Shown here in pieces: positions 1 through 64,000 of a stretch of DNA of 64,000 nucleotides. The position numbers and the translations under genes are program-made. The notes under the pieces were generated by a model. It did not search any database and was not told the DNA's origin. It saw only the letters and a list, made by a program, of their open reading frames with translations. Every line of letters starts with the position of its first letter. Position 1 is the stretch's first letter. Where the stretch lies: assembly GCA_903934325.1 (NCBI GenBank), contig CAIZNH010000039.1, forward strand, positions 1 through 64,000, given 5' to 3'. Source of the stretch: an uncultured Alphaproteobacteria bacterium. Lineage in GTDB: Bacteria; Pseudomonadota; Alphaproteobacteria; Sphingomonadales; Sphingomonadaceae.

Positions 1-74
1 AGGTCGCCCCGGATCGCCTCCAGCGCCACCTTGGCTTTGAAATCGGCGCTGTAGCGCTTTCTCGTCGTCTTCAT
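1..74 (-). CDS. IS3-family transposase OrfA, N-terminal fragment (partial)
   Basis: Only the first 24 codons are in the window. They read MKTTRKRYSADFKAKVALEA and continue with IRGD. This is the characteristic N-terminus of the OrfA helix-turn-helix protein of IS3-family elements, which binds the terminal repeats and is normally fused to the OrfB DDE integrase by a -1 frameshift. The start is the ATG whose complement lies at 72-74. The family call rests on a short but very typical N-terminus; the subgroup cannot be assigned from this fragment. Confidence 0.65.
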   Translation of the reverse strand, partial: MKTTRKRYSADFKAKVALEAIRGD

Positions 75-139
75 TCCCGTACCAATCCATCAGGTCGGGA
101 TTAGCTTAGCACCCTGTCCAGAAAACCGGCACCACCTCA
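1..139 (-). mobile_element. Left end of an IS3-type insertion sequence (truncated by window edge)
   Basis: The minus strand starts an OrfA-like transposase reading frame at 74. The DNA from 139 down to the start codon begins TGAGGTGGTGCCGG and then TTTTCTGGACAGG, which fits the terminal inverted repeat layout (TG at the tip) of IS3-family elements. I place the element tip at 139 because the phage-like reading frame starts immediately beyond it. The other end, the orfB transposase and the target duplication are outside the window, so the boundary is inferred from the repeat alone. Confidence 0.6.
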
Positions 140-184
140 TACAGCTATCGCGAAGCGCAGCGCAGGCCGTCCGCCTATGATTGA
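140..184 (+). pseudogene. Possible 3' end of a phage gene cut by the insertion sequence
   Basis: Directly after the presumed IS tip, a frame reads YSYREAQRRPSAYD and stops at 182-184. It overlaps the ATG of the terminase-like gene at 177 in the stop/start fashion usual for phage genes. If real, it is the C-terminal remnant of a gene whose body is beyond the IS. The reading is short and no family is recognisable, so this is an inference from position and overlap only. Confidence 0.25.
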
Positions 185-596
185 TCCGGCCGAAGTCTGG
201 CCACAAGTGCTGGGCTACATCGCCAGCGGCGATGCCCTTTCTACAGCCTTGCAGCGGCTCGACCCGGCACCGTCCTACAGCTGGGCGAAGGTCCAGTTGC
301 GCGAGAACCCCGACCTCCAAGCGGCCTACCGTACCGCCATCGAGGACCGCGCCGACGCGCTGGCTGATGACATCATTGCTTTGGCAGACAGCGAACCACC
401 CTCGCACCTTGAGGGCGCTGCGCTGTCGGCGTGGGTCCAACAGCTAAAGCTGCGTGTCCATGCGCGCGAATGGACCGCCGCCAAGCTGCGCCCGCGTGTC
501 TATGGCGAGAAGATCGACGTATCGGTTCAACATACGCAGATCAGCGTGCTGGCGGCACTGGAACGGGCAGAGCGGAGGGTGATCACTATGGCTTAG
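177..596 (+). CDS. Phage terminase small subunit-like protein
   Basis: This 139-aa protein resembles phage terminase small subunits, the DNA-recognition component of the packaging motor. The visible features are an N-terminal helical region (about residues 1-50, with a YSWAKVQL helix), a central block rich in acidic and Ala residues around DDIIALADSEPP, and a C-terminal part with KLRPRVYGEK, a signature often seen near the end of such proteins. No large terminase subunit or portal gene follows, and an insertion sequence lies immediately upstream. It is therefore most likely a remnant of a decayed prophage rather than part of an active one. The ATG at 177 overlaps the stop of the preceding broken frame. 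Confidence 0.55.
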   Translation: MIDPAEVWPQVLGYIASGDALSTALQRLDPAPSYSWAKVQLRENPDLQAAYRTAIEDRADALADDIIALADSEPPSHLEGAALSAWVQQLKLRVHAREWTAAKLRPRVYGEKIDVSVQHTQISVLAALERAERRVITMA

Positions 597-810
597 AGTT
601 TAATTCAAAACTATCTGGCGTAAATTCAAAGCATTGCGTTGATTTGAGTGCATGGCTTAATCGAGGCGATGAAGAGACATGAGGAGCCCAAGTGGTGTCA
701 GTCTGCATTGTGGATTTCCTCTTGTTCGTTGCAAAACCGCTTAAGCAACGATTTGGGCTGACACCATTATTACACACTAGGGCTAATCAAATTAATTAGG
801 GATCAGGTTC
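597..810. other. AT-richer intergenic stretch with a short inverted repeat
   Basis: No convincing reading frame is present. Composition is clearly AT-richer than the rest of the window, in line with acquired DNA. The only structure I see is a 9-bp inverted repeat (693-701 with 758-766), annotated separately. Confidence 0.4.
693..766. repeat. 74-bp segment bounded by 9-bp inverted repeats (MITE-like or hairpin)
   Basis: TGGTGTCAG at 693-701 is matched by its exact reverse complement CTGACACCA at 758-766. A small non-autonomous element or a regulatory stem are both possible. No target duplication is obvious and no second copy occurs in the window. Confidence 0.25.
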
Positions 811-1316
811 TTAAAAAGCTTTTTTGGCTTTGCTCATATCTATGCCTTGCTGGCACATTCCTCGGATATCGTAACTTACGATTGGAGTCTTTTCTAAAGC
901 GTCAATAACGTCGGTTACAGAACCTTCGTAAAGACGGTCACTACCGGTTAACCTGCCCGATGCTCTATAGAAAAAAATGTTTTCCAGTTCGTTAGCATAA
1001 GCAGTCTTTTATTAGAGCTGACCGAAATAATCTCATCACCCACGGAGCAATTTCCCTGCGCCTCAGCGAATTTATAATCTTCGTTCTGAGCTCCACATAG
1101 TACCTCATACTTTCCTCGATCAATGTCGAACTCCATCACATCGGAGTTTTCCATGTTGACCTTAAAATACAACCTATCACGGAGAGTTTTACCTTCGTCT
1201 ATCCCTTTGTAATATCGTGTAACATCACAATCCAAATAGATGTAAGCGGTGGACTGCGCACTCACCGCAGTGGGAAGGGCAATAAAGACGGACGCTAACG
1301 TGAGTGCCCTTTTCAT
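811..1316 (-). pseudogene. Small secreted protein gene with a frameshift in a T7 run
   Basis: Reading from the ATG at 1316, the product begins MKRALTLASVFIALPTAVSA, a good Sec signal peptide with an AXA-type cleavage site. It continues as a small cysteine-containing protein (YLDCD, VLCGAQ, GNCSVG). In the straight frame it stops at 948 after KTFFSIEHRAG. Shifting by one base at the run of seven T (minus strand; A at 971-977) extends it in a coherent frame, through RLTGSDRLYEGSVTDV and a further cysteine in GMCQQG, to a stop at 811. The 506-bp span is exactly one base short of 169 codons. So the gene is either broken by loss of one T, mis-sequenced at the homopolymer, or read by slippage. The family is not recognised; the product would be about 168 aa and periplasmic. 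Confidence 0.6.
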
Positions 1317-1343
1317 ACAAACTCCATACCCTGACAAAACAGT

Positions 1344-2093
1344 CTATTTGCCCCGCGCTGTCTGAACGGGAGCCGCTGCGGGCATCGTGATCTCCAAGAT
1401 CTGAGGTTGCCCATCGCGGATTATCTCAACGGGAACCGTCTGGCCGGCGTAGTCGGCTTTGATCTGGGCTATCCTGTCGAGTGTTGAGGCATCCTGCTCG
1501 GCTATTTTGAGAACAATGTCTCCAGCGATCATGCCTGCATCAAAGGCTGGCGATCCTCGTACGACCACCGATATTGAGAGGCCTTTCCCAGAGCCGGCCG
1601 CACGGACTTGGATTGGTGTTAAAGGCTCTAAGACGAGGCCAAGTCCGATCTTCTCAGGCTTTGCTTTTACGAAGAAGTATGCCGTTTGCTCATACCGTGC
1701 GTATGACACAGGCTGGGCATTGCCAATCATCCCGCCAAAGGTAAGCGGCAGCATCACAATCTGCGTCCCGCCGGATACCGTCTCGATGTAACGGTATTGT
1801 ACGAGCACTCTGCTTGCCCTGATTTTTTTGGCGAATTTGGCCGTAGCTTTTGCGTCTTCCGGGGTTCCCACCCAAGATGACGCGCCTACGATGAAGTAGC
1901 CGTCTTCGAGCAAGCGCCGGACATCGGCATCCAAATCATTGCTTGTGAAGACTTGCGGGGGAGATTTGCTCCGAATGCCGTCTTCAACCCTCGCGCCACT
2001 GGCTTGGAAAAAATCCTCGAAAGGCCCGGCCACCGCGGGGCAGGAGACGGCAAGTGCAAGCGACAAAATGGCGGTCTGGATGCTTCGCTTCAC
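1344..2093 (-). CDS. Secreted PDZ-domain protein
   Basis: A 249-aa protein starting at GTG 2093 (VKRSIQTAILSLALAVS, signal peptide ending near CPAVAG); AGAGGGG lies just upstream at a good spacing, which is why I prefer this start over the longer frame from 2204. The middle part (about 30-140) is of unknown fold. Residues about 150-240 form a PDZ domain with GLSISVVVRGSPAFDAGM, then AGDIVLKI and a strand ending in VPVEIIRDGQ, the pattern seen in DegP/DegS and RseP domains. There is no protease domain, so a periplasmic binding or scaffolding role is likely. The gene lies 27 bp downstream of the frameshifted small secreted protein gene's start and could be co-transcribed with it. Its substrate is unknown. 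Confidence 0.65.
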   Translation of the reverse strand: MKRSIQTAILSLALAVSCPAVAGPFEDFFQASGARVEDGIRSKSPPQVFTSNDLDADVRRLLEDGYFIVGASSWVGTPEDAKATAKFAKKIRASRVLVQYRYIETVSGGTQIVMLPLTFGGMIGNAQPVSYARYEQTAYFFVKAKPEKIGLGLVLEPLTPIQVRAAGSGKGLSISVVVRGSPAFDAGMIAGDIVLKIAEQDASTLDRIAQIKADYAGQTVPVEIIRDGQPQILEITMPAAAPVQTARGK

Positions 2094-2558
2094 TTCAAGG
2101 CCCCTCTTGTCAGAGGCGCCGACCGAAGCCGGGTGTTCGTAACCCTGCGTAGCCACAAGGCGCTGCCGCCTTTGGGGCGAGCCTTGGACATACGCGACAG
2201 CCACCCGGCCAGAATTGATCTGACCGGCGACTACGAGTGGAGGTTACGACGCCTCACAGCCGGGACTGACCGGACTGCACTGCTATAATGCTGGATTATG
2301 CTGAGATGGGCAAGCGCCGCAGCAATGTCGGCGACGCATTGGCCGACATTACATCAGCGCCGGTGTCGATGCGCCTATGCTATGGCACCGTCAGGCCGAA
2401 TAGATCGTTGGCGTATCTCCCGCCGCCGACCCCAAGGTGCTGGAGTGCGTGGCACACGTGGTGAACGGCGGGGGAGGGTGCGCTGAGCATTTTTACTGGG
2501 GGCGCCCCGCTGCAAATTTCCATAGCCTGCTGCAAAAGAACAGGGAGAGGTGATCCTG
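2094..2558. other. Gap with probable decayed coding sequence
   Basis: No intact gene is visible. A frame from ATG 2288 reads MLDYAEMGKRRSNVGDALAD. After a 2-base shift near 2348 it would continue YISAGVDAPMLWHRQAE to a TAG at 2401, and the same frame stays open to 2553. This looks like a degraded gene, but I do not recognise the family and the case rests on sequence texture only. The last part contains the AGGGAGAGG ribosome binding site of the amidohydrolase gene (2542-2550). Confidence 0.3.
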
Positions 2559-4316
2559 ATGCATGACGTGATTATTCGGGGCGGCAGGATCGTCGATGGC
2601 TCGGGCGGCACGCCGTTCATTGGCGACGTGGCGTTCAAGGACGGGGTGATCACCGGGGTGGCCCCGAAGATTTCCGGCGCGGCGCGCCGCGAGATCAATG
2701 CCGAGGGACACATCGTCACCCCTGGCTGGATCGACATCCACACGCATTATGACGGCCAAGTCAGTTGGGACGACGAACTCGCGCCCTCCTCCCACAATGG
2801 CGTCACCACCGTGGTTATGGGTAATTGCGGCGTCGGTTTTGCACCTGTGCGTCCGGGGCAGGAAAAGGAACTGATCGAGCTGATGGAAGGGGTGGAGGAC
2901 ATCCCTGGCACCGCGCTCTACGAAGGGATTGAATGGGGGCGTTGGGAAAGCTTTCCCGAATACATGGATTATATCGCCTCGCGCACGTACGCGATCGATG
3001 TCGGTGCGCAGATCGCCCACGGCGCGGTGCGATACTATGCGATGGGCGAGCGTGGCCGCACGAACGAGGACGCGACGCCTGAGGAGATCGAGCATATGGC
3101 CGATCTCGTCGAGGAAGCTATCGCCGCAGGCGCGGTGGGCTTTTCCACCTCACGCACCATCGGTCACCGCGCGCTGTGGGGCGAACCGGTGCCGGGCACA
3201 TTTGCACCAGAGGAAGAACTTCTCGCCATCGCGCGCCGCTTCAGGAAGCTGGGCAAGGGTGTAATCGAGGCAATCCCGGCGGGCACCGTGGGCAAGCTCG
3301 AAGCGCTCGGCGGTGAACGCAGCGAACCGCTGGCGGAGCTCGAACTGTTCCGCCGCATATCGGAGGAAAGCGGCCGCCCGCTCACCTTCACGCTGGTCGA
3401 AATCCGCGAATATGCGCCCGATCTGTGGCGGCAGATGCTTGAGCGTTGCCGCGAAGCGAACGAAAGCGGCGCGCACCTCTTCCCGCAAGTGCCCTCGCGC
3501 ATCATCGGCTTCATCCACGGCCTTTCTAGCTATCACGCATTCATGCGCCGCCCGACCTATCTTGAAAAGCTCGCGCACCTGCCGCTGCCGGAGCGTGTCA
3601 AGGCAATGCGCGATCCGGAAATCAAGCGCCAGATTCTGTCGGAACGGGATGTGCCGCACGAAGCGCCGGGGTCGATGCAGAACGTCTACGGCCTATTCCG
3701 GCGCGGGGCTAACAGCCTCTACCCGCTTTCCGAGCCGATCAACCTCGAAGCCGACAAATCAGCCTCAATCGGCGCGCGGGCCAAGGCCGAGGGCCGCGAT
3801 GCGCTCGAATACCTTTACGATGTGATGCTCGAGGACGAAGGCCGCACGTTCCAGGCCCTGACGCAAGGTGATCAGCAGAAAAGCCTTGCCGTGTTGGAAG
3901 AGATGCTGCGTCATCCCGACACGGTCACGGGCCTGAGCGATGCTGGCGCGCATGTCACGCTAATCTGCGATGCCACGATGCCCACCACCCAGCTCAGCTA
4001 CTGGACGCGCGACCGCAAAAGCGGGCCGACCCTGCCGCTGGAATTTCTCGTCCACAAGCAGACCGCGCGTAACGCCGCGCTCTACGGCTTCAGCGATCGC
4101 GGCCTGCTGCAACCGGGCAAGCGCGCCGATATCAATGTCATCGACTACGCCGGCCTTACCGTCTCCCCCCACGTGGCGCACCATGATCTGCCCGCAGGCG
4201 GCACGCGCCTGATGCAGCCGGTGAAGGGCTATGCCGCCACCTTCTGCAATGGCGTGATGATCCGCGAGAACGACGCGGACACTGGCGCGCGGCCGGGGCG
4301 ACTGGTGCGCAGTTGA
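2559..4316 (+). CDS. N-acyl-D-amino-acid deacylase family amidohydrolase
   Basis: A 585-aa zinc-dependent amidohydrolase of the D-aminoacylase / N-acyl-D-glutamate deacylase group, which hydrolyses N-acylated D-amino acids or related amides. Visible signatures are the first metal motif HTHYD (His61, His63), GNCGVGF with the bridging Cys90 typical of D-aminoacylases, and the C-terminal [10 protein letters not shown] with the catalytic Asp. The C-terminal beta-sandwich segment includes [13 protein letters not shown] chose ATG 2559 because AGGGAGAGG sits 8 bases before it; an in-frame GTG at 2550 overlaps that site. The nearby CoA transferase has the same orientation with a 90-bp gap, so joint catabolism of an amide is possible. 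The exact substrate cannot be read from the sequence. Confidence 0.85.
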
Positions 4317-4406
4317 AGTAGCGAAACGAGTTGACTGCCTTGTTCAAGCAGTACCGCTAGGGGTCACCGCATTAGTCGAAAAGCGCAAAACGAGGTGAAC
4401 AGGCTC

Positions 4407-5603
4407 ATGATCGCTACATCAGACGGAAAAGCAATGCTCGAAGGGGTTAAGGTCCTCGACCTGACCAGCGTGGTATTCGGGCCCTACTGCACCCAATTGC
4501 TCGCCGACCTTGGGGCTGAAGTGACGAAGATCGAAGCACCTGGAAGCGGGGATTCGTTCAGATGGTCCGGCAAGGCGGTCGCGACTAAGGGGATGAGCCC
4601 GGGGTTCATGACGATCAACCGCGGCAAGAAATCTGCGGTCCTGAACCTCAAAGAGCCTGATGATAATGCAATCTTGAAGGGCCTCCTGCGTGTCACAGAC
4701 GTTTTCATACTGAACATCCGCGGCAAGGCAGCCGAGCGGTTAGGACTCGACTACGCCAGTGTGAAGGCGATCAATCCGGAGATCATCTACGTCCATTGCC
4801 TCGGCTTCGCTCAAGATGGGCCTTATGCCGATCTACAGGCCTACGACGACGTGATCCAGGCAGCTAGCGGCACCACGAGTTTGCTGAGCCGGGTAGATGG
4901 CGATCCGCGTGCGCGTTACCTTCCTTCGCTCATCGCCGACAAGGTTTCCGGCTTGCATGGTGCCTATGCCGTATTAGCAGCAATTATCCACAAGCTACGC
5001 ACCGGTCACGGCCAGCGTGTCGAAGTCCCGATGTTCGAGGCATTCACCAGCTTCATGCTGCTTGAGCACCTTGCCGGTGAAACATTCGACCCGCCGAATG
5101 CTCCGGCCTGTTATAGCCGTCAGATCGATCCCGACCGGCAGCCCTTTCCTACATCCGACGGCTATATCAGTATCGTTGCTTATAGCGATGAAGCCTGGCC
5201 GCACGTCTTTGAGATGCTTGGGAATCCGGGCTTTCTCTCGGATGAGCGGTTCGCAACCTTTAAGCTGCGGTCCATCAATATAGCGGCTCTCTATCAGGAG
5301 ATTGCGCGACTAACGCAGAACTTCACTACAGCGGAGTTACTCGTGCTTTGCCACGGAGCACAGATACCAGCTCAAGCAGCGCGTGATATCTCCGAAATCA
5401 AGAATGATCCCCATCTCGAAGCTACGGGCTTCTTTAAACGCCGCACCCACCCGACCGAAGGTGACTATTTTGAGATACAGTCACCGATCCGTTTCGACGA
5501 CTATGAGCGTCCGGTTCTCGATCACGCGCCAAAGCTAGGTGAACATTCCGAAGAGGTGCGCTTTGTCGCCAACGAACACTACACAAAGCATCGGGCGCCC
5601 TGA
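4407..5603 (+). CDS. CaiB/BaiF (family III) CoA transferase
   Basis: A 398-aa protein of the family III CoA transferases, cytosolic dimers that move CoA between carboxylates through a covalent aspartyl-CoA intermediate. It shows the N-terminal LEGVKVLDLTSVVFGPYCTQ, the CoA-binding region with INRGKKSAVLNLK, and the segment LIADKVSGLHG with the expected catalytic Asp at residue 178, followed by TGHGQRVEV. The length fits the family. ATG 4407 is taken as start; GTG 4395 and ATG 4434 are alternatives, because the only SD-like stretch (CGAGG, 4391-4395) is rather distant from 4407. Base composition looks lower in GC than in the preceding gene, in keeping with separate acquisition. The acyl substrate is unknown. 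Confidence 0.85.
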   Translation: MIATSDGKAMLEGVKVLDLTSVVFGPYCTQLLADLGAEVTKIEAPGSGDSFRWSGKAVATKGMSPGFMTINRGKKSAVLNLKEPDDNAILKGLLRVTDVFILNIRGKAAERLGLDYASVKAINPEIIYVHCLGFAQDGPYADLQAYDDVIQAASGTTSLLSRVDGDPRARYLPSLIADKVSGLHGAYAVLAAIIHKLRTGHGQRVEVPMFEAFTSFMLLEHLAGETFDPPNAPACYSRQIDPDRQPFPTSDGYISIVAYSDEAWPHVFEMLGNPGFLSDERFATFKLRSINIAALYQEIARLTQNFTTAELLVLCHGAQIPAQAARDISEIKNDPHLEATGFFKRRTHPTEGDYFEIQSPIRFDDYERPVLDHAPKLGEHSEEVRFVANEHYTKHRAP

Positions 5604-5688
5604 GGCAAACACGACATGGCCAAGGGCGTAGCGCTGGGTTCTGAGGTGTTTCCGAGCCTGTCGCGCTCCTGTTTAAGCAAAGCAATGG

Positions 5689-5725
5689 ACCGGCGCGATC
5701 ATGCGTTCGGCCGGTTCGTGTTTTT
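5689..5725 (+). terminator. Possible intrinsic terminator after the CoA transferase gene
   Basis: ACCGGC (5689-5694) pairs with GCCGGT (5710-5715) around a 15-base loop, followed by TCGTGTTTTTC. The stem is short, so this is a moderate call; its place about 85 bp after the stop supports it. Confidence 0.35.
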
Positions 5726-5784
5726 CTGCTCACCTGCAAAAAAATTTCGCGCGGGGGTAGCCCGTGACAGTCTCGCCACGCTCG

Positions 5785-5807
5785 GCCCCACCCCCGGGGG
5801 GTGGGGC
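5785..5807. repeat. 23-bp perfect GC-rich inverted repeat
   Basis: GCCCCACCCCC at 5785-5795 and GGGGGTGGGGC at 5797-5807 are exact complements around a single central G (5796). It could form a very stable stem on either strand, but no T-tract follows on either side, so a terminator is not indicated. Function unknown. Confidence 0.5.
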
Positions 5808-5970
5808 GCGACCTAAATCGAGAAACGAAGCGATGGGCTGGGGCGGCGAGTGGTCCATCGGCCGAGGCAGTCGCCTGCGACGAATTAACCCAACCTGATG
5901 CCTATCTGATGCCCAGAGAATAAAAACTCTGAGAAAGGCACAGTTTAATTTGCCTAAGTCTTTGAAGATA

Positions 5971-6046
<76 letters not shown>

Positions 6047-6164
6047 ATTCCGATCTGGTCGGAAACCCGCGAAACCGTGCCGCGGACGGCCCTTGATTCG
6101 CGTGAGGCGCTGCATTTAGCGGCTCTCGCTCCGATGGCAAGAGCCTAATCGCGAAAACCCGCGA

Positions 6165-7307
6165 TCAGTTCGCCAGGCCGCGGCGCGGGGCGTCCTGGTT
6201 CCAGCGGTTGACCATCATCAACAGGCCGATGCAGATCATGTTGGTCATCATCGATGAGCCGCCATGGCTCATCCAAGGCAGCGGAATGCCCTTGGCTGGT
6301 GCCATCCCCATCACCATCAGCAGATTGATCGCGATGTAGAAGAAGATCGTCGCGGTCGCTCCCGCGGCGAGCAGGGCGCAGAAGCGGTCCTGCGAATCGC
6401 GCGAAACCTTGGTCCCCCACCACAGGATCATCCCGTACATCGCCAGCACAAATAGCCCGCCCATCAGCCCCCACTCCTCGGCCATGGTGGCAAAGACGAA
6501 ATCGGTGTGGGGTTCGGGCAGATATTCGAGGTGGCTCTGGGTGCCGTTGTTGAAGCCCTTGCCGAACAAGCCGCCCGATCCGATCGCGATCTTGGACTGG
6601 GCGATGTGATAGCCTGCGCCGAGCGGATCGCTTTCGGGATCGAGGAAGGTCGTCACGCGGGCGCGCTGGTAATCGTGGAGCGCGAAGAAGAACACCAGCG
6701 GCATGGCCGCGACCAGCCCGCCGCCGGCCATCAGGAACCACCACAGGGGCAGGCCGGCAAGGAACATCACCACCACCCCGCCAAAAGCAATCGCCACCGA
6801 GGTGCCAAGATCGGGCTGCATCAGCACCAGGCCCATCGGCAGGGCGATCAGGCCGCCAGCCGGCACCAGCGAACGCCACGATCCGATCATGCCGGGCGGC
6901 AGGGTCTCGTAGAAGCGCGCCATGGCCAGCACCACCGCTGGCTTCATCAGCTCCGAAGGCTGGATGCGGATCGGCCCGAATTCGAGCCAGCGCTGGCTCC
7001 CTCCGCCAACCGCGCCGACCACTTCGACGCCGAGCAGCATCACCAGCACCATCAGATAGGCGGGGTAAGTCAGAACCCGCACCGCCTCGCGCGGCATGGA
7101 GGCGATGATCCCGGTCATCACCATGAACACCCCGAAGCGGATGAAATGCGAGGTGGCAAAGGGCTGCATCGAGCCGCCGCCCGCCGAATAGAGCACCAGC
7201 CCGCCAAAACAGGTGAGCAGCAGCACCGGGATCAGCATTTCCCAGGGCTGGCGGGCAATCGGCGCAGGGACGATCCCGGTCGCGCCGCCAAGGGTGGTGT
7301 TGTTCAT
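6165..7307 (-). CDS. rodA: Rod shape-determining peptidoglycan glycosyltransferase RodA
   Basis: A 380-aa SEDS-family membrane protein that polymerises lipid II into glycan strands during side-wall elongation, working with PBP2. About ten hydrophobic helices are evident. SEDS signatures include QPSELMK (residues 116-122), QPDLGTS around 164-170 (the PDLGT motif with an essential Asp), and the C-terminal GIPLPWMSHGGSSM. The ATG at 7307 overlaps the stop of mrdA by 4 nt, which fixes the start and indicates translational coupling. It is the last gene of the mreB-mreC-mreD-mrdA-rodA cluster. The N-terminal tail of about 20 residues is cytoplasmic and slightly longer than in E. coli. Confidence 0.95.
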   Translation of the reverse strand: MNNTTLGGATGIVPAPIARQPWEMLIPVLLLTCFGGLVLYSAGGGSMQPFATSHFIRFGVFMVMTGIIASMPREAVRVLTYPAYLMVLVMLLGVEVVGAVGGGSQRWLEFGPIRIQPSELMKPAVVLAMARFYETLPPGMIGSWRSLVPAGGLIALPMGLVLMQPDLGTSVAIAFGGVVVMFLAGLPLWWFLMAGGGLVAAMPLVFFFALHDYQRARVTTFLDPESDPLGAGYHIAQSKIAIGSGGLFGKGFNNGTQSHLEYLPEPHTDFVFATMAEEWGLMGGLFVLAMYGMILWWGTKVSRDSQDRFCALLAAGATATIFFYIAINLLMVMGMAPAKGIPLPWMSHGGSSMMTNMICIGLLMMVNRWNQDAPRRGLAN

Positions 7308-9487
7308 TGCGGCGTGCTCCCGGTCGCGGCGGCAGCGGGAGCTGCAGGCGCGGAGGCGGGGGCGGGTGCGGCAGATGCGGGCGCTGCGGCGTCTGCCGGA
7401 GCCGTACCGACGCTGCCGGTGGTGGCACCCGGTGTGCTTGCCGGATTGGCCTCGGGCCTTGGGGCGATCACCTGGTTGGCGATGGCTTCCGATTGCTGCG
7501 CAGCCAGGCGGGCTTCGGCCTCGACCCGGTCGAAGATATCCTCCTCGCGCCGCGGCGGACGGCTGACAGTCGCGCCGCGCGCTGCGGCATAGGCCGCGTA
7601 ACGCGCATCGAGCCGCTGCTGCGCGGTGCCGCCCCATCCGGCCTCGAGCGAGCGCAGCGCGTCCATCCCCTTGGCCGGATCGAACAGGAAGGTCATCACA
7701 TCGCGCGCAATCGGATAGGCCGCGCCCGAGCCGCCGCCATGCTCGATCACCACCGCGCCCGCATAGCGCGGGTTGTCATAGGGGGCGAAGAAGATGAACA
7801 AGCCGTGGTCGCGATATTTCCAAGGGCCGGATTTGCCGTTCGAGATCGACAGCGAGACGACCTGCGCCGTGCCCGTCTTTCCCGCCATCAGCGTGCCATC
7901 GATCGGCAGCCGCGCGCGGCCGGCCGTGCCGGGACCGTTGACGACATCGCTCATCGCCTTGCGGACATATTCCACCTGCTCGGAGGGGAAGTCGATATTG
8001 TCGAAGCCCTTGGGCGCGGTCTCGAGGTTCAGGCGCGGCATCACGTGGCGCCCGGTCGCAAGGCGCGATGCCATGACTGCCAGCTGCAGGGGGTTCGAGA
8101 GCATATAACCCTGCCCGATGGTGGCGTTGACCGTGTCGAAGGTCTGCCACTCGCGGCCCCATTTCTTCATCTTCCACGCCGGATCGGGCACGGTGCCGTA
8201 GAACTGGCTGATGACGGGGAGCGGGAATTCCTGCCCCATGCCGCAGCGCCGGGCCATGGCCGCAATCGGGTCCATCCCGACCCGCTGGGCCATGGCGTAG
8301 AAATAGACGTCGCAGGACTGGTAGATGCCCTTGGCCATGTTGACCGCGCCATGCCCGCGCCGGTTCCAGCAGCCGAATACGCGATTGCCGACGCGCAGGC
8401 CCCCGCCGCAGAACACGGTCTCTTCCGGATCGACACCGGCCTGCATCAGCGCCATCGACACCATCGGCTTGACGGTTGAGCCGGGCGGATAGAGCCCCTT
8501 CAGAACCTTGTTGCGCAGCGGGACGCGCTCGTCCTCGCTCAGCATCGCATATTCCACCCCGCCGATGCCGTCGGAAAAGGAATTGGGATCGAAGCTGGGC
8601 ATCGAGGCCATGCACAGGACGTCACCGCTGCGGCAGTCCATCACCACCACCGAGCCGCTTTCCAGCCCGATGCGGCGTGCGGCATAGTCCTGTAAAGGGC
8701 CGTCGATGGTGAGCCGGATCGGCTGCCCCTGCACATCTTCACGGGTTTCGAGATCGCGCACGATGCGCCCGCCCGCGGTCACTTCCACCCGCCGTGCGCC
8801 GGGCACACCGCGCAGATCCTTCTCGAACTTCTTCTCGAGCCCGTCCTTGCCGATCTTGTAGCCCGGCGTGATCAGCAGCGGATTGGGGTCTGCCTTGAAC
8901 TCCTCGGCCGAGGCCGGGCCGACATAGCCGATCAGATGGCCGACGCTGCACCCGGTCGGATAGAAGCGCGAAAAGCCGCGCTGCGGCACCACGCCTTGCA
9001 GATCGGGCAAGCGCACGCTGACGGCGGCGAATTGTTCGTAATCGAGCCCGCTGGCGACCTCGACAGGTTGGAAGCCGCGCGCCTCGGCGACCTTGGCCTT
9101 GATGTCGGCAATCCGCGCAGGCTCAAGGCTCAGCAGCGTGCCGAGGCGGTCGATTGTGGCTTCGGGATCGGACAGGCGCTCGGGAATGATGTCGACGCGG
9201 AAGTCGGCGCGGTTCGAGGCGAGCGGTGCGCCGTCGCGATCAAGAATCCACCCGCGCCGCGGCGGAATGAGAGTGAGATTGACGCGGTTGCTCTCGGACT
9301 CGAGGCGGTATTTCTCGTTCTCGGCAATCGCCAGATAGCCCATGCGCGCCGCCAGCAGCACGCCGATCCCGCCTTGCACCGTGCCGATCAGCACAGAGCG
9401 CCGCTCGAAGGATGAGCGCAGGATCGAGGCGTTGATCATCTTGGCAGGGCGGGAAGCGCCCTTGCCGCTGAGGAACGGCAGCTTCAC
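7304..9487 (-). CDS. mrdA: Penicillin-binding protein 2 (elongasome transpeptidase)
   Basis: A 727-aa class B penicillin-binding protein that cross-links new peptidoglycan in the cylinder wall. One N-terminal helix (about 30-52) anchors it in the inner membrane. The dimerisation/pedestal region follows, with IPPRRGWILDRDG. The transpeptidase domain has the nucleophile motif GSTVK (Ser337, Lys340), a second motif SCD in YQSCDVYFYAM, and KTGTAQ. The last 90 or so residues are a long Ala/Pro-rich tail of low complexity (from about 640), longer than in E. coli PBP2 and probably disordered in the periplasm. It overlaps mreD upstream and rodA downstream by 4 nt each, consistent with one operon. Confidence 0.95.
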   Translation of the reverse strand: MKLPFLSGKGASRPAKMINASILRSSFERRSVLIGTVQGGIGVLLAARMGYLAIAENEKYRLESESNRVNLTLIPPRRGWILDRDGAPLASNRADFRVDIIPERLSDPEATIDRLGTLLSLEPARIADIKAKVAEARGFQPVEVASGLDYEQFAAVSVRLPDLQGVVPQRGFSRFYPTGCSVGHLIGYVGPASAEEFKADPNPLLITPGYKIGKDGLEKKFEKDLRGVPGARRVEVTAGGRIVRDLETREDVQGQPIRLTIDGPLQDYAARRIGLESGSVVVMDCRSGDVLCMASMPSFDPNSFSDGIGGVEYAMLSEDERVPLRNKVLKGLYPPGSTVKPMVSMALMQAGVDPEETVFCGGGLRVGNRVFGCWNRRGHGAVNMAKGIYQSCDVYFYAMAQRVGMDPIAAMARRCGMGQEFPLPVISQFYGTVPDPAWKMKKWGREWQTFDTVNATIGQGYMLSNPLQLAVMASRLATGRHVMPRLNLETAPKGFDNIDFPSEQVEYVRKAMSDVVNGPGTAGRARLPIDGTLMAGKTGTAQVVSLSISNGKSGPWKYRDHGLFIFFAPYDNPRYAGAVVIEHGGGSGAAYPIARDVMTFLFDPAKGMDALRSLEAGWGGTAQQRLDARYAAYAAARGATVSRPPRREEDIFDRVEAEARLAAQQSEAIANQVIAPRPEANPASTPGATTGSVGTAPADAAAPASAAPAPASAPAAPAAAATGSTPQ

Positions 9488-10038
9488 CCGATCCTCCGTG
9501 CGCGGGCGAGCCGGAAACGGTCAAGACTGGCCACCATGCGCGCCAGTATCGGATAGAGCAGCACCGACAGCAAGGCCTGCGGAATGGCTACCACCAGCAT
9601 CTCCGGTGTCAGCTTGGCGCCCGACAGCATCAGGCTGGCGAGCCAGACGATGGTGGCCGCGAGCCCGGCGGAGAACCAGTCCTGGAAGAAGCCGCGCCAC
9701 GGAAAGCGCGCCTCGATCAGTTCGATCGCGATGAGCGCGAGCGACCACAGCAGCATGGCGCTGCCGAAAGGCTGGCCGCTGAACAGATCGTCGAACGCTC
9801 CAAGCGGCGCGCCGATCCACAGTGGCAGCAGGCCCGGTCGCACCATCCGCCATGCGAGCAGCATGAGCAAACCCAGCGGTGGTACCAGCGGCATCACATC
9901 GGTCATCACCAGTGCCGGTAGCAGCGATGCCAGCATGATCGAGGCATAGGGTACCAGCCCTGCGCGGAGCGGGGACTGGGTGCGGTTGATGCGGCTGCCA
10001 TAGCGATCGGAGCGGGCGTTCGGATTGAGCCGCTCCAT
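9484..10038 (-). CDS. mreD: Rod shape-determining membrane protein MreD
   Basis: A 184-aa integral membrane protein with about five hydrophobic helices (for example VPYASIMLASLLPALV and PLGLLMLLAW). MreD links MreC and the synthases of the elongasome in the inner membrane. The family is poorly conserved; the call rests on length, the FSGQPFGSAMLLW region typical of MreD, and its fixed position between mreC and mrdA. The ATG overlaps the mreC stop by 1 nt and its own stop overlaps mrdA. A basic N-terminal segment of about 28 residues precedes the first helix. Confidence 0.88.
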   Translation of the reverse strand: MERLNPNARSDRYGSRINRTQSPLRAGLVPYASIMLASLLPALVMTDVMPLVPPLGLLMLLAWRMVRPGLLPLWIGAPLGAFDDLFSGQPFGSAMLLWSLALIAIELIEARFPWRGFFQDWFSAGLAATIVWLASLMLSGAKLTPEMLVVAIPQALLSVLLYPILARMVASLDRFRLARARRIG

Positions 10039-10994
10039 CAGTCGCTGTCCTCGAGGGCAGCGGCATCGGACGCGCTCGGTGCGGGGGAGGGAACAGAGGT
10101 TGCCGGTGCCGGGTCAAGCGGCGCGCGTGCCGATTGAAGCGCGGCGACGGCTTCGGGCTGATGGACCGGCTCGACCGCGACAAAGCCGATCGCCGAAGGT
10201 TCGGCCACCAGCCGCGCCAGCCCACCATCGGGCGTGGTCTTGGTGATGATCGCCACCGCGACGCCGGGCCGGTAATAACCGCCCGCACCGCTGGTCACCA
10301 TCAGATCGCCGGGCTTCAGGGGATTGATCCCGAGATTGACCAGCCGCACCCGCAGCATCCCGTCGCCGCGCCCTTCGGCAAAGGCGACGACATCGCCCTT
10401 GGCGCGGCGCACCGGCAGCACGCTTTCGCTATCGGTCAGCAGCAACACGCGCGAAGCCTTGCGCCCGGTTTCGAGCACGCGGCCGATCACCCCGCGCTCG
10501 GACATCACCGGCATGCCTTCGGCAACGCCATCGCTGCTGCCCGCGCCAAGATAGGCAAAGCGGCGTCCGCTGGTGGCGCTGGAACCGACCAGCCGCGCCA
10601 CGGCGACCGGCTTTACGTCCTTGTCGCCAAGTCCGAGCAATGCCTTCAAGCGGCGGTTCTCGTCCTTCACCGCCTCGGCCTCGGCCAGACGGATGCGGGC
10701 AAGCTCCATTTCCTCGCGCAGCGCCGCGTTCTGGCTTCCGGCACGGAAATAGGCGGTGATGCCGCTAAACAGGCCCTGCCGCCCATTGCGCATGGCGGCG
10801 CTGGCTTCGCCTGCTGGGGCAACGATGTCGACCGCCAGCCCGCGCAAAGGGGCAAAGGCGGTGGGTTGCCACAAGGACAGCATCAGGAGCGCAAGGCCCG
10901 CCAGCGCACCGGTGCCCGCCAGCAGATAGGCAGCGAACACCGAGAACTGTGCCTTCTTCGAGAAGCCCGACCGTCGCGATGAAGGCGGCGCCAT
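10038..10994 (-). CDS. mreC: Rod shape-determining protein MreC
   Basis: A 318-aa bitopic periplasmic scaffold of the elongasome. It has a short cytoplasmic head, one membrane helix (about residues 20-42, FAAYLLAGTGALAGLALLML), and a coiled-coil segment (about 88-118, NAALREEMELARIRLAEAEA) that mediates self-assembly. The paired beta domains follow, with GVIGRVLETG and LLTDSESVLPV, both typical of MreC. The C-terminal 45 residues are Pro/Ala/Ser-rich and probably disordered. It lies 49 bp after mreB and overlaps mreD by 1 nt. Confidence 0.94.
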   Translation of the reverse strand: MAPPSSRRSGFSKKAQFSVFAAYLLAGTGALAGLALLMLSLWQPTAFAPLRGLAVDIVAPAGEASAAMRNGRQGLFSGITAYFRAGSQNAALREEMELARIRLAEAEAVKDENRRLKALLGLGDKDVKPVAVARLVGSSATSGRRFAYLGAGSSDGVAEGMPVMSERGVIGRVLETGRKASRVLLLTDSESVLPVRRAKGDVVAFAEGRGDGMLRVRLVNLGINPLKPGDLMVTSGAGGYYRPGVAVAIITKTTPDGGLARLVAEPSAIGFVAVEPVHQPEAVAALQSARAPLDPAPATSVPSPAPSASDAAALEDSD

Positions 10995-11043
10995 GGCTTT
11001 TTCGTCCCTTCTGCCAGATCCCCCGGCGTCAGGCCGATGCGGC

Positions 11044-14146
<3,103 letters not shown>

Positions 14147-14161
14147 GCCACCGCCGCACCC

Positions 14162-15262
14162 TCAAACGTTGAACTTGAAGAGCAGCACGTCGCCGTCCTG
14201 CACCACATATTCCTTGCCTTCCTGCCGCAGCTTGCCCGCTTCCTTCGCGCCCGCTTCGCCGCCGAGGGCGATGTAGTCCTCGTAGGCGATGGTCTCGGCG
14301 CGGATGAAGCCGCGTTCGAAGTCTGAGTGGATTTCGCCGGCTGCCTGCGGGGCCTTGGCGCCATCGGGAAAGGTCCAGGCGCGGGCTTCCTTGGGGCCGC
14401 AGGTGAAGAAGGTCTTGAGGCCCAAGAGCTTGTACCCGGCGCGGATCACGCGGGCGAGGCCGCTTTCGGTGAGACCGAGGGCTTCGAGGAATTCAGCCCG
14501 GTCTTCCACCGGCATGGCGACCAGTTCGGCCTCGATCGCAGCCGAAACGACCACGGCCTGCGCGCCTTCGGCCGCCGCCTTGGCGAAGACCTTGGCCGAC
14601 AATTCGCTGCCCTCTGCCGCGTCTTCTTCCGCCACATTGCACACGTAGAGCACGGGCTTTGCGGTGAGCAGCTGGGCCTGCTTGAACAGGCGGGCTTCCT
14701 CGTCATCGGCAGGAACGGTGAGGCGCGCGGGCTTGCCGTCGCGCAGCAGTTCAAGCGCCTGCCCGAGGACGCTCGCCATGGCCTTGGCTTCCTTGTCGCC
14801 CGCAGCCCCGCGCTTGGCCGCAGCCGGCACGCGCTTTTCGAGGCTTTCGAGATCGGACAGCATCAGCTCGGTTTCGACCACTTCGGCGTCCGCAATCGGA
14901 TCGACCTTGTTGGCGACGTGCTGGATGTCGTCATCCTCGAAGCAGCGCAGCACGTGGACCACCGCGTCAACCTCGCGGATATTGCCGAGGAACTGGTTGC
15001 CGAGGCCTTCGCCCTTGCTCGCGCCCTTCACGAGGCCCGCAATGTCGACAAAGCCGAGCTGGGTCTCGATGATCTTGGCGCTCTTGGCGATTGCGGCGAT
15101 CTTCTGCAGGCGCTCGTCCGGCACGGCGACCTGCCCGACATTGGGCTCGATCGTGCAGAAGGGATAATTAGCCGCCTGCGCCGCCTGCGTCTCGGTGAGC
15201 GCATTGAACAAAGTGGACTTGCCCACATTCGGCAGGCCGACGATCCCGCAACGGAAACCCAT
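14162..15262 (-). CDS. ychF: Redox/ribosome-associated ATPase YchF (Obg-family)
   Basis: A 366-aa universally conserved Obg-related P-loop protein that prefers ATP to GTP and binds ribosomes. The G1 loop GLPNVGKST is at residues 8-16. A switch region with VDIAGLVKGASKGEGLG follows. The G4 position reads NVAEE instead of NKXD, which is the known reason for ATP preference. A coiled-coil insertion lies around 130-200, and the C-terminal TGS-like domain ends in VQDGDVLLFKFNV. Its end is 15 bp from the mutL stop, with the two genes convergent. Confidence 0.96.
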   Translation of the reverse strand: MGFRCGIVGLPNVGKSTLFNALTETQAAQAANYPFCTIEPNVGQVAVPDERLQKIAAIAKSAKIIETQLGFVDIAGLVKGASKGEGLGNQFLGNIREVDAVVHVLRCFEDDDIQHVANKVDPIADAEVVETELMLSDLESLEKRVPAAAKRGAAGDKEAKAMASVLGQALELLRDGKPARLTVPADDEEARLFKQAQLLTAKPVLYVCNVAEEDAAEGSELSAKVFAKAAAEGAQAVVVSAAIEAELVAMPVEDRAEFLEALGLTESGLARVIRAGYKLLGLKTFFTCGPKEARAWTFPDGAKAPQAAGEIHSDFERGFIRAETIAYEDYIALGGEAGAKEAGKLRQEGKEYVVQDGDVLLFKFNV

Positions 15263-15330
15263 GATGATTGTGCCTTGGCTAGCTGGAAAGGGCAGGCCCT
15301 TAGCGCCGCTTGGCCGCCATGGCCAGAGCG

Positions 15331-16326
15331 TCAGCTATCATGGACGGCGCGGATCAGCGGGCCATAGGGCGAATTGCCGAGCCATTCGCTCTGCACCTTT
15401 GCGGTCACCTCGTTGATCGGCACCTGCGGCTTGTTGCCGGGCGAGACCGGCAGACGCAGTGGGCGCGTGCCGGGGGCCTGTGCGATCAGAGCGGAAATGG
15501 CGCGTGCGACATCCATCGGATCATTGCGGCGGCCCGAGCCGTCCTCCTTGCCCATCTGTGCCACCTGCTGCGGGTAGCCGTCGGTGTACTTCGCATCGGC
15601 CCGTTCCTTGAGTGCGGCGGAATAGGCATTGCGGTTGACCCACACCCGCGTCGGGTATCCGCCCGGCTCGATGATCGAGACGTCGATATTGTGCGGCACG
15701 AGTTCATAGGCGAGCTGTTCGCTCATCGCTTCCAATGCGAATTTGGTGGCAGAATAATGTCCTGAATACGGCGTGATGACGCGGCCCAGCTGGCTGGAGA
15801 TCTGGATGATCTGGCCCGCGCCCTTCTGCCGCATCCCCGGCAGCACCGCGCGCGCCATGCGGTGGGGCCCGAAGACATTGGTCTCGAACATCAGGCGGGT
15901 GGCTTCCATGTCCTGCACCTCGATCGGCGATGTGATGCCGATGCCGGCATTGTTGACCAGCACATCGATGGGGCCGTCGTTCATCTCCATCGCCATCTCG
16001 ACGCCGCGCGCGCAGCTTTCATCCGAGGTCACGTCGATCCCGATGATCGCGATGGCGAGCCGGTCCATGCGCGCGATTTCGGCAAGCTCGAAGCCTTCGG
16101 GCCGCGGGAGCCCGCGCATCGAGGCAAACACGCGCGCCCCCTGCCGCGCCAGCAATTCCGCCGCGAGCCGCCCGAAGCCCGAGGAGCAGCCGGTGATCAG
16201 CACGCTCTTGCCGGCAAGGCTGGCTGCGGGACTGTTCACATCGTCAGCGGCCATCGCCCGGGTGCCGGCGACCAGCGAGGCTGTGGCGGCGGCTCCGGCA
16301 AGCAGCGTGCGGCGGTCGAGGCTCAT
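15331..16326 (-). CDS. Short-chain dehydrogenase/reductase with Tat signal
   Basis: A 331-aa classical SDR. The Rossmann motif TGCSSGFG and the NNAG motif are present, as are the active-site Ser in IQISSQLGR and YSATK with catalytic Tyr and Lys. The first 31 residues (MSLDRRTLLAGAAATASLVA, then GTRAMA) look like a twin-arginine signal peptide with an AMA cleavage site. The enzyme would thus be exported folded with its NAD(P) cofactor, which is unusual for this family. ATG 16326 is supported by AAGGA about 9 bases upstream. Substrate unknown; a cytoplasmic protein with an odd N-terminus is the alternative. Confidence 0.8.
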   Translation of the reverse strand: MSLDRRTLLAGAAATASLVAGTRAMAADDVNSPAASLAGKSVLITGCSSGFGRLAAELLARQGARVFASMRGLPRPEGFELAEIARMDRLAIAIIGIDVTSDESCARGVEMAMEMNDGPIDVLVNNAGIGITSPIEVQDMEATRLMFETNVFGPHRMARAVLPGMRQKGAGQIIQISSQLGRVITPYSGHYSATKFALEAMSEQLAYELVPHNIDVSIIEPGGYPTRVWVNRNAYSAALKERADAKYTDGYPQQVAQMGKEDGSGRRNDPMDVARAISALIAQAPGTRPLRLPVSPGNKPQVPINEVTAKVQSEWLGNSPYGPLIRAVHDS

Positions 16327-16350
16327 GGGGCAATCCTTGGCTGGCAAGTA

Positions 16351-16857
16351 TCAGGCCAGGTTATTGGCTTTGCGCCATTGTGCAAGCGCATCTGGCGAGC
16401 GGAGGCGGATCACCTTGTCGGCATAGGGCTCGATATGCGCTTCGGTGCGCACGCGCGGACCGGTGTTCCAGTTCATCACATACCAGAAGAAGGCGAGGTC
16501 GAAGCGCTCGGGGCAGCCTTCGGGCATGTCGGGCCGCGATTGGCCGCGCAGGGTGACGATCCGCTTGATCAGCCGCTTGAGGCACAGGCGGATCGGGAAA
16601 TCGAGGTAAATCACCGTGTCCGCCCGTTCGAGCCGCGGGGGAAGGACGCTTCCGTAATTGCCCTCGATCAGCCAGCGCTCGCCCGCCACCGCCTCGGCCA
16701 GACGGGCGCGCAGTTCGGCCTTTTCGGTCTCGACCCAGCCCGCCTGCCAGCCGAGCTGGTCCATATGGATCAGCGGCAGGCCCATGCGCGGGGCAAGCTC
16801 GCGGGCGAGGGTGCTTTTGCCCGAGCCGCAGGGGCCGATGATGATGACGCGGTTCAT
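16351..16857 (-). CDS. P-loop nucleotide kinase-like protein (adenylate kinase/FlaR-type)
   Basis: A 168-aa P-loop protein beginning MNRVIIIGPCGSGKST, a Walker A motif of the small-molecule kinase type. It continues with HMDQLGWQAGW, WLIEGNYGS and an RADTVIYLDFP strand, then basic arginines in LKRLIKRIVTLRGQ that form a lid. This pattern is typical of the family annotated as topology modulation protein or adenylate kinase-like. The true phosphate acceptor is unknown. The start at 16857 overlaps the stop of the upstream gene (16854) in an ATGA arrangement, so the two are probably co-translated. Confidence 0.75.
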   Translation of the reverse strand: MNRVIIIGPCGSGKSTLARELAPRMGLPLIHMDQLGWQAGWVETEKAELRARLAEAVAGERWLIEGNYGSVLPPRLERADTVIYLDFPIRLCLKRLIKRIVTLRGQSRPDMPEGCPERFDLAFFWYVMNWNTGPRVRTEAHIEPYADKVIRLRSPDALAQWRKANNLA

Positions 16858-17369
16858 GCGGTGCTCGTTTCCGTCTGCTGACGCTTCAGATATTCTCGCC
16901 GCTTGCGTTTCAGATAGGCGGTCAGCGCGATACCGCCCTTTTCCATTCCGGGATGGATGAAATAGCCCTTCGTCCATAAATTGCACCAGTGGCGGACAGG
17001 CAGGTTCGAGCCGTCCACTTCGATGCCGACATGATAACCGGGCGCGCGATAATTGTGCCGCTTGGTGATCTGCGTGATCTCGTCCCAGGTGATGTCATGG
17101 GTGTAGAGATTGCCGATGATCCTCAGCCCCCGCGCATCGAGCTCCACCCGGTAGGTGAACAGCGCATTGAGTGCGATCACGAAGGCCAGCCCCATCACGC
17201 CCGACCCGATTAACAGGATGGGCGCTCTCCACCATCCGCCCGGCTCGGCGAGGATATCAACGGCGGCCATGGCCATGACGGCACAAAGCACCGGAAACAC
17301 GCCGATCGGGATAAGCATCATGCAATGCGCCCACCAGCGCCGCCGGATGGTGATGACGCTGCCGGACAT
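16854..17369 (-). CDS. Two-helix membrane protein with PH-like cytoplasmic domain
   Basis: A 171-aa protein with two membrane helices (about 15-37 and 48-70). A soluble beta-rich segment follows, TYRVELDARGLRIIG and DITWDEITQITKR, reminiscent of bacterial PH domains. The C-terminus is highly basic (LKRKRREYLKRQQ). It is coupled by a 4-nt overlap to the P-loop kinase-like gene downstream and lies just after the DUF1330 gene. No specific function is recognised. Confidence 0.65.
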   Translation of the reverse strand: MSGSVITIRRRWWAHCMMLIPIGVFPVLCAVMAMAAVDILAEPGGWWRAPILLIGSGVMGLAFVIALNALFTYRVELDARGLRIIGNLYTHDITWDEITQITKRHNYRAPGYHVGIEVDGSNLPVRHWCNLWTKGYFIHPGMEKGGIALTAYLKRKRREYLKRQQTETSTA

Positions 17370-17371
17370 GG

Positions 17372-17794
17372 TCAGTCCTCAAGGATCGGCAGCAACCGGG
17401 AATCGCTGATTGCAGCCGTGCGGTGGGCGGTGATGCGCTGGCTTTCGGGATCGCTGGCAAAGGCAAGAAACGCTGCCTTGCTCGCCTGCCGAACCAGAAG
17501 CACGTGATCCCAGCTCTCGTCTTGCGGACCAATCAGGAACGGTGCGCACGTTCCCGAAAACAGCACCGCGCCGCCGCTCGCTTCCAGCAGGGGCAACATC
17601 TCGCGCATGTAGCGGGCATAGGCTTCCCGCCCGGTCGTGCCGCCGGCGGGTTCGAGTTCGGGTGCATGGGAATAGTCGGCCCGCTCGCGGAACCGGAGCA
17701 GATTGAGCATCACCACCGGGCCTCTATCCGGCGATCCGAAGAACGCGGCGCCCTGTTGCGGGCTGACGTCGAGATAGGCGCGCACTTCAATCAT
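17372..17794 (-). CDS. DUF1330 family protein
   Basis: A 140-aa protein of the DUF1330 group, dimeric alpha/beta ferredoxin-like proteins of unknown role. The signatures are GPVVMLNLLRFRERADYS near residues 25-42, the YARYMREMLPLLEASGG helix, and WDHVLLVRQASKAAFLAFASDPE in the second half. It starts 4 bp after the pth stop and ends 2 bp before the next start, so it belongs to the same minus-strand run from pth down to the kinase-like gene. No catalytic residues can be named. Confidence 0.75.
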   Translation of the reverse strand: MIEVRAYLDVSPQQGAAFFGSPDRGPVVMLNLLRFRERADYSHAPELEPAGGTTGREAYARYMREMLPLLEASGGAVLFSGTCAPFLIGPQDESWDHVLLVRQASKAAFLAFASDPESQRITAHRTAAISDSRLLPILED

Positions 17795-17798
17795 GGGA

Positions 17799-18368
17799 TC
17801 AGTCCTGCATCCTCAGCGCCACATCATTCATGAAGCGCACGTCGTCACCCTTGGCGAGCCACTCCGCTTCCGAACCGATCGCGCCGAGCATGGCGACGAG
17901 ATCGTCCTGTTCGTCCTTCGCAAAGTTGCCGAGCACATGGCCGGTGACCCTGTCCTTGTGCCCCGGGTGGCCGATGCCGAGCCGGATGCGGCGGAATTCG
18001 GGTCCGCAATGCTGGTCGATGGAGCGCAGGCCATTGTGGCCCGCATGTCCGCCGCCCTGCTTCACCTTGACCTTGAAGGGCGCCAGATCGAGTTCGTCAT
18101 GGAACACGGTGAGCGCGTCCGTGCCAAGCTTGTAGAAGCGGAGCGCCTCGCCCACCGCCCGGCCGCTTTCGTTCATGAAGGTCGCAGGCTTCAGCAGCAG
18201 CACCTTGCTTGTGCCGATCCGCCCCTCCTGCGCCCAGCCGGAGAACTTCTTTTGCACGGGGCCGAAGGCATGCATCTCGGCAATGACGTCCACCGCCATG
18301 AAGCCGACATTGTGCCGGTGGAGCGCATAGCGCGGTCCGGGATTTCCGAGGCCGACCCAGATCTGCAT
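17799..18368 (-). CDS. pth: Peptidyl-tRNA hydrolase
   Basis: A 189-aa enzyme that releases tRNA from prematurely dropped peptidyl-tRNA. The conserved N-terminus MQIWVGLGNPGPRYALHRHN holds Asn9 and the catalytic His19. Family motifs PATFMNESGRAV, FHDELDL and GGGHAGHNGLRSI are all present. It lies directly downstream of rplY, a very common pairing. A terminator hairpin separates the two (18394-18433), so pth may be read through or have its own promoter. Confidence 0.97.
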   Translation of the reverse strand: MQIWVGLGNPGPRYALHRHNVGFMAVDVIAEMHAFGPVQKKFSGWAQEGRIGTSKVLLLKPATFMNESGRAVGEALRFYKLGTDALTVFHDELDLAPFKVKVKQGGGHAGHNGLRSIDQHCGPEFRRIRLGIGHPGHKDRVTGHVLGNFAKDEQDDLVAMLGAIGSEAEWLAKGDDVRFMNDVALRMQD

Positions 18369-18393
18369 GATGTGCTCCTACTTGCCTCCCGCA

Positions 18394-18433
18394 TAAAACG
18401 AAACGCCGGACTTCCCGTAAAGGAAGCCCGGCG
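18394..18433 (-). terminator. Intrinsic terminator after rplY
   Basis: On the minus strand CGCCGGGCTTCC pairs with GGAAGTCCGGCG, with one internal mismatch (stem 18404-18433), followed by TTTCGTTTTA. It sits 29 bp past the rplY stop and 25 bp before the pth start, so it ends or attenuates the rplY transcript. Confidence 0.8.
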
Positions 18434-18462
18434 TCGATAAGCCATGAATGGCAGCGCGTCGC

Positions 18463-19062
18463 TTAAGCGGCGGCTTCGCCTTCGCTGCTCTTGAGGCCCG
18501 ACGGGGCGATCACGGTGGCGATGGTGAAATCGCGGTCGGTGATCACGCTCGACACGCCCTTGGGCAGGGTCACGCTGCTGATGTGGATCGAATCACCGAT
18601 TTCGCGGCCGGTCACATCGATCTGGATTTCTTCAGGGATGTCGGCGTTGGGGCACAGCAGATCAAGCTCGTGGCGCACGATGTTGAGCACGCCGCCCTTC
18701 TTGAGGCCGGGCGAGGCGTCTTCGTTGACGAACACCACCGGCACGGACACTTCGACCTTGCTGTCGCCGGTCAGGCGCAGGAAGTCGACGTGAAGCGGGC
18801 GGTCGGTCACCGGGTGGAACGCAACATCCTTGGGCAGAGTGCGAATGGTCTTGCCACCGATCTCGATGTTGACGATCGAGTTCATGAAGTGGCCGGTGCC
18901 AAGCTGGCGCACCAGTTCCTTCTGCTCGACGTGGATCAGGGTGGGTTCTTCCTTGCCGCCATAAATGACAGCAGGGGTCCGACCATCGCGGCGAATTGCA
19001 CGGGAGGCTCCCTTGCCAGCCCGTTCGCGCGCTTCAGCCGGCAGGGTAAGAGTGTCGCTCAT
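18463..19062 (-). CDS. rplY: Large ribosomal subunit protein bL25 (Ctc form)
   Basis: A 199-aa bL25 of the longer Ctc/TL5 type that binds 5S rRNA. The N-terminal L25 domain (about 1-95) begins [20 protein letters not shown], with the typical [16 protein letters not shown]. The C-terminal TL5-like beta domain includes [20 protein letters not shown] and [12 protein letters not shown]. The length matches Sphingomonadales homologues. It is followed by a strong terminator and then pth. Confidence 0.96.
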
Positions 19063-19191
19063 ACATTTGCCTTTCGAATGCGTGTTTGAAGCTCAGTCAT
19101 CACGGCGCGACCGCCTCCAGGGATGACCGGAAGCGCCGAAGCGCGGGCCCTTAGAGAGGGAAAGGCGAAAAGGCAAGCCGATTGGGCCGGG

Positions 19192-20106
19192 TCAGGGAAT
19201 GCGGGTGACGCGGTATCCGCGCGCGCGCAAGCTGGCGGCAAGGCCGTCCGGGCCGATCAGATGCGCCGTGCCGACGGCCACCAGCGGTTTTGGTTGCTGC
19301 GCCAGCATGGCGACAATGCTGGCATCCCAGCGCCGGTTGCGCGCCACCAGCAGCGCCTCGCGCAGACCCGGATCGGTCATGATCCCGGTCGTCCCGGCGG
19401 CCAGCAGGGTGGTCTCGTCACCCGTCAGCCATGCCTTGCGCAGTTGGACCGCGCGGGTCTTGGCCGCTTCGGCATCGCTGACGATCGCTGCCAGCATGGT
19501 GCGCTGGACGCTTTCGGGAAGGGTGTCGAAGATCGCGAGCTGGCCGGCTGCACCCTCTAGCTCGCGGACTTTGTCAGGCGGGAAGCTGCGGATCAGCGCG
19601 CGGTCGACCCCGTTGGCAGGATCGCCTTCGGCATCGATCCGGGCGAGCATCAGGGCCGCAGCCCAGGTTTCGGTATCGGTAAAGCTGGCCGCATCCATGC
19701 CGCCGCGCTCCAGCATGGCAGCAAGGCGAGGGCGCAGATCGGCGGGAAGGCGGGCGTCGAGCGGCGGAAGGCCGGGGGTGCGGGCGAGCGCCGAAAAGGT
19801 GCGCGCCACCCTGTCTCCATCGTCAAGCGCGGCAATCTCGACCACCAGAAAATCGGCATCGCCCGCGACCCTGGAGATCGCGGGCGTCTGCCACTCGGTG
19901 CCATCGGGGAGGGCGTGAATGGTGCCGATCATCCAGCCCTCCACCGCGCCATCGCTGCTGGCGATTTCATAGAGCAGCGGGTTGGGGGGAGGCCCCGCCT
20001 GCTCCTCGCCGGGGGCATTGCTGCATCCGGCGAGGGCAAGGAGAAGGAGCGGGGCGATGATCGCTGCAGAGCAACGTCTGATCATCGCCCGGATCGCAAG
20101 GGTCAT
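19192..20106 (-). CDS. TraB/GumN family lipoprotein
   Basis: A 304-aa TraB/GumN (DUF3421/GumN-like) protein, possibly a metal-dependent protease-like fold. The N-terminus carries a lipoprotein signal with lipobox LALAGC (Cys28). The two conserved His motifs of the family are GTIHALPDG near the N-terminus and GTAHLIGPDGL near the C-terminus, with LVVEIAALDD in between. Its ATG is shared with the stop of the preceding paralogue (TAATG, 1-nt overlap), so the two are translationally coupled. Function within the family remains unclear. Confidence 0.8.
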   Translation of the reverse strand: MTLAIRAMIRRCSAAIIAPLLLLALAGCSNAPGEEQAGPPPNPLLYEIASSDGAVEGWMIGTIHALPDGTEWQTPAISRVAGDADFLVVEIAALDDGDRVARTFSALARTPGLPPLDARLPADLRPRLAAMLERGGMDAASFTDTETWAAALMLARIDAEGDPANGVDRALIRSFPPDKVRELEGAAGQLAIFDTLPESVQRTMLAAIVSDAEAAKTRAVQLRKAWLTGDETTLLAAGTTGIMTDPGLREALLVARNRRWDASIVAMLAQQPKPLVAVGTAHLIGPDGLAASLRARGYRVTRIP

Positions 20107-21020
20107 TACTTGACCCGGGTCACGGCAATGCCCTTGCCGGCGAGGTAGTCCTGCACGCTCTTGGCGCCCGCAAGGTGGCCTGCGCCGACCGCGATGAAAA
20201 TGGTGCCCGGCTTGTCAAGGCGGGTGTCGATCCACTCGGCCCAGTTGGCGTTGCGGCTGTACAGCAGCGCTTCGGCCACGGCCGGATCGCTCATGCCCTC
20301 GTTCATCACCGCAGCAAGGCCTTCGGCATCGCCCTCGGCCCATTCGGCGACCATGCGATCGAGCGTCGGCTTGACCTCGTCCATGCCCTCGACCGCTTCC
20401 ATCATGAAGGCGACCTGCGCCTCGGTCGACATGCCGTTGAAAATGCCGAGCTGGAATTCGGCAGTCTCGAGCGCGCCCTGGCCCTTGGTCCCGGCCTTGC
20501 CGAGCAGCACCTTCTCGACCCCGCTATCAGGGGTGTAGCCCTGCTGCATCAGCGGCAGCAGCGAGAGGGTGAGGCCGGCGAGCCACGGCTTGAGCGGATC
20601 GAAGGCAGCCGGCGGGGCGCCAAGCTTCGCAAGGCCGGCCTCGTAGGCGGCAGTCTGCTCCGGGGTGAGCAGCGAGCGCAAGGTGGTGCCTCCCGGAAGC
20701 ATGCCCAGCTTCATGCTGAGCTGCTGCATTTCGGCCTCGCTCGCCTTGTCCATCGGGATCTCGGTGACAAGCATGTCCGAGCCATCCAGCGCCGCGGCAA
20801 TGGTGGTGTCATACCAGTCGATGCCCTGGGGCAGCACGTGCACCGTGCCGAACAGGTAGATCGTGGTGTCCTCGTCGGCGACCTTCCACAGCGCGGGGCC
20901 AGCCGGCTTCGCGGCAGGGGCGGCGGCGGCCGACGTCGCGTGATTGTCGGCGAGGGCAGGAAGGGCGGCAAACAGCGCCAGCGGGGCAGTGGCAAGAGCA
21001 AGCAGATTGGCAAGTTTCAT
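20106..21020 (-). CDS. TraB/GumN family secreted protein
   Basis: A 304-aa paralogue of the downstream protein, with a standard Sec signal peptide (MKLANLLALATAPLALFAAL, cleavage near ALA-DN) instead of a lipobox. Family motifs are GTVHVLPQGIDW (about 60) and GAGHLAGAKSV near the C-terminus; MLVTEIPMDK provides the conserved acidic position. Equal length and coupling by a 1-nt overlap indicate a tandem duplication in which one copy became membrane-anchored. Periplasmic location is expected. Confidence 0.82.
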   Translation of the reverse strand: MKLANLLALATAPLALFAALPALADNHATSAAAAPAAKPAGPALWKVADEDTTIYLFGTVHVLPQGIDWYDTTIAAALDGSDMLVTEIPMDKASEAEMQQLSMKLGMLPGGTTLRSLLTPEQTAAYEAGLAKLGAPPAAFDPLKPWLAGLTLSLLPLMQQGYTPDSGVEKVLLGKAGTKGQGALETAEFQLGIFNGMSTEAQVAFMMEAVEGMDEVKPTLDRMVAEWAEGDAEGLAAVMNEGMSDPAVAEALLYSRNANWAEWIDTRLDKPGTIFIAVGAGHLAGAKSVQDYLAGKGIAVTRVK

Positions 21021-21077
21021 CGGTGTTCTCCTCAGGGGTAGAGATAGGGTGGAACGGGTTGATCGTTAAGGCAAATT

Positions 21078-21728
21078 CTAGAAGTAGCGGCGGACGAACC
21101 AGACGGCTGACCAAAGAAGCGTCACCACCAGCAGCACCAGCATCGGTTCCTGCGGGGGAAGCCAGCCGGCGCGGCTTGCCATCCACCAAACCGGGGTGAT
21201 GAAGACATAGGCATGGGCCGCCACCAGCGCGCCCTCGCGGTAGGCACCGGCCTCGTGCTCGTCGATTTTCTGCCACCACAGCCAGGTGAGCAGCGGACCG
21301 GCAAGCAGCCACAGGATGATGGCGATTGCCGCGATGCCGTCGCTGACCGGAGCGTTCGACAGCAGCGCGCCTGCGCCCTCGTCGGTCACGCCGAGGAGGA
21401 AGCCGAGCGGCAGGCCCACAGCGATGGCCATGGTGAACAGCCGGCGGGCACTTCGCTGGCGCGGTGAGACAGGCTCTTCGACGGACTGCGGCCAGAACCG
21501 CCAAAGGCCGAGCGCCACCAGTGCCGCCAGCAGCACCATCCCTGCGATGATTGCGCCATCGGTCAGGTCCGGTCCGCCGCGTTCGAGCGCGCCGCTGGTG
21601 TAGCCGGCGATCATGCCGGCGATAAAGATCAGCACGATGCCGCCACCAATCCCGAGCCCGGCGCGCTTCAGCAGCACCGCGCCGTCGGAGGGCTCCATGG
21701 CGAAATCGTCGCTATCAGGCTTCGTCAT
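21078..21728 (-). CDS. Multi-helix membrane protein of an XRE-regulated module
   Basis: A 216-aa integral membrane protein with about six hydrophobic segments (for example GIGGGIVLIFIAGMIAGYTSG, GMVLLAALVALGLWRFW, IAAIAIILWLLAGPLLTWLWW). The start ATG 21728 lies inside the end of the XRE gene (14-bp overlap), a layout typical of small XRE regulator plus membrane protein pairs. No family-specific motif is recognised. The likely role is a membrane sensor, transporter-like or protective protein whose dose is set by the repressor. Function not inferred further. Confidence 0.65.
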   Translation of the reverse strand: MTKPDSDDFAMEPSDGAVLLKRAGLGIGGGIVLIFIAGMIAGYTSGALERGGPDLTDGAIIAGMVLLAALVALGLWRFWPQSVEEPVSPRQRSARRLFTMAIAVGLPLGFLLGVTDEGAGALLSNAPVSDGIAAIAIILWLLAGPLLTWLWWQKIDEHEAGAYREGALVAAHAYVFITPVWWMASRAGWLPPQEPMLVLLVVTLLWSAVWFVRRYF

Positions 21729-21909
21729 CGAAAATCTCCTCGATAGGCATGTCGAACAGGCGCGCGATCCGGAAGGCAAGAGGGAGGGAAGGGTCGTGCT
21801 TGCCGGTTTCGATCGCGTTGACGGCTTGACGGGAGACGTCGAGCCGCCCGGCCAGTTCCGCCTGGCTCCAGTCACGCATCGCGCGCAGGACCTTGAGACG
21901 GTTCTTCAC
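21715..21909 (-). CDS. Small XRE-family helix-turn-helix regulator
   Basis: A 64-aa protein that is almost only a Cro/CI-type helix-turn-helix: LKVLRAMRDWSQAELAGRLD, then SRQAVNAIETGKHDPSLPLA and an acidic tail IEEIFDDEA. Such 65-residue regulators bind dyads as dimers and usually control a membrane protein gene next to them. The start is most likely GTG 21909; the longer frame runs through the upstream peptide gene. Four phased dyads of the form TGAC-N5-GTC upstream of the module (22059-22130) are candidate operators, suggesting autoregulation. Confidence 0.85.
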   Translation of the reverse strand: MKNRLKVLRAMRDWSQAELAGRLDVSRQAVNAIETGKHDPSLPLAFRIARLFDMPIEEIFDDEA

Positions 21910-21914
21910 GGCGT

Positions 21915-22034
21915 TCAGATTCCCAGCGCGTTCATCAGCTTGGCGATGATCGCGCCGGCAGCATAGCCGCTTAGCAGCAGCATCGCGAACAGCGCCCACT
22001 GCTTCACGACGACGCTCTGTTCGAGAAATTTCAT
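21915..22034 (-). CDS. 39-aa single-helix membrane peptide
   Basis: A very small gene that begins MKFLEQSVVVKQWALFAMLL. It has one membrane helix (about residues 13-33) and ends ALGI. The ATG at 22034 has TGATGGAGTGA just before it, a good ribosome binding site. Its stop lies 5 bp before the XRE start, so it is the promoter-proximal gene of the three-gene module. Similar hydrophobic mini-proteins accompany small XRE regulators elsewhere, but I cannot name a family. Coding status rests on the ribosome site, operon spacing and clean hydrophobic profile. Confidence 0.6.
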   Translation of the reverse strand: MKFLEQSVVVKQWALFAMLLLSGYAAGAIIAKLMNALGI

Positions 22035-22058
22035 CGGGTCACTCCATCAGGTTCGCCT

Positions 22059-22130
22059 GACCATATGTCAGGTATGCATGACTATATGTCGCGATTCGCT
22101 GACCATGTCAAGCAGTCCTGACTTTCTGTC
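22059..22130. promoter_or_regulatory. Array of four phased dyads, probable XRE operators
   Basis: Four related sites lie between the mini-membrane-protein gene and glyQ: GACCATATGTC (22059-22069), GACTATATGTC (22080-22090), GACCATGTC (22101-22109) and GACTTTCTGTC (22120-22130). They share TGAC-N3/5-GTC(A/G) and start 21, 21 and 19 bp apart, about two helical turns, so all face the same side of DNA. They sit where the module's promoter must be. The neighbouring XRE protein is the obvious ligand, but binding is inferred. Confidence 0.6.
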
Positions 22131-22218
22131 GCCAGAACGTGACCATCGGTTCGCGCATCCACGCTTTGCTGCACTGCGGCGTTGACGCTCAGGGGGTGTT
22201 CCGCCATGGCGGGCCGCC

Positions 22219-23148
22219 ATGAGTGCTGCCCTGTCTTTTACCCCTGCACCGCGCGATCCTGCGCGCTCGTTTCAGGACATGATCCTGACGCTCCATGATT
22301 TCTGGAGCGCCAATGGCTGCGTCATACTGCAGCCCTATGACATGCGTATGGGCGCGGGTACGTTTCACACCGCGACCACCTTGCGCGCCTTGGGGCCGGA
22401 GCCGTGGAACGCGGCCTTCGTGCAGCCCTGCCGCCGCCCGACCGACGGGCGCTATGGCGAGAACCCCAACCGGCTCCAGCATTACTATCAGTATCAGGTG
22501 ATCCTGAAGCCTTCGCCGTCCGACATTCAGGAGCTCTATCTCCAGAGCCTCGCCGCGATCGGGATCGATCCGCTGGCGCACGACATCCGTTTCGTCGAGG
22601 ACGATTGGGAAAGCCCGACATTGGGCGCATGGGGGCTGGGCTGGGAGGTCTGGTGTGATGGGATGGAAGTCACCCAGTTCACCTATTTCCAGCAGATGGG
22701 CGGCTTCGATTGCAAGCCCGTCGCGGGCGAGCTGACCTACGGGCTTGAGCGCTTGGCGATGTACATCCAGGGCGTCGACAACGTCTATGACCTCGCGTTC
22801 AACACGGCGGGCGTGAGTTACGGCGACGTGTTCCTCGAGAACGAGCGCCAGATGTCGAAGTGGAACTTCGAGGTCGCCGATACCGAGACCCTGTTCGAAG
22901 GCTTCCGCCGGGCCGAGGCCGAGTGTCTGCGCTCGCTTGAAGCCGGGGTTCCCATTGCTGCCTATGAACAGGCGATCGAGGCGAGCCACCTGTTCAACCT
23001 GTTGCAAGCGCGCGGCGTGATTTCCGTGCAGGAGCGTGCCAGCTACATGGGCCGCGTGCGCGACCTCGCGCGCTCCTCCTGCGAGGCCTATGCCACCAAG
23101 ATGACGCCGGAATGGGAAGCGAAATATCCCGGATGGAGTCTCGTCTGA
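22219..23148 (+). CDS. glyQ: Glycyl-tRNA synthetase alpha subunit
   Basis: A 309-aa class II synthetase catalytic subunit of the bacterial alpha2beta2 GlyRS. Characteristic segments are [45 protein letters not shown] and [13 protein letters not shown], followed by motif regions [21 protein letters not shown] and [12 protein letters not shown]. The stop overlaps the glyS ATG by one base (TGATG), so the two subunits are coupled. The start is preceded by the XRE operator region of the divergent module. Confidence 0.97.
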
Positions 23149-25148
23149 TGGCCGACTTCCTGTTCGAATTGCGCTGCGAGGAAATCCCCGCCCGGATGCA
23201 GCCCAAGGCCAAGGAAGACCTTGCATGGCTGTTCACTGATGCGCTGGACAAGGCCGGGTTGAAGGCGGCGTCGGTCGAGGCCTTTGCCACGCCGCGCCGG
23301 TTGGCCCTGATCGCCACGGGCCTGCCGCTGGCGACCGCGGCTGTGAGCGAGGAAACAAAGGGCCCCAAGGTTGGCGCGCCGCCGCAGGCGCTCGAGGGAT
23401 TTCTGCGCAAGGTCGGCCTCACAGCTGAGCAGCTGACCGAGCGTGACGGCGTCTATTTCGCCGTTGTCGAGAAGCAGGGCCGCGACACTGCCGAGGTGCT
23501 GGCCGAAACCATCCCCGCGATCATCCACGCCTTTCCCTGGCCCAAGTCGATGCGCTGGGGCGCAGCTTCGCTCACCACCGAAAGCTTGCGCTGGGTGCGC
23601 CCGCTTTCGGGGATCATCGCGCTGCTCGATGGCGCGGTGGTGCCTTGCGAGGTTGACGGGATTGCGAGCGGCCGCACCACCATGGGGCATCGCTTCCACC
23701 ATTCCGGCCCGGTCGAGATCGCCGACGCAGGCTCCTATGTCGAAACCCTGCGCGCCGCCCATGTGATCGTCCATTTCTCCGAACGCTGCCAGCGCATCCG
23801 CGAAGGCGCGGCGAAGGCTGCGGCTGAGGCTGGCTTGACGCTGGTAGCCGACGAAGGCCTGGTGATCGAGAACGCGGGCCTCACCGAGTGGCCGGTGCCG
23901 CTGCTTGGCCGGTTTGACGAGGCCTTCCTCGATGTGCCGCCCGAGGTCATCCAACTTACCGCGCGGGTGAACCAGAAGTATTTCGTGTGCGAGGATAGCG
24001 CGGGCAAGCTTGCCAACGCCTTCATTTGCACGGCCAATATCGAGGCGATTGACCCCGCTGTGGTGGTCGATGGCAACCGCAAGGTTCTCGCTGCACGCCT
24101 GTCCGACGCGCGGTTCTTCTGGGAGCAGGACCAGAAGACTTCGCTGGCGGTTCATGCGGAAAAGCTGTCGCGCATCACCTTCCACGAGAAGCTCGGCACC
24201 GTCGCCGACAAGGTCGAGCGCGTGGCCAAGCTAGCGCGCTGGCTATGCGAGGAAGGGATTGTCGCAGGCGACCCCGCACTTGCCGAACAGGCCGCACGCT
24301 TGTGCAAGGCCGATCTCGTCACCGAGATGGTCGGCGAGTTCCCCGAATTGCAGGGCCTGATGGGTGGCTACTACGCCGCGAAGGAAGGTTTGACGTCTGA
24401 GGTCGCCGAGGCGATCCGCGATCACTACAAGCCGGTCGGCCAGGGCGATGACGTGCCGACTGCGCCGGTGACGGTGGCTGTGAGCCTCGCGGACAAGCTG
24501 GATACGCTGCGCAGCTTCTTCGCGATTGACGAAAAGCCCACCGGCTCGAAGGATCCCTTCGCGCTGCGCCGTGCTGCGCTTGGCATTATCCGCATCATCA
24601 CCGAAAACGGGTTGCGGATGGGTGTTGCCGAGGGCGAACTCCTCGACTTCTTCGCCGACCGCCTCAAGGTCCAGCAGCGCGAGGCGGGCGTGCGTCACGA
24701 CCTGATCGACGCGGTCTTCGCGCTCGGGGACGAGGACGATCTCGTCCGCCTGCTAGCCCGCGTCCATGCGCTGCAAGCCTTCGTCACCACCGAGGACGGC
24801 ACCAACCTCCTCGCGGGCTACAAGCGTGCGGCGAATATCCTCAAGAAGGAAGGCTTCGATGGGGAGGGTGGGTTGGTAGCTATCGCCTACACGCCCGATC
24901 CGGCAGAAGCCGCGTTGATCGCCGCGCTCGCGGACGCCGCGCCGCGTGCTGCGGCGGCTGTGGAGGCGGAGCAATTCGCCGATGCGATGGCAGCGCTCGC
25001 CTCGCTGCGTGCGCCCATCGATCGCTTCTTTGAAGACGTCACCGTCAACGATGCCGATCCGGACAAGCGCACCGCGCGCCTCGCGCTGCTGGGGGCGTTC
25101 CGCGATGCTGTCCACCGGGTTGCCGATTTCAGCCGCATTGAAGGATGA
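23148..25148 (+). CDS. glyS: Glycyl-tRNA synthetase beta subunit
   Basis: A 666-aa tRNA-recognition subunit of GlyRS. It begins [20 protein letters not shown], the typical family N-terminus. It contains the HD-like region with RITFHEKLGTVADKVERV, then AARLCKADLVTEMVGEFPEL with QGLMGGYYA, and the C-terminal anticodon-binding domain with PIDRFFEDVTVNDAD. ATG 23148 is used because it overlaps the glyQ stop and follows GGAG; the frame's earlier start lies within glyQ. It acts as an alpha2beta2 tetramer with GlyQ. Confidence 0.97.
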   Translation: MADFLFELRCEEIPARMQPKAKEDLAWLFTDALDKAGLKAASVEAFATPRRLALIATGLPLATAAVSEETKGPKVGAPPQALEGFLRKVGLTAEQLTERDGVYFAVVEKQGRDTAEVLAETIPAIIHAFPWPKSMRWGAASLTTESLRWVRPLSGIIALLDGAVVPCEVDGIASGRTTMGHRFHHSGPVEIADAGSYVETLRAAHVIVHFSERCQRIREGAAKAAAEAGLTLVADEGLVIENAGLTEWPVPLLGRFDEAFLDVPPEVIQLTARVNQKYFVCEDSAGKLANAFICTANIEAIDPAVVVDGNRKVLAARLSDARFFWEQDQKTSLAVHAEKLSRITFHEKLGTVADKVERVAKLARWLCEEGIVAGDPALAEQAARLCKADLVTEMVGEFPELQGLMGGYYAAKEGLTSEVAEAIRDHYKPVGQGDDVPTAPVTVAVSLADKLDTLRSFFAIDEKPTGSKDPFALRRAALGIIRIITENGLRMGVAEGELLDFFADRLKVQQREAGVRHDLIDAVFALGDEDDLVRLLARVHALQAFVTTEDGTNLLAGYKRAANILKKEGFDGEGGLVAIAYTPDPAEAALIAALADAAPRAAAAVEAEQFADAMAALASLRAPIDRFFEDVTVNDADPDKRTARLALLGAFRDAVHRVADFSRIEG

Positions 25149-25185
25149 TCCTTCTCGCCTCTCCACCATACCAGCGGGAACTGCC

Positions 25186-27858
25186 ATGACGTTGAAGACG
25201 GTCTATGTATTCGGAGGCTCTGCCGAGCATTCTGACCCGCGCCAGAAGGACAAGACCATCGTCGGCGGCAAGGGCGCGAACCTTGCCGAGATGGCCAGCA
25301 TCGGCCTGCCGGTGCCCCCGGGCTTCACCATCACGACCGAGGAATGCATCGCCTATCTGAAGGATGGCGCGGATTTCTCTGATGGTTTGCGCAGTGCGGT
25401 CGCGTCGGCTCTGACCCATGTCGAGGCCACCGTTGGCAAGAATTTCGGCGATGCGGCCGATCCGCTGCTGGTGTCGGTGCGTTCGGGTGCGCGGGTGTCG
25501 ATGCCCGGGATGATGGACACCGTGCTCAACCTCGGGCTCAATGATGCGACCGTGGAAGGGCTCTCGGCCTCCAGTGGCGATGCGCGTTTCGCGTGGGACA
25601 GCTACCGCCGTTTCATCCAGATGTATTCGGACGTGGTGCTCGGCATTGATCACGGGCTGTTCGAGGAAGCGCTGGAGATCGCCAAGGAAGACAAGGGCTT
25701 CTACAACGATACCGAATTGAACGCCGCCGATTGGCAGGCGCTGGTGCACGAATACAAGGGCATCGTCGCGGACGAACTCGGCAAGCCTTTCCCGCAGGAT
25801 GTGCACGAACAGCTGTGGGGCGCGATCCGCGCCGTGTTTGACAGCTGGGATTCTGACCGCGCCAAGGTCTACCGCCGGTTGAACGATATTCCGGGCGACT
25901 GGGGCACCGCGGTCAACGTTCAGGCGATGGTGTTCGGCAACATGGGCGAGACCAGCGCCACCGGCGTTGCCTTCACCCGCGATCCGGCCACCGGCAACCG
26001 CGCCTATTACGGCGAATATCTGATCAATGCGCAGGGCGAGGACGTGGTGGCGGGGATCCGCACGCCGCAATACCTCACCCTAGCCGCACGCGAGGCCGCC
26101 GGGGCCAAGCCGCTCTCGATGGAAGAGGCGCTGCCGGAGGCCTATGCCGAGCTCGCCCGCGTCTTCGATCTGCTCGAACTGCATTACAAGGACATGCAGG
26201 ACATCGAGTTCACCGTTGAACGCGGCAAGCTGTGGATGCTCCAGACCCGTTCGGGCAAGCGCACTGCCAAGGCTGCACTCAAGATGGCGGTCGATATGGT
26301 GGGCGAAGGCCTGATCGACGAGCGCGAAGCCGTGCGCCGGGTCGATCCGATGGCGCTCGATCAGCTCCTCCACCCCACGCTCGATCCCAAGGCCGAGCGA
26401 CACGTGCTGACCACCGGCCTGCCTGCATCGCCGGGCGCGGCGGCGGGCAAGATCGTGCTCGATGCTGATACGGCGGAGCAATGGGCCGGGCGCGGTGAGA
26501 AGGTCATTCTGGTGCGGGTCGAGACCTCGCCCGAGGACATTCACGGCATGCACGCAGCCCAGGGCATCCTGACGGCGCGCGGCGGCATGACGAGCCACGC
26601 TGCCGTGGTTGCGCGCGGGATGGGCCGGCCTTGCGTCTCGGGTGCAGGTGCGGTTTCGATTGACCGGGCGAGCCGCAGCTTGCGCATCGGTTCGACCGAG
26701 CTGAAGGAAGGCGATGCCATCACGCTCGACGGGGCGACGGGGCAGGTGATGCTCGGCATTGTGCCGACGGTCGAGCCGGAACTGGCGGGCGATTTTGGCG
26801 TGCTGATGGTGTGGGCGGACAAGCTGCGGCGCATGAAGGTGCGCACCAATGCCGAAACGCCTGACGATTGCCGCATGGCGCGCCAGTTCGGGGCGGAAGG
26901 TATCGGCCTGTGCCGCACGGAGCACATGTTCTTCGAGGCAAGCCGCATCAGCGCGGTGCGCCAGATGATCCTCGCAGATGACGAGGCCGGCCGCCGCCGC
27001 GCGCTCGAAAAGCTGCTGCCCGAACAGCGCGCCGATTTCACCGCGATCTTCGAGGTGATGGCGGGTCTGCCTTGCACCATCCGTCTGCTCGATCCGCCGC
27101 TCCACGAATTCCTGCCCCATGCGGACGAGGAATTCGCCGAACTGGCCGATGCCACCGGCCTCGGAGTCGATCACTTGAAGCGCCGTGCGGGTGAACTGCA
27201 TGAATTCAACCCGATGCTCGGCCACCGTGGTTGCCGCTTGGGGATCACCTTCCCCGAGATCTACGAGATGCAGGCGCGCGCGATCTTCGAGGCCGCCTGT
27301 GCGGTGAAGACCGCGAGCGGCGAGGCGCCGCTGCCGGAGATCATGATCCCGCTGGTCGCCACCAAGCGTGAGTTGGCGTTGCTGCGCGCGCTGGTCAAGC
27401 GCACGGCGGACGCGGTGTTCCTCGAAACCGGCGTGCGGGTCGATTATCTCGTGGGCACCATGATCGAACTGCCGCGCGCCGCGCTGATGGCGGGCGAGAT
27501 TGCCGAAGAGGGCGCGTTCTTTTCCTTCGGCACCAATGATTTGACGCAGACCACCATCGGCGTCAGCCGCGACGATGCTGCGCGCTTCCTCTCGGTCTAT
27601 GTCGACAAGGGCATCTTCCCGCGCGATCCGTTTGTCAGCCTCGATATCGAGGGGGTTGGCCAGCTGGTCGAACTGGCGGCAGAGCGCGGGCGGGCGACCC
27701 GACCCGACATCAAGCTCGGCATCTGCGGCGAGCATGGCGGCGATCCGGCGAGCATCGCCTTCTGCGAGAGCGTCGGCCTCGATTACGTCAGCGCCTCGCC
27801 CTACCGCGTGCCGATCGCGCGGCTTGCAGCGGCCCAGGCAGCGCTGGCGCGGGGCTAG
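25186..27858 (+). CDS. ppdK: Pyruvate, phosphate dikinase
   Basis: An 890-aa enzyme that interconverts pyruvate + ATP + Pi and PEP + AMP + PPi, supporting gluconeogenesis or glycolytic flux. The N-terminal ATP-grasp domain includes GGKGANLAEMASIGLPVPPGF and VSVRSGARVSMPGMMDTVLNLG. The swivelling His domain has GGMTSHAAVVARGMGRPCVSG with the phospho-accepting His. The C-terminal TIM barrel has GLCRTEHMFF, HEFNPMLGHRGCRLG and LGICGEHGGDP with the catalytic Cys. The start at 25186 gives the standard length; earlier frames overlap glyS out of frame. The stop overlaps the convergent methyltransferase gene by 4 nt. Confidence 0.97.
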   Translation: MTLKTVYVFGGSAEHSDPRQKDKTIVGGKGANLAEMASIGLPVPPGFTITTEECIAYLKDGADFSDGLRSAVASALTHVEATVGKNFGDAADPLLVSVRSGARVSMPGMMDTVLNLGLNDATVEGLSASSGDARFAWDSYRRFIQMYSDVVLGIDHGLFEEALEIAKEDKGFYNDTELNAADWQALVHEYKGIVADELGKPFPQDVHEQLWGAIRAVFDSWDSDRAKVYRRLNDIPGDWGTAVNVQAMVFGNMGETSATGVAFTRDPATGNRAYYGEYLINAQGEDVVAGIRTPQYLTLAAREAAGAKPLSMEEALPEAYAELARVFDLLELHYKDMQDIEFTVERGKLWMLQTRSGKRTAKAALKMAVDMVGEGLIDEREAVRRVDPMALDQLLHPTLDPKAERHVLTTGLPASPGAAAGKIVLDADTAEQWAGRGEKVILVRVETSPEDIHGMHAAQGILTARGGMTSHAAVVARGMGRPCVSGAGAVSIDRASRSLRIGSTELKEGDAITLDGATGQVMLGIVPTVEPELAGDFGVLMVWADKLRRMKVRTNAETPDDCRMARQFGAEGIGLCRTEHMFFEASRISAVRQMILADDEAGRRRALEKLLPEQRADFTAIFEVMAGLPCTIRLLDPPLHEFLPHADEEFAELADATGLGVDHLKRRAGELHEFNPMLGHRGCRLGITFPEIYEMQARAIFEAACAVKTASGEAPLPEIMIPLVATKRELALLRALVKRTADAVFLETGVRVDYLVGTMIELPRAALMAGEIAEEGAFFSFGTNDLTQTTIGVSRDDAARFLSVYVDKGIFPRDPFVSLDIEGVGQLVELAAERGRATRPDIKLGICGEHGGDPASIAFCESVGLDYVSASPYRVPIARLAAAQAALARG

Positions 27859-28619
27859 GTTCCCGCGAGCGATCGCCGCCCGGTCAGGGTGACGATCTCG
27901 AAGCTCTCGGAAACCTTGCCATCCGCGTCGGCCTGCGCGGAAAAGGCGGCGCGGGCGCGGGCGAGGGACGCTTTTCCTAACGGCGCGGCGGGTTTGGCGA
28001 GGGCATTGCCGAGGCCCTGATCGCGCAGGTCGGCAATCAGCCGCTCGAGTGAGGAATAACGCACCGTCAGGTGGTGCGTGTCGACCACAGGGTCTTTCCA
28101 GCCTGCGCGCTGGAGCAGTGCGGGCGCGGCGCGCGGATCGACCAAGGGGTGGATGCGCGCTGCCGGACGATCAGGCTCGGCGGCGAACAACGTGGCGCGC
28201 AGGGCAGGCAGGCTTTGGCCGCCAATGAAATGGGCGATCACCAGCCCGCCAGGCGCGAGCGCATTGCGCGTGTGGATCAGCGCGCCGGGCAGATCATTGA
28301 CCGCATCGAGCAGGCCCGCAACGACGATGAGATCGAGGCCTGTTATAGGCCATGGTTGCTCGTGATCGAGGGTTTCCGGTGTTTCGACCTCGGCCCCTGT
28401 GGCGGCAAGTTGGCGGGCAAGATCGCCGGTCCAGTCGCCAAGCACCAGCGCACGGCCCGGTGCATGGCGCAGGAAGGCGAGCCGTTCGAGAGTATCCTCG
28501 ATCCAGTCGTCGGCAAGAAAGCGCGCGGCATCTGCTTGCCCGAGCCGGCTGCACGCACGGGCAAAGCGCGCCTCGCGGCGGCGCGCTGCAAAGATCGTCG
28601 GGATAGCCGGGGTGTTCAT
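27855..28619 (-). CDS. SAM-dependent methyltransferase-like protein (BioC/NDUFAF5-like)
   Basis: A 254-aa class I methyltransferase-like protein. Its N-terminus, IFAARRREARFARACSRLG, followed by DWIEDTLERLAFLRHAPGRA, resembles the alphaproteobacterial relatives of NDUFAF5 and BioC. The SAM-binding strand is weak: ALVLGDWTGDLARQL, with GDW where a DxGxGxG loop is usual. DLIVVAGLLDAVNDLPGAL and LAPGGLVIAHFIGG are typical later motifs. The degenerate glycine loop makes the substrate and even methyl transfer uncertain. It is divergent from comF across 57 bp and convergent with ppdK. Confidence 0.7.
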   Translation of the reverse strand: MNTPAIPTIFAARRREARFARACSRLGQADAARFLADDWIEDTLERLAFLRHAPGRALVLGDWTGDLARQLAATGAEVETPETLDHEQPWPITGLDLIVVAGLLDAVNDLPGALIHTRNALAPGGLVIAHFIGGQSLPALRATLFAAEPDRPAARIHPLVDPRAAPALLQRAGWKDPVVDTHHLTVRYSSLERLIADLRDQGLGNALAKPAAPLGKASLARARAAFSAQADADGKVSESFEIVTLTGRRSLAGT

Positions 28620-28676
28620 CCGCGACGCCCTGCCGCGCTTGCCAGCCGAGTGCAAGCCATGCGACACTCGCGCGCT

Positions 28677-29393
28677 ATGGCAGTGGTCGCACACTTGAGC
28701 CGCGGCATGAAGCCGCTGGTGGATCTTGTCTATCCGCCGCGCTGTCCGCTGTGCGGCTCGGCGCTGGCAGATCAGGGCGGGCTTTGCGCCGATTGCTGGA
28801 GCGAGATCGACATTCCCGGCGAAGGCGGCTGCGATGCGCTGGCTTCATGGCCCGATCTTGGCCAGAGCGTTCCTGTCCACGCGGCGACGTTCTACAATGA
28901 TGCCTCGCGCAGGCTGGTGCTGGATTTCAAGCATGGTCGCAGGATTGCGCTGGCAGGCCTGCTGGCGCGCCTGATCGCGGCGCGGCTTCCTGCTGCGGCG
29001 AGCGGCGCACAGCCTTTGCTCGTTCCCGTGCCGCTGCATCGCTGGCGCCTGTGGCATCGCGGTTTCAATCAGGCAGCGCTGCTGGCGGGCGAGTTGGCGA
29101 AACTTGGCAGGGGTGAGGCGCTGGTGGACGGGCTGATCCGGAGGAAACGCACGCCGAGCCTCGGCGGGCTGGGGCGCGCGGCGCGCGAGCGGGCGCTGGC
29201 AGGCGCGATCGTGATCAATCCGCGCAAGGCGGGTCTGATTGCGGGCCGTGATGTAGTGCTGGTCGATGATGTCTTCACCAGCGGTGCGACCTCTCACGCC
29301 TGCCTCGCTGCAATCGCCGCTGCGGGTGCGCGCAGCCTGAGCGTAGCGAGCTTTGCGCGGGTGGATGATGCTGTGGCGGGGCGGGGCGGCTGA
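28677..29393 (+). CDS. comF: ComF family phosphoribosyltransferase-like protein
   Basis: A 238-aa ComF/GntX-type protein, linked in other bacteria to DNA uptake or oxidised DNA use. It has an N-terminal zinc ribbon CPLCGSALADQGGLCADCW and, near the C-terminus, the PRPP-binding motif VVLVDDVFTSGAT. In between lie VPVPLHRWRLWHRGFNQAALLA and RTPSLGGLGRAARERALAGA, both diagnostic for ComF. The start may be ATG 28677 or ATG 28707; neither has a clear ribosome site. A 10-bp hairpin begins 10 bp after the stop but has its T-tract on the minus-strand side. Confidence 0.88.
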   Translation: MAVVAHLSRGMKPLVDLVYPPRCPLCGSALADQGGLCADCWSEIDIPGEGGCDALASWPDLGQSVPVHAATFYNDASRRLVLDFKHGRRIALAGLLARLIAARLPAAASGAQPLLVPVPLHRWRLWHRGFNQAALLAGELAKLGRGEALVDGLIRRKRTPSLGGLGRAARERALAGAIVINPRKAGLIAGRDVVLVDDVFTSGATSHACLAAIAAAGARSLSVASFARVDDAVAGRGG

Positions 29394-29429
29394 AAAACGA
29401 AACGCCCGGAGCCTTGTGAGCTCCGGGCG
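29392..29429 (-). terminator. Strong intrinsic terminator (minus strand)
   Basis: CGCCCGGAGC (29403-29412) and GCTCCGGGCG (29420-29429) form a perfect 10-bp stem with a 7-base loop. On the minus strand it is followed by TTTCGTTTTTC. No annotated protein gene on the minus strand ends here, so it must end a non-coding transcript. On the plus strand it could at most act as a weak comF terminator. Confidence 0.8.
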
Positions 29430-29640
29430 CCGCGTGACGAAACGGTGTGGATCCGCTCTTTCGAGCCAGAATGGCCACCCCCTAGCTTGGCCATTCGGGA
29501 TCCTGTCCCTTATCGTTCAACCGGTCGCACTGGCACCCCGCTGCCAGTCTGCGGTCCGGTCACCCCCTGAACCTGGCATCAGATGATGCCGGTATTCGGT
29601 GGAGAACCGTCTTGCGACAATCCCTGAGCGCCTTGTTCCA
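29392..29640 (-). ncRNA. Candidate structured small RNA upstream of hisI
   Basis: The comF-hisI gap is packed with stable inverted repeats. From right to left these are 29571-29593 (GGCATCA/TGATGCC core), 29520-29560 (ACTGGCA/TGCCAGT core extended by ACCGG/CCGGT to about 16 bp), and 29449-29503 (GAATGGCCA/TGGCCATTC core nested in GGATCC/GGATCC). The series ends in a perfect 10-bp terminator stem with T-tract on the minus strand (29392-29429). No protein frame fits. All this indicates a transcript of roughly 200-250 nt on the minus strand. The 5' end is unknown. I could not match it to 6S, tmRNA, RNase P RNA or SRP RNA from remembered motifs. Minus-strand loops are G-rich (AGGGGG, GCGGGG). Confidence 0.5.
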
Positions 29641-29766
29641 TCCCGCCTGTTCATTCGGAAGGGCTAACCTTGCCGGTCGACATTTTTTGCAACCTGCTGT
29701 TGTGATCGTGCAACAATCCGCGCATGAGCAGCCCGTTTTCGGCATGATGACGAGCGGACAATTCAG

Positions 29767-30162
29767 ATGGCTGATCCCCAATTGACTACCGAGGAGCAGG
29801 AAAATGGCTCTGTCTTTGCGCCCAAATTTGATGCTTCGGGATTGCTGACGGCAGTTGTTGTCGACTCGCACACGGGCGGCGTGCTGGTGGTCGCGCATAT
29901 GAACCGCGAAGCGCTCGATGCGACGCTGGAGGGCGGGCGGGTGCATTTCTGGTCCCGTTCGCGTGGGAAGCTTTGGCTGAAAGGAGAGACCTCGGGGCAC
30001 TTTCTCGATGTGGCAGAGGTTCTGGTCGATTGCGATCAGGATGCGCTGGTGATTCGGGCAACGCCTACCGGTCCGACCTGCCATACGGGCGCGCAGAGTT
30101 GCTTTTATCGCAGGCTCGAGGTCGGCGAGGGCGCGCGTGCTCTCGTAAAGGTCAAGACTTGA
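29767..30162 (+). CDS. hisI: Phosphoribosyl-AMP cyclohydrolase
   Basis: A 131-aa enzyme opening the adenine ring of phosphoribosyl-AMP, the third step of histidine synthesis. Diagnostic motifs are AHMNREALDATLEGGRVHFWSR, GKLWLKGETSGH and the metal-binding stretch VDCDQDALVIRATPTGPTCHTG. It is the stand-alone HisI type without a HisE domain. Residues 1-20 are a short acidic lead. The stop codon overlaps the presumed operator of the next gene (30159-30174). It is not in a his operon here. Confidence 0.95.
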   Translation: MADPQLTTEEQENGSVFAPKFDASGLLTAVVVDSHTGGVLVVAHMNREALDATLEGGRVHFWSRSRGKLWLKGETSGHFLDVAEVLVDCDQDALVIRATPTGPTCHTGAQSCFYRRLEVGEGARALVKVKT

Positions 30163-30174
30163 CGCTCACGTAAA
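30159..30174. promoter_or_regulatory. MerR/LiuR-type operator upstream of the MerR gene
   Basis: TTGACG-CTCA-CGTAAA is an imperfect inverted repeat matching the general layout of LiuR operators (TTxACGT-N-ACGTxAA) known from Proteobacteria. It lies 21 bp before the MerR start and overlaps the hisI stop. Autoregulation is the likely use. No -10/-35 could be placed with confidence. Confidence 0.5.
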
Positions 30175-30194
30175 GGGAAGGTATCTGGTGCGGC

Positions 30195-30659
30195 ATGGCT
30201 ACCGCACCTGCACCTTCCGCGTCCGCGCATAACCCCGAGGCAGAACCACGTCGCATTGGCGCGCATCTCGACCGGCCTGATATCCACGCGCGCGAACAGT
30301 TCACCATCTCGGATCTCACCAGCGAATTCGGCTGCACTGCCCGTGCGCTGCGCTTCTACGAGGACGAGGGGCTGATCAGTCCGGCCCGCGTCGGGCTGAC
30401 CCGCGTCTATTCCAAGCGCGACCGTGCGCGGCTCGCATGGATCATGCGCGCCAAGAACGTGGGCTTCAGCCTCACCGAAATCCGCGAAATGATCGACCTA
30501 TACGATCTGGACGATGGCCGCGTCGAACAGCGCCGCGTCACGGTCGAGAAGTGCCGTGCGCACATCGCCAAGCTCAAGGCCCAGCGTGACGACATCGACA
30601 GTTCGATCAACGAACTCACCGATTTTGTCGCCGAGATCGAAAAGCTCGATCTGCGCTGA
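30195..30659 (+). CDS. MerR-family regulator (LiuR-like)
   Basis: A 154-aa MerR protein. After a 35-residue non-conserved N-terminus comes the winged helix FTISDLTSEFGCTARALRFYE with DEGLISPARVG and the conserved RVYSKRDRARLAWI. A dimerisation coiled coil follows (about 105-150, VEQRRVTVEKCRAHIAKLKA). There are no cysteines placed for metal sensing, in agreement with the LiuR/SoxR-unlike group that controls branched-chain amino acid and fatty acid breakdown. The acyl-CoA dehydrogenase gene 52 bp downstream on the same strand is the probable target. Exact ligand (an acyl-CoA) is inference. Confidence 0.88.
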   Translation: MATAPAPSASAHNPEAEPRRIGAHLDRPDIHAREQFTISDLTSEFGCTARALRFYEDEGLISPARVGLTRVYSKRDRARLAWIMRAKNVGFSLTEIREMIDLYDLDDGRVEQRRVTVEKCRAHIAKLKAQRDDIDSSINELTDFVAEIEKLDLR

Positions 30660-30711
30660 GCTGTAGCCACCCCCGCTTTCAAACGACCACCATCACCAAA
30701 GGGATCCAGTG

Positions 30712-32517
30712 ATGCCGACTTATACCGCGCCCACCCGCGACACGCGTTTCATCGTCAACGAGGTGCTCGACCTTGCCAGCTACGGCAATCTGCCGGGCTT
30801 CGAGAATGCCACGCCCGACATGATCGACACCGTGATCAACGAGGCCGGGAAGTTCTGTGCTGAGGTGCTTGCACCGGTCAATCAGGCGGGTGACGAGCAT
30901 GGCTGCACCCGTCACGAAGACGGCAGCGTCACCACCCCTCCGGGTTTCAAGGAAGCCTATCAGGCCTTTGTCGAGAATGGCTGGGGCACTCTCGGCCAGC
31001 CGGTGGAATTCGGCGGGCAGGGGCTTCCCCATGTGCTGAGCTTTGCCTTCGAGGAATTCTCGGGCACCGCCAACCAGGCTTTCGCGATGTATCCCGGTCT
31101 CACCGCCGGTGCGATCTCGGCAATTCTGGCCAAGGGTTCGGACGAGCAGAAGGCGACCTTCGTGCCCAAGATGATCTCGGGCGAATGGTCGGGCACGATG
31201 AACCTGACCGAGCCGCATTGCGGCACCGACCTCGGCATGATCCGCACCAAGGCTGTGCCCAACGGCGATGGCACCTATGCGATCACCGGCACCAAGATCT
31301 TCATCTCGGCCGGCGAGCATGACCTCACCAGCAACATCATCCATCTGGTGCTGGCCAAGACCCCGGACGCGCCCGACAGCGTGAAGGGCATCTCGCTGTT
31401 CATCGTTCCGAAGTTCATCCTCGATGAAAACGGCGAACCGGGCGTGCGCAACGGAGTGACCTGCGGTTCGATCGAAAAGAAGATGGGCATCCACGGCAAC
31501 GCCACCTGCCTCCTCAACTATGACGGCGCGACGGGCTACATGGTGGGCGAGGAGAACAAGGGGCTCGCGGCCATGTTCATCATGATGAACGCTGCCCGCC
31601 TCGGTGTCGGTATCCAGGGCTATGCCCAGGCCGAAGTCGCCTATCAGAACGCGGTGAACTACGCGCTTGATCGCCGTCAGGGCCGCGCGCTCACCGGCCC
31701 GGCAGATCCTTCCGCCAAGGCCGATCCGATCTTCGTTCACCCTGATGTGCGCCGGATGCTGATGGACGCGAAGGTGTTCACCGAAAGCATGCGCGCGCTG
31801 TGCCTCTGGGGCGCATTGCAGGTCGATCTGACCCACAAGGCGCAGACTCCCGAGGAGCGCGAGGCTGCCGACATGCTGATCGGGCTGATGACCCCGGTCA
31901 TTAAGGGATATGGCACCGACAAGGGCTATGACATCGCCAACAACATGCAGCAGGTGTTCGGCGGCCATGGCTATGTGCGCGAATGGGGCATGGAGCAGTT
32001 CGTCCGCGATAGCCGCATCGCGATGATCTACGAAGGCGCCAACGGGGTGCAGGCCATGGACCTGTGCGGCCGCAAGCTCGCCATGAACGGCGGCAAGGCG
32101 ATCCAGGCCTTCTTTGCCATGATCGACGAGGAAATCGCCGCCGCCAAGCAGGTGCCGGAACTGGCTGGTGTGGCGGAACGCCTCGAAAAGGCGCTTGGCG
32201 AGCAGAAGGCCGCAACCATGTGGTTCATGCAGAACGCCATGGCCAACCCCAATCACCTGGGCGCCGGCGCACATCACTACATGCACATCATGGGCATCGT
32301 GACGCTCGGCTTCTTTTGGCTGAAGATGGCCAAGGTGGCGCTGGCCAAGCTCGCGGGCGCGCCGGAGGACAAGGCGTTTTACGAGGCGAAGCTGGTCTCG
32401 GCCAATTACTATTCCGAACGCTTCCTGCCCGATGCGGGCGCGCTGCGGCGCAAGCTCGAAGCGGGCAGCGAATACATGATGAAGCTGCCGGCCGAGGCCT
32501 TCGCCACCGCTGCCTGA
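30712..32517 (+). CDS. Acyl-CoA dehydrogenase (DmdC/FadE-like, with C-terminal extension)
   Basis: A 601-aa flavin-dependent acyl-CoA dehydrogenase of the large type. The central fold has MNLTEPHCGTDLGMIRTKA (FAD/substrate loop), ITGTKIFISAGEHDL and KMGIHGNATCLLNYDGA. The C-terminal helices include QQVFGGHGYVREWGMEQFVRD with the RIAMIYEGANGVQAMDL segment holding the catalytic Glu. About 130 extra C-terminal residues form the domain found in DmdC-like enzymes. The start is ATG 30712 with AAGGG about 8 bases upstream; GTG 30709 is in frame. It is very likely controlled by the adjacent MerR protein. The acyl chain preference is not visible. Confidence 0.92.
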   Translation: MPTYTAPTRDTRFIVNEVLDLASYGNLPGFENATPDMIDTVINEAGKFCAEVLAPVNQAGDEHGCTRHEDGSVTTPPGFKEAYQAFVENGWGTLGQPVEFGGQGLPHVLSFAFEEFSGTANQAFAMYPGLTAGAISAILAKGSDEQKATFVPKMISGEWSGTMNLTEPHCGTDLGMIRTKAVPNGDGTYAITGTKIFISAGEHDLTSNIIHLVLAKTPDAPDSVKGISLFIVPKFILDENGEPGVRNGVTCGSIEKKMGIHGNATCLLNYDGATGYMVGEENKGLAAMFIMMNAARLGVGIQGYAQAEVAYQNAVNYALDRRQGRALTGPADPSAKADPIFVHPDVRRMLMDAKVFTESMRALCLWGALQVDLTHKAQTPEEREAADMLIGLMTPVIKGYGTDKGYDIANNMQQVFGGHGYVREWGMEQFVRDSRIAMIYEGANGVQAMDLCGRKLAMNGGKAIQAFFAMIDEEIAAAKQVPELAGVAERLEKALGEQKAATMWFMQNAMANPNHLGAGAHHYMHIMGIVTLGFFWLKMAKVALAKLAGAPEDKAFYEAKLVSANYYSERFLPDAGALRRKLEAGSEYMMKLPAEAFATAA

Positions 32518-32552
32518 TCGTCTCCTTGCGAATTTTCGCGGGCACTTTTGCA

Positions 32553-32590
32553 GGGCCGCCATGTTAAGGCATGGCGGCCCTTGTTCATTC
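32553..32590 (+). terminator. Intrinsic terminator after the acyl-CoA dehydrogenase gene
   Basis: GGGCCGCCATG (32553-32563) pairs perfectly with CATGGCGGCCC (32570-32580) around TTAAGG, followed by TTGTTCATT. The 11-bp stem, 35 bp after the stop, fits a Rho-independent terminator. Confidence 0.75.
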
Positions 32591-32615
32591 GGGACGGTGT
32601 GGGGAGCGTGTTGAC

Positions 32616-33512
32616 ATGATGATGCGGCGGTTGTGGCTGGCGGTTGCGGCAGGGGTGTTGCTTCTGGCGGGCGCTGCCGTGTTGCTGCTCGCGCCGGACG
32701 ATACGCCGCTGGTCGAGGCGCCTTCGGCCGCTCGTTTCGTCTTTACCGGATGGGATGGCCCGGATCTGCCGGTCTATTACCAGCTGCCCGATAAGGTCAC
32801 CGCCGAGACCCCTGTGGTTTTCGTGATGCACGGCGTCAATCGTGATGCGGATCGTTACCGCGACGAATGGTCCGCGCTCGCCAGACGCCACGGCTTCATC
32901 GCTATCGTCCCGCAGTTCAGCCGCGCCGATTTCCCCGGCTCGCGCGGCTACAACACCGGCTATTTCAGCGAGGACGACGGCAGCCCGCGTCCGCGCAACC
33001 TATGGTCATTCGCGGCGATCGAGCCGCTTTTCGACGATGTCCGCAAGCGTTTCGGCACAGGCTCAGAGCGCTATAGCATCTACGGCCATTCCGCTGGCGC
33101 GCAGTTCGTGCACCGTTTCGTGCTGTTCATGCCCGAAGCACGGATCGACAAGGCCGTCGCTGCCAATGCGGGCTGGTACACCATGCCTGATCGCTCCGTG
33201 GGGTTTCCCTATGGCCTTGCAGAAACCCCGGTCGATGACGCGGCACTGGGAGCCGCGCTTGGCAAGCCGCTCACGGTGCTGATCGGCACGGCGGATACCG
33301 ACCGCGATGATCCCGACCTGCGCAAGACCCCCGAGGCCCATGCGCAGGGGCTCACCCGCTTTTCCCGCGGGCAGACGTTCTTTGCGCGCGGAAAGGCCGC
33401 GGCGAGAGAGATCGGGACGCCCTTTGGATGGAAACTGGCCACAGTGCCCGGCATTGGCCACAGCAACGCGGGCATGGCCGAAGCCGCCGCCGCGTTGCTC
33501 GCCAAACCTTGA
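32616..33512 (+). CDS. Secreted or membrane-anchored alpha/beta hydrolase
   Basis: A 298-aa alpha/beta hydrolase with an N-terminal hydrophobic segment (MMMRRLWLAVAAGVLLLAGA) acting as signal or anchor. The fold shows VVFVMHGVNRDADRYRDEW (oxyanion loop), the nucleophile elbow YGHSAG, an Asp-rich region IGTADTDRDD, and the final GIGHSN with the catalytic His. This layout resembles LpqC/polyhydroxybutyrate depolymerase-like esterases. GGGGAG lies 9 bases before ATG 32616. The substrate is unknown. Confidence 0.78.
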   Translation: MMMRRLWLAVAAGVLLLAGAAVLLLAPDDTPLVEAPSAARFVFTGWDGPDLPVYYQLPDKVTAETPVVFVMHGVNRDADRYRDEWSALARRHGFIAIVPQFSRADFPGSRGYNTGYFSEDDGSPRPRNLWSFAAIEPLFDDVRKRFGTGSERYSIYGHSAGAQFVHRFVLFMPEARIDKAVAANAGWYTMPDRSVGFPYGLAETPVDDAALGAALGKPLTVLIGTADTDRDDPDLRKTPEAHAQGLTRFSRGQTFFARGKAAAREIGTPFGWKLATVPGIGHSNAGMAEAAAALLAKP

Positions 33513-33515
33513 TCC

Positions 33516-35024
33516 CTATTTCTTCGCTGCTTCCTCGGCCAGGACATAGAGGTAGTCGACATAGGCCATGGTCACTTCGTCGAGGCCGTAGACCTTGGGG
33601 TCGCTGCTCTCGATCAGGAACCATTCGTTGGGCGCATGGGCACCGCCGCCACGACCAAGCCCGAATTGCGAGGCGGGCAGGTTCAGCGGCGGACCGTTGA
33701 AGATCACCCCCGGCCAGCTTCCCGCGTTACGCGGGCGGATCGTGTAGGGGATACCCTGAGCATCGAAGAGTTTCTTTTGCGCGCGGATCAGGGCCGAATC
33801 CTCGGCCGTCTCGTTGGGGCCATAACCGCCAGAGACGGTGACGCGCACATCATCGAGACCGCGGCGCGCAAGGTGGGCCTGCAATTTGCTGACCGCTTCG
33901 GCCTTGGTCATGTTCGGCACAAGACGGAATTCGAGCTTCGCCTCCGCGCGCCCCGGAAGCACGGTCTTGCCGCCTTCGCCAGTATATCCTGCAACCAGCC
34001 CCTGAATGTTGACCGTTGGCTGCGAGAAGAAGCGTTCGAGGCTGGTGGTGTAATCCTCGTCATTGATCCAGCGTCCGACACCCAGCAGCGCCTTCTCGCC
34101 CGCTTCGGCCCCCGGCTTTACGCTCTGGGCGATCAGTTCCTTCTGGCGCGGGCTGAGGGGCTGGACGTTCTCGAACCAGCCATCGATGGTCGGCGTATGC
34201 CCGTCATCGGCCACCAGCGTATCGAGCGCCTTGACGAGCCGCCATGCCGGGCTTTCGATGCGGGCATGGTTTGATGAGTGGATGTCGGTCTTGGGATATT
34301 TGTCCGAGGTCTCTCCGCCCACCACCAGCTGGAATTCGACCGCTCCCTTGGCTCCCAGGGTGATCCCGGCGCTGCCGTCACGGTTCTGGTTGGCGGCAGG
34401 GATGAACACGCCGATTGCCTTCGAGAGCGCGGCCTGCACTTCGGGCACCGCGACCACCTGATCGAAGTGGGTTGAGGCGACCTCCTCCTCGCCCTCGGCC
34501 ACCAGCACGAGGTTGACGGGGAGCTTGCGTCCGCTCGCCTGGATCGCCTTGACCGCGGCGAGAAAGGCCATTTCTGGGCCTTTCTGGTTCACCACTCCGC
34601 GTCCGACGATGGCCGTGCCTTCACCCGGGCGATCCACCAGCGTCGCGGTGAGTGGCGGGGTGTTCCACTCGGCCGGATCGAACTGCTTCACATCATACAT
34701 GAAGTAGACGCCGACCGTGATCTTGGCCCCGGCATCAAGCGTAGCGAAAACTGCCGGCACACCATCGGTCGGGATCACCTTTGCTTGCTGGAACCCGGCA
34801 TCGAGCGCCAGCTTGCGCATATATTCCGCGCCCTCGGGCGTTCCGCGTTTTTCGGCGGCAATGGTGGGGAGGGCGACCCAGTCCGTGAGCGCCTTCACGG
34901 TCGCATCATGCTGGGCCTCGACAGTGGCGGCGATTTTTTCGCGCTGCGGCGTTTCGGCAGCGACAGGTGCTGTAGCCAGCGCAATCGCGGCGGCCATGGT
35001 CATTGCGGCCAATGCTCGTTTCAT
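33516..35024 (-). CDS. Secreted M20-family peptidase homologue lacking two zinc ligands
   Basis: A 502-aa M20 dipeptidase-like protein with a Sec signal (MKRALAAMTMAAAIALATAP, then VAA). The fold is clear: EGEEEVAS, then GRAEAKLEFRLVPNMTKAEA and the terminal GGGAHAPNEW. However the first metal motif, normally GHxDV, reads YFMYDVKQF, so the His is Met. The usual GRGxxDxKG reads GRGVVNQKG, so the bridging Asp is Asn. Two of the five usual ligands are thus absent; the enzyme may use one metal, do other chemistry, or only bind substrate. It is divergent from another M20 gene with all ligands. ATG 35024 is preceded by GGGGGAGAGATCGC. Confidence 0.82.
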   Translation of the reverse strand: MKRALAAMTMAAAIALATAPVAAETPQREKIAATVEAQHDATVKALTDWVALPTIAAEKRGTPEGAEYMRKLALDAGFQQAKVIPTDGVPAVFATLDAGAKITVGVYFMYDVKQFDPAEWNTPPLTATLVDRPGEGTAIVGRGVVNQKGPEMAFLAAVKAIQASGRKLPVNLVLVAEGEEEVASTHFDQVVAVPEVQAALSKAIGVFIPAANQNRDGSAGITLGAKGAVEFQLVVGGETSDKYPKTDIHSSNHARIESPAWRLVKALDTLVADDGHTPTIDGWFENVQPLSPRQKELIAQSVKPGAEAGEKALLGVGRWINDEDYTTSLERFFSQPTVNIQGLVAGYTGEGGKTVLPGRAEAKLEFRLVPNMTKAEAVSKLQAHLARRGLDDVRVTVSGGYGPNETAEDSALIRAQKKLFDAQGIPYTIRPRNAGSWPGVIFNGPPLNLPASQFGLGRGGGAHAPNEWFLIESSDPKVYGLDEVTMAYVDYLYVLAEEAAKK

Positions 35025-35076
35025 GCGATCTCTCCCCCTCGGTGGTTGTGACAAGGAGGTATCAGGCGCCACGGGG

Positions 35077-35096
35077 AGCGCAAAGGCTTTTGCGCT
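35077..35096. promoter_or_regulatory. 8-bp dyad between two divergent M20 genes
   Basis: AGCGCAAA (35077-35084) and TTTGCGCT (35089-35096) are perfect complements around a 4-base loop. The site is central in the shared 169-bp region and could be an operator for both genes. No regulator gene is nearby. Confidence 0.35.
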
Positions 35097-35193
35097 TGCA
35101 GGCATCTGGGGACCCTGCGAGCATGAATACTGGTCAGGGTGCCGGGGGTCGGCCACAGCAATCGCGCACTGATCAGACTTGGAGCGAGACGCA

Positions 35194-36456
35194 ATGGGGA
35201 GACCTTGGCTTGGATTTGCAGCAGCAATGGCGTTGCTTTCCCCGATGCCGCTTGCGGCCGAGCCGGTGCAGGCCGGCGCGCTTTCGCCATCGTTCAAGGC
35301 ACAGCTCGATGCGCAATATGACCGGATCATCGCCGATCTCATCCGCATCACCGAAACTCCTGCTCCGCCTTTCAAGGAGCACAAGCGCGCCGAACTTTTT
35401 GCGCAGATGCTGCGCGATGCCGGGCTCAAGGATGTCAGCATCGACGAGGAGGGCAATGTCCTCGCTCTTCGCCCCGGACAGACAAATGCGCCCGTGTTCG
35501 TCGTCTCGGCCCATCTCGACACGGTGTTCCCCGAAGGCACGCCCATCAAAGTGACACGCGAGGGCGAACGCCTGCTGGCTCCCGGCATTGGTGACGACGG
35601 CCTCGGCCTTGCCTCGATCCTGGCATGGATCCGAATTCTGGAGGCCAACCGCATCCAGACCCGCCAACCCATCCTGTTTGTCGGCACTGTGGGCGAGGAA
35701 GGCGCGGGCGATCTGCGCGGCGTGCGTCACCTCTTCACCAAGGGCGCTTGGAAGGGGCGGATCGGCACGTTCCTTTCGGTCGACAATGCTGATGCCGGGC
35801 GGGTGGTTCACGCAGCTGTCGGCTCACGGCGCTACCGGCTCGGCTTCAAGGGGCCGGGCGGCCACTCTTACGGGGCTTTCGGCATCGTCAATCCGATGGC
35901 CGCCATGGCCGAGGCAGTGCGCGGGATCTATGCCATCAACGTGCCGGCCGAGCCCAAGACGACCTACGCCGCTACGGTCGTCCATGGCGGAACCTCGGTC
36001 AACGCGATCCCCGATCTGGTGACGCTCGAAGTCGACATGCGCTCGGGCGATCCCGCCGCGCTGCGCAAGCTCGAAGACGATGTGCTGGCGGCAGCAGCCG
36101 CGGGCGTAGCGGCCGAGAATGCCGCGCGGTCTGTGCGGCCCGGTTCGATCAGCCTTGATCCGCAACTGATCGGAGACCGTCCCGCAGGCATAACCCCGCC
36201 GGTTCATTCCCTGGTGAGCGATGCGCTCGCCGCCTCGCGTGCGGCGGGCTTTGACGCGCGGCTCGACCAATCCTCGACCGATTCGAACATCCCGATGAGC
36301 CTCGGCGTGCCTGCGCTGACAATCGGCACCGGCGCGGGCGGCGGGCGCACTCATAGCGTCGAGGAATATCTCGAAACCGGACGCGAGCGTTTCGTGGCAG
36401 GGGTTTCGGTGGGCCTCGCGATCATCCTCGCGCAGACCCAGCCGAGCGCACCTTAA
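35194..36456 (+). CDS. Secreted M20-family zinc peptidase
   Basis: A 420-aa M20 metallopeptidase with a signal peptide (WLGFAAAMALLSPMPLAAEP). Metal-binding motifs are intact: VSAHLDTVFP (His, Asp), APGIGDDGLGLAS (bridging Asp), GTVGEEGAGD (catalytic Glu and metal Glu), SVDNAD, and GGRTHSVEEY (final His). A central lid domain (about 210-330) includes GPGGHSYGAFG for dimerisation. ATG 35194 has GGAG 8 bases upstream. It probably degrades small peptides or deacylates amino acids in the periplasm, together with the divergent paralogue. Confidence 0.88.
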   Translation: MGRPWLGFAAAMALLSPMPLAAEPVQAGALSPSFKAQLDAQYDRIIADLIRITETPAPPFKEHKRAELFAQMLRDAGLKDVSIDEEGNVLALRPGQTNAPVFVVSAHLDTVFPEGTPIKVTREGERLLAPGIGDDGLGLASILAWIRILEANRIQTRQPILFVGTVGEEGAGDLRGVRHLFTKGAWKGRIGTFLSVDNADAGRVVHAAVGSRRYRLGFKGPGGHSYGAFGIVNPMAAMAEAVRGIYAINVPAEPKTTYAATVVHGGTSVNAIPDLVTLEVDMRSGDPAALRKLEDDVLAAAAAGVAAENAARSVRPGSISLDPQLIGDRPAGITPPVHSLVSDALAASRAAGFDARLDQSSTDSNIPMSLGVPALTIGTGAGGGRTHSVEEYLETGRERFVAGVSVGLAIILAQTQPSAP

Positions 36457-36459
36457 GCC

Positions 36460-36948
36460 CTATTCGGCAGCGACGCGCTGGGCCTTCGGACGGGCTGCCG
36501 CGAGGCGCTCGGACAGGCTGGCGCCGCCTGCGGAAGGAGCGGGTTTGAGCGACAGGTTTACGATGGTGGGCGCAGGCTTGGGTGCCGGTTGCGGTTCGGT
36601 CGCAGCGTCGGCGACGGGCTCGACGACCGGTTGCGGCGCAGGCGCGGCATCGGCCGCAGGCTGGGGGGCGACCTCCGCAACGGGCGAAGGGGCAGGTTGC
36701 GGCTCCGGTGCCGGTGCGGCGGCAGAGGCAATCTCGGGCGCAGGTGCTTGTTGTTCCTGAGCCTCTTCGCCGGTCGTCGCTTCCAGCAGCTTGGCGGCGA
36801 CTTCCTCCAGCGAGCCGACCACCAGCAGCGGCTGACCGCCGACGATACCGACGCTGGTCTGGCCGTTCTCAGCCACGCGCAGCCAGGCGACGTTTTCGGC
36901 CACCACCAGATAATTGCCGCCGCGCGATTCCAGCTTGATGAACTTCAT
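36460..36948 (-). CDS. Small protein with FlbD-like N-terminus and Ala/Pro-rich tail
   Basis: A 162-aa protein. The first 60 residues (MKFIKLESRGGNYLVVAENV, then AWLRVAENGQTSVGIVGG) form a compact beta-rich unit similar in outline to the FlbD/small swarming-protein fold. The rest (about 65-140) is low-complexity, repeating Ala, Pro, Gln and Glu. A basic C-terminal segment SLSERLAAARPKAQRVAAE follows. The tail may be a flexible linker. No function is recognised; it is a single gene convergent with the M20 peptidase. Confidence 0.6.
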   Translation of the reverse strand: MKFIKLESRGGNYLVVAENVAWLRVAENGQTSVGIVGGQPLLVVGSLEEVAAKLLEATTGEEAQEQQAPAPEIASAAAPAPEPQPAPSPVAEVAPQPAADAAPAPQPVVEPVADAATEPQPAPKPAPTIVNLSLKPAPSAGGASLSERLAAARPKAQRVAAE

Positions 36949-37004
36949 GACACCGCCGCGCTAGCACGGCACGGGTTAAGGAATCGGTCAATGTGCTTGA
37001 GGGG

Positions 37005-37709
37005 TTAGTGCTGCGGCGGCGCGATTTCGTCGATGAGGTCCATCAGCGCGTTCCACGACTGGCGATCGGCGCGCGCATCATAGGCGGGATTGGGTTTCCG
37101 GTCCGGCGTGAGCGGGTTGGTGAAGCCGTGCTCCACCCCTGCGAAGGACATCAACTGCCACTGCGCGCCAACGCGGTCCATTTCCTCCCAGAAACCGGTC
37201 ACATCGGCGCGCGGCACCAGTGTGTCGGCGTCGCCGTGGCACACCAGCAGGCGCGGGGCGATGGGCGCGGCGGCGCGCAGGGGGGTGGCAAGCAACCCGT
37301 GGAAGCTAGCCGCCAGCGCCAGATCGGCCCCATCCCGCGCCAGTTCCAGTACCGCCATTCCGCCGAGGCAAAATCCGATCGCAATCAACGGCAGTCCGGG
37401 CGCCGCCTGCTCGAGCGCGGCAAGGCTTGCACGCAATCGGCGGCGCATGGCGGGCGGATCGGCGCGCAGCCGCTCCATCGCACCAAAGGCACTGGCGGCA
37501 TCATGCGGCGCATCGGGGCCGTAGAAATCCGTGACCAATGCCACGCACCCGGCCTGCGCCAGCGCCAGTGCCTTGGCCTCGACGCCGGGCGTCGTGTTCA
37601 TGAAGGTCGGAAACACTGCCACCGCCGCGCGAGGCGCGCCGGAAGGCCGCGCCAGCAATCCTGTTAGCGCGGTGTCTCCATCGGCATAGGCGAGGGGCTG
37701 AAGGCTCAT
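37005..37709 (-). CDS. Dienelactone hydrolase family protein
   Basis: A 234-aa alpha/beta hydrolase of the dienelactone hydrolase group. It shows [20 protein letters not shown], the nucleophile region [18 protein letters not shown] with a Cys nucleophile (GFCLGG), [14 protein letters not shown] with the acid residue, and [11 protein letters not shown] with the catalytic His. The Cys-Asp-His triad is the family hallmark. Its start overlaps the cysK stop by 4 nt, so it is co-expressed with cysK and the MFS gene. Natural substrate unknown. Confidence 0.88.
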
Positions 37710-38626
37710 TCGACCGGCAGGAAATCCGGCACCGAAAGATAGCGCTCGCCCGTGTCATAGTTGAAGCCGAGCACGCGGCTGCCGGCGGGCAACTCCTTCA
37801 GCTTCTTGGCGATGGCTGCGAGGGTCGCACCGCTGGAAATGCCCACCAGCATCCCTTCCTCGCGGGCGGCGCGGCGGGCCATCTCCTTGGCCTCTTCCGC
37901 GCCCACGGTGATTGCCCCGTCGATGGCGTTGGTGTGGAGGTTGCCGGGGATGAAGCCAGCGCCGATGCCCTGGATCGGATGCGGGCCAGGCTGGCCGCCG
38001 TTGATCACCGGCGAAAGCTCCGGCTCCACGCCATAGGCCTTGAAGCCTGCCCAGTGCTTCTTCAACTCCTCCGCGCAGCCGGTGAGGTGCCCGCCCGTGC
38101 CGACCCCGGTGATCATCACATCGATCGGTGCGTCGGCGAAGTCGGCGAGGATTTCCTGCGCGGTGGTGCGGGCGTGAACGGCCGGGTTGGCGGCATTGTC
38201 GAACTGGCTCGGCATCCACGCGCCGGGGGTCTGCTCGACCAGTTCCTGCGCCCGCTCGATCGCACCCTTCATGCCGCGTTCACGCGGGGTGAGATCGAAG
38301 CTCGCGCCATAGGCCAGCATCAGGCGCCGCCGCTCGATCGACATCGATTCGGGCATGACCAGCACCAGCTTGTAGCCCTTGACCGCGGCCACCATCGCAA
38401 GGCCGATGCCGGTGTTGCCCGAGGTCGGTTCGACAATAGTGCCGCCTGCTTTGAGCGCGCCGCGCGCCTCCGCATCCTCGACCATCGCGAGCGCGATGCG
38501 ATCCTTGATCGAACCGCCCGGATTGCCCCTTTCGGACTTCACCCAGACTTCGTGATCAGGGAACATCCGCGCAAGGCGAATATGCGGCGTGCTGCCGATG
38601 GTGGCGAGAATGGAGTCGGCCTTCAT
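37706..38626 (-). CDS. cysK: Cysteine synthase A (O-acetylserine sulfhydrylase)
   Basis: A 306-aa PLP enzyme making cysteine from O-acetylserine and sulfide. The PLP lysine is Lys41 in NPGGSIKDR. The substrate loop [12 protein letters not shown] and the phosphate cup [11 protein letters not shown] are intact, as is the C-terminal [11 protein letters not shown]. The length fits CysK rather than CysM or cystathionine beta-synthase. It is the middle gene of three, overlapping both neighbours by 4 nt. Confidence 0.95.
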
Positions 38627-39888
38627 GTCGTTACCTCTCTCTTGAGTTCCTGCGGCTCAAAACTGTTCGCGCGGCGCAATTCGGGGAAATACCACGCCCA
38701 GACCAGCGTTACGACTATCGCACCCGCCCCGCCGAACACAACCGCGCCGGTGGCGCCGAGTATCGCGGCGGCGATGCCGGACTGCATCTCTCCCAATTCG
38801 TTCGAGGCCGAGATCGCGAGGCCCGAAATGGCCGAGACACGCCCGCGCTTGTCATCGGGGGTGAAGAGCTGGACCAGCGAACTCCGGATGAACACCGAAA
38901 TCATGTCCACCGCGCCCATCATCGCAAGGATCGCGAGCGACAGCAGGAAGCTGCGCGAAAAGCCGAAAGCGATGGTGAGCGCACCGAAAGCGGCGACCGC
39001 ATAGAGCATCTTCATCCCCACCTTGCGCTCCAGCGGACGGAAAGCGAGATACAGGGCAACGCTCGATGCGCCGAGCGCCGGGGCGGCGCGCATTAGGCCG
39101 AGCCCCTCGGGACCGACGAAGAGGATATCGCGCGCGAACACCGGCAGCAACGCGGTCGCTCCGGCCAGCAGCACGGCGAACAGATCGAGCGTGATGCAGC
39201 CGAGCAGGAAGCGCTCGCGCCAGACATAGACCATTCCCTCGATGATCTGGCGCAACGGCTTCAGGCGCTGACCGGTATGGTTGGCCTTGATCGGGCGGAT
39301 GCCGAGCACCAGCAGCATCGCACCGCCCAGCATCAGCGCGGACATGGCGTGGGGCAGCCAGTCGTAACGTGCAAACACCAGCCCGCCGACCGCCGGGCCA
39401 ATGACGCTCGCGGTCTGCCACGCCATCGAGGACATCGCGATCGCGCGCGGCAGCAAGGGGGCAGGCACGATATTGGGCGCAATCGCGCTCATCGCCGGAT
39501 TGACGAAGACCCGCGCCGCGCCGTGGGCCGCGGCAAGGGTGAAGAGGATCGGCAGATTGAGTGCATCGGCGCAGGTCAGCAGCGCCAGCAACGCGGCGAT
39601 CAGCCCGTCCAATCCATTGGCAAAGGCGGCGACATAACGCCGGTCAAACCGGTCAGCCGCGAGCCCTGCGACAGGGGTCAGGAGGAACAGCGGGATGAAC
39701 TGCGCAAGGCCCAGCAGGCCGAGCTGGAACGAGGCCTCGGCCACGCTCATCCCGTAATCCTCGCGCGCCACGTCGTAGAGCTGGTAGCCGATCAGCACCA
39801 CCATCGACATGGTGGCGAACACGGCGATGAACCGCGCGCACCAGTATCGCCGGAAATCGGCTATCGCGAGGGGGCTTGCAGGTTCCAT
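38623..39888 (-). CDS. MFS transporter of the EntS (MFS_3) type
   Basis: A 421-aa major facilitator protein with about 12 hydrophobic segments. Motif A appears as [15 protein letters not shown] between helices 2 and 3. The pattern [38 protein letters not shown] and [18 protein letters not shown] is that of the EntS/MFS_3 exporters, which in enterics release enterobactin. The cargo here is unknown, and no siderophore genes are near. It is first in an operon with cysK and the dienelactone hydrolase gene, with 4-nt overlaps. Confidence 0.85.
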
Positions 39889-39977
39889 TGCGCCATGCCC
39901 ATGGCAGGGACCCGCGCGCCTGCCAAGCAGGGGAATGTTTGCGAGAGTTCAGCCGGGCTTTTGTGCCCGCAATCCGC

Positions 39978-40316
39978 TTAGCGCGGACGGCGCAGGCGAG
40001 GGTTGGGCTGAAGCTCGTCGATGATCGCGATGAAATCGTCGAGACGGATGATCCGCTCGAACTGGAACCCGGCGCGGTTGTCGCGGGTCCAGATCACGTA
40101 GGCCTCGATCCGGCCCACCACCGGCATCCGGATGATGACGCGATCACCGCGGGAAAGCTGGTGCGCATCATCGACCATGAAGCCATGGGCCGAAAGGTTG
40201 CAGACGTGCAGCTTGAGATCACCGTGCTCGAAATGCTCGACGATTACCGGATAATCGACCGGATGCCGCGCGGCGCGCCGCATATCGATTACGCTCAGAC
40301 TTGCTCCACCAATCAC
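39978..40316 (-). CDS. PilZ-domain protein
   Basis: A 112-aa single PilZ domain that likely binds cyclic di-GMP. The two binding motifs are present: RRAARHPV (RxxxR) and NLSAHGF ((D/N)xSxxG), 24 residues apart, followed by MPVVGRIEAYVIWTRDNRAGFQF. The frame begins with GTG at 40316; ATG 40283 is the alternative. It stands alone between the MFS gene and tyrS, so its target process (motility, matrix) is not shown. Confidence 0.85.
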   Translation of the reverse strand: MIGGASLSVIDMRRAARHPVDYPVIVEHFEHGDLKLHVCNLSAHGFMVDDAHQLSRGDRVIIRMPVVGRIEAYVIWTRDNRAGFQFERIIRLDDFIAIIDELQPNPRLRRPR

Positions 40317-40392
40317 GCCTCGCGACCCTTTCGTCTTGCATCCTTCGAAGCAGAGTGAATGGGCGATAAAGGCTTAGATTTGGTAAAAACGC

Positions 40393-41622
40393 CTATCGCC
40401 TGACCAGCGCATGACGTTTTTTTCCGAGGCTGAGGCGAAGGGTCTCGCCTTCGCCCGGCAGCACCAGATAGGCAGGGTCGGTGATGGTCTCGCCTTCCAG
40501 CTTCACCGCGTTCTCGGTCAGCTTGCGCTTGGCCTCGCCATTGGAAGCGGTGAGGCCGATCTCGGTGAGGAGCGCGGCGATGCGCATGCCTTCCGGGCCG
40601 GTGGCAAGGGTCGGTAGATCCTCGCCCGCACCGCTGCCGGCAAAGGTCTCGCGCGCGGTCGCCTCGGCTCGGATCGCGGCATCCTCACCGCGCACCAGTT
40701 TGGTCACTTCGTTGGCGAGCACCACCTTGGCGGCGTTGATCTCCGCGCCTTCAAGGCTTTCGAGGCGGGCGATCTCGTCCAGCGGCAGATCGGTGAAGAG
40801 GCGCAGGAACTTGCCGACATCGGCATCATCGACATTGCGCCAATATTGCCAGAAGTCATAGGCGGGCAGCTGTTCTTCGTTGAGCCACACCGCGCCCGCC
40901 GCGGTCTTGCCCATCTTGGCGCCGCTCGCAGTGGTGAGCAGCGGGGTGGTGAGGCCGAACAGTTCGGTCCCGTCCATCCGCCGGCCAAGCTCGATCCCGT
41001 TGACGATATTGCCCCACTGGTCTGAGCCGCCCATCTGCAAGCGTACGTCAAGTTCCTTTGACAAGTGCCTGAAATCGTATCCTTGCAGGATCATGTAATT
41101 GAATTCGAGGAAGGTCATCGGCTGTTCGCGCTCAAGCCGCAGCCGCACCGAATCGAAGGTCAGCATGCGGTTGACGGTGAAGTGCGTGCCGACTTCCTGC
41201 AGCAGCTGAATATAGCCGAGCTGGCCCAGCCAGTCATGGTTGTTGACCATCACCGCATCGGTCGGCCCGTCGCCGAATGTCAGAAGCTTGCTGAAGACCG
41301 TGAAGATTGACCGGACGTTCGCCTCGATCACCTCGTCGGTCAGCATCTTGCGGCTTTCGTCGCGCCCGGTGGGATCGCCGATCCGCGTGGTGCCGCCGCC
41401 CATCAGCACGATCGGCTTGTGCCCCGCCTGCTGGAGCCGCCGCAGCATCATGATCTGCACAAGGCTGCCGATATGCAGCGAGGGCGCGGTCGCATCAAAG
41501 CCGATATAACCCGGCACGATCTGCTTGGCCGCAAGGGCATCAAGCCCCGCAGCATCGGTCAGCTGGTGGATGTAGCCGCGCTCGTCGAGCAGCTTGAGAA
41601 GGGCAGAGTCGTAGGTCGTCAT
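40393..41622 (-). CDS. tyrS: Tyrosyl-tRNA synthetase
   Basis: A 409-aa class I synthetase of the TyrRS group. The HIGH-type motif is HIGS in [15 protein letters not shown] and the KMSKS loop is KMGKT. The tyrosine-binding region [20 protein letters not shown], followed by [10 protein letters not shown], is diagnostic. The C-terminal S4-like domain includes [18 protein letters not shown] hairpin overlaps the stop codon (GGCGATA-AA-GGC with GCC-TATCGCC, 40362-40400) and may aid 3' end formation. Confidence 0.97.
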
Positions 41623-41699
41623 GGGCGCAGCGCTTAACAGGGGGGAAGGGGGACGGGAAGAGACTTGCCCGCGTGAGGCCTGCGAGGCATGGATGGGCC

Positions 41700-42215
41700 A
41701 TGCAACCGCTCATGCTCCACCAGACCTGTGATCTGGGCCCAATCCGTGCTGTCACCGCCACCATCACCGCCACGCCCGATGGCTGCGAGGCCGAGTTCCG
41801 GCTCGACGGGCTTATCCCTGCGATCATCGTCCCCGAGCCGGCGATGCCCGAACGGATGGACAATCTCTGGAAGACCACCTGTTTCGAGGTATTCTGGCAG
41901 CCGCTGGGCGATGCGTATTACCGCGAGTTCAACCTCTCGCCCTCGGGCCGCTGGGCGGCCTATGATTTCGATTCTTTCCGCGAAGGGATGCGCGATGCGC
42001 CGGTCGAGCGGGTGGAGATCACCTGTTCGCATGACGAAAACGGCTTGGTGCTGAAGGCCAGTATCGCGGCTGAACTTCCTGATCCCGCGCAGGTCGCCCT
42101 CAACGCGATTGTCGATCATCCGGGCGGCGCGATCCAGTTCTGGGCGCTGGCTTTCCCGCCGGGCAAGCCCGAGTTCCACTCGGAAGCCTGCCGTGCGGTG
42201 ATTATCGAGCGCTAG
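41700..42215 (+). CDS. DOMON-like domain protein
   Basis: A 171-aa protein of the DOMON-like group common in Sphingomonadales. It shows the pattern [23 protein letters not shown], followed by [20 protein letters not shown] and a final [28 protein letters not shown] folds bind haem or sugars in other proteins; no signal peptide is present here. ATG 41700 is my choice (GGATGGG just upstream), with ATG 41712 also possible. The stop overlaps the convergent tspO gene by 4 nt. Confidence 0.75.
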
Positions 42216-42697
42216 GCTGTGCCGAAGGGCCGGTTGCGCTTCACGATTTCCCAGTTGAGCACGAAGGCGAAGCTCACCCAGATGAAGTAGGGCACGTTGA
42301 GCCATCCGGCGAAGCTGTCACCCACGAGGCGCGGCAGGATCGTCATCAGTCCCAGCACCGATAGCCACAGAAACACGTTCTCGCCCAAGGCCCAGTCCGG
42401 CCGCCGCCATTTGAAGAACAGCGGTGACCAGGCGAAATGCACGACGAAATTCGCCGCAAACAGCGCCCAGACCCCGATGCGTGCTTCGGGTGTTGGGGCA
42501 TGTTCAAGCCCGATATAGAAGCTCCATCCGGCCAGTCCGAGGATCAGCGTCCAGGCCGGGCCAAACAGCCAGTCAGGCGGCTGCCACGGGGGTTTTCTGA
42601 GGTCGCGATACCACTGTCCGATCTCGGTCAGCGCGCCGCCCGCGCCGCCGAGGATGAGTGCCCATGCGGCGGCGATGAGGGCGTTGGTCCAATCCAT
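42212..42697 (-). CDS. tspO: TspO/MBR-family tryptophan-rich sensory protein
   Basis: A 161-aa membrane protein with five helices. Family signatures are WYRDLRKPPWQPPDWLFGPAW near residues 30-50, VHFAWSPLFFKWRRPD, and PYFIWVSFAFVLNWEIVKRN. TspO binds porphyrins and in alphaproteobacteria affects tetrapyrrole and photosynthesis gene control. The start at 42697 follows GGGTGG. It is divergent from the NamZ gene (70-bp gap). Confidence 0.93.
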   Translation of the reverse strand: MDWTNALIAAAWALILGGAGGALTEIGQWYRDLRKPPWQPPDWLFGPAWTLILGLAGWSFYIGLEHAPTPEARIGVWALFAANFVVHFAWSPLFFKWRRPDWALGENVFLWLSVLGLMTILPRLVGDSFAGWLNVPYFIWVSFAFVLNWEIVKRNRPFGTA

Positions 42698-42767
42698 GTC
42701 CACCCATATAGGGAGCGCCCGCGCAAATGCCATTGCCTTTGCCCCGCGGCTTTGTCAGGCACACCCC

Positions 42768-43967
42768 ATGAAAAATGGTATCGACCGGCTGCTTGCCGAC
42801 CCCGCTTTGCTTCGCCAGCTTGATGGCCGCCGCGTCGCGCTGGTGGCCCATCCGGCGAGCGTGACCGCAAATCTCGTCCACAGCCTCGATGCACTGATTG
42901 CGGCAGGGGTGAATGTGTCGAGCGCCTTTGGCCCGCAGCATGGCCTCAAGGGCGACAAGCAGGACAACATGGTCGAGACCGCGGACGAGATGGATCCGCG
43001 CTACGGCATTCCGATCTTCTCGCTCTATGGCGAAGTGCGCCGCCCGACGGGTCAGATGATGACGAGCGCTGACGTATTCCTGTTCGATCTTCAGGACCTT
43101 GGCTGCAGGATCTACACCTTTGTCACAACCCTGCTATATCTGCTGGAGGAAGCGGCCAAGGCGGGCAAGGAAGTCTGGGTGCTCGATCGCCCCAATCCCG
43201 CCGGACGGCCGGTGGAGGGGACGCTGCTGGTGCCAGGACAGGAAAGCTTCGTCGGCGCCGCGCCCATGCCGATGCGCCACGGGCTCACCATGGGCGAGAT
43301 GGGGCACTGGTTCATCGAGCATTTCGGGCTCGACGTCGCTTACAGGGTGGTGGCGATGGAGGGCTGGAACCCCGATGCGCTGGGCGAGTGGGGTTGGCCT
43401 TCCTCGCGCCTGTGGATCAACCCGTCGCCCAATGCCGCCAACGTGAACATGGCGCGGTGCTACGCCGGCACCGTTATGCTGGAAGGCACCACGCTGTCAG
43501 AAGGTCGCGGCACCACCCGCCCGCTCGAAGTGCTGTTCGGCGCCCCCGATATTGACGCCACGGCGGTGCTGGCGGAGATGCACAAGCTTGCTCCCGATTG
43601 GCTGGGAGGCTGCGCAATCCGCGAATGCTGGTTCGAGCCGACTTTCCACAAGCATGCAGGAAAGCTCTGCAATGCACTGATGATCCATGCGGAAAGCGGG
43701 TTCTACGCGCATCACGCCTTCCGCCCGTGGCGCTTGCAGGCGCTGGCCTTCAAGGCGATCCGCAGGCTCTACCGCGACTACCCGCTGTGGCGCGATTTCC
43801 CTTACGAATACGAGCTCACCCGGCTTGCGATTGACGTCATCAACGGCGGCCCGTCCTTGCGCGAATGGGTCGATGATCCCTCGGCCACCCCGCATGATCT
43901 TGACGTCATGACGTCACACGACGAGGCCGCATGGGTCGCGGACGTCCGACGGCACCTGCTTTACTGA
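42768..43967 (+). CDS. DUF1343 protein, NamZ-type exo-beta-N-acetylmuramidase
   Basis: A 399-aa DUF1343 protein. The founding member NamZ releases N-acetylmuramic acid from the non-reducing end of peptidoglycan fragments. Family features are VALVAHPASVTANLVHSLDAL, AFGPQHGLKGDKQDNM, SLYGEVRRPTGQM, FDLQDLGCRIYTF and LEGTTLSEGRGTTRP. No signal peptide is visible, so cytoplasmic recycling of muropeptides is more likely than secretion. No nagZ, mur or transport genes adjoin it. ATG 42768 gives the usual N-terminus. Confidence 0.85.
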   Translation: MKNGIDRLLADPALLRQLDGRRVALVAHPASVTANLVHSLDALIAAGVNVSSAFGPQHGLKGDKQDNMVETADEMDPRYGIPIFSLYGEVRRPTGQMMTSADVFLFDLQDLGCRIYTFVTTLLYLLEEAAKAGKEVWVLDRPNPAGRPVEGTLLVPGQESFVGAAPMPMRHGLTMGEMGHWFIEHFGLDVAYRVVAMEGWNPDALGEWGWPSSRLWINPSPNAANVNMARCYAGTVMLEGTTLSEGRGTTRPLEVLFGAPDIDATAVLAEMHKLAPDWLGGCAIRECWFEPTFHKHAGKLCNALMIHAESGFYAHHAFRPWRLQALAFKAIRRLYRDYPLWRDFPYEYELTRLAIDVINGGPSLREWVDDPSATPHDLDVMTSHDEAAWVADVRRHLLY

Positions 43968-44019
43968 GGGGTGTAAAGCAGCGCCGTTCCGGCGTCATTT
44001 CCATTGATAAAGCGTGGGT

Positions 44020-45204
44020 TTACGCGCCGTGCTTGCGAGAGAGTTCGCGCATCGCATCGTCCAGACCTTCAAGCGTCAGCGGGTACATCCTGTCCCCCAC
44101 CAGCTGCTTGATCATCTTGGTCGACTGCGAATAGCCCCACTGCTTTTCCGGCACGGGGTTGAGCCACACGGTAGCCGGATAGGTGTCGGCCACGCGCTTC
44201 AGCCAGACGGCCCCCGCTTCCTCGTTCATGTGCTCTACCGAACCGCCGGGATGCGAGATCTCGTAGGGGCTCATCGCCGCGTCGCCCACGAAGACGATCT
44301 TGTAGTCGTGGCCATATTTGTGGAGCACGTCCCAGGTCTTGGTGCGTTCCTGCCAGCGGCGCTTGTTGTCCTTCCACACGCCTTCGTAGAGGCAGTTATG
44401 GAAGTAGAAGAACTCCATGTTCTTGAACTCGGTCGTCGCGGCGCTGAACAGCTCCTCGACCAGCTTGATGAAGGGGTCCATCGACCCGCCGACATCGAGG
44501 AACAGCAGCAGCTTCACCGCATTGCGGCGCTCGGCGCGCATGTGGATGTCGAGCCAGCCCTGCTTGGCGGTGCCGCGGATGGTCTCGTCGATATCAAGCT
44601 GGTCCTGCGCGCCTTCGCGGGCGAAACGACGCAGGCGGCGCAAAGCCATCTTGATGTTGCGGGTGCCAAGTTCCTTGGTGTTGTCGAGGTTCTTGAACTC
44701 GCGCTTTTCCCAGACCTTGATAGCCTTGCCGTGCTTGGCCTCGCCGCCAATCCGCACGCCTTCGGGGTTGTAGCCCGCATTGCCGAAAGGCGAGGTGCCG
44801 CCCGTGCCGATCCACTTGTTGCCGCCCTGGTGGCGCTTTTCCTGCTCTTCCAGACGCTTCTTGAGCGTCTCCATGATCTCGTCCCAGTCGCCCAGTGACT
44901 TGATCTTCTCCATCTCTTCCGGCGTGAGGAACTTCTCGGCAACCGCCTTCAGCCAGTCTTCGGGGATATCGACGGGGTTCTGCCCGTAATCGGTCATGAT
45001 CCCCTTGAACACCTTGTGGAACACCTGATCGAAGCGATCGAGCAGGCCTTCATCCTTCACGAAAGTGGCGCGGGAGAGATAATAAAACGCCTCGGGCGTC
45101 TGCTCGATGACGTCCTTGTCGAGCGCCTCCAGCAGCGTGAGGTGCTCCTTGAACGAGGCACCGATGCCGGCCGCCCGTAACTCGTCGACGAAATTGAAGA
45201 ACAT
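44020..45204 (-). CDS. CoxE-like von Willebrand factor A protein
   Basis: A 394-aa VWA-domain protein of the CoxE type that works with MoxR ATPases in complex assembly or metal insertion. The MIDAS motif is FLDVGGSMDP (DVGGS instead of DxSxS, usual in this group). Other markers are MFFNFVDELRAAGI at the N-terminus, the basic DIHMRAERRNAVKLLL stretch, and SHPGGSVEHMNEEAG. Its normal partner gene, moxR, lies 2.3 kb upstream on the same strand, separated by two unrelated genes. The start ATG 45204 is the family start. Confidence 0.88.
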   Translation of the reverse strand: MFFNFVDELRAAGIGASFKEHLTLLEALDKDVIEQTPEAFYYLSRATFVKDEGLLDRFDQVFHKVFKGIMTDYGQNPVDIPEDWLKAVAEKFLTPEEMEKIKSLGDWDEIMETLKKRLEEQEKRHQGGNKWIGTGGTSPFGNAGYNPEGVRIGGEAKHGKAIKVWEKREFKNLDNTKELGTRNIKMALRRLRRFAREGAQDQLDIDETIRGTAKQGWLDIHMRAERRNAVKLLLFLDVGGSMDPFIKLVEELFSAATTEFKNMEFFYFHNCLYEGVWKDNKRRWQERTKTWDVLHKYGHDYKIVFVGDAAMSPYEISHPGGSVEHMNEEAGAVWLKRVADTYPATVWLNPVPEKQWGYSQSTKMIKQLVGDRMYPLTLEGLDDAMRELSRKHGA

Positions 45205-45335
45205 GGGCGACTGCTTAACCCGCGCTGCGCCCACGCGCCAGCCCTCTTTCTTGCGAGTTGAGGGGCCTCACTTAACGCTTCGCTTACCATCCCGGCGCTA
45301 GGAAACCGCCACCAAACAAGGGGCCGCGAACCATC

Positions 45336-46736
45336 ATGCATCAGATCGCCATCGACACCGCCAATGCTCATGCGCTGGGGATGATCCCCGAAAGCTGCGG
45401 TGCGGTGACGGGGGGCTGCACCGATGTGGCGGGCGTGGTCGAGGCGGTGATCGCCTCCTCGCGCACCTTGCGATCCGAACACGAGGCGCTGGCCGAGACC
45501 GTCCGCGCGCTGGAGGCTGACCAGACCAAGGTGGCCGAGGCGAGCGACGAGGCGCGGCTGCTCTCCGAACGCGCGATCGACCGGCTTGCCGAGGGCACGG
45601 CGCTGATCCAGTCCTCGCTGGGCCAGATCGCCTCGCTGATCGAACTGGTCGAGACTTTGGGCCAGCACGTCACCAGCTTTTCGGCCGCGATGGAGCAGGT
45701 CCGCCGCTCCGCGCAGGATATCGACAATATCGCCGAGACCACCAACATCCTCGCCCTCAACGCGACGATCGAGGCGATGCGGGCAGGGGACGCGGGCCGC
45801 ACCTTTGCCGTGGTGGCAAGCGAGGTGAAGAGCCTCGCCAGCGACACCCGCAAGGCGACCGAGGAAATCGCCCAGACCATTGATGCCCTCGGCGGCGAGG
45901 CGGAGATGGTGATCGGCCGGATCGAGGCCGGTGCCAAGGCCAGCGGCGATGCGAAAGCCTCGGTCGCGCGGATCGAGAGCACCATGGCCAATGTCGGTAG
46001 CCTGGTGGAGGAAGTCGACAAGCAGAACGACGTTATCGCGCGTTCGACCGGCACCATCTCGGGTCATGTCGACAAGGTGCAGCGCGTGCTGACCAGCTAT
46101 GATGCCGCCTCGCGCAAGAACGAGGACCGGCTCCACGGCGCGCATCGCAAGATGGAAGAGCTGGAGATCACCGCCAGCGAGATGTTCGACCGTATCGTCC
46201 AGGCCGGCCTCAGCCCGCAGGACAGCGCGATGGTCGCACAGGCGCAGGCGATGATGCAGGCGCTTGTCGCGCACACCGAGGCCGCGCTGGCGAGCGGCGC
46301 GATCACCATGGCGGCTGTTTTCGACACCGATTACGTCCTCGTTCCGGGCACCAATCCGCAGCTGTTCCGCACCCGTCTGACCGACTGGGCGCACGCCGAA
46401 TGGCGCCCCTTCCTCGACCGCGCCAAGGCGGGCGACACCCGCGTGCTGGCGGCGGCCTGCACCGACATGAACGGCTTCCTGCCGACCCACCTGACCGAGC
46501 GCAGCCGCACGCCCACGGGCGACATCAATCACGACACCCAGTTCTGCCGCAACGGGCGCATCATGCTCGAGGCGATCGACCGCAAGGCCAAGGTCTCGAG
46601 TGCGCCTTACATGATGGCCGTCTACCGTCAGGAAGGCGACGGCGATTCCTATGTCGTGGTGCGCAATGTCTACGTCCCGCTGGTGATCGGCGGACGGCGC
46701 TGGGGCGATTTCGAACTGGCCTACAGCTTCGACTGA
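45336..46736 (+). CDS. Soluble methyl-accepting chemotaxis-type protein
   Basis: A 466-aa protein without membrane helices. Residues about 30-290 are a continuous coiled coil holding a chemoreceptor signalling hairpin tip: [20 protein letters not shown], followed by [16 protein letters not shown]. The C-terminal 150 residues ([20 protein letters not shown] to the end) form a separate globular region found at the end of similar cytoplasmic proteins, possibly a sensor. No che genes are near. It is placed between the moxR and VWA genes on the opposite strand. Confidence 0.85.
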
Positions 46737-46753
46737 GCCTAGATTGTTCCCGA

Positions 46754-46773
46754 AATGTTTCACGTGAAACATT
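46754..46773. promoter_or_regulatory. parS: parS centromere-like site (ParB binding)
   Basis: AATGTTTCACGTGAAACATT is a perfect 20-bp palindrome whose central 16 bp, TGTTTCACGTGAAACA, match the widely conserved bacterial parS consensus TGTTNCACGTGAAACA exactly. It lies in the non-coding gap between two convergent genes. ParB would load here and spread to help move the origin region to the cell pole. parAB themselves are not in the window. Confidence 0.85.
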
Positions 46774-46791
46774 GAAAATGGCCCCCCACCA

Positions 46792-46823
46792 GGGGGTCAA
46801 AGCGGGGCTAACCGGGGGTCAAA
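46792..46823. repeat. Two direct GGGGGTCAAA repeats beside parS
   Basis: GGGGGTCAAA occurs at 46792-46801 and 46814-46823, starting 22 bp apart (two helical turns). Nearby are short GC stems (CCCCC-ACCA-GGGGG at 46783-46796; GCCTCA/TGAGGC at 46861-46880) between the convergent genes. They may be terminator-like, or protein sites linked to parS. Confidence 0.4.
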
Positions 46824-46896
46824 CCGACCCTGGAACACCCCTGGAAGGGGCGGAATCGACGCCTCAGGTCGCCATGAGGCAGGGTCTCACATCCGA

Positions 46897-47404
46897 TCAA
46901 TAATCCCAGCTCCGGAAGCCGGGTGACATCGATGCGGCGATTTTCTTGTTGTGCTCAGCCCGGACGAAATTCAGCCCGCTGCAAGTGATCTGGATTGAGC
47001 CCTTTGGGGCAGCATAATAGGCTTCGTTATAGATGATCTGGCAAGTGTAACGCTCTTGCATCGCATTCTGGGACTTCAGGTAATATCTATTCCAGTAAGT
47101 GACAAAAGTGCGACCATCACCGTATTTTTCCACCGAACGCTGCCCTTGAAATTCAATCTGCACCCCTCCGACCGGAGCATAGCTGCGGATCATGTAGGGA
47201 TCGACGGTCTGGTTGAGATAGGTCACCGTCATCTTCGATTGGTCGATCCTGAGACGCGCATACACCTCCGCATTTCGTGACTGGGTGTATGTTTCCCAGT
47301 CACCCTGGATAGCGGCAATCGGATCTGCCAAAAAATTGCTGCTTCGATATTGCGACCGGGGTTGCGGCCGCCTGTAGCAAAGCTGCATAAGACATTAAAA
47401 ACAT
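46897..47404 (-). pseudogene. Small secreted protein gene with a frameshift in an A6/T6 run
   Basis: A frame from ATG 47404 reads MFLMSYAALLQAAATPVAIS, a plausible secretion signal, but after KQQFFGRS it runs into a stop. The long frame ending at 46897 begins without a signal at ADPIAAIQGDWETYTQSRNA. It contains YDAxx-free but coherent sequence with two Cys (YTCQIIYN, QITCSGLNF). The two frames meet at a run of six T on the minus strand (A at 47330-47335), and removing one base joins them into about 168 aa. The 508-bp span has exactly one extra base. The family is not recognised. A sequencing error or a true inactivation are both possible. Confidence 0.5.
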
Positions 47405-47469
47405 GTCATTCTCTCTAAATTCAGGCTCTCAGGGCGGACCGGAAGTGTCGCTTCACCGCGACCCCATTT

Positions 47470-48339
<870 letters not shown>

Positions 48340-48434
48340 GGGTTTTCCTGTGAGACTGAATTTCGCCGTCAGCGATAAGGGGCCACATCGGCCTGCGCAA
48401 GGGGGGAGGGACCCACCATTTTGGATGGGTCAAA

Positions 48435-49733
48435 TCAGCGAGGCAGCAAGAGGATACGCTGGGCGAGGCCTTCGAACTTGCCCTCGTCGACCACCGCCTT
48501 GGGGTTGTTCCAGCCCATCGTCAGCACCCAGTCGCGCCCCGCCTTGTCGGTGAGTAGCCAGGTGAGGTTGATCACCCCGGGCTCGCTGCCGCCCTTGAAG
48601 CCGATATAGCTCCACTTGTCCTTGATCGCAGGCGTCGCCGAGGGGTTGATCGCCATGATCTCGAACACCTTGGGATCGGCGGTCTTGCGCATATGGGCGA
48701 AGAGCCGGGCCAGATCGGCGGGGGTGGCGAACCATTCGATGTCGATCGCCTTGGGGCCTTGCGCAAAGGCGGCGTTGATCTCGTCGAGCGTGGGATTGTC
48801 GACTGTCATCAGCACTTCGGCGGCAGCGATCGCATCGGGCGTGCGCTGGCGCCAGCGATCGAGGAACATCGGGTCCATCGTCTTGAGGATGAACAGTTCG
48901 CGGGTGGTGAGGAAGGGATCATTGGCCGCCGGATTGCTGTGGCCGCTATCCCGCATCAGCTTGAGGATGGGCTTGCGGCCCAGCACTGTGATGAGCTGGT
49001 CGGTCGCGGTGTTGTCGCTGATGGAGATCATCAGGCTGGCGAGCGTGTGGAGCGTCACCGGAGAGCCTTGCGGCCAGGTCTGCATCTGCCCGCTGGGATA
49101 GCTTTTCTGTGTCAACGGAACGACGTCGGTCCACTTGCGGCGGCCCGCCTTCACATCCTCGGCCAGCGCGGCGAGCACATAAAGCTTGAAGGTGGAGCCC
49201 AGCGCCAGCGGTGTATCGGCACCGATGGCGATCACCGGCGCACTGCCGACGGGTGCGAACCATGCGTTGACGCTGCCGGGCAGGGCGGCAAGCTCCTGCG
49301 CGATGGCTTGCGGCGTGTCGCCTGCCACCGCGAGCGAGTCCGCACTGGTGAAGACCAGCTCGTTGATCCGGTTGTCCTCTGCCGGATCGATCGCGATGCC
49401 GCCCTTGGCGATCCCGCGGGCGAAACGGATGTGGATTGCGGCGCGGGTGCCCTGCCTGGGTTCGAGCAGGGCGACGGCCTCGGCCGGGCCGAACTGTGCG
49501 GTGAGGCTGGCGGCCACGGCTTTGAGCTGGGCTTCGGGCACGGCGGCAAGGAAGCCCTTGGTGAACAGCGCCGAGGGCTGGGCGTTGCCGTTGAAGAGCG
49601 CGAGCACCTCGTCGGCGCGAGCCTCCAGCGGGGAGCGTGCGGCGAGGGTTGCGGCGGCAGGTTCCTGCGCTGCTGCAAGAGCCGGGGGCAGCAGCAGGGC
49701 CAGCGCGGCGGCGGCGGCAAGGTGGCGGATCAT
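48435..49733 (-). CDS. Secreted serine hydrolase with class A beta-lactamase fold
   Basis: A 432-aa secreted protein (signal MIRHLAAAAALALLLPPALA). Residues about 25-150 form an extra N-terminal domain with a Cpx/DUF3887-like look (RADEVLALFNGNAQPSALFT). The beta-lactamase-like domain follows with LGSTFKLYVLAAL (Ser180, Lys183 of SxxK), SISDNTATDQLI (SDN) and FKGGSEPGV in place of KTG. This is more like the penicillin-recognising serine hydrolases than known antibiotic-resistance enzymes, because KTG is replaced by KGG. Whether it cleaves beta-lactams is unknown. Confidence 0.8.
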   Translation of the reverse strand: MIRHLAAAAALALLLPPALAAAQEPAAATLAARSPLEARADEVLALFNGNAQPSALFTKGFLAAVPEAQLKAVAASLTAQFGPAEAVALLEPRQGTRAAIHIRFARGIAKGGIAIDPAEDNRINELVFTSADSLAVAGDTPQAIAQELAALPGSVNAWFAPVGSAPVIAIGADTPLALGSTFKLYVLAALAEDVKAGRRKWTDVVPLTQKSYPSGQMQTWPQGSPVTLHTLASLMISISDNTATDQLITVLGRKPILKLMRDSGHSNPAANDPFLTTRELFILKTMDPMFLDRWRQRTPDAIAAAEVLMTVDNPTLDEINAAFAQGPKAIDIEWFATPADLARLFAHMRKTADPKVFEIMAINPSATPAIKDKWSYIGFKGGSEPGVINLTWLLTDKAGRDWVLTMGWNNPKAVVDEGKFEGLAQRILLLPR

Positions 49734-49858
49734 CCCTCTCTCCCGTCGCGCGCCGGTGGTGGAGCGGCGCGCTGGCGCATGGGGTGCCATGCTTTTTGCC
49801 CACATGCCAGCAGCAAGCGCGGATGGACTTGCACGCCCGCGCGCGGCAGTCAGGCGGT

Positions 49859-51037
49859 ATGGATTTGCGCTTCATCCGCGAGGCCGCGTGGCTGGGGGAA
49901 AGCCGTGCGCGCGGCTATCTGGTGCTGCTCGCGCTGGTCAATTGCGCGATGCTGGCCTTTCTGCTCGTCACCGCAAAAGACGGGATTGATCGCAACGGCT
50001 TTCTGATCGGCACCGACTTCATCAGCTTCTGGACGGCAGGGACGATGCTGGCAGACGGCGCCAATGTCTATGACAGCGCCGCCCACACCGCCGCGCAGCG
50101 CGAATTCTATGCGCAGCCGGGGCAATATGCCGCCTTCTTCTATCCGCCCTCTTTCCTGCCCTTTGTCTGGCCGCTTGGTCTGATGGGCTATTTCCCCGCG
50201 TTGGCCGGTTGGCTGGTGGTGACGGGGGCAGCATGGCTGGCGGCGGTGCGGGGGTGGTTCGGTTCGCTGGGGCTGAAGGGGCCTGCGCTGCTGCTGGTGC
50301 TCGCCTTCCCGCCGGTGATCGTGACCCTGACCCACGGGCAGACCGCCTTTCTGGTGGCGGCGCTGCTGGGCGGTGGGCTGATGCTGGTGGAGAAGCGCCC
50401 GTGGCTTGCGGGCGTTCTCATCGGGTTTGCGACGATCAAACCGCAGTTCGGGCTGCTGGTGCCGCTGGCGCTGCTGGCGAGCGGCCAGTGGCGCACCATA
50501 GCAGGGGCAGGGGCGGCTGCGCTGGCGCTGGCGGCTCTGTCTGCGTTCGCCTTCGGCCCGCAGGTGTGGAGCGACTGGCTGGCGATCACCCGCGAGGCCG
50601 GGAGCGCGACCGACAGCGGGGTGATCGGCTTCGGCAAGATGGTGAGCCCCTTTGCGGGCCTGCGCCTGCTGGGCGTGCCGGGGGGGATTGCCTTCGGGGT
50701 GCAGGGCGCGCTTAGCCTTTCGGTGGCGGCGATGGTGGTGAGAGCGAGTTGGAAGCGCGGCTTTACCCCGGGGCTCGCCGCACTGGTGCTGGCGGGCGCG
50801 CCGCTCGCCACGTCTTTCGTGCTCGATTACGATCTGCTGCTGACCGCTTTCCCGCTCGCCTACCTGTTCGCGAGCGCGCGCGAGAACGGCTTTGCCGATT
50901 GGGAGCGGATCACCATCGCGGGCGTCTTTGCCGGCGCGGCCTTCGCCCGCCCGATTGCGCTCGGCCTTGGCGTGCCGATCATGCCGCTGCTGCTGGTCGC
51001 GCTGTTCCTGTGTTTGTGGCGCAGGGTGCGCGCTTAG
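49859..51037 (+). CDS. Glycosyltransferase family 87 (DUF2029) membrane protein
   Basis: A 392-aa polytopic membrane protein with about ten helices, resembling GT87 polyprenol-phosphate-mannose dependent mannosyltransferases. It has an early acidic loop GTDFISFWTAGTMLADGANV with YD following, and YPPSFLPFVWPLGLM, both typical for this group, plus TLTHGQTAFLVAALLGGGLM and IKPQFGLLVPL. It is divergent from the serine hydrolase gene (125-bp gap) and convergent with parE. The acceptor is unknown. Confidence 0.8.
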   Translation: MDLRFIREAAWLGESRARGYLVLLALVNCAMLAFLLVTAKDGIDRNGFLIGTDFISFWTAGTMLADGANVYDSAAHTAAQREFYAQPGQYAAFFYPPSFLPFVWPLGLMGYFPALAGWLVVTGAAWLAAVRGWFGSLGLKGPALLLVLAFPPVIVTLTHGQTAFLVAALLGGGLMLVEKRPWLAGVLIGFATIKPQFGLLVPLALLASGQWRTIAGAGAAALALAALSAFAFGPQVWSDWLAITREAGSATDSGVIGFGKMVSPFAGLRLLGVPGGIAFGVQGALSLSVAAMVVRASWKRGFTPGLAALVLAGAPLATSFVLDYDLLLTAFPLAYLFASARENGFADWERITIAGVFAGAAFARPIALGLGVPIMPLLLVALFLCLWRRVRA

Positions 51038-51040
51038 GCC

Positions 51041-53056
51041 TTACGCGTCGATCAGATCGCGGTCGACTTCGCCGGCGCGGTTCTGGATGAAGTTGAAGCG
51101 GTGTTCCGGATTGCGGCCCATCAGCTCGTCGACGAGCCGCGCCACGCCTGCCCGGCCTTCGAATTCCTGCGGCAGGGTGATGCGGATCAGCCCGCGCGTT
51201 TCGGGCGCCATGGTGGTCTCGCGCAATTGCTGCGGGTTCATCTCGCCAAGGCCCTTGAAGCGGCTGACTTCGACCTTGCGGTTCTTGAACACAGTCGCCT
51301 CCAGCTCCGCGCGGTGGGCATCGTCGCGGGCGTAGTGGCTCTCCTTGCCGGCGGTGAGCCGGTAGAGCGGGGGCTGGGCGAGGAACAGGTGGCCCTTGCG
51401 CACCACTTCGGGCATTTCCTGGAAGAAGAAGGTCATCAAGAGCGTCGCGATATGCGCGCCGTCGACATCCGCGTCGGTCATGATGATGATGCGGTCATAG
51501 CGCAGCTGATCGGGATCGCAGTCCTTGCGCGTGCCGCAGCCCAGCGCCAGCGCCAGATCGGCGATTTCGCTGTTGGCGCGGATCTTGTCGTTGGTGGCGC
51601 TGGCGACGTTCAGGATCTTGCCGCGGATCGGCAGGATCGCCTGCGATTTGCGGTCGCGCGCCTGCTTGGCGCTGCCGCCCGCGCTGTCACCTTCGACGAT
51701 GAACAGCTCGGTCTCGCGCCCGCCTTCACCCGAACAATCGGTAAGCTTGCCCGGCAGGCGCAGCTTCTTGGCATTGGTCGCGCTCTTGCGCTTGATCTCG
51801 CGCTCCTGCTTGCGCTTGAGGCGCTCGTCCATGCGCTCCATCACCTCGCCGAGCAGCGCCTTGCCGCGCTCCATATTGTCGGTGAGGAAGTGGTCGAAAT
51901 GGTCGCGCACCGCGTTCTCGACCAGACGCGCAGCCTCGGGCGAGGTCAGGCGGTCCTTGGTCTGCGACTGGAACTGCGGATCGCGGATGAAGACCGAGAG
52001 CATCACTTCCGCCCCCGTCATCACGTCGTCAGCGGTGATGTCCTTGGCCTTCTTCGCCCCGACCAGCTCGCCAAAGGCCCGAAGCCCCCGGGTGAGCGCC
52101 ATGCGCAGGCCTTGTTCGTGGGTGCCGCCATCAGGCGTGGGCACGGTGTTGCAGTACCAGCTGAACACGCTGTCGGCATAGAGCGGCCAGGCGATCGCCC
52201 ATTCGACGCGCCCTTGCTGCACACCGTCTGCCACCGGAAAGTCCTGATTGCCGGTGAAGGGCTGTGACGTGACGCATTCGCGCGTGCCGATCTGTTCGGC
52301 GAGGTGATCGGCGAGCCCGCCCGGAAACTTGAAGGTCGCTTCGGCCGGCACATCCTCGCTCACCAGCGATGGGACGCATTTCCAGCGGATCTCGACCCCG
52401 GCGAACAGATAGGCCTTGGAGCGGGCCAGCTTGAACAGCCGCTTGGGATTGAACTTGCGGTCGCCGAAGATTTCCGGATCGGGGGTGAAGGCCACGGTCG
52501 TCCCGCGCCGGTTGGGCGTCGGGCCAAGGTTCTGGATCGGCCCCTGCGTGATCCCGCGCGCGAAATCCTGCGCGTAAAGCTGCTTGTCGCGCGCCACTTC
52601 GACGCGGGTGTGGACCGAGAGCGCATTGACCACGCTCACGCCGACGCCGTGGAGGCCGCCGCTGGTGGCATAGGCCTTGCCGGAGAACTTGCCGCCCGAG
52701 TGCAGGGTGGAGAGGATCACCTCCAGCGTCGATTTGCCGGGGAACTTGGGATGCTCGTCCACCGGAATGCCGCGGCCGTTGTCGGAGATCACCAGTCGCC
52801 CCGCCGTGCCAGGCTCGCCTTCCTCCAGCCGCATCTCGATCCGCGTGGCATGGCCTGCGACCGCCTCGTCCATCGCATTGTCGAGCACTTCGGCAGCGAG
52901 GTGGTGCAGCGCGCGGTCATCCGTGCCGCCGATATACATGCCGGGGCGGCGGCGGACCGGCTCAAGCCCCTCCAGCACCTCGATCGCGGAGGCGTTGTAA
53001 TCCCCGCTCGAAGTGGGGGTGTTGGCAAACAGATCGTCGGGGGCGATGTCAGACAT
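51041..53056 (-). CDS. parE: DNA topoisomerase IV subunit B
   Basis: A 671-aa type IIA topoisomerase ATPase subunit that with ParC unlinks replicated chromosomes. The GHKL domain has EVLDNAMDEAVAGHA, DNGRGIPVDEHPKF and GGLHGVGVSVVNALS. The Toprim domain has EGDSAGGSAKQARDRKSQAI and DADVDGAHIATLLMTFFF. Features that favour ParE over GyrB are the length and the absence of the long GyrB insert, with NPQQLRETTM near the end. Confidence 0.95.
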   Translation of the reverse strand: MSDIAPDDLFANTPTSSGDYNASAIEVLEGLEPVRRRPGMYIGGTDDRALHHLAAEVLDNAMDEAVAGHATRIEMRLEEGEPGTAGRLVISDNGRGIPVDEHPKFPGKSTLEVILSTLHSGGKFSGKAYATSGGLHGVGVSVVNALSVHTRVEVARDKQLYAQDFARGITQGPIQNLGPTPNRRGTTVAFTPDPEIFGDRKFNPKRLFKLARSKAYLFAGVEIRWKCVPSLVSEDVPAEATFKFPGGLADHLAEQIGTRECVTSQPFTGNQDFPVADGVQQGRVEWAIAWPLYADSVFSWYCNTVPTPDGGTHEQGLRMALTRGLRAFGELVGAKKAKDITADDVMTGAEVMLSVFIRDPQFQSQTKDRLTSPEAARLVENAVRDHFDHFLTDNMERGKALLGEVMERMDERLKRKQEREIKRKSATNAKKLRLPGKLTDCSGEGGRETELFIVEGDSAGGSAKQARDRKSQAILPIRGKILNVASATNDKIRANSEIADLALALGCGTRKDCDPDQLRYDRIIIMTDADVDGAHIATLLMTFFFQEMPEVVRKGHLFLAQPPLYRLTAGKESHYARDDAHRAELEATVFKNRKVEVSRFKGLGEMNPQQLRETTMAPETRGLIRITLPQEFEGRAGVARLVDELMGRNPEHRFNFIQNRAGEVDRDLIDA

Positions 53057-53112
53057 GGCCCTGCTATAGGCGCGCGCAAGCGGCGCTCACAAGCACCCCC
53101 CGGTGGTTTTAC

Positions 53113-54324
53113 TCAGCCGCCAAAGCCGGTGGGCGCGGGATCCGCCGCGATCACCTCGGTTCCCTTGACCTCGCGCACTTCCAATGCCCTTTCGGCAATC
53201 CCTGCGCGGGTGAAGCGGAACGGGCCATCGACCCCCAGAAAACCGCCGCGATCATAGAGCTCGCCCTTGGGGAAGGGGTTGCCCACCTTCCACTCGCGCG
53301 CGATCCGTAGGGTCAGCAGCACTGCGTCATAGCCCAGCGTGGCGATGCGATAGGGCTTGGCGCCGAAGCGGGTCTCGTAGCTGTCGGCAAAGCGCTTGTA
53401 ACGCTGGTCGGACACGGCCGAGAAGAGCGCGCCCTGCATTGCCGGGGCGCGGGCCAGAACCGGATCGCCGCTCCACAATTCGGTGCCGACAAGGCGCGGT
53501 TTGGGCGCCCGGCCCCGCTGCAATTCGTCCGCTGCCTCAAGGCCGAGGCGGGCGCTATCGGCGATCAGCACGGTGTCGAAGCCGCCCGCTGCCCGCAGCC
53601 GCGCCGCCGCGCTCACCACCGAGGTATTGCCGCGTGCATAGGTCTCGCGCCGCACCAGCGTGCCGCCGAATTCGACAATCGCCCGGTCGAGCGCCGCGAG
53701 CGCCCTTGCACCATACTCGCCCTCGGGCACCAGCGCGGCAAAGCGTCCTGCGCCCCGCGTCCGCACGAATTGCACCGAGCGCCGGATCGATTGTTCGGGC
53801 GTGTTGCCCATCACGAAGACATCGCTGCTGGCGAGCTTGGTGTCGTTGGAAAAGGCGATCACCGGCACGCCTGCCGCCTTGGCTGCGGCGGAGACCTGCG
53901 CCACCTCGTCACCGGCGAGCGGGCCGAGGATCAGCTTGTTGCCATCGGCAATCGCCTGGGCGGCGGCAGCGGCGGCACCGGTGCTGGTGTCATAGCTGGT
54001 GATGCGCAGATTATCGGCATTGGTATCGAGCAGCGCCATGGTGGTGGCATTGGCAATCGCCTGGCCGACGGCTGCAGCCTCGCCGCTGGTCGGCACCAGC
54101 AGGGCGATACGGTGGCGGCCGGAATCGGTGGGGAGAGCGGTCGCCGAAGGCTCGGTGACTGTCGGCGGCGGGGGCGGGGCGGTGGGTGCATCGCTCTTGG
54201 GGATGACCTGACAGCCCGCCGCCAGCAGCGCCGCGCTTGCCATCACAAGATGGCGCGGACGCAGCAGCCGGGCGGTGGCGGACGCCAGCCAGCCTGCCCA
54301 ATTCGGCGCTTTTACGTGGTTCAT
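53113..54324 (-). CDS. LppC-like penicillin-binding protein activator lipoprotein
   Basis: A 403-aa protein with a lipoprotein signal: a 26-residue basic lead, then MASAALLAAGC with the lipobox Cys38. The mature part is a periplasmic binding fold (RHRIALLVPTSGEAAAVGQA, NKLILGPLAGDEVAQVSAAA, AFSNDTKLASSDVFVMGNTP), as in LpoA-type activators of class A PBPs or ABC amino acid binding proteins. Sphingomonadal genomes usually annotate this neighbour of rsmI as a penicillin-binding protein activator. It starts 41 bp from rsmI on the opposite strand, so the promoters overlap. Confidence 0.82.
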   Translation of the reverse strand: MNHVKAPNWAGWLASATARLLRPRHLVMASAALLAAGCQVIPKSDAPTAPPPPPTVTEPSATALPTDSGRHRIALLVPTSGEAAAVGQAIANATTMALLDTNADNLRITSYDTSTGAAAAAAQAIADGNKLILGPLAGDEVAQVSAAAKAAGVPVIAFSNDTKLASSDVFVMGNTPEQSIRRSVQFVRTRGAGRFAALVPEGEYGARALAALDRAIVEFGGTLVRRETYARGNTSVVSAAARLRAAGGFDTVLIADSARLGLEAADELQRGRAPKPRLVGTELWSGDPVLARAPAMQGALFSAVSDQRYKRFADSYETRFGAKPYRIATLGYDAVLLTLRIAREWKVGNPFPKGELYDRGGFLGVDGPFRFTRAGIAERALEVREVKGTEVIAADPAPTGFGG

Positions 54325-54365
54325 CCTTGCCGACCCCTCGTTGGTGCTTCAATGCTTGGCGCGTC

Positions 54366-55235
54366 ATGACAGGCGCGCAGACCCATATCCCCGCCCGAAT
54401 TCCCGCAGAGATTCCCGAACCGGGGCTCTACATCGTGGCGACCCCGATTGGCAATCTTGCCGACATCACCCTGCGCGCCATCGCGGTGCTGCAAGGCGCG
54501 GCGCTGATCGCCTGCGAGGATACGCGGGTGACGGGCAAGCTCCTGAAACATCTCGGCATCAAGGCGCGGCTGCAGCGGCTTGACGATCACGCCTCGCCGC
54601 AAGTGCGCGCGCGGATCATCGCCGAAGCGTGCGATGCGCCGGTTGTGCTGGTGTCGGATGCGGGCACCCCGCTCATCTCGGACCCGGGCTATCGCCTGGT
54701 GCGCGAGGCCCGCGATGCGGGGGTCAATGTCGTCGCCGTACCGGGGGCCTGTGCGGCGATAGCGGGCCTTGCGATTTCGGGCCTGCCGTCCGACCGCTTC
54801 CTGTTCGCAGGCTTTCTGCCCGTGAAGGACAAGGCGCGCGAGGAAGCACTTGCAGGCCTTGCGGGCGTTGCGGCGACACTGGTGTTCTACGAAACCGCCC
54901 CGCGGCTCGAAAAGTCGCTTCGCGCGATTGCCACCTTGTGGCCGGGCCGCGAGGTGGCCGTGGCGCGCGAAATCACCAAAATGCACGAGGAATGTCGCTC
55001 CGGCACGGCCGCGGCTCTGGCGGATCACTACGCCACGCACCCGCCCAAAGGGGAGATCGTGCTGTTGATCGGTCCGCCCACCGAGGAAGAGGCCCCCGTG
55101 CTCGATATCGATGCGATGCTGCGCGCCGCTCTGGCTGATGCCGGGCCGGGCAAGGCCGCAGGGCAGGTCGCCAAGGCCAGCGGGATCGACCGGGCGGTGC
55201 TCTATGCCCGCGCGCTGGAACTCAAGGGCGAATGA
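54366..55235 (+). CDS. rsmI: 16S rRNA (cytidine(1402)-2'-O)-methyltransferase
   Basis: A 289-aa tetrapyrrole-methylase-fold enzyme that 2'-O-methylates C1402 in the decoding centre. Signatures are LYIVATPIGNLADITLRAI, ACEDTRVTGKLLKHLGI, VLVSDAGTPLISDPGYRLV, and VFYETAPRLEKSL. The start ATG 54366 gives the family N-terminus; a longer frame runs through the promoter region. The stop overlaps the yraN start by 4 nt. Confidence 0.95.
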   Translation: MTGAQTHIPARIPAEIPEPGLYIVATPIGNLADITLRAIAVLQGAALIACEDTRVTGKLLKHLGIKARLQRLDDHASPQVRARIIAEACDAPVVLVSDAGTPLISDPGYRLVREARDAGVNVVAVPGACAAIAGLAISGLPSDRFLFAGFLPVKDKAREEALAGLAGVAATLVFYETAPRLEKSLRAIATLWPGREVAVAREITKMHEECRSGTAAALADHYATHPPKGEIVLLIGPPTEEEAPVLDIDAMLRAALADAGPGKAAGQVAKASGIDRAVLYARALELKGE

Positions 55236-55609
55236 GCGAGCCGCGCTCGCCAGAGCAGCGCCACGAGGCCGACCGGCGCGGGCGCGAGGGCGAGGCGGAA
55301 GCGGCCATGTGGCTTGCCGCGCAAGGCTGGCGGGTGCTGGCCGAGCGGGTGAAGACCAAGGCGGGCGAGATTGATCTCATCGTGCGGCGCCCCGGCCTGG
55401 TTGCCTTTGTCGAGGTCAAGTGGCGCGCCCGCGCCGCCAGCCTCGCCGATGCGATCGACGAGCGGCGGCTTGCCCGCGTGGCAGCCGCAGCGGAAATGGT
55501 GATGCACCTCTATGCGAGCGAGGGCGAGGATGTGCGCATCGACGTCATCCTGCTTGCGCCCGGACAAAAGCCCACCCACATCGAAAATGCGTGGATGCCG
55601 ATCTGGTGA
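55232..55609 (+). CDS. yraN: UPF0102 (YraN) nuclease-fold protein
   Basis: A 125-aa protein of the YraN family, an endonuclease-like fold of unknown target. The core is AAMWLAAQGWRVLAERVKTKA, then GEIDLIVRRPGLVAFVEVKWR, the (E)-D-EVK catalytic arrangement. The pairing with rsmI is widespread and 4-nt coupled here. The length is standard. Confidence 0.93.
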   Translation: MSEPRSPEQRHEADRRGREGEAEAAMWLAAQGWRVLAERVKTKAGEIDLIVRRPGLVAFVEVKWRARAASLADAIDERRLARVAAAAEMVMHLYASEGEDVRIDVILLAPGQKPTHIENAWMPIW

Positions 55610-55628
55610 TCCCTCAGGAGCCCAATGA

Positions 55629-56597
55629 ATGACCTTGCGTATCGCCGTCCAGATGGACCCCATCGACCGGATCAATATCGCGGGCGACAGTTCCTTTGCG
55701 CTGATGCTGGCGGCGCAGGCGCGGGGCTATGCGGTCTATGAATATCACGTCGAAAGCCTGACCCTAGACGAGGATGACCGCCTGTTCGCCCATGCCTTTC
55801 CGGTGACGGTGCAGCGCGTGGAGGGCGATCATTTCACGCGGGGCGAGCAGGTGCGGCTCGATCTCGGCAAGGACGTGGACGTGGTGCTGATGCGGCAGGA
55901 TCCGCCGTTTCACATGGGCTATATCACCGCCACCCACATGCTCGAACGCATCGCTCATGAAACGCTTGTGGTGAATGATCCGGCCAATGTCCGCAATTCG
56001 CCGGAAAAGGTGATGGTGCTGAACTATCGCCGCTTCATGCCGCCGACACTGGTGACGCGCTCGGTGGACGAGGTGCGGCGTTTCATGGCGAAGCACGGCG
56101 CGATTGTGGTGAAGCCCATCCACGGCAATGGCGGCAAGGCGATTTTCCGTATCGGCGAGAACGCGGAGAACCTTTCGGCCCTGTTCGAAGTGTTCAACCA
56201 GACCTGGCCCGAGCCGCATATGGTGCAGCCCTTCCTCCCCGAGGTCGCGACCGGCGACAAGCGCATCGTGCTGATCGACGGCGTGTTCGCAGGTGCGATC
56301 AATCGCCTGCCGGGCGAGGGCGAGTTCCGCTCGAACCTCGCAATGGGCGGCTCTGCCCAGCCGACCGAACTCAGCCCGCGCGAGCAGGAAATCTGCGAGG
56401 CGCTCGGCCCGGATTTGAAGCGGCTTGGCCTCACCTTCGTCGGGATCGACGTGATCGGGGGCAAGTGGCTCACCGAGATCAACGTCACCTCGCCCACCGG
56501 CATCGTCGCGATTGACCGTTTCAACAACACTGATACGGCAGGGATGATCTGGGATGCGATCGCGCGGCGTTTGGAACAGCGCGGCGTGGGCGTCTGA
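55629..56597 (+). CDS. gshB: Glutathione synthetase
   Basis: A 322-aa ATP-grasp ligase joining gamma-glutamylcysteine and glycine. Conserved pieces are MDPIDRINIAGDSSFALMLA, MRQDPPFHMGYITATHMLER, VVNDPANVRNSPEKVMVLNY, and GNGGKAIFRIGENAENLSAL in the ATP-grasp core, with EINVTSPTGIVAIDRF at the C-terminal ligand site. AGGAG lies before ATG 55629. It ends 28 bp before the DedA gene. Confidence 0.96.
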   Translation: MTLRIAVQMDPIDRINIAGDSSFALMLAAQARGYAVYEYHVESLTLDEDDRLFAHAFPVTVQRVEGDHFTRGEQVRLDLGKDVDVVLMRQDPPFHMGYITATHMLERIAHETLVVNDPANVRNSPEKVMVLNYRRFMPPTLVTRSVDEVRRFMAKHGAIVVKPIHGNGGKAIFRIGENAENLSALFEVFNQTWPEPHMVQPFLPEVATGDKRIVLIDGVFAGAINRLPGEGEFRSNLAMGGSAQPTELSPREQEICEALGPDLKRLGLTFVGIDVIGGKWLTEINVTSPTGIVAIDRFNNTDTAGMIWDAIARRLEQRGVGV

Positions 56598-56624
56598 CAC
56601 CTCTGGCAACGGACACAACTTTAC

Positions 56625-57233
56625 ATGACTGATCGGCTGATCGAACTGGTCGACGCCTGGGGCTATCTCGGTGTTGCCATCGCGATGTTTCTCGAAAACG
56701 TGTTTCCGCCGATCCCTTCCGAGGTGATCATGGGCCTCACCGGCATGGCGGTGGCCGATGGCAAGCTCACCTTCGCCGGCGCAGTCGCCTCGGGCACGGC
56801 GGGCGCGGTGCTGGGCAACTGGGTGTGGTACTGGATCGGCCGGTTGGTCGGCTACGAGCGCTTCCGCCCGCTGATCGACCGCTTCGGCCGCTGGCTGACG
56901 CTTGACTGGGCCGAGGTCGAGAAGATCGTCGACATCTTCAAGCGCTTCGACAGCGCGATCGTGTTCTGGGCGCGGTTCCTGCCGCAGGTGCGCACCATGA
57001 TCTCGCTCCCGGCGGGGATGCTGATCATGTCGCAGCTGCGGTTTGTGATCTGGACCCTGCTCGGCACGGGGGTGTGGAATTCGGTGCTGATCGGCGCGGG
57101 CTATATCCTGCGCAACGAGTTCAGTCAGTTCGATGACTATTATGGCTGGGTCGCTGTGGTGATGATCGCGGGCGTGGTGGCACTCTATCTCTACCGCGTG
57201 GTCACGTGGAAGCCGGCGGCGAAACAGGACTGA
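56625..57233 (+). CDS. DedA/SNARE-associated family membrane protein
   Basis: A 202-aa integral membrane protein of the DedA family, which includes polyprenyl-phosphate and phospholipid recycling flippases. The family motif is present around FLENVFPPIPSEVIMGLTGM, with the amphipathic re-entrant region, the GAVLGNWVWYWIGRLVGYER segment with conserved Tyr/Gly/Arg, and WARFLPQVRTMISLPAGMLI with the essential Arg. Three further helices follow. It is convergent with xerC. Confidence 0.9.
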   Translation: MTDRLIELVDAWGYLGVAIAMFLENVFPPIPSEVIMGLTGMAVADGKLTFAGAVASGTAGAVLGNWVWYWIGRLVGYERFRPLIDRFGRWLTLDWAEVEKIVDIFKRFDSAIVFWARFLPQVRTMISLPAGMLIMSQLRFVIWTLLGTGVWNSVLIGAGYILRNEFSQFDDYYGWVAVVMIAGVVALYLYRVVTWKPAAKQD

Positions 57234-57236
57234 CCG

Positions 57237-58127
57237 CTAACCCCTCGGGTGGGCCTTGCGGTAATTCTCCAAGAGGCTTGCGGCATCGACACGGGTGTAA
57301 ATCTGGGTTGATCCCAATGAGGCATGACCGAGCAGTTCTTGCAAGGAGCGCAGGTCCGCCCCGGCGCTGAGCAAATGCGTGGCAAAAGAATGGCGCAGCG
57401 CATGGGGCGTGGCCGTATCAGGCAGGCCCAATGCGCGGCGCGCCTGCGCCATCGCCTTCTGCACCATGCCGGGCGACAGCGGGCCACCTTTCGCCCCGCG
57501 AAAAAGGGGTTCGGCAGGGGTGAGCGGCCAAGGGCATTGTCGCACATAGTCCGCCACCGCTGCCCGCGTGATCGGCAGGACCGGGACAAGCCGCTGCTTG
57601 CCGCCCTTGCCGGTCACCTGCAACACCTCGCCAAGCACTGCATCGCGCCCCGTCAGCGAGAGCGCCTCGGCAATCCGCAGGCCCGATCCATACATCAGCA
57701 GCAGCACCGCCCGGTCGCGCGCGCCGATCCAGTCCTCGCCCGCAATGCCATCGACCAGCGACGCAAGGTTCACGGCCTCGTCGGGGGTAACAGGGCGGGG
57801 GAGACCCTTCTTGAGGCGCGGGCCGCGCAGGCGCGGGGGCAGGGGATCGGGATCGCCCGCCTGCTCGCGGGCGAAGGCGATGAAGGCCTTGAGCGCAGAA
57901 AGCTCGCGCGCGGTGCTGGCATTGCCGATGCCTTCCGCGCGGCGCGCTGCCAGAAACGCGCGCAACCCATGTGCCTCGGTCAGCGCCACAGCTGCCCAGT
58001 CCGCTAGGCCGTTCGCCGCCACCAACCGCTCGGCCGCGCTGGCATAGGCGCGCACGGTATGGGGCGAACGGCGGCGGTTGTCGGCGAGATGCGCGCGCCA
58101 CTGCGCCACGAGGTCGCCTGCGCTCAT
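57237..58127 (-). CDS. xerC: Tyrosine recombinase XerC
   Basis: A 296-aa tyrosine recombinase. The SAM-like N-terminal core-binding domain (to about 105) precedes the catalytic domain with the full set: Arg151 in GSGLRIAEAL, Lys174 in TGKGGKQR, His242 and Arg245 in HALRHSFATHL, His268 in LLGHASLG, and the nucleophile Tyr277 in QIYTRV. Together with XerD it resolves chromosome dimers at dif. The start overlaps the hemW stop by 4 nt. No dif site was recognised in the window. Confidence 0.94.
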   Translation of the reverse strand: MSAGDLVAQWRAHLADNRRRSPHTVRAYASAAERLVAANGLADWAAVALTEAHGLRAFLAARRAEGIGNASTARELSALKAFIAFAREQAGDPDPLPPRLRGPRLKKGLPRPVTPDEAVNLASLVDGIAGEDWIGARDRAVLLLMYGSGLRIAEALSLTGRDAVLGEVLQVTGKGGKQRLVPVLPITRAAVADYVRQCPWPLTPAEPLFRGAKGGPLSPGMVQKAMAQARRALGLPDTATPHALRHSFATHLLSAGADLRSLQELLGHASLGSTQIYTRVDAASLLENYRKAHPRG

Positions 58128-59275
58128 GCCGCCACCAGCGCCTCGGCCACGATCTCGGCCAGCAGCGCATCGAGCAGCGAGCGGCCCTCGGGCGCGACGC
58201 CGATGCGCGTGCCTTCCGCCCACACCAGCCCGAGACCGCGCAGGCGTGCGAGCGCAGCCTCATCCACCAGCCCCTCGCGCGGGATGCCAAAACGGGCCGA
58301 GAGCGCGGCGAGATCCAGCCCCTCGGCCAGGCGCAGGCCCATCAGCAGCGCCTCGGTCGCCTGTTCTGCCACGGCAAGCGGCCGCGCCTCGGCAATGCCG
58401 TTGCCCTGCGCGCTGACGGCTTTGAGGAAGTTCTCGGGCTTCTTGTTCCGCACCGTGGCCACTCCGCCGCGCCGGCCATGGGCGCCGGGGCCGATCCCGG
58501 CGTAATCCTGATAGCGCCAATAGGCGAGATTGTGGCGGCTCTCCTCTCCGCTGCGCGCATGGTTGCTCGTTTCGTAGGCAGGCAATCCGGCGGCTTCGGT
58601 GAGGCTTTGGGTGATGCTGAAAAGCCCGGCAGCCTCGTCGTCGTCAAGCGGCACCAGCCGCCCGCGCCGCACGTCGCTCGCAAAGCGCGTGCCGGGCTCG
58701 ATGGTGAGTTGGTAGAGCGACATGTGCCCCGTGCCGAAAGACAGGGCACGGCTGAGCCGCTCTTCCCACAGATCGGGCGTATGGCCGGGCAGGGCGTAGA
58801 TCATGTCGAAACTGACGCGCGCAAAATGCGCCTGCGCCGTGGCGATTGCGGCGAGCGCTTCCTCGGCCCCGTGCAGCCGCCCGAGAAAGCGCAGTTCCGC
58901 ATCATCCAGCGATTGCACGCCCAGCGACACGCGGTTGATCCCGGCGCTGGCAAGGGCGGCGAAATTGGCCGCCTCCACGGACGAGGGATTGGCCTCCAGC
59001 GTGATTTCGATGGCCGGATCGAAACCCCACAGCCGCGCCGCTTCTTCCAGCAGCGCGCCCACCAGCGCGGGCGGCATCAGCGAAGGCGTGCCGCCGCCGA
59101 AGAAGATCGAGGTCAGCGTCTCGCCACTAGCCACCGCAGCCTCGGCGCGCATGTCGGCGATCAGCGCATCCTGCCAGCCCGCCACATCGACGCGCTCGCG
59201 GACATGCGAGTTGAAATCGCAATAGGGGCATTTCTTCGCACAGAAGGGCCAGTGGATATAAAGCGCGCGCGCCAC
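58124..59275 (-). CDS. hemW: HemW, radical SAM haem chaperone
   Basis: A 383-aa HemN-like radical SAM protein. The cluster ligands are Cys12, Cys16 and Cys19 in WPFCAKKCPYCDF. The family regions IFFGGGTPSLM, LEANPSSVEAANFAALASAG and NRVSLGVQSLDDAELRFLGR are clear. The fourth cysteine of true HemN is absent, as expected for HemW, which binds haem and passes it to respiratory enzymes. It is 4-nt coupled to xerC. Confidence 0.93.
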   Translation of the reverse strand: MARALYIHWPFCAKKCPYCDFNSHVRERVDVAGWQDALIADMRAEAAVASGETLTSIFFGGGTPSLMPPALVGALLEEAARLWGFDPAIEITLEANPSSVEAANFAALASAGINRVSLGVQSLDDAELRFLGRLHGAEEALAAIATAQAHFARVSFDMIYALPGHTPDLWEERLSRALSFGTGHMSLYQLTIEPGTRFASDVRRGRLVPLDDDEAAGLFSITQSLTEAAGLPAYETSNHARSGEESRHNLAYWRYQDYAGIGPGAHGRRGGVATVRNKKPENFLKAVSAQGNGIAEARPLAVAEQATEALLMGLRLAEGLDLAALSARFGIPREGLVDEAALARLRGLGLVWAEGTRIGVAPEGRSLLDALLAEIVAEALVAA

Positions 59276-59323
59276 AGGGGGAATTTTCAGCCTCGCTTAA
59301 TCGTTGCGGGATAGTTCGATGCC

Positions 59324-59884
59324 ATGCGGAGCCTTCCTTTCGTGACCACTCTCGTCAAGCTCGCCGGTCTTGCCCTTATTATGGCAGCCGCGCCAGCACA
59401 GCCGCAAGGCCCTCGCCATGACGGGCCCCGGAGCGGCGACTGGCTCGACGCCCATAACGAAGCGCGTGCCGAGGCCGGGATTGCGCCGCTGGTGTGGAGC
59501 GATCGGCTTGCCCGTGATGCGCAGGACTGGGCGGATCATCTCGCTGCGACCGGTCGCTATGATCACGCCTCGCCGATGCAGCGGCAAGGGCAGGGCGAGA
59601 ATCTGTGGCGCGGTCCTAGGGGATATTGGGACACGTGGGACAAGGTCGGCTTTTTCGTCGAGGAAAAGCGCCACTTCCGGCCCGGCCAGTTCCCCGATGT
59701 CTCGGCCACCGGGCGCTGGAATGATGTGGCGCATTACACCCAGGTGATCTGGCCCCAGACCCGCGAGGTCGGCTGTGCGCTCGCCCATACGCCTGATGAG
59801 GAGGTGCTGGTTTGCCGCTATTTCCCGGCGGGCAACATCTGGGGCCATCGGATCGACCTGGCCGAACATATCGCGCGGCGCTAG
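59324..59884 (+). CDS. Secreted CAP-domain (SCP/PR1-like) protein
   Basis: A 186-aa secreted protein with a signal (residues about 1-27, [14 protein letters not shown]). The CAP domain is complete: [52 protein letters not shown], and [20 protein letters not shown] with the two His of the CAP cavity. A Cys pair ([16 protein letters not shown]) probably forms a disulfide. It lies between hemW and rdgB, genes that are neighbours in many relatives, and overlaps rdgB by 4 nt. Confidence 0.88.
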
Positions 59885-60513
59885 GCCTTCGGGAATTGCT
59901 CGGCGACCAGCTTGGCGAAGGCATCGGCGCGGTGGCTGATGGCGTGCTTTTCTTCAGGCGCGATCTCGGCGAAAGTCAGCGCGCTGCCGGCGGGAACGAA
60001 CACCGGATCATAGCCGAAACCCATGGCCCCGCGCGGCGGCCAGGTAAGCGCGCCGTGGCAGGCGCCTTCGTAGATCGCATAGTCGCCGTCGGGCCATGCA
60101 AGCGCCAGCACGCAGTGGAAGGCGGCGGAGCGGTCCACGCCAGCGCCCTTTTCCGCGAGCATCCCTTCGACCTTGCCCATCGCCATGTACCAGTCGCGGC
60201 CCGGTGCGCCTTCGAACCACTGCCGCTCGGCCCAGTCGGCGGTGTAGACCCCGGGGCGGCCATCGAGCGCAGCGACGCTGAGGCCGCTGTCATCCGCGAG
60301 TGCGGGCAGGCCCGCAGCCTCCGCCGCCGCGCGCGCCTTGATCAGCGCGTTCTGGGCGAAGGTGGTGCCGGTCTCGGCAGGCTCGGGCAGGCCAAGCGAC
60401 CCGGCCGACAGGCAGGTGACGCCATAGGGATCGAGCAGGGCTGCGATCTCCTTTAACTTGCCCGCATTATGCGTGGCAATGACAAGGCTGCCGGAGCCCA
60501 GACGCCGTGTCAT
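59881..60513 (-). CDS. rdgB: dITP/XTP pyrophosphatase (non-canonical NTP hydrolase)
   Basis: A 210-aa Ham1-family enzyme that cleans deaminated purine triphosphates. The substrate-binding [10 protein letters not shown] is near the N-terminus, the core has [20 protein letters not shown], and the C-terminal [19 protein letters not shown] carries the SHR motif. The start overlaps the rph stop by 4 nt. Confidence 0.96.
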
Positions 60514-61223
60514 TTCACTGCGTCCAGCTGCGCGGCAAAAATGCGGTCAGCGCCGATACGGGCGAGGCGCAGGAGGCGCAGCAGGCCTTCCTCGTCATAG
60601 GTCCCGCCTTCTGCTGTGGCCTGTACCTCGGCGATCTGGCCGCCCGAGAGCAGCACGAAATTGCCGTCCGCCTCGGCGTTCGAATCCTCGTCATAATCGA
60701 GGTCGAGCACCGGGGTGCCCTTGAAGATGCCGCAGGAGATGCCGGCGACCTGCGCAGCGATCGGATCATGCTTGATATCGCCCGAGGCCATCAGGCCGTT
60801 GACCGCCAGACGCAGCGCGATCCACGCGCCGGAAATGGCGGCGGTGCGTGTGCCGCCATCGGCCTGGATCACGTCGCAATCCAGGGTGATCTGCCGTTCG
60901 CCGAGCTTCTGGAGATCTACGACAGCGCGCAAGGAGCGTCCGATAAGGCGCTGGATTTCCTGCGTACGACCCGATTGCTTGCCCTTGGCTGCCTCGCGCG
61001 CGCCGCGGGTGTGGGTGGCGCGGGGGAGCATCGAGTATTCGCCCGTAACCCAACCTTCGCCCTTGCCGCGCAGCCACGGCGGAACGCCCTTTTCAACGCT
61101 CGCGGTGCACAGCACCTTGGTATCGCCAAAGCCGATCAGGCAGGAGCCTTCGGCGTGCTTGGTGAAACCGGTCTCGATCGTGATGGCGCGCATTTCATCG
61201 GGCGCGCGTCCTGAAGGGCGCAT
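60510..61223 (-). CDS. rph: Ribonuclease PH
   Basis: A 237-aa phosphorolytic 3'-5' exonuclease that trims tRNA 3' ends. It starts [20 protein letters not shown] and includes [40 protein letters not shown] and the phosphate-binding region with [20 protein letters not shown]. The length fits active enzymes, unlike the truncated E. coli K-12 form. It is divergent from hrcA with a 110-bp gap. Confidence 0.96.
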
Positions 61224-61333
61224 GAGGTGTTCCTTTGCTGGTTGAGAAGGGCGCTAGAAGAAATTGCAGTGCTTCGACAAGCTTGAGCCGAACGGAAATT
61301 GAGAAAGTTGGCGATAGCGGTTAGCAATTCGCC

Positions 61334-62377
61334 ATGGCCTCGCTCCCCGTCACCGAACTCACAGCCCGTGCGCGCGAGATTTTCCGGCGCGTGGTGGAGG
61401 AATATATCGAGAGCGGGCAGCCGGTCGGCTCCAAGACGCTGGCAGCCGATGGCACACTCAATCTCTCGCCCGCCTCGATCCGTTCGGTGCTGGCCGATCT
61501 GGAAATGGCAGGGCTGCTCGCCGCGCCGCATACGAGCGCGGGGCGCCTGCCGACCGATGCGGGCCTCAGGATTTTCGTCGACGGGATGATGCGGGTGGCC
61601 GAGCCGACGCGCGAGGAACAGGCCGCGATCGAGGCGCGTCTGGCCGAAGCGGGGCCGGTGGAAGCGGCGTTGAAGCAGGCCAGCGCGATCCTCTCCGATC
61701 TTTCGGGCGCGGCGGGGATGGTGCTGGTGGCCCCGCGCGAACAGCGCCTTGCGCAATTCTCCCTCGTCGATCTCGGGCAGGGCCGGGCGCTTGCCGTGCT
61801 GGTGGGCGAGGACGGGGGCGTCGAGAACCGCGTCGTCACCATCGGCGGCGCGCTCGATCCCGGGGCGCTGGACCGGGCGTCCAACTATATCACCGCGCGG
61901 CTTGCGGGCCGCACGCTCGCCGATGCGGCGCTCGCTATGCGTTCCGAGATTTCGACGGGTCGCTCGCAACTCGATGATGCCAGCCGCGATCTGGTCGAGC
62001 GCGGGCTTGCCGTGTGGTCCGAGGATGCCGCCGCGCGCCCTGTGCTGATCGTGCGGGGGGCGGCCAACCTCCTCGATGAAACCGCATTGGGCGATATCGA
62101 GCGGGTGCGGATGCTGCTGGAGGATCTCGAAAACAAGCAATCGGTCGCCTCTCTGCTCGATTCGGCGCGCGATGCGGAAGCGACGCGCATTTTCATCGGC
62201 TCCGAGAACCGCCTCTTCGCGCTCTCCGGCTCCTCGGTCATCGCCTCGCCCTATCGCGACCGCGAGGGGCGGGTGGTCGGCGTGCTAGGGGTGATCGGCC
62301 CTGTAAGGTTGAATTACGCGCGGGTTGTCCCCATGGTTGATCTGACAGCCCGTTCGCTGGGCAAGCTCATCGCTTGA
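61334..62377 (+). CDS. hrcA: Heat-inducible transcription repressor HrcA
   Basis: A 347-aa repressor of groESL-type heat-shock genes through CIRCE. The winged-helix N-terminus is LTARAREIFRRVVEEYIESG, QPVGSKTLAADGTLNLSPAS, then HTSAGRLPTDAGLRIFVDGM. The central GAF-like and C-terminal dimerisation parts follow, ending with VGVLGVIGPVRLNYARVVPM. I looked for CIRCE (TTAGCACTC-N9-GAGTGCTAA) in front of it and found none. Its stop directly abuts the grpE ATG. Confidence 0.95.
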   Translation: MASLPVTELTARAREIFRRVVEEYIESGQPVGSKTLAADGTLNLSPASIRSVLADLEMAGLLAAPHTSAGRLPTDAGLRIFVDGMMRVAEPTREEQAAIEARLAEAGPVEAALKQASAILSDLSGAAGMVLVAPREQRLAQFSLVDLGQGRALAVLVGEDGGVENRVVTIGGALDPGALDRASNYITARLAGRTLADAALAMRSEISTGRSQLDDASRDLVERGLAVWSEDAAARPVLIVRGAANLLDETALGDIERVRMLLEDLENKQSVASLLDSARDAEATRIFIGSENRLFALSGSSVIASPYRDREGRVVGVLGVIGPVRLNYARVVPMVDLTARSLGKLIA

Positions 62378-62965
62378 ATGGAAAGCCAAACCGACATGAC
62401 CGAGAATGAAAAGCCGCTGGATCAGGCGGCTGAAGACGAATCGAAGGGCGTGCCCGAGCACCTGCGCGAGGGCGGGGATGAAGCCTCGCCGCTGGCCGAA
62501 GCGCTGGAAGCACTGAAGCGTGATCTCGACGAGGCCAAGCAGACCGTGCTCTATGCCCAGGCCGAAACCCAGAACGTGCGCCGTCGTCTCGAGCGCGAGA
62601 AGGACGAGGCGCGCGTCTATGCCGCGACCGGCTTTGCCCGCGATATCCTGTCAGTCGCCGACAACCTCTCCCGCGCGATCGACGCGATCCCGCAGTCCTT
62701 GCGCGAAGATGACAGCATGAAGGGCCTCGTCATCGGCCTCGAAGCGACCCAGCGCGAGCTGGAGAAGGTCTTCGCCGGCCATGGCATCACCCGCATCGCC
62801 TCGATGGGCCTGCCGCTCGATCCCAACCAGCATCAGGCGATGCTCGAAGTGCCCAGCAATGATCACGAACCGGGCACGGTGGTGTCCGAGATGCAGGCCG
62901 GATGGATGATCAAGGACCGCCTGCTGCGCGCCGCGATGGTGGCGGTGGCGAAGAAGCCGGACTGA
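62378..62965 (+). CDS. grpE: Nucleotide exchange factor GrpE
   Basis: A 195-aa cochaperone that releases ADP from DnaK. It has an acidic N-terminus, a long coiled coil (about 40-85, ALKRDLDEAKQTVLYAQAET, then QNVRRRLEREKDEA), the four-helix region with FARDILSVADNLSRAIDAIP, and the C-terminal beta-wing ending SEMQAGWMIKDRLLRAAMVA. ATG 62378 follows the hrcA stop without a gap; ATG 62396 is an alternative start. Together they form the usual hrcA-grpE heat-shock unit. Confidence 0.95.
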   Translation: MESQTDMTENEKPLDQAAEDESKGVPEHLREGGDEASPLAEALEALKRDLDEAKQTVLYAQAETQNVRRRLEREKDEARVYAATGFARDILSVADNLSRAIDAIPQSLREDDSMKGLVIGLEATQRELEKVFAGHGITRIASMGLPLDPNQHQAMLEVPSNDHEPGTVVSEMQAGWMIKDRLLRAAMVAVAKKPD

Positions 62966-62966
62966 T

Positions 62967-63542
62967 CTATCGCAGCAGATAGATGGCGAGATAGCGCGCA
63001 ATCAGCAGGGCCAGCAGGACAATGCCGGCTGTGCGATTGCGCGTTACGGCTGCGCCGATCATCAGCGCGAGCAGCAGGCCTGTCGTCCCCAACGAGACCG
63101 GCGAGGTCAGGCGATCGACAAGCGCGGGCACCGTTGCCACGAACATCCACTGCACCACCACCATCACGATCAGCATCGCAAAGACGATGCGGTGGACCCG
63201 CAGGTAATGGGTGTCGAGATCGACGAAGTTTTGCGGCTCGGAAGGAAATACCAGTCTGCTGGCGAGGAAATAGGCGCTCGCAAACACCACCACGCCGAGG
63301 ATCATCGCGGTGCTCGCGATGATGCTTTCGCGCACCAGCCATGCGAACATCCAGAAGGACAAGAGATCAAGGATCACGAACACCGCCAGCAGCGGTGTGA
63401 GCCAACCGATCCGAAAGGCGCGGTGCTCGGCATCGCGGGCGAGTTTGAATTCGAGCGTGCGGCCAAGCCCGGTCAGCAGCTCGACCAGCGAGAGGCCGAG
63501 GATCAGGCTGTAGAGCGCAAAGACAAATTCGAATTCGCTCAT
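62967..63542 (-). CDS. Hypothetical five- to six-helix membrane protein
   Basis: A 191-aa hydrophobic protein with membrane segments near 5-25, 45-68, 75-98, 118-140, 148-165 and 170-190. It begins MSEFEFVFALYSLILGLSLV with ELLTGLGRTLEF. It is convergent with grpE (1-bp gap) and its start overlaps the stop of the vgr-related gene by 4 nt, which suggests co-expression. I do not recognise a family with a known role. Confidence 0.7.
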   Translation of the reverse strand: MSEFEFVFALYSLILGLSLVELLTGLGRTLEFKLARDAEHRAFRIGWLTPLLAVFVILDLLSFWMFAWLVRESIIASTAMILGVVVFASAYFLASRLVFPSEPQNFVDLDTHYLRVHRIVFAMLIVMVVVQWMFVATVPALVDRLTSPVSLGTTGLLLALMIGAAVTRNRTAGIVLLALLIARYLAIYLLR

Positions 63543-64000
63543 GCACCGGTTCCCGTGAAGTCGATCAGGCCGTCATAGGCGGACAGGCCGGAAACCCCGG
63601 CGACCCTTGCACCCTCGCGCAACAGGAACGCATGGCGCACGATTTCGGCCTGTTGTTCAAGCCCGTATTGCCCAAGGTTCAGACCCGGTTTCAAGGCATA
63701 GTCATAGCGGCACCAGGGGTGGCGGCGCAGCACAAGATGCCAGCGGCCATGGGTCTGCGCCTGCCACACGTGCGTCATTTCGTGCAGGAAATGGCCCTGC
63801 GCTCCCACAGGCGCGGCGGCGAAATCGTCGCAATAGTGATCGGCGAGCGGATGGAAGTGGATATGCCCCATCGGCGCCATGGTGACGCTTCGCGGCTGAA
63901 AGGGCATGAACTTGCGCCGCCGGATGGTGACGGCGGCGTAATCGATGGCGTCCCCGAACACCGACCGCGCCAGCGCCATTTCGCCCGCTGTCAGCGGCCG
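63539..64000 (-). CDS. 'Vgr-related' metallopeptidase-like protein (5' end beyond window)
   Basis: The frame stays open to the window edge (RPLTAGEMALARSVFGDAID), so the N-terminus is missing; 153 residues are visible. A zinc-protease-like motif HEMTHVW is preceded by a His-rich stretch GHIHFHPLADHY. Proteins of this kind are annotated in Sphingomonadales as vgr-related, without experimental support that I know of. The HExxH-like motif has Met in place of one usual residue but keeps His-Glu-x-x-His. The gene overlaps the downstream membrane-protein gene by 4 nt. Confidence 0.65.
   Translation of the reverse strand, partial: RPLTAGEMALARSVFGDAIDYAAVTIRRRKFMPFQPRSVTMAPMGHIHFHPLADHYCDDFAAAPVGAQGHFLHEMTHVWQAQTHGRWHLVLRRHPWCRYDYALKPGLNLGQYGLEQQAEIVRHAFLLREGARVAGVSGLSAYDGLIDFTGTGA

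Follow-up and report, generated by a model that had tools for sequence, protein, structure and literature searches.

Locus and gene neighbourhood

The window, by which the whole 64,000-nucleotide stretch of DNA analysed here is meant, carries between a comF-like gene and hisI a structured RNA that is confirmed as real and is very probably the product of a separate noncoding gene on the minus strand. The comF-like gene, assigned by an NCBIfam match with an E-value of 2.1e-22 that lies below the curated cut-off, is on the plus strand and convergent with the RNA gene, its stop codon abutting the RNA terminator. The hisI gene, coding for phosphoribosyl-AMP cyclohydrolase and assigned above the NCBIfam cut-off, starts at 29767 and is divergent from the RNA, the predicted 5′ end of which is located about 110 nt away from the hisI start. 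The intergenic region is divided as follows.

29393 to 29657, minus strand: body of the noncoding RNA gene, drawn from conservation, covariation, the terminator and coordinates, with a predicted 5′ end and a 3′ end given by the terminator
29664 to 29716: promoter-like DNA
remainder up to hisI (29767): spacer

The RNA is about 260 nt long, and its 5′ end would be at about 29657 if the −10 box is GGTTAG or at about 29675 if the A-tract takes this role. A reading made earlier from the sequence alone (hereafter the sequence-only reading) had extended the structured RNA over 29392–29760, of which only the part from 29393 to about 29657 stands, the rest being the promoter-like DNA and the spacer. 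We infer that the gene is transcribed.

The comF and hisI genes lie on both sides of the RNA in 102 of the 103 loci checked, with L058 as the only exception, a count that refers to the loci from the first searches and includes some genomes twice. Loci of this kind are called type I here. A gene for a MerR-like regulator (30195–30659) adjoins hisI and is followed by an acyl-CoA dehydrogenase-like gene; almost every type I locus checked has this pair next to the RNA, L051 having neither gene.

Search for known RNA families

At gathering thresholds, the search of the window with 4227 Rfam models gave only a tRNA, namely tRNA-Lys with the anticodon CTT at 5971–6046 on the minus strand. When the RNA region was searched at E-values up to 10, two matches were obtained, both far under the gathering scores, and the loci of 15 relatives gave no Rfam match. 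ARAGORN detected neither a tRNA nor a tmRNA at the RNA locus, and the only match to 6S RNA (RF00013) in the genome lies on another contig (C20:10203-10376). A known housekeeping RNA was rejected on these grounds. A word search of the openly licensed literature, including excerpts of PMC12559287, PMC5869019, PMC6970203 and PMC6563040, found no description of the RNA in the text covered, though a transcriptome study may have picked it up and given it no name. The region had been proposed to hold an undescribed structured RNA, to be checked with Rfam and covariance models, and this was borne out, as no known family was matched and covariation in relatives is strong (see below). The RNA is a new family of a known kind, the stand-alone structured bacterial RNA.

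Predicted fold, covariation and transcribed strand

Two alignments of type I loci were used. Alignment A1 includes 32 of the 34 loci from the genus (L024 and L028 were omitted, and L031 duplicates L001), and alignment A4 includes 62 loci chosen across the family, with duplicates omitted along with the loci that diverge most (L039, L050, L057 and L058); counts of 62 out of 62 given for A4 describe this chosen set. The predicted fold consists of six hairpins, terminator included, and a multibranch closing stem, with the following elements listed from the 5′ end.

29601 to 29624, minus strand: hairpin P1, the weakest helix, with 68% of cells paired in the register given
29572 to 29592, minus strand: hairpin P2, with double changes at 5 of 5 pairs
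29563 to 29573, minus strand: conserved unpaired G-rich linker GGUUCAGGGGG between P2 and P3
29520 to 29560, minus strand: hairpin P3, with covariation
29513 to 29516, minus strand: 5′ strand (ACGA) of the closing stem of the P4 domain, pairing with UCGU at 29437–29440
29498 to 29503, minus strand: 5′ strand (GGAUCC) of the inner P4 stem, pairing with GGAUCC at 29449–29454, with double changes at 6 of 6 pairs in the 62 loci
29469 to 29496, minus strand: hairpin P4a with an AGGGGG loop, with double changes at 8 of 8 pairs and a G-run in the loop in 62 of 62 loci
29455 to 29467, minus strand: hairpin P4b, with double changes at 4 of 4 pairs
29433 to 29442, minus strand: conserved UUUCGUCACG ahead of the terminator, TCGTCACG being present in 62 of 62 A4 rows and in 16 of 17 rows of the type II alignment A6 (see below)
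29393 to 29431, minus strand: intrinsic terminator of 13 pairs (29431–29401) with a T-rich tail, helix 9 in the covariation tests

The closing stem ACGA/UCGU is almost invariant, being therefore conserved but without covariation support. The minus-strand fold of 29395–29640 has a z-score of −4.64 and the plus-strand fold one of −5.41, each being better than 200 of 200 shuffles, so that folding energy alone cannot pick the strand. The strong stem-loops noticed earlier are present; their number had been given as three, but the count is that of the fold above. The perfect minus-strand terminator of the sequence-only reading was found as described, and its remark that there is no protein gene to serve agrees with the RNA having a terminator of its own.

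The covariation measures are clearly above those of shuffled alignments. For A1 and its 61-pair structure, 94.6% of cells are standard pairs against 89.4% in shuffles, double-sided changes occur at 31 pairs against 11.7, and the covariation score is 0.278 against 0.169; on none of these measures did any of 500 shuffles come up to the alignment itself, and values for slid registers were far lower. For A4, which is fitted to the model and so leans towards structure, 95.4% of cells are paired, there are 412 double-change cells against 106.6 in shuffles, and the score is 0.412 against 0.186, again with none of 500 shuffles attaining the observed values and slid registers far lower. Compensatory changes on the transcribed strand, as expected of a stand-alone bacterial noncoding RNA gene, are thus present. 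With P1 excluded from the counts, G·U cells far exceed A·C cells (208 against 3 in A1 and 382 against 37 in A4), which means that the transcribed strand is the minus one. A protein-coding reading was rejected, since none of the frames stays open over the full length in more than 11 of the 32 A1 rows.

The assignment of the strand decides how the repeated motifs are to be read. The three plus-strand CACCCC motifs reported previously are located exactly at 29476, 29534 and 29561, while dinucleotide shuffles contain 0.20 on average and none of 2000 reached three. All three had been placed in loops, which is right for 29476 (P4a) and 29534 (P3), with the UG overlapping the stem edge, but not for 29561, which is in the unpaired P2–P3 linker. 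The pair types put the RNA on the minus strand and with it the G-rich form of the loops, and they reject a plus-strand RNA with anti-Shine-Dalgarno loops, the likeness suggested earlier for the C-rich motifs, which needs the plus strand. The idea of a repeated loop motif holds in part: a run of at least four G is present in the P4a loop in 62 of 62 A4 loci and the linker has GGGG or GGGA in 61 of 62, but the P3 loop has its run in only 30 of 62. Two of the three repeated motifs, those of P4a and of the linker, look older than the one in the P3 loop.

Three unpaired sites are conserved, namely the linker GGUUCAGGGGG, the P4a loop AGGGGG and, before the terminator, UCGUCACG, which is missing from some of the weaker comF/hisI loci (L131 and L150 among them). 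G-runs are in slight excess (3.24 per RNA against 2.88 in shuffled sequences), and C-runs are depleted (0.19 against 0.90).

Upstream element and promoter-like region

The following elements are located upstream of the RNA.

29698 to 29716, minus strand: upstream element TTGTTGCACGATCACAACA of 19 bp, which reads TTTGTTGCACGATAACCACAG or near it in many other genera
29681 to 29692, minus strand: A-tract element TTGCAAAAAATG, CAAAATC in most other genera
29664 to 29669, minus strand: possible weak −10 box GGTTAG, CTTTG or CTATG in relatives

The pattern TTGTTGCANNNNNACMACA has exactly one exact match in nine of ten genomes, in each case directly upstream of the RNA; the tenth genome (G093) gave no match to it, and the reversed control gave none. 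The spacing between the element and the A-tract is 25–27 nt in 84 of 88 distinct loci, a count that allowed 24–28 nt and with which a wider window agrees for nearly all loci. The distance from the hisI start, as estimated from protein alignments, ranges from −10 to 98 nt across loci. No match to the sigma-70 consensus promoter was found within 28600–30300, and a classical sigma-70 promoter was rejected for this interval. The conserved element with its nearly fixed spacing is promoter-like and suggests that the gene may be controlled by a dedicated regulator.

Distribution across the family and a second genomic form

Of the 61 genus genomes searched at the DNA level, 55, among them the window's own, matched the RNA region at E ≤ 0.001, several of these matches being partial and as short as about 40 bases. 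The model R1, built from the genus, matched 127 of 298 family genomes, and in a sample of the order it matched 73 of 246 genomes, all 73 from the same family; a second R1 match of G281 (L160) looks like a chance terminator. The model R2, built from the 62 loci, matched 175 of 298 family genomes, belonging to 67 of 96 genera, with one match listed per genome. Class-wide, it matched five of 367 genomes, four of them in the family and one, G549, outside (E 5.3e-4), where the match, by our reading, covers the end of a coding region and a terminator and is taken as a chance one.

The weaker R2 matches revealed that the RNA has a second genomic form, named type II here. Neighbouring genes were read at nine loci (L127, L128, L130, L132, L133, L136, L137, L140 and L149), five of which are divergent from proS, three from lolC/lolE, and one is located upstream of thrS; NCBIfam supplied the names of one proS, two lolCE and one thrS (a fragment, below cut-off), and our reading of the translations those of the rest. 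Similar type II matches are L134, L135, L138, L141–L146 and L148. Alignment A6 includes 17 of the 19 type II candidates, L130 and L144 being omitted. In the 19 loci listed, the upstream region has TGTTGC or TGTGGC, followed by CACA after about eight bases (after five in L133), and in the 15 loci measured TGACA follows 55–56 nt downstream of this motif. The counterparts of the conserved unpaired sites are GGUUCRGGGAG, AAGGGGG and UCGUCACG, and UCGUC can also pair with GACGA immediately before it. Types I and II have in common a similar upstream element, the G-rich sites and the end formed by UCGUCACG and the terminator.

The model R3, built from the 17 type II loci, matched 242 of 298 family genomes, from 83 of 96 genera, while the genomes matched by either R2 or R3 number 252 of 298; E-values of the R models are rough, and a number of R3 matches cover the 3′ part only. 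R3 matched the RNA of the window at E 5.6e-10 over the full model, which has only 14 pairs in its structure, so the homology between types I and II rests largely on sequence. Two matches, and once three, are listed for R3 in about 21 genomes including the window's own (G000), where the second one is the terminator only (model positions 158–188). In G205 the best R3 match (C1:185433-185488) is the 3′ end only and lies at a different place from that of R2; a terminator module that is shared, or else an incomplete additional copy, may account for it. In a further search, R3 matched five of 91 genomes: the two in the family were G000 and G150, and the other three, among 89 outside it, were weak (E 2.7e-4 to 6.1e-4), covered only the 3′ part of the model and are taken as chance.

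A pattern search of named genomes returned at least 120 stretches. Since many of them came from unrelated bacteria, the pattern lacks specificity by itself. When 33 of the 80 stretches listed were scored with R2 and R3, 26 of 28 sphingomonad loci matched and none of the five others did. Among the matches listed, R2 gave the better scores in Qipengyuania, Erythrobacter, Porphyrobacter, Citromicrobium, Parapontixanthobacter and Novosphingobium, and R3 in Sphingomonas species such as S. mali, S. dokdonensis and S. azotifigens.

Possible function

The minus-strand gene is, in our judgement, very probably that of a trans-acting noncoding RNA. Retention at either of two kinds of chromosomal site implies action in trans and not on a neighbour, which makes this the most likely mode for the RNA. 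The suggestion of a trans-acting regulator made in the sequence-only reading remains the natural one for this reason, but the tests for specific partners gave negative, weak or marginal results.

As to mechanism, we tentatively favour the capture of C/U-rich RNA by G-rich sites. The conserved upstream element would start a transcript of about 260 nt, which would fold into P1–P3 and the multibranch P4/P4a/P4b domain and end at the intrinsic terminator. The folded body may then offer its G-rich, Shine-Dalgarno-like sites to C/U-rich single-stranded RNA, the captured partner being either the seed of another small RNA or C-rich mRNA leaders. A precedent is CrfA, a sponge RNA of Caulobacter crescentus, which captures aR8 small RNAs via a G/A-rich stem-loop complementary to the aR8 core 5′-UUUCCUCCCU-3′, the latter being C/U-rich and single-stranded (PMC12559287).

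Pairing with this core, scored without accessibility, had a mean of −11.11 for type I RNAs against −11.84 for shuffled sequences, 17 of 62 being below their own shuffled mean, and in a separate run the RNA of the window was not below its own. For type II the values were −11.92 against −11.04, with 12 of 17 below, which is a weak effect. For a CrfA-type sponge of aR8 RNAs the outcome is negative in type I, with pairing no better than in shuffled sequences, and weak in type II. Complementarity to the 16S tail was marginal for type I, where 3–5 of 100 permuted queries were as good, and 9–63 of 100 were as good for type II. CsrA was not found in any of 15 genomes at E ≤ 0.001, while three of 14 control genomes gave a match.

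Only slightly less likely is a protein-binding scaffold or a housekeeping ribonucleoprotein RNA, in which a protein, and not RNA, would be bound by UCGUCACG, the P4 junction and the G-rich sites. Such a role would fit the retention of a large multibranch fold in most members of the family, and the closing stem, nearly invariant though covariation would permit change, suggests sequence recognition; against this, the RNA is not 6S RNA, nor, with no CsrA match in 15 of 15 genomes, a CsrB/RsmZ-type decoy. We regard as rather unlikely the wider proposal of a lineage-defining housekeeping RNA of the Sphingomonadaceae under its own regulator, with a G-rich, Shine-Dalgarno-like platform through which it would influence translation or else the pool of C-rich regulatory RNAs, a role that would have no counterpart in known RNA families.

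That the RNA belongs to a known family which the Rfam model fails to recognise in this lineage, or is a small RNA already published, is improbable. Differential RNA sequencing does exist for Sphingopyxis granuli TFA (PMC6563040), but the Rfam searches of the region and of the 15 relatives gave nothing beyond the two matches far below gathering scores, 6S RNA lies elsewhere and ARAGORN found no tRNA or tmRNA.

A cis element of a neighbour, namely a hisI leader, a comF 3′ untranslated region or an antisense RNA, is very unlikely. The proximity of the predicted 5′ end to hisI (about 110 nt) and of the terminator to the comF stop codon would suit it, but the RNA strand is opposite to both genes, the distance to hisI varies while the spacing within the promoter–RNA unit is nearly fixed, and the homologue stands beside proS, lolC/lolE or thrS in nine loci of other genera; a cis leader of hisI was rejected for these reasons. 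Finally, a conserved protein-binding or replication-related DNA element merely resembling an RNA is hardly credible despite the high conservation of the 19-bp upstream DNA, since the 208 G·U against 3 A·C cells and the compensatory stem changes require a transcript, and it is on one strand that the terminator shows conservation.

An RNA of such complexity, retained in most members of a large bacterial family and absent from every RNA family searched, is likely to have a general role. The trans-acting RNA proposed here, with two kinds of chromosomal site and a similar upstream element, also makes a clean system of one gene, one 19-bp element and defined G-rich sites.

Comparison with known systems

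6S RNA has the shape of one long hairpin; the RNA described here is of broadly similar size to it (RF00013) but has a multibranch fold. The decoys of CsrA of the CsrB/RsmZ type carry repeated GG-containing unpaired sites, whereas the sites in the form described here are GGGGG and not GGA, and a CsrA decoy was rejected because none of the 15 genomes searched gave a CsrA match. Membership in the aR8 small RNAs was likewise rejected, the exact core UUUCCUCCCU being present in none of 62 type I and none of 17 type II rows.

In the excerpts of the sources covered, the closest systems in kind are trans-acting small RNAs, namely aR8, MmgR and SisA-D together with SuhB, which belong to the same class, SuhB being from a sphingomonad (PMC12559287, PMC6563040). 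SuhB of Sphingopyxis granuli is a trans-acting RNA of 61 nt (PMC6563040), compared with about 260 nt and G-rich sites here, where the C-rich motifs are on the opposite strand. CrfA differs in its complementarity to the aR8 core, for which the type I RNA was no better than shuffled sequences, but it is of the same class, with a G/A-rich pairing site in CrfA and G-rich unpaired sites in the RNA of the Sphingomonadaceae (PMC12559287).
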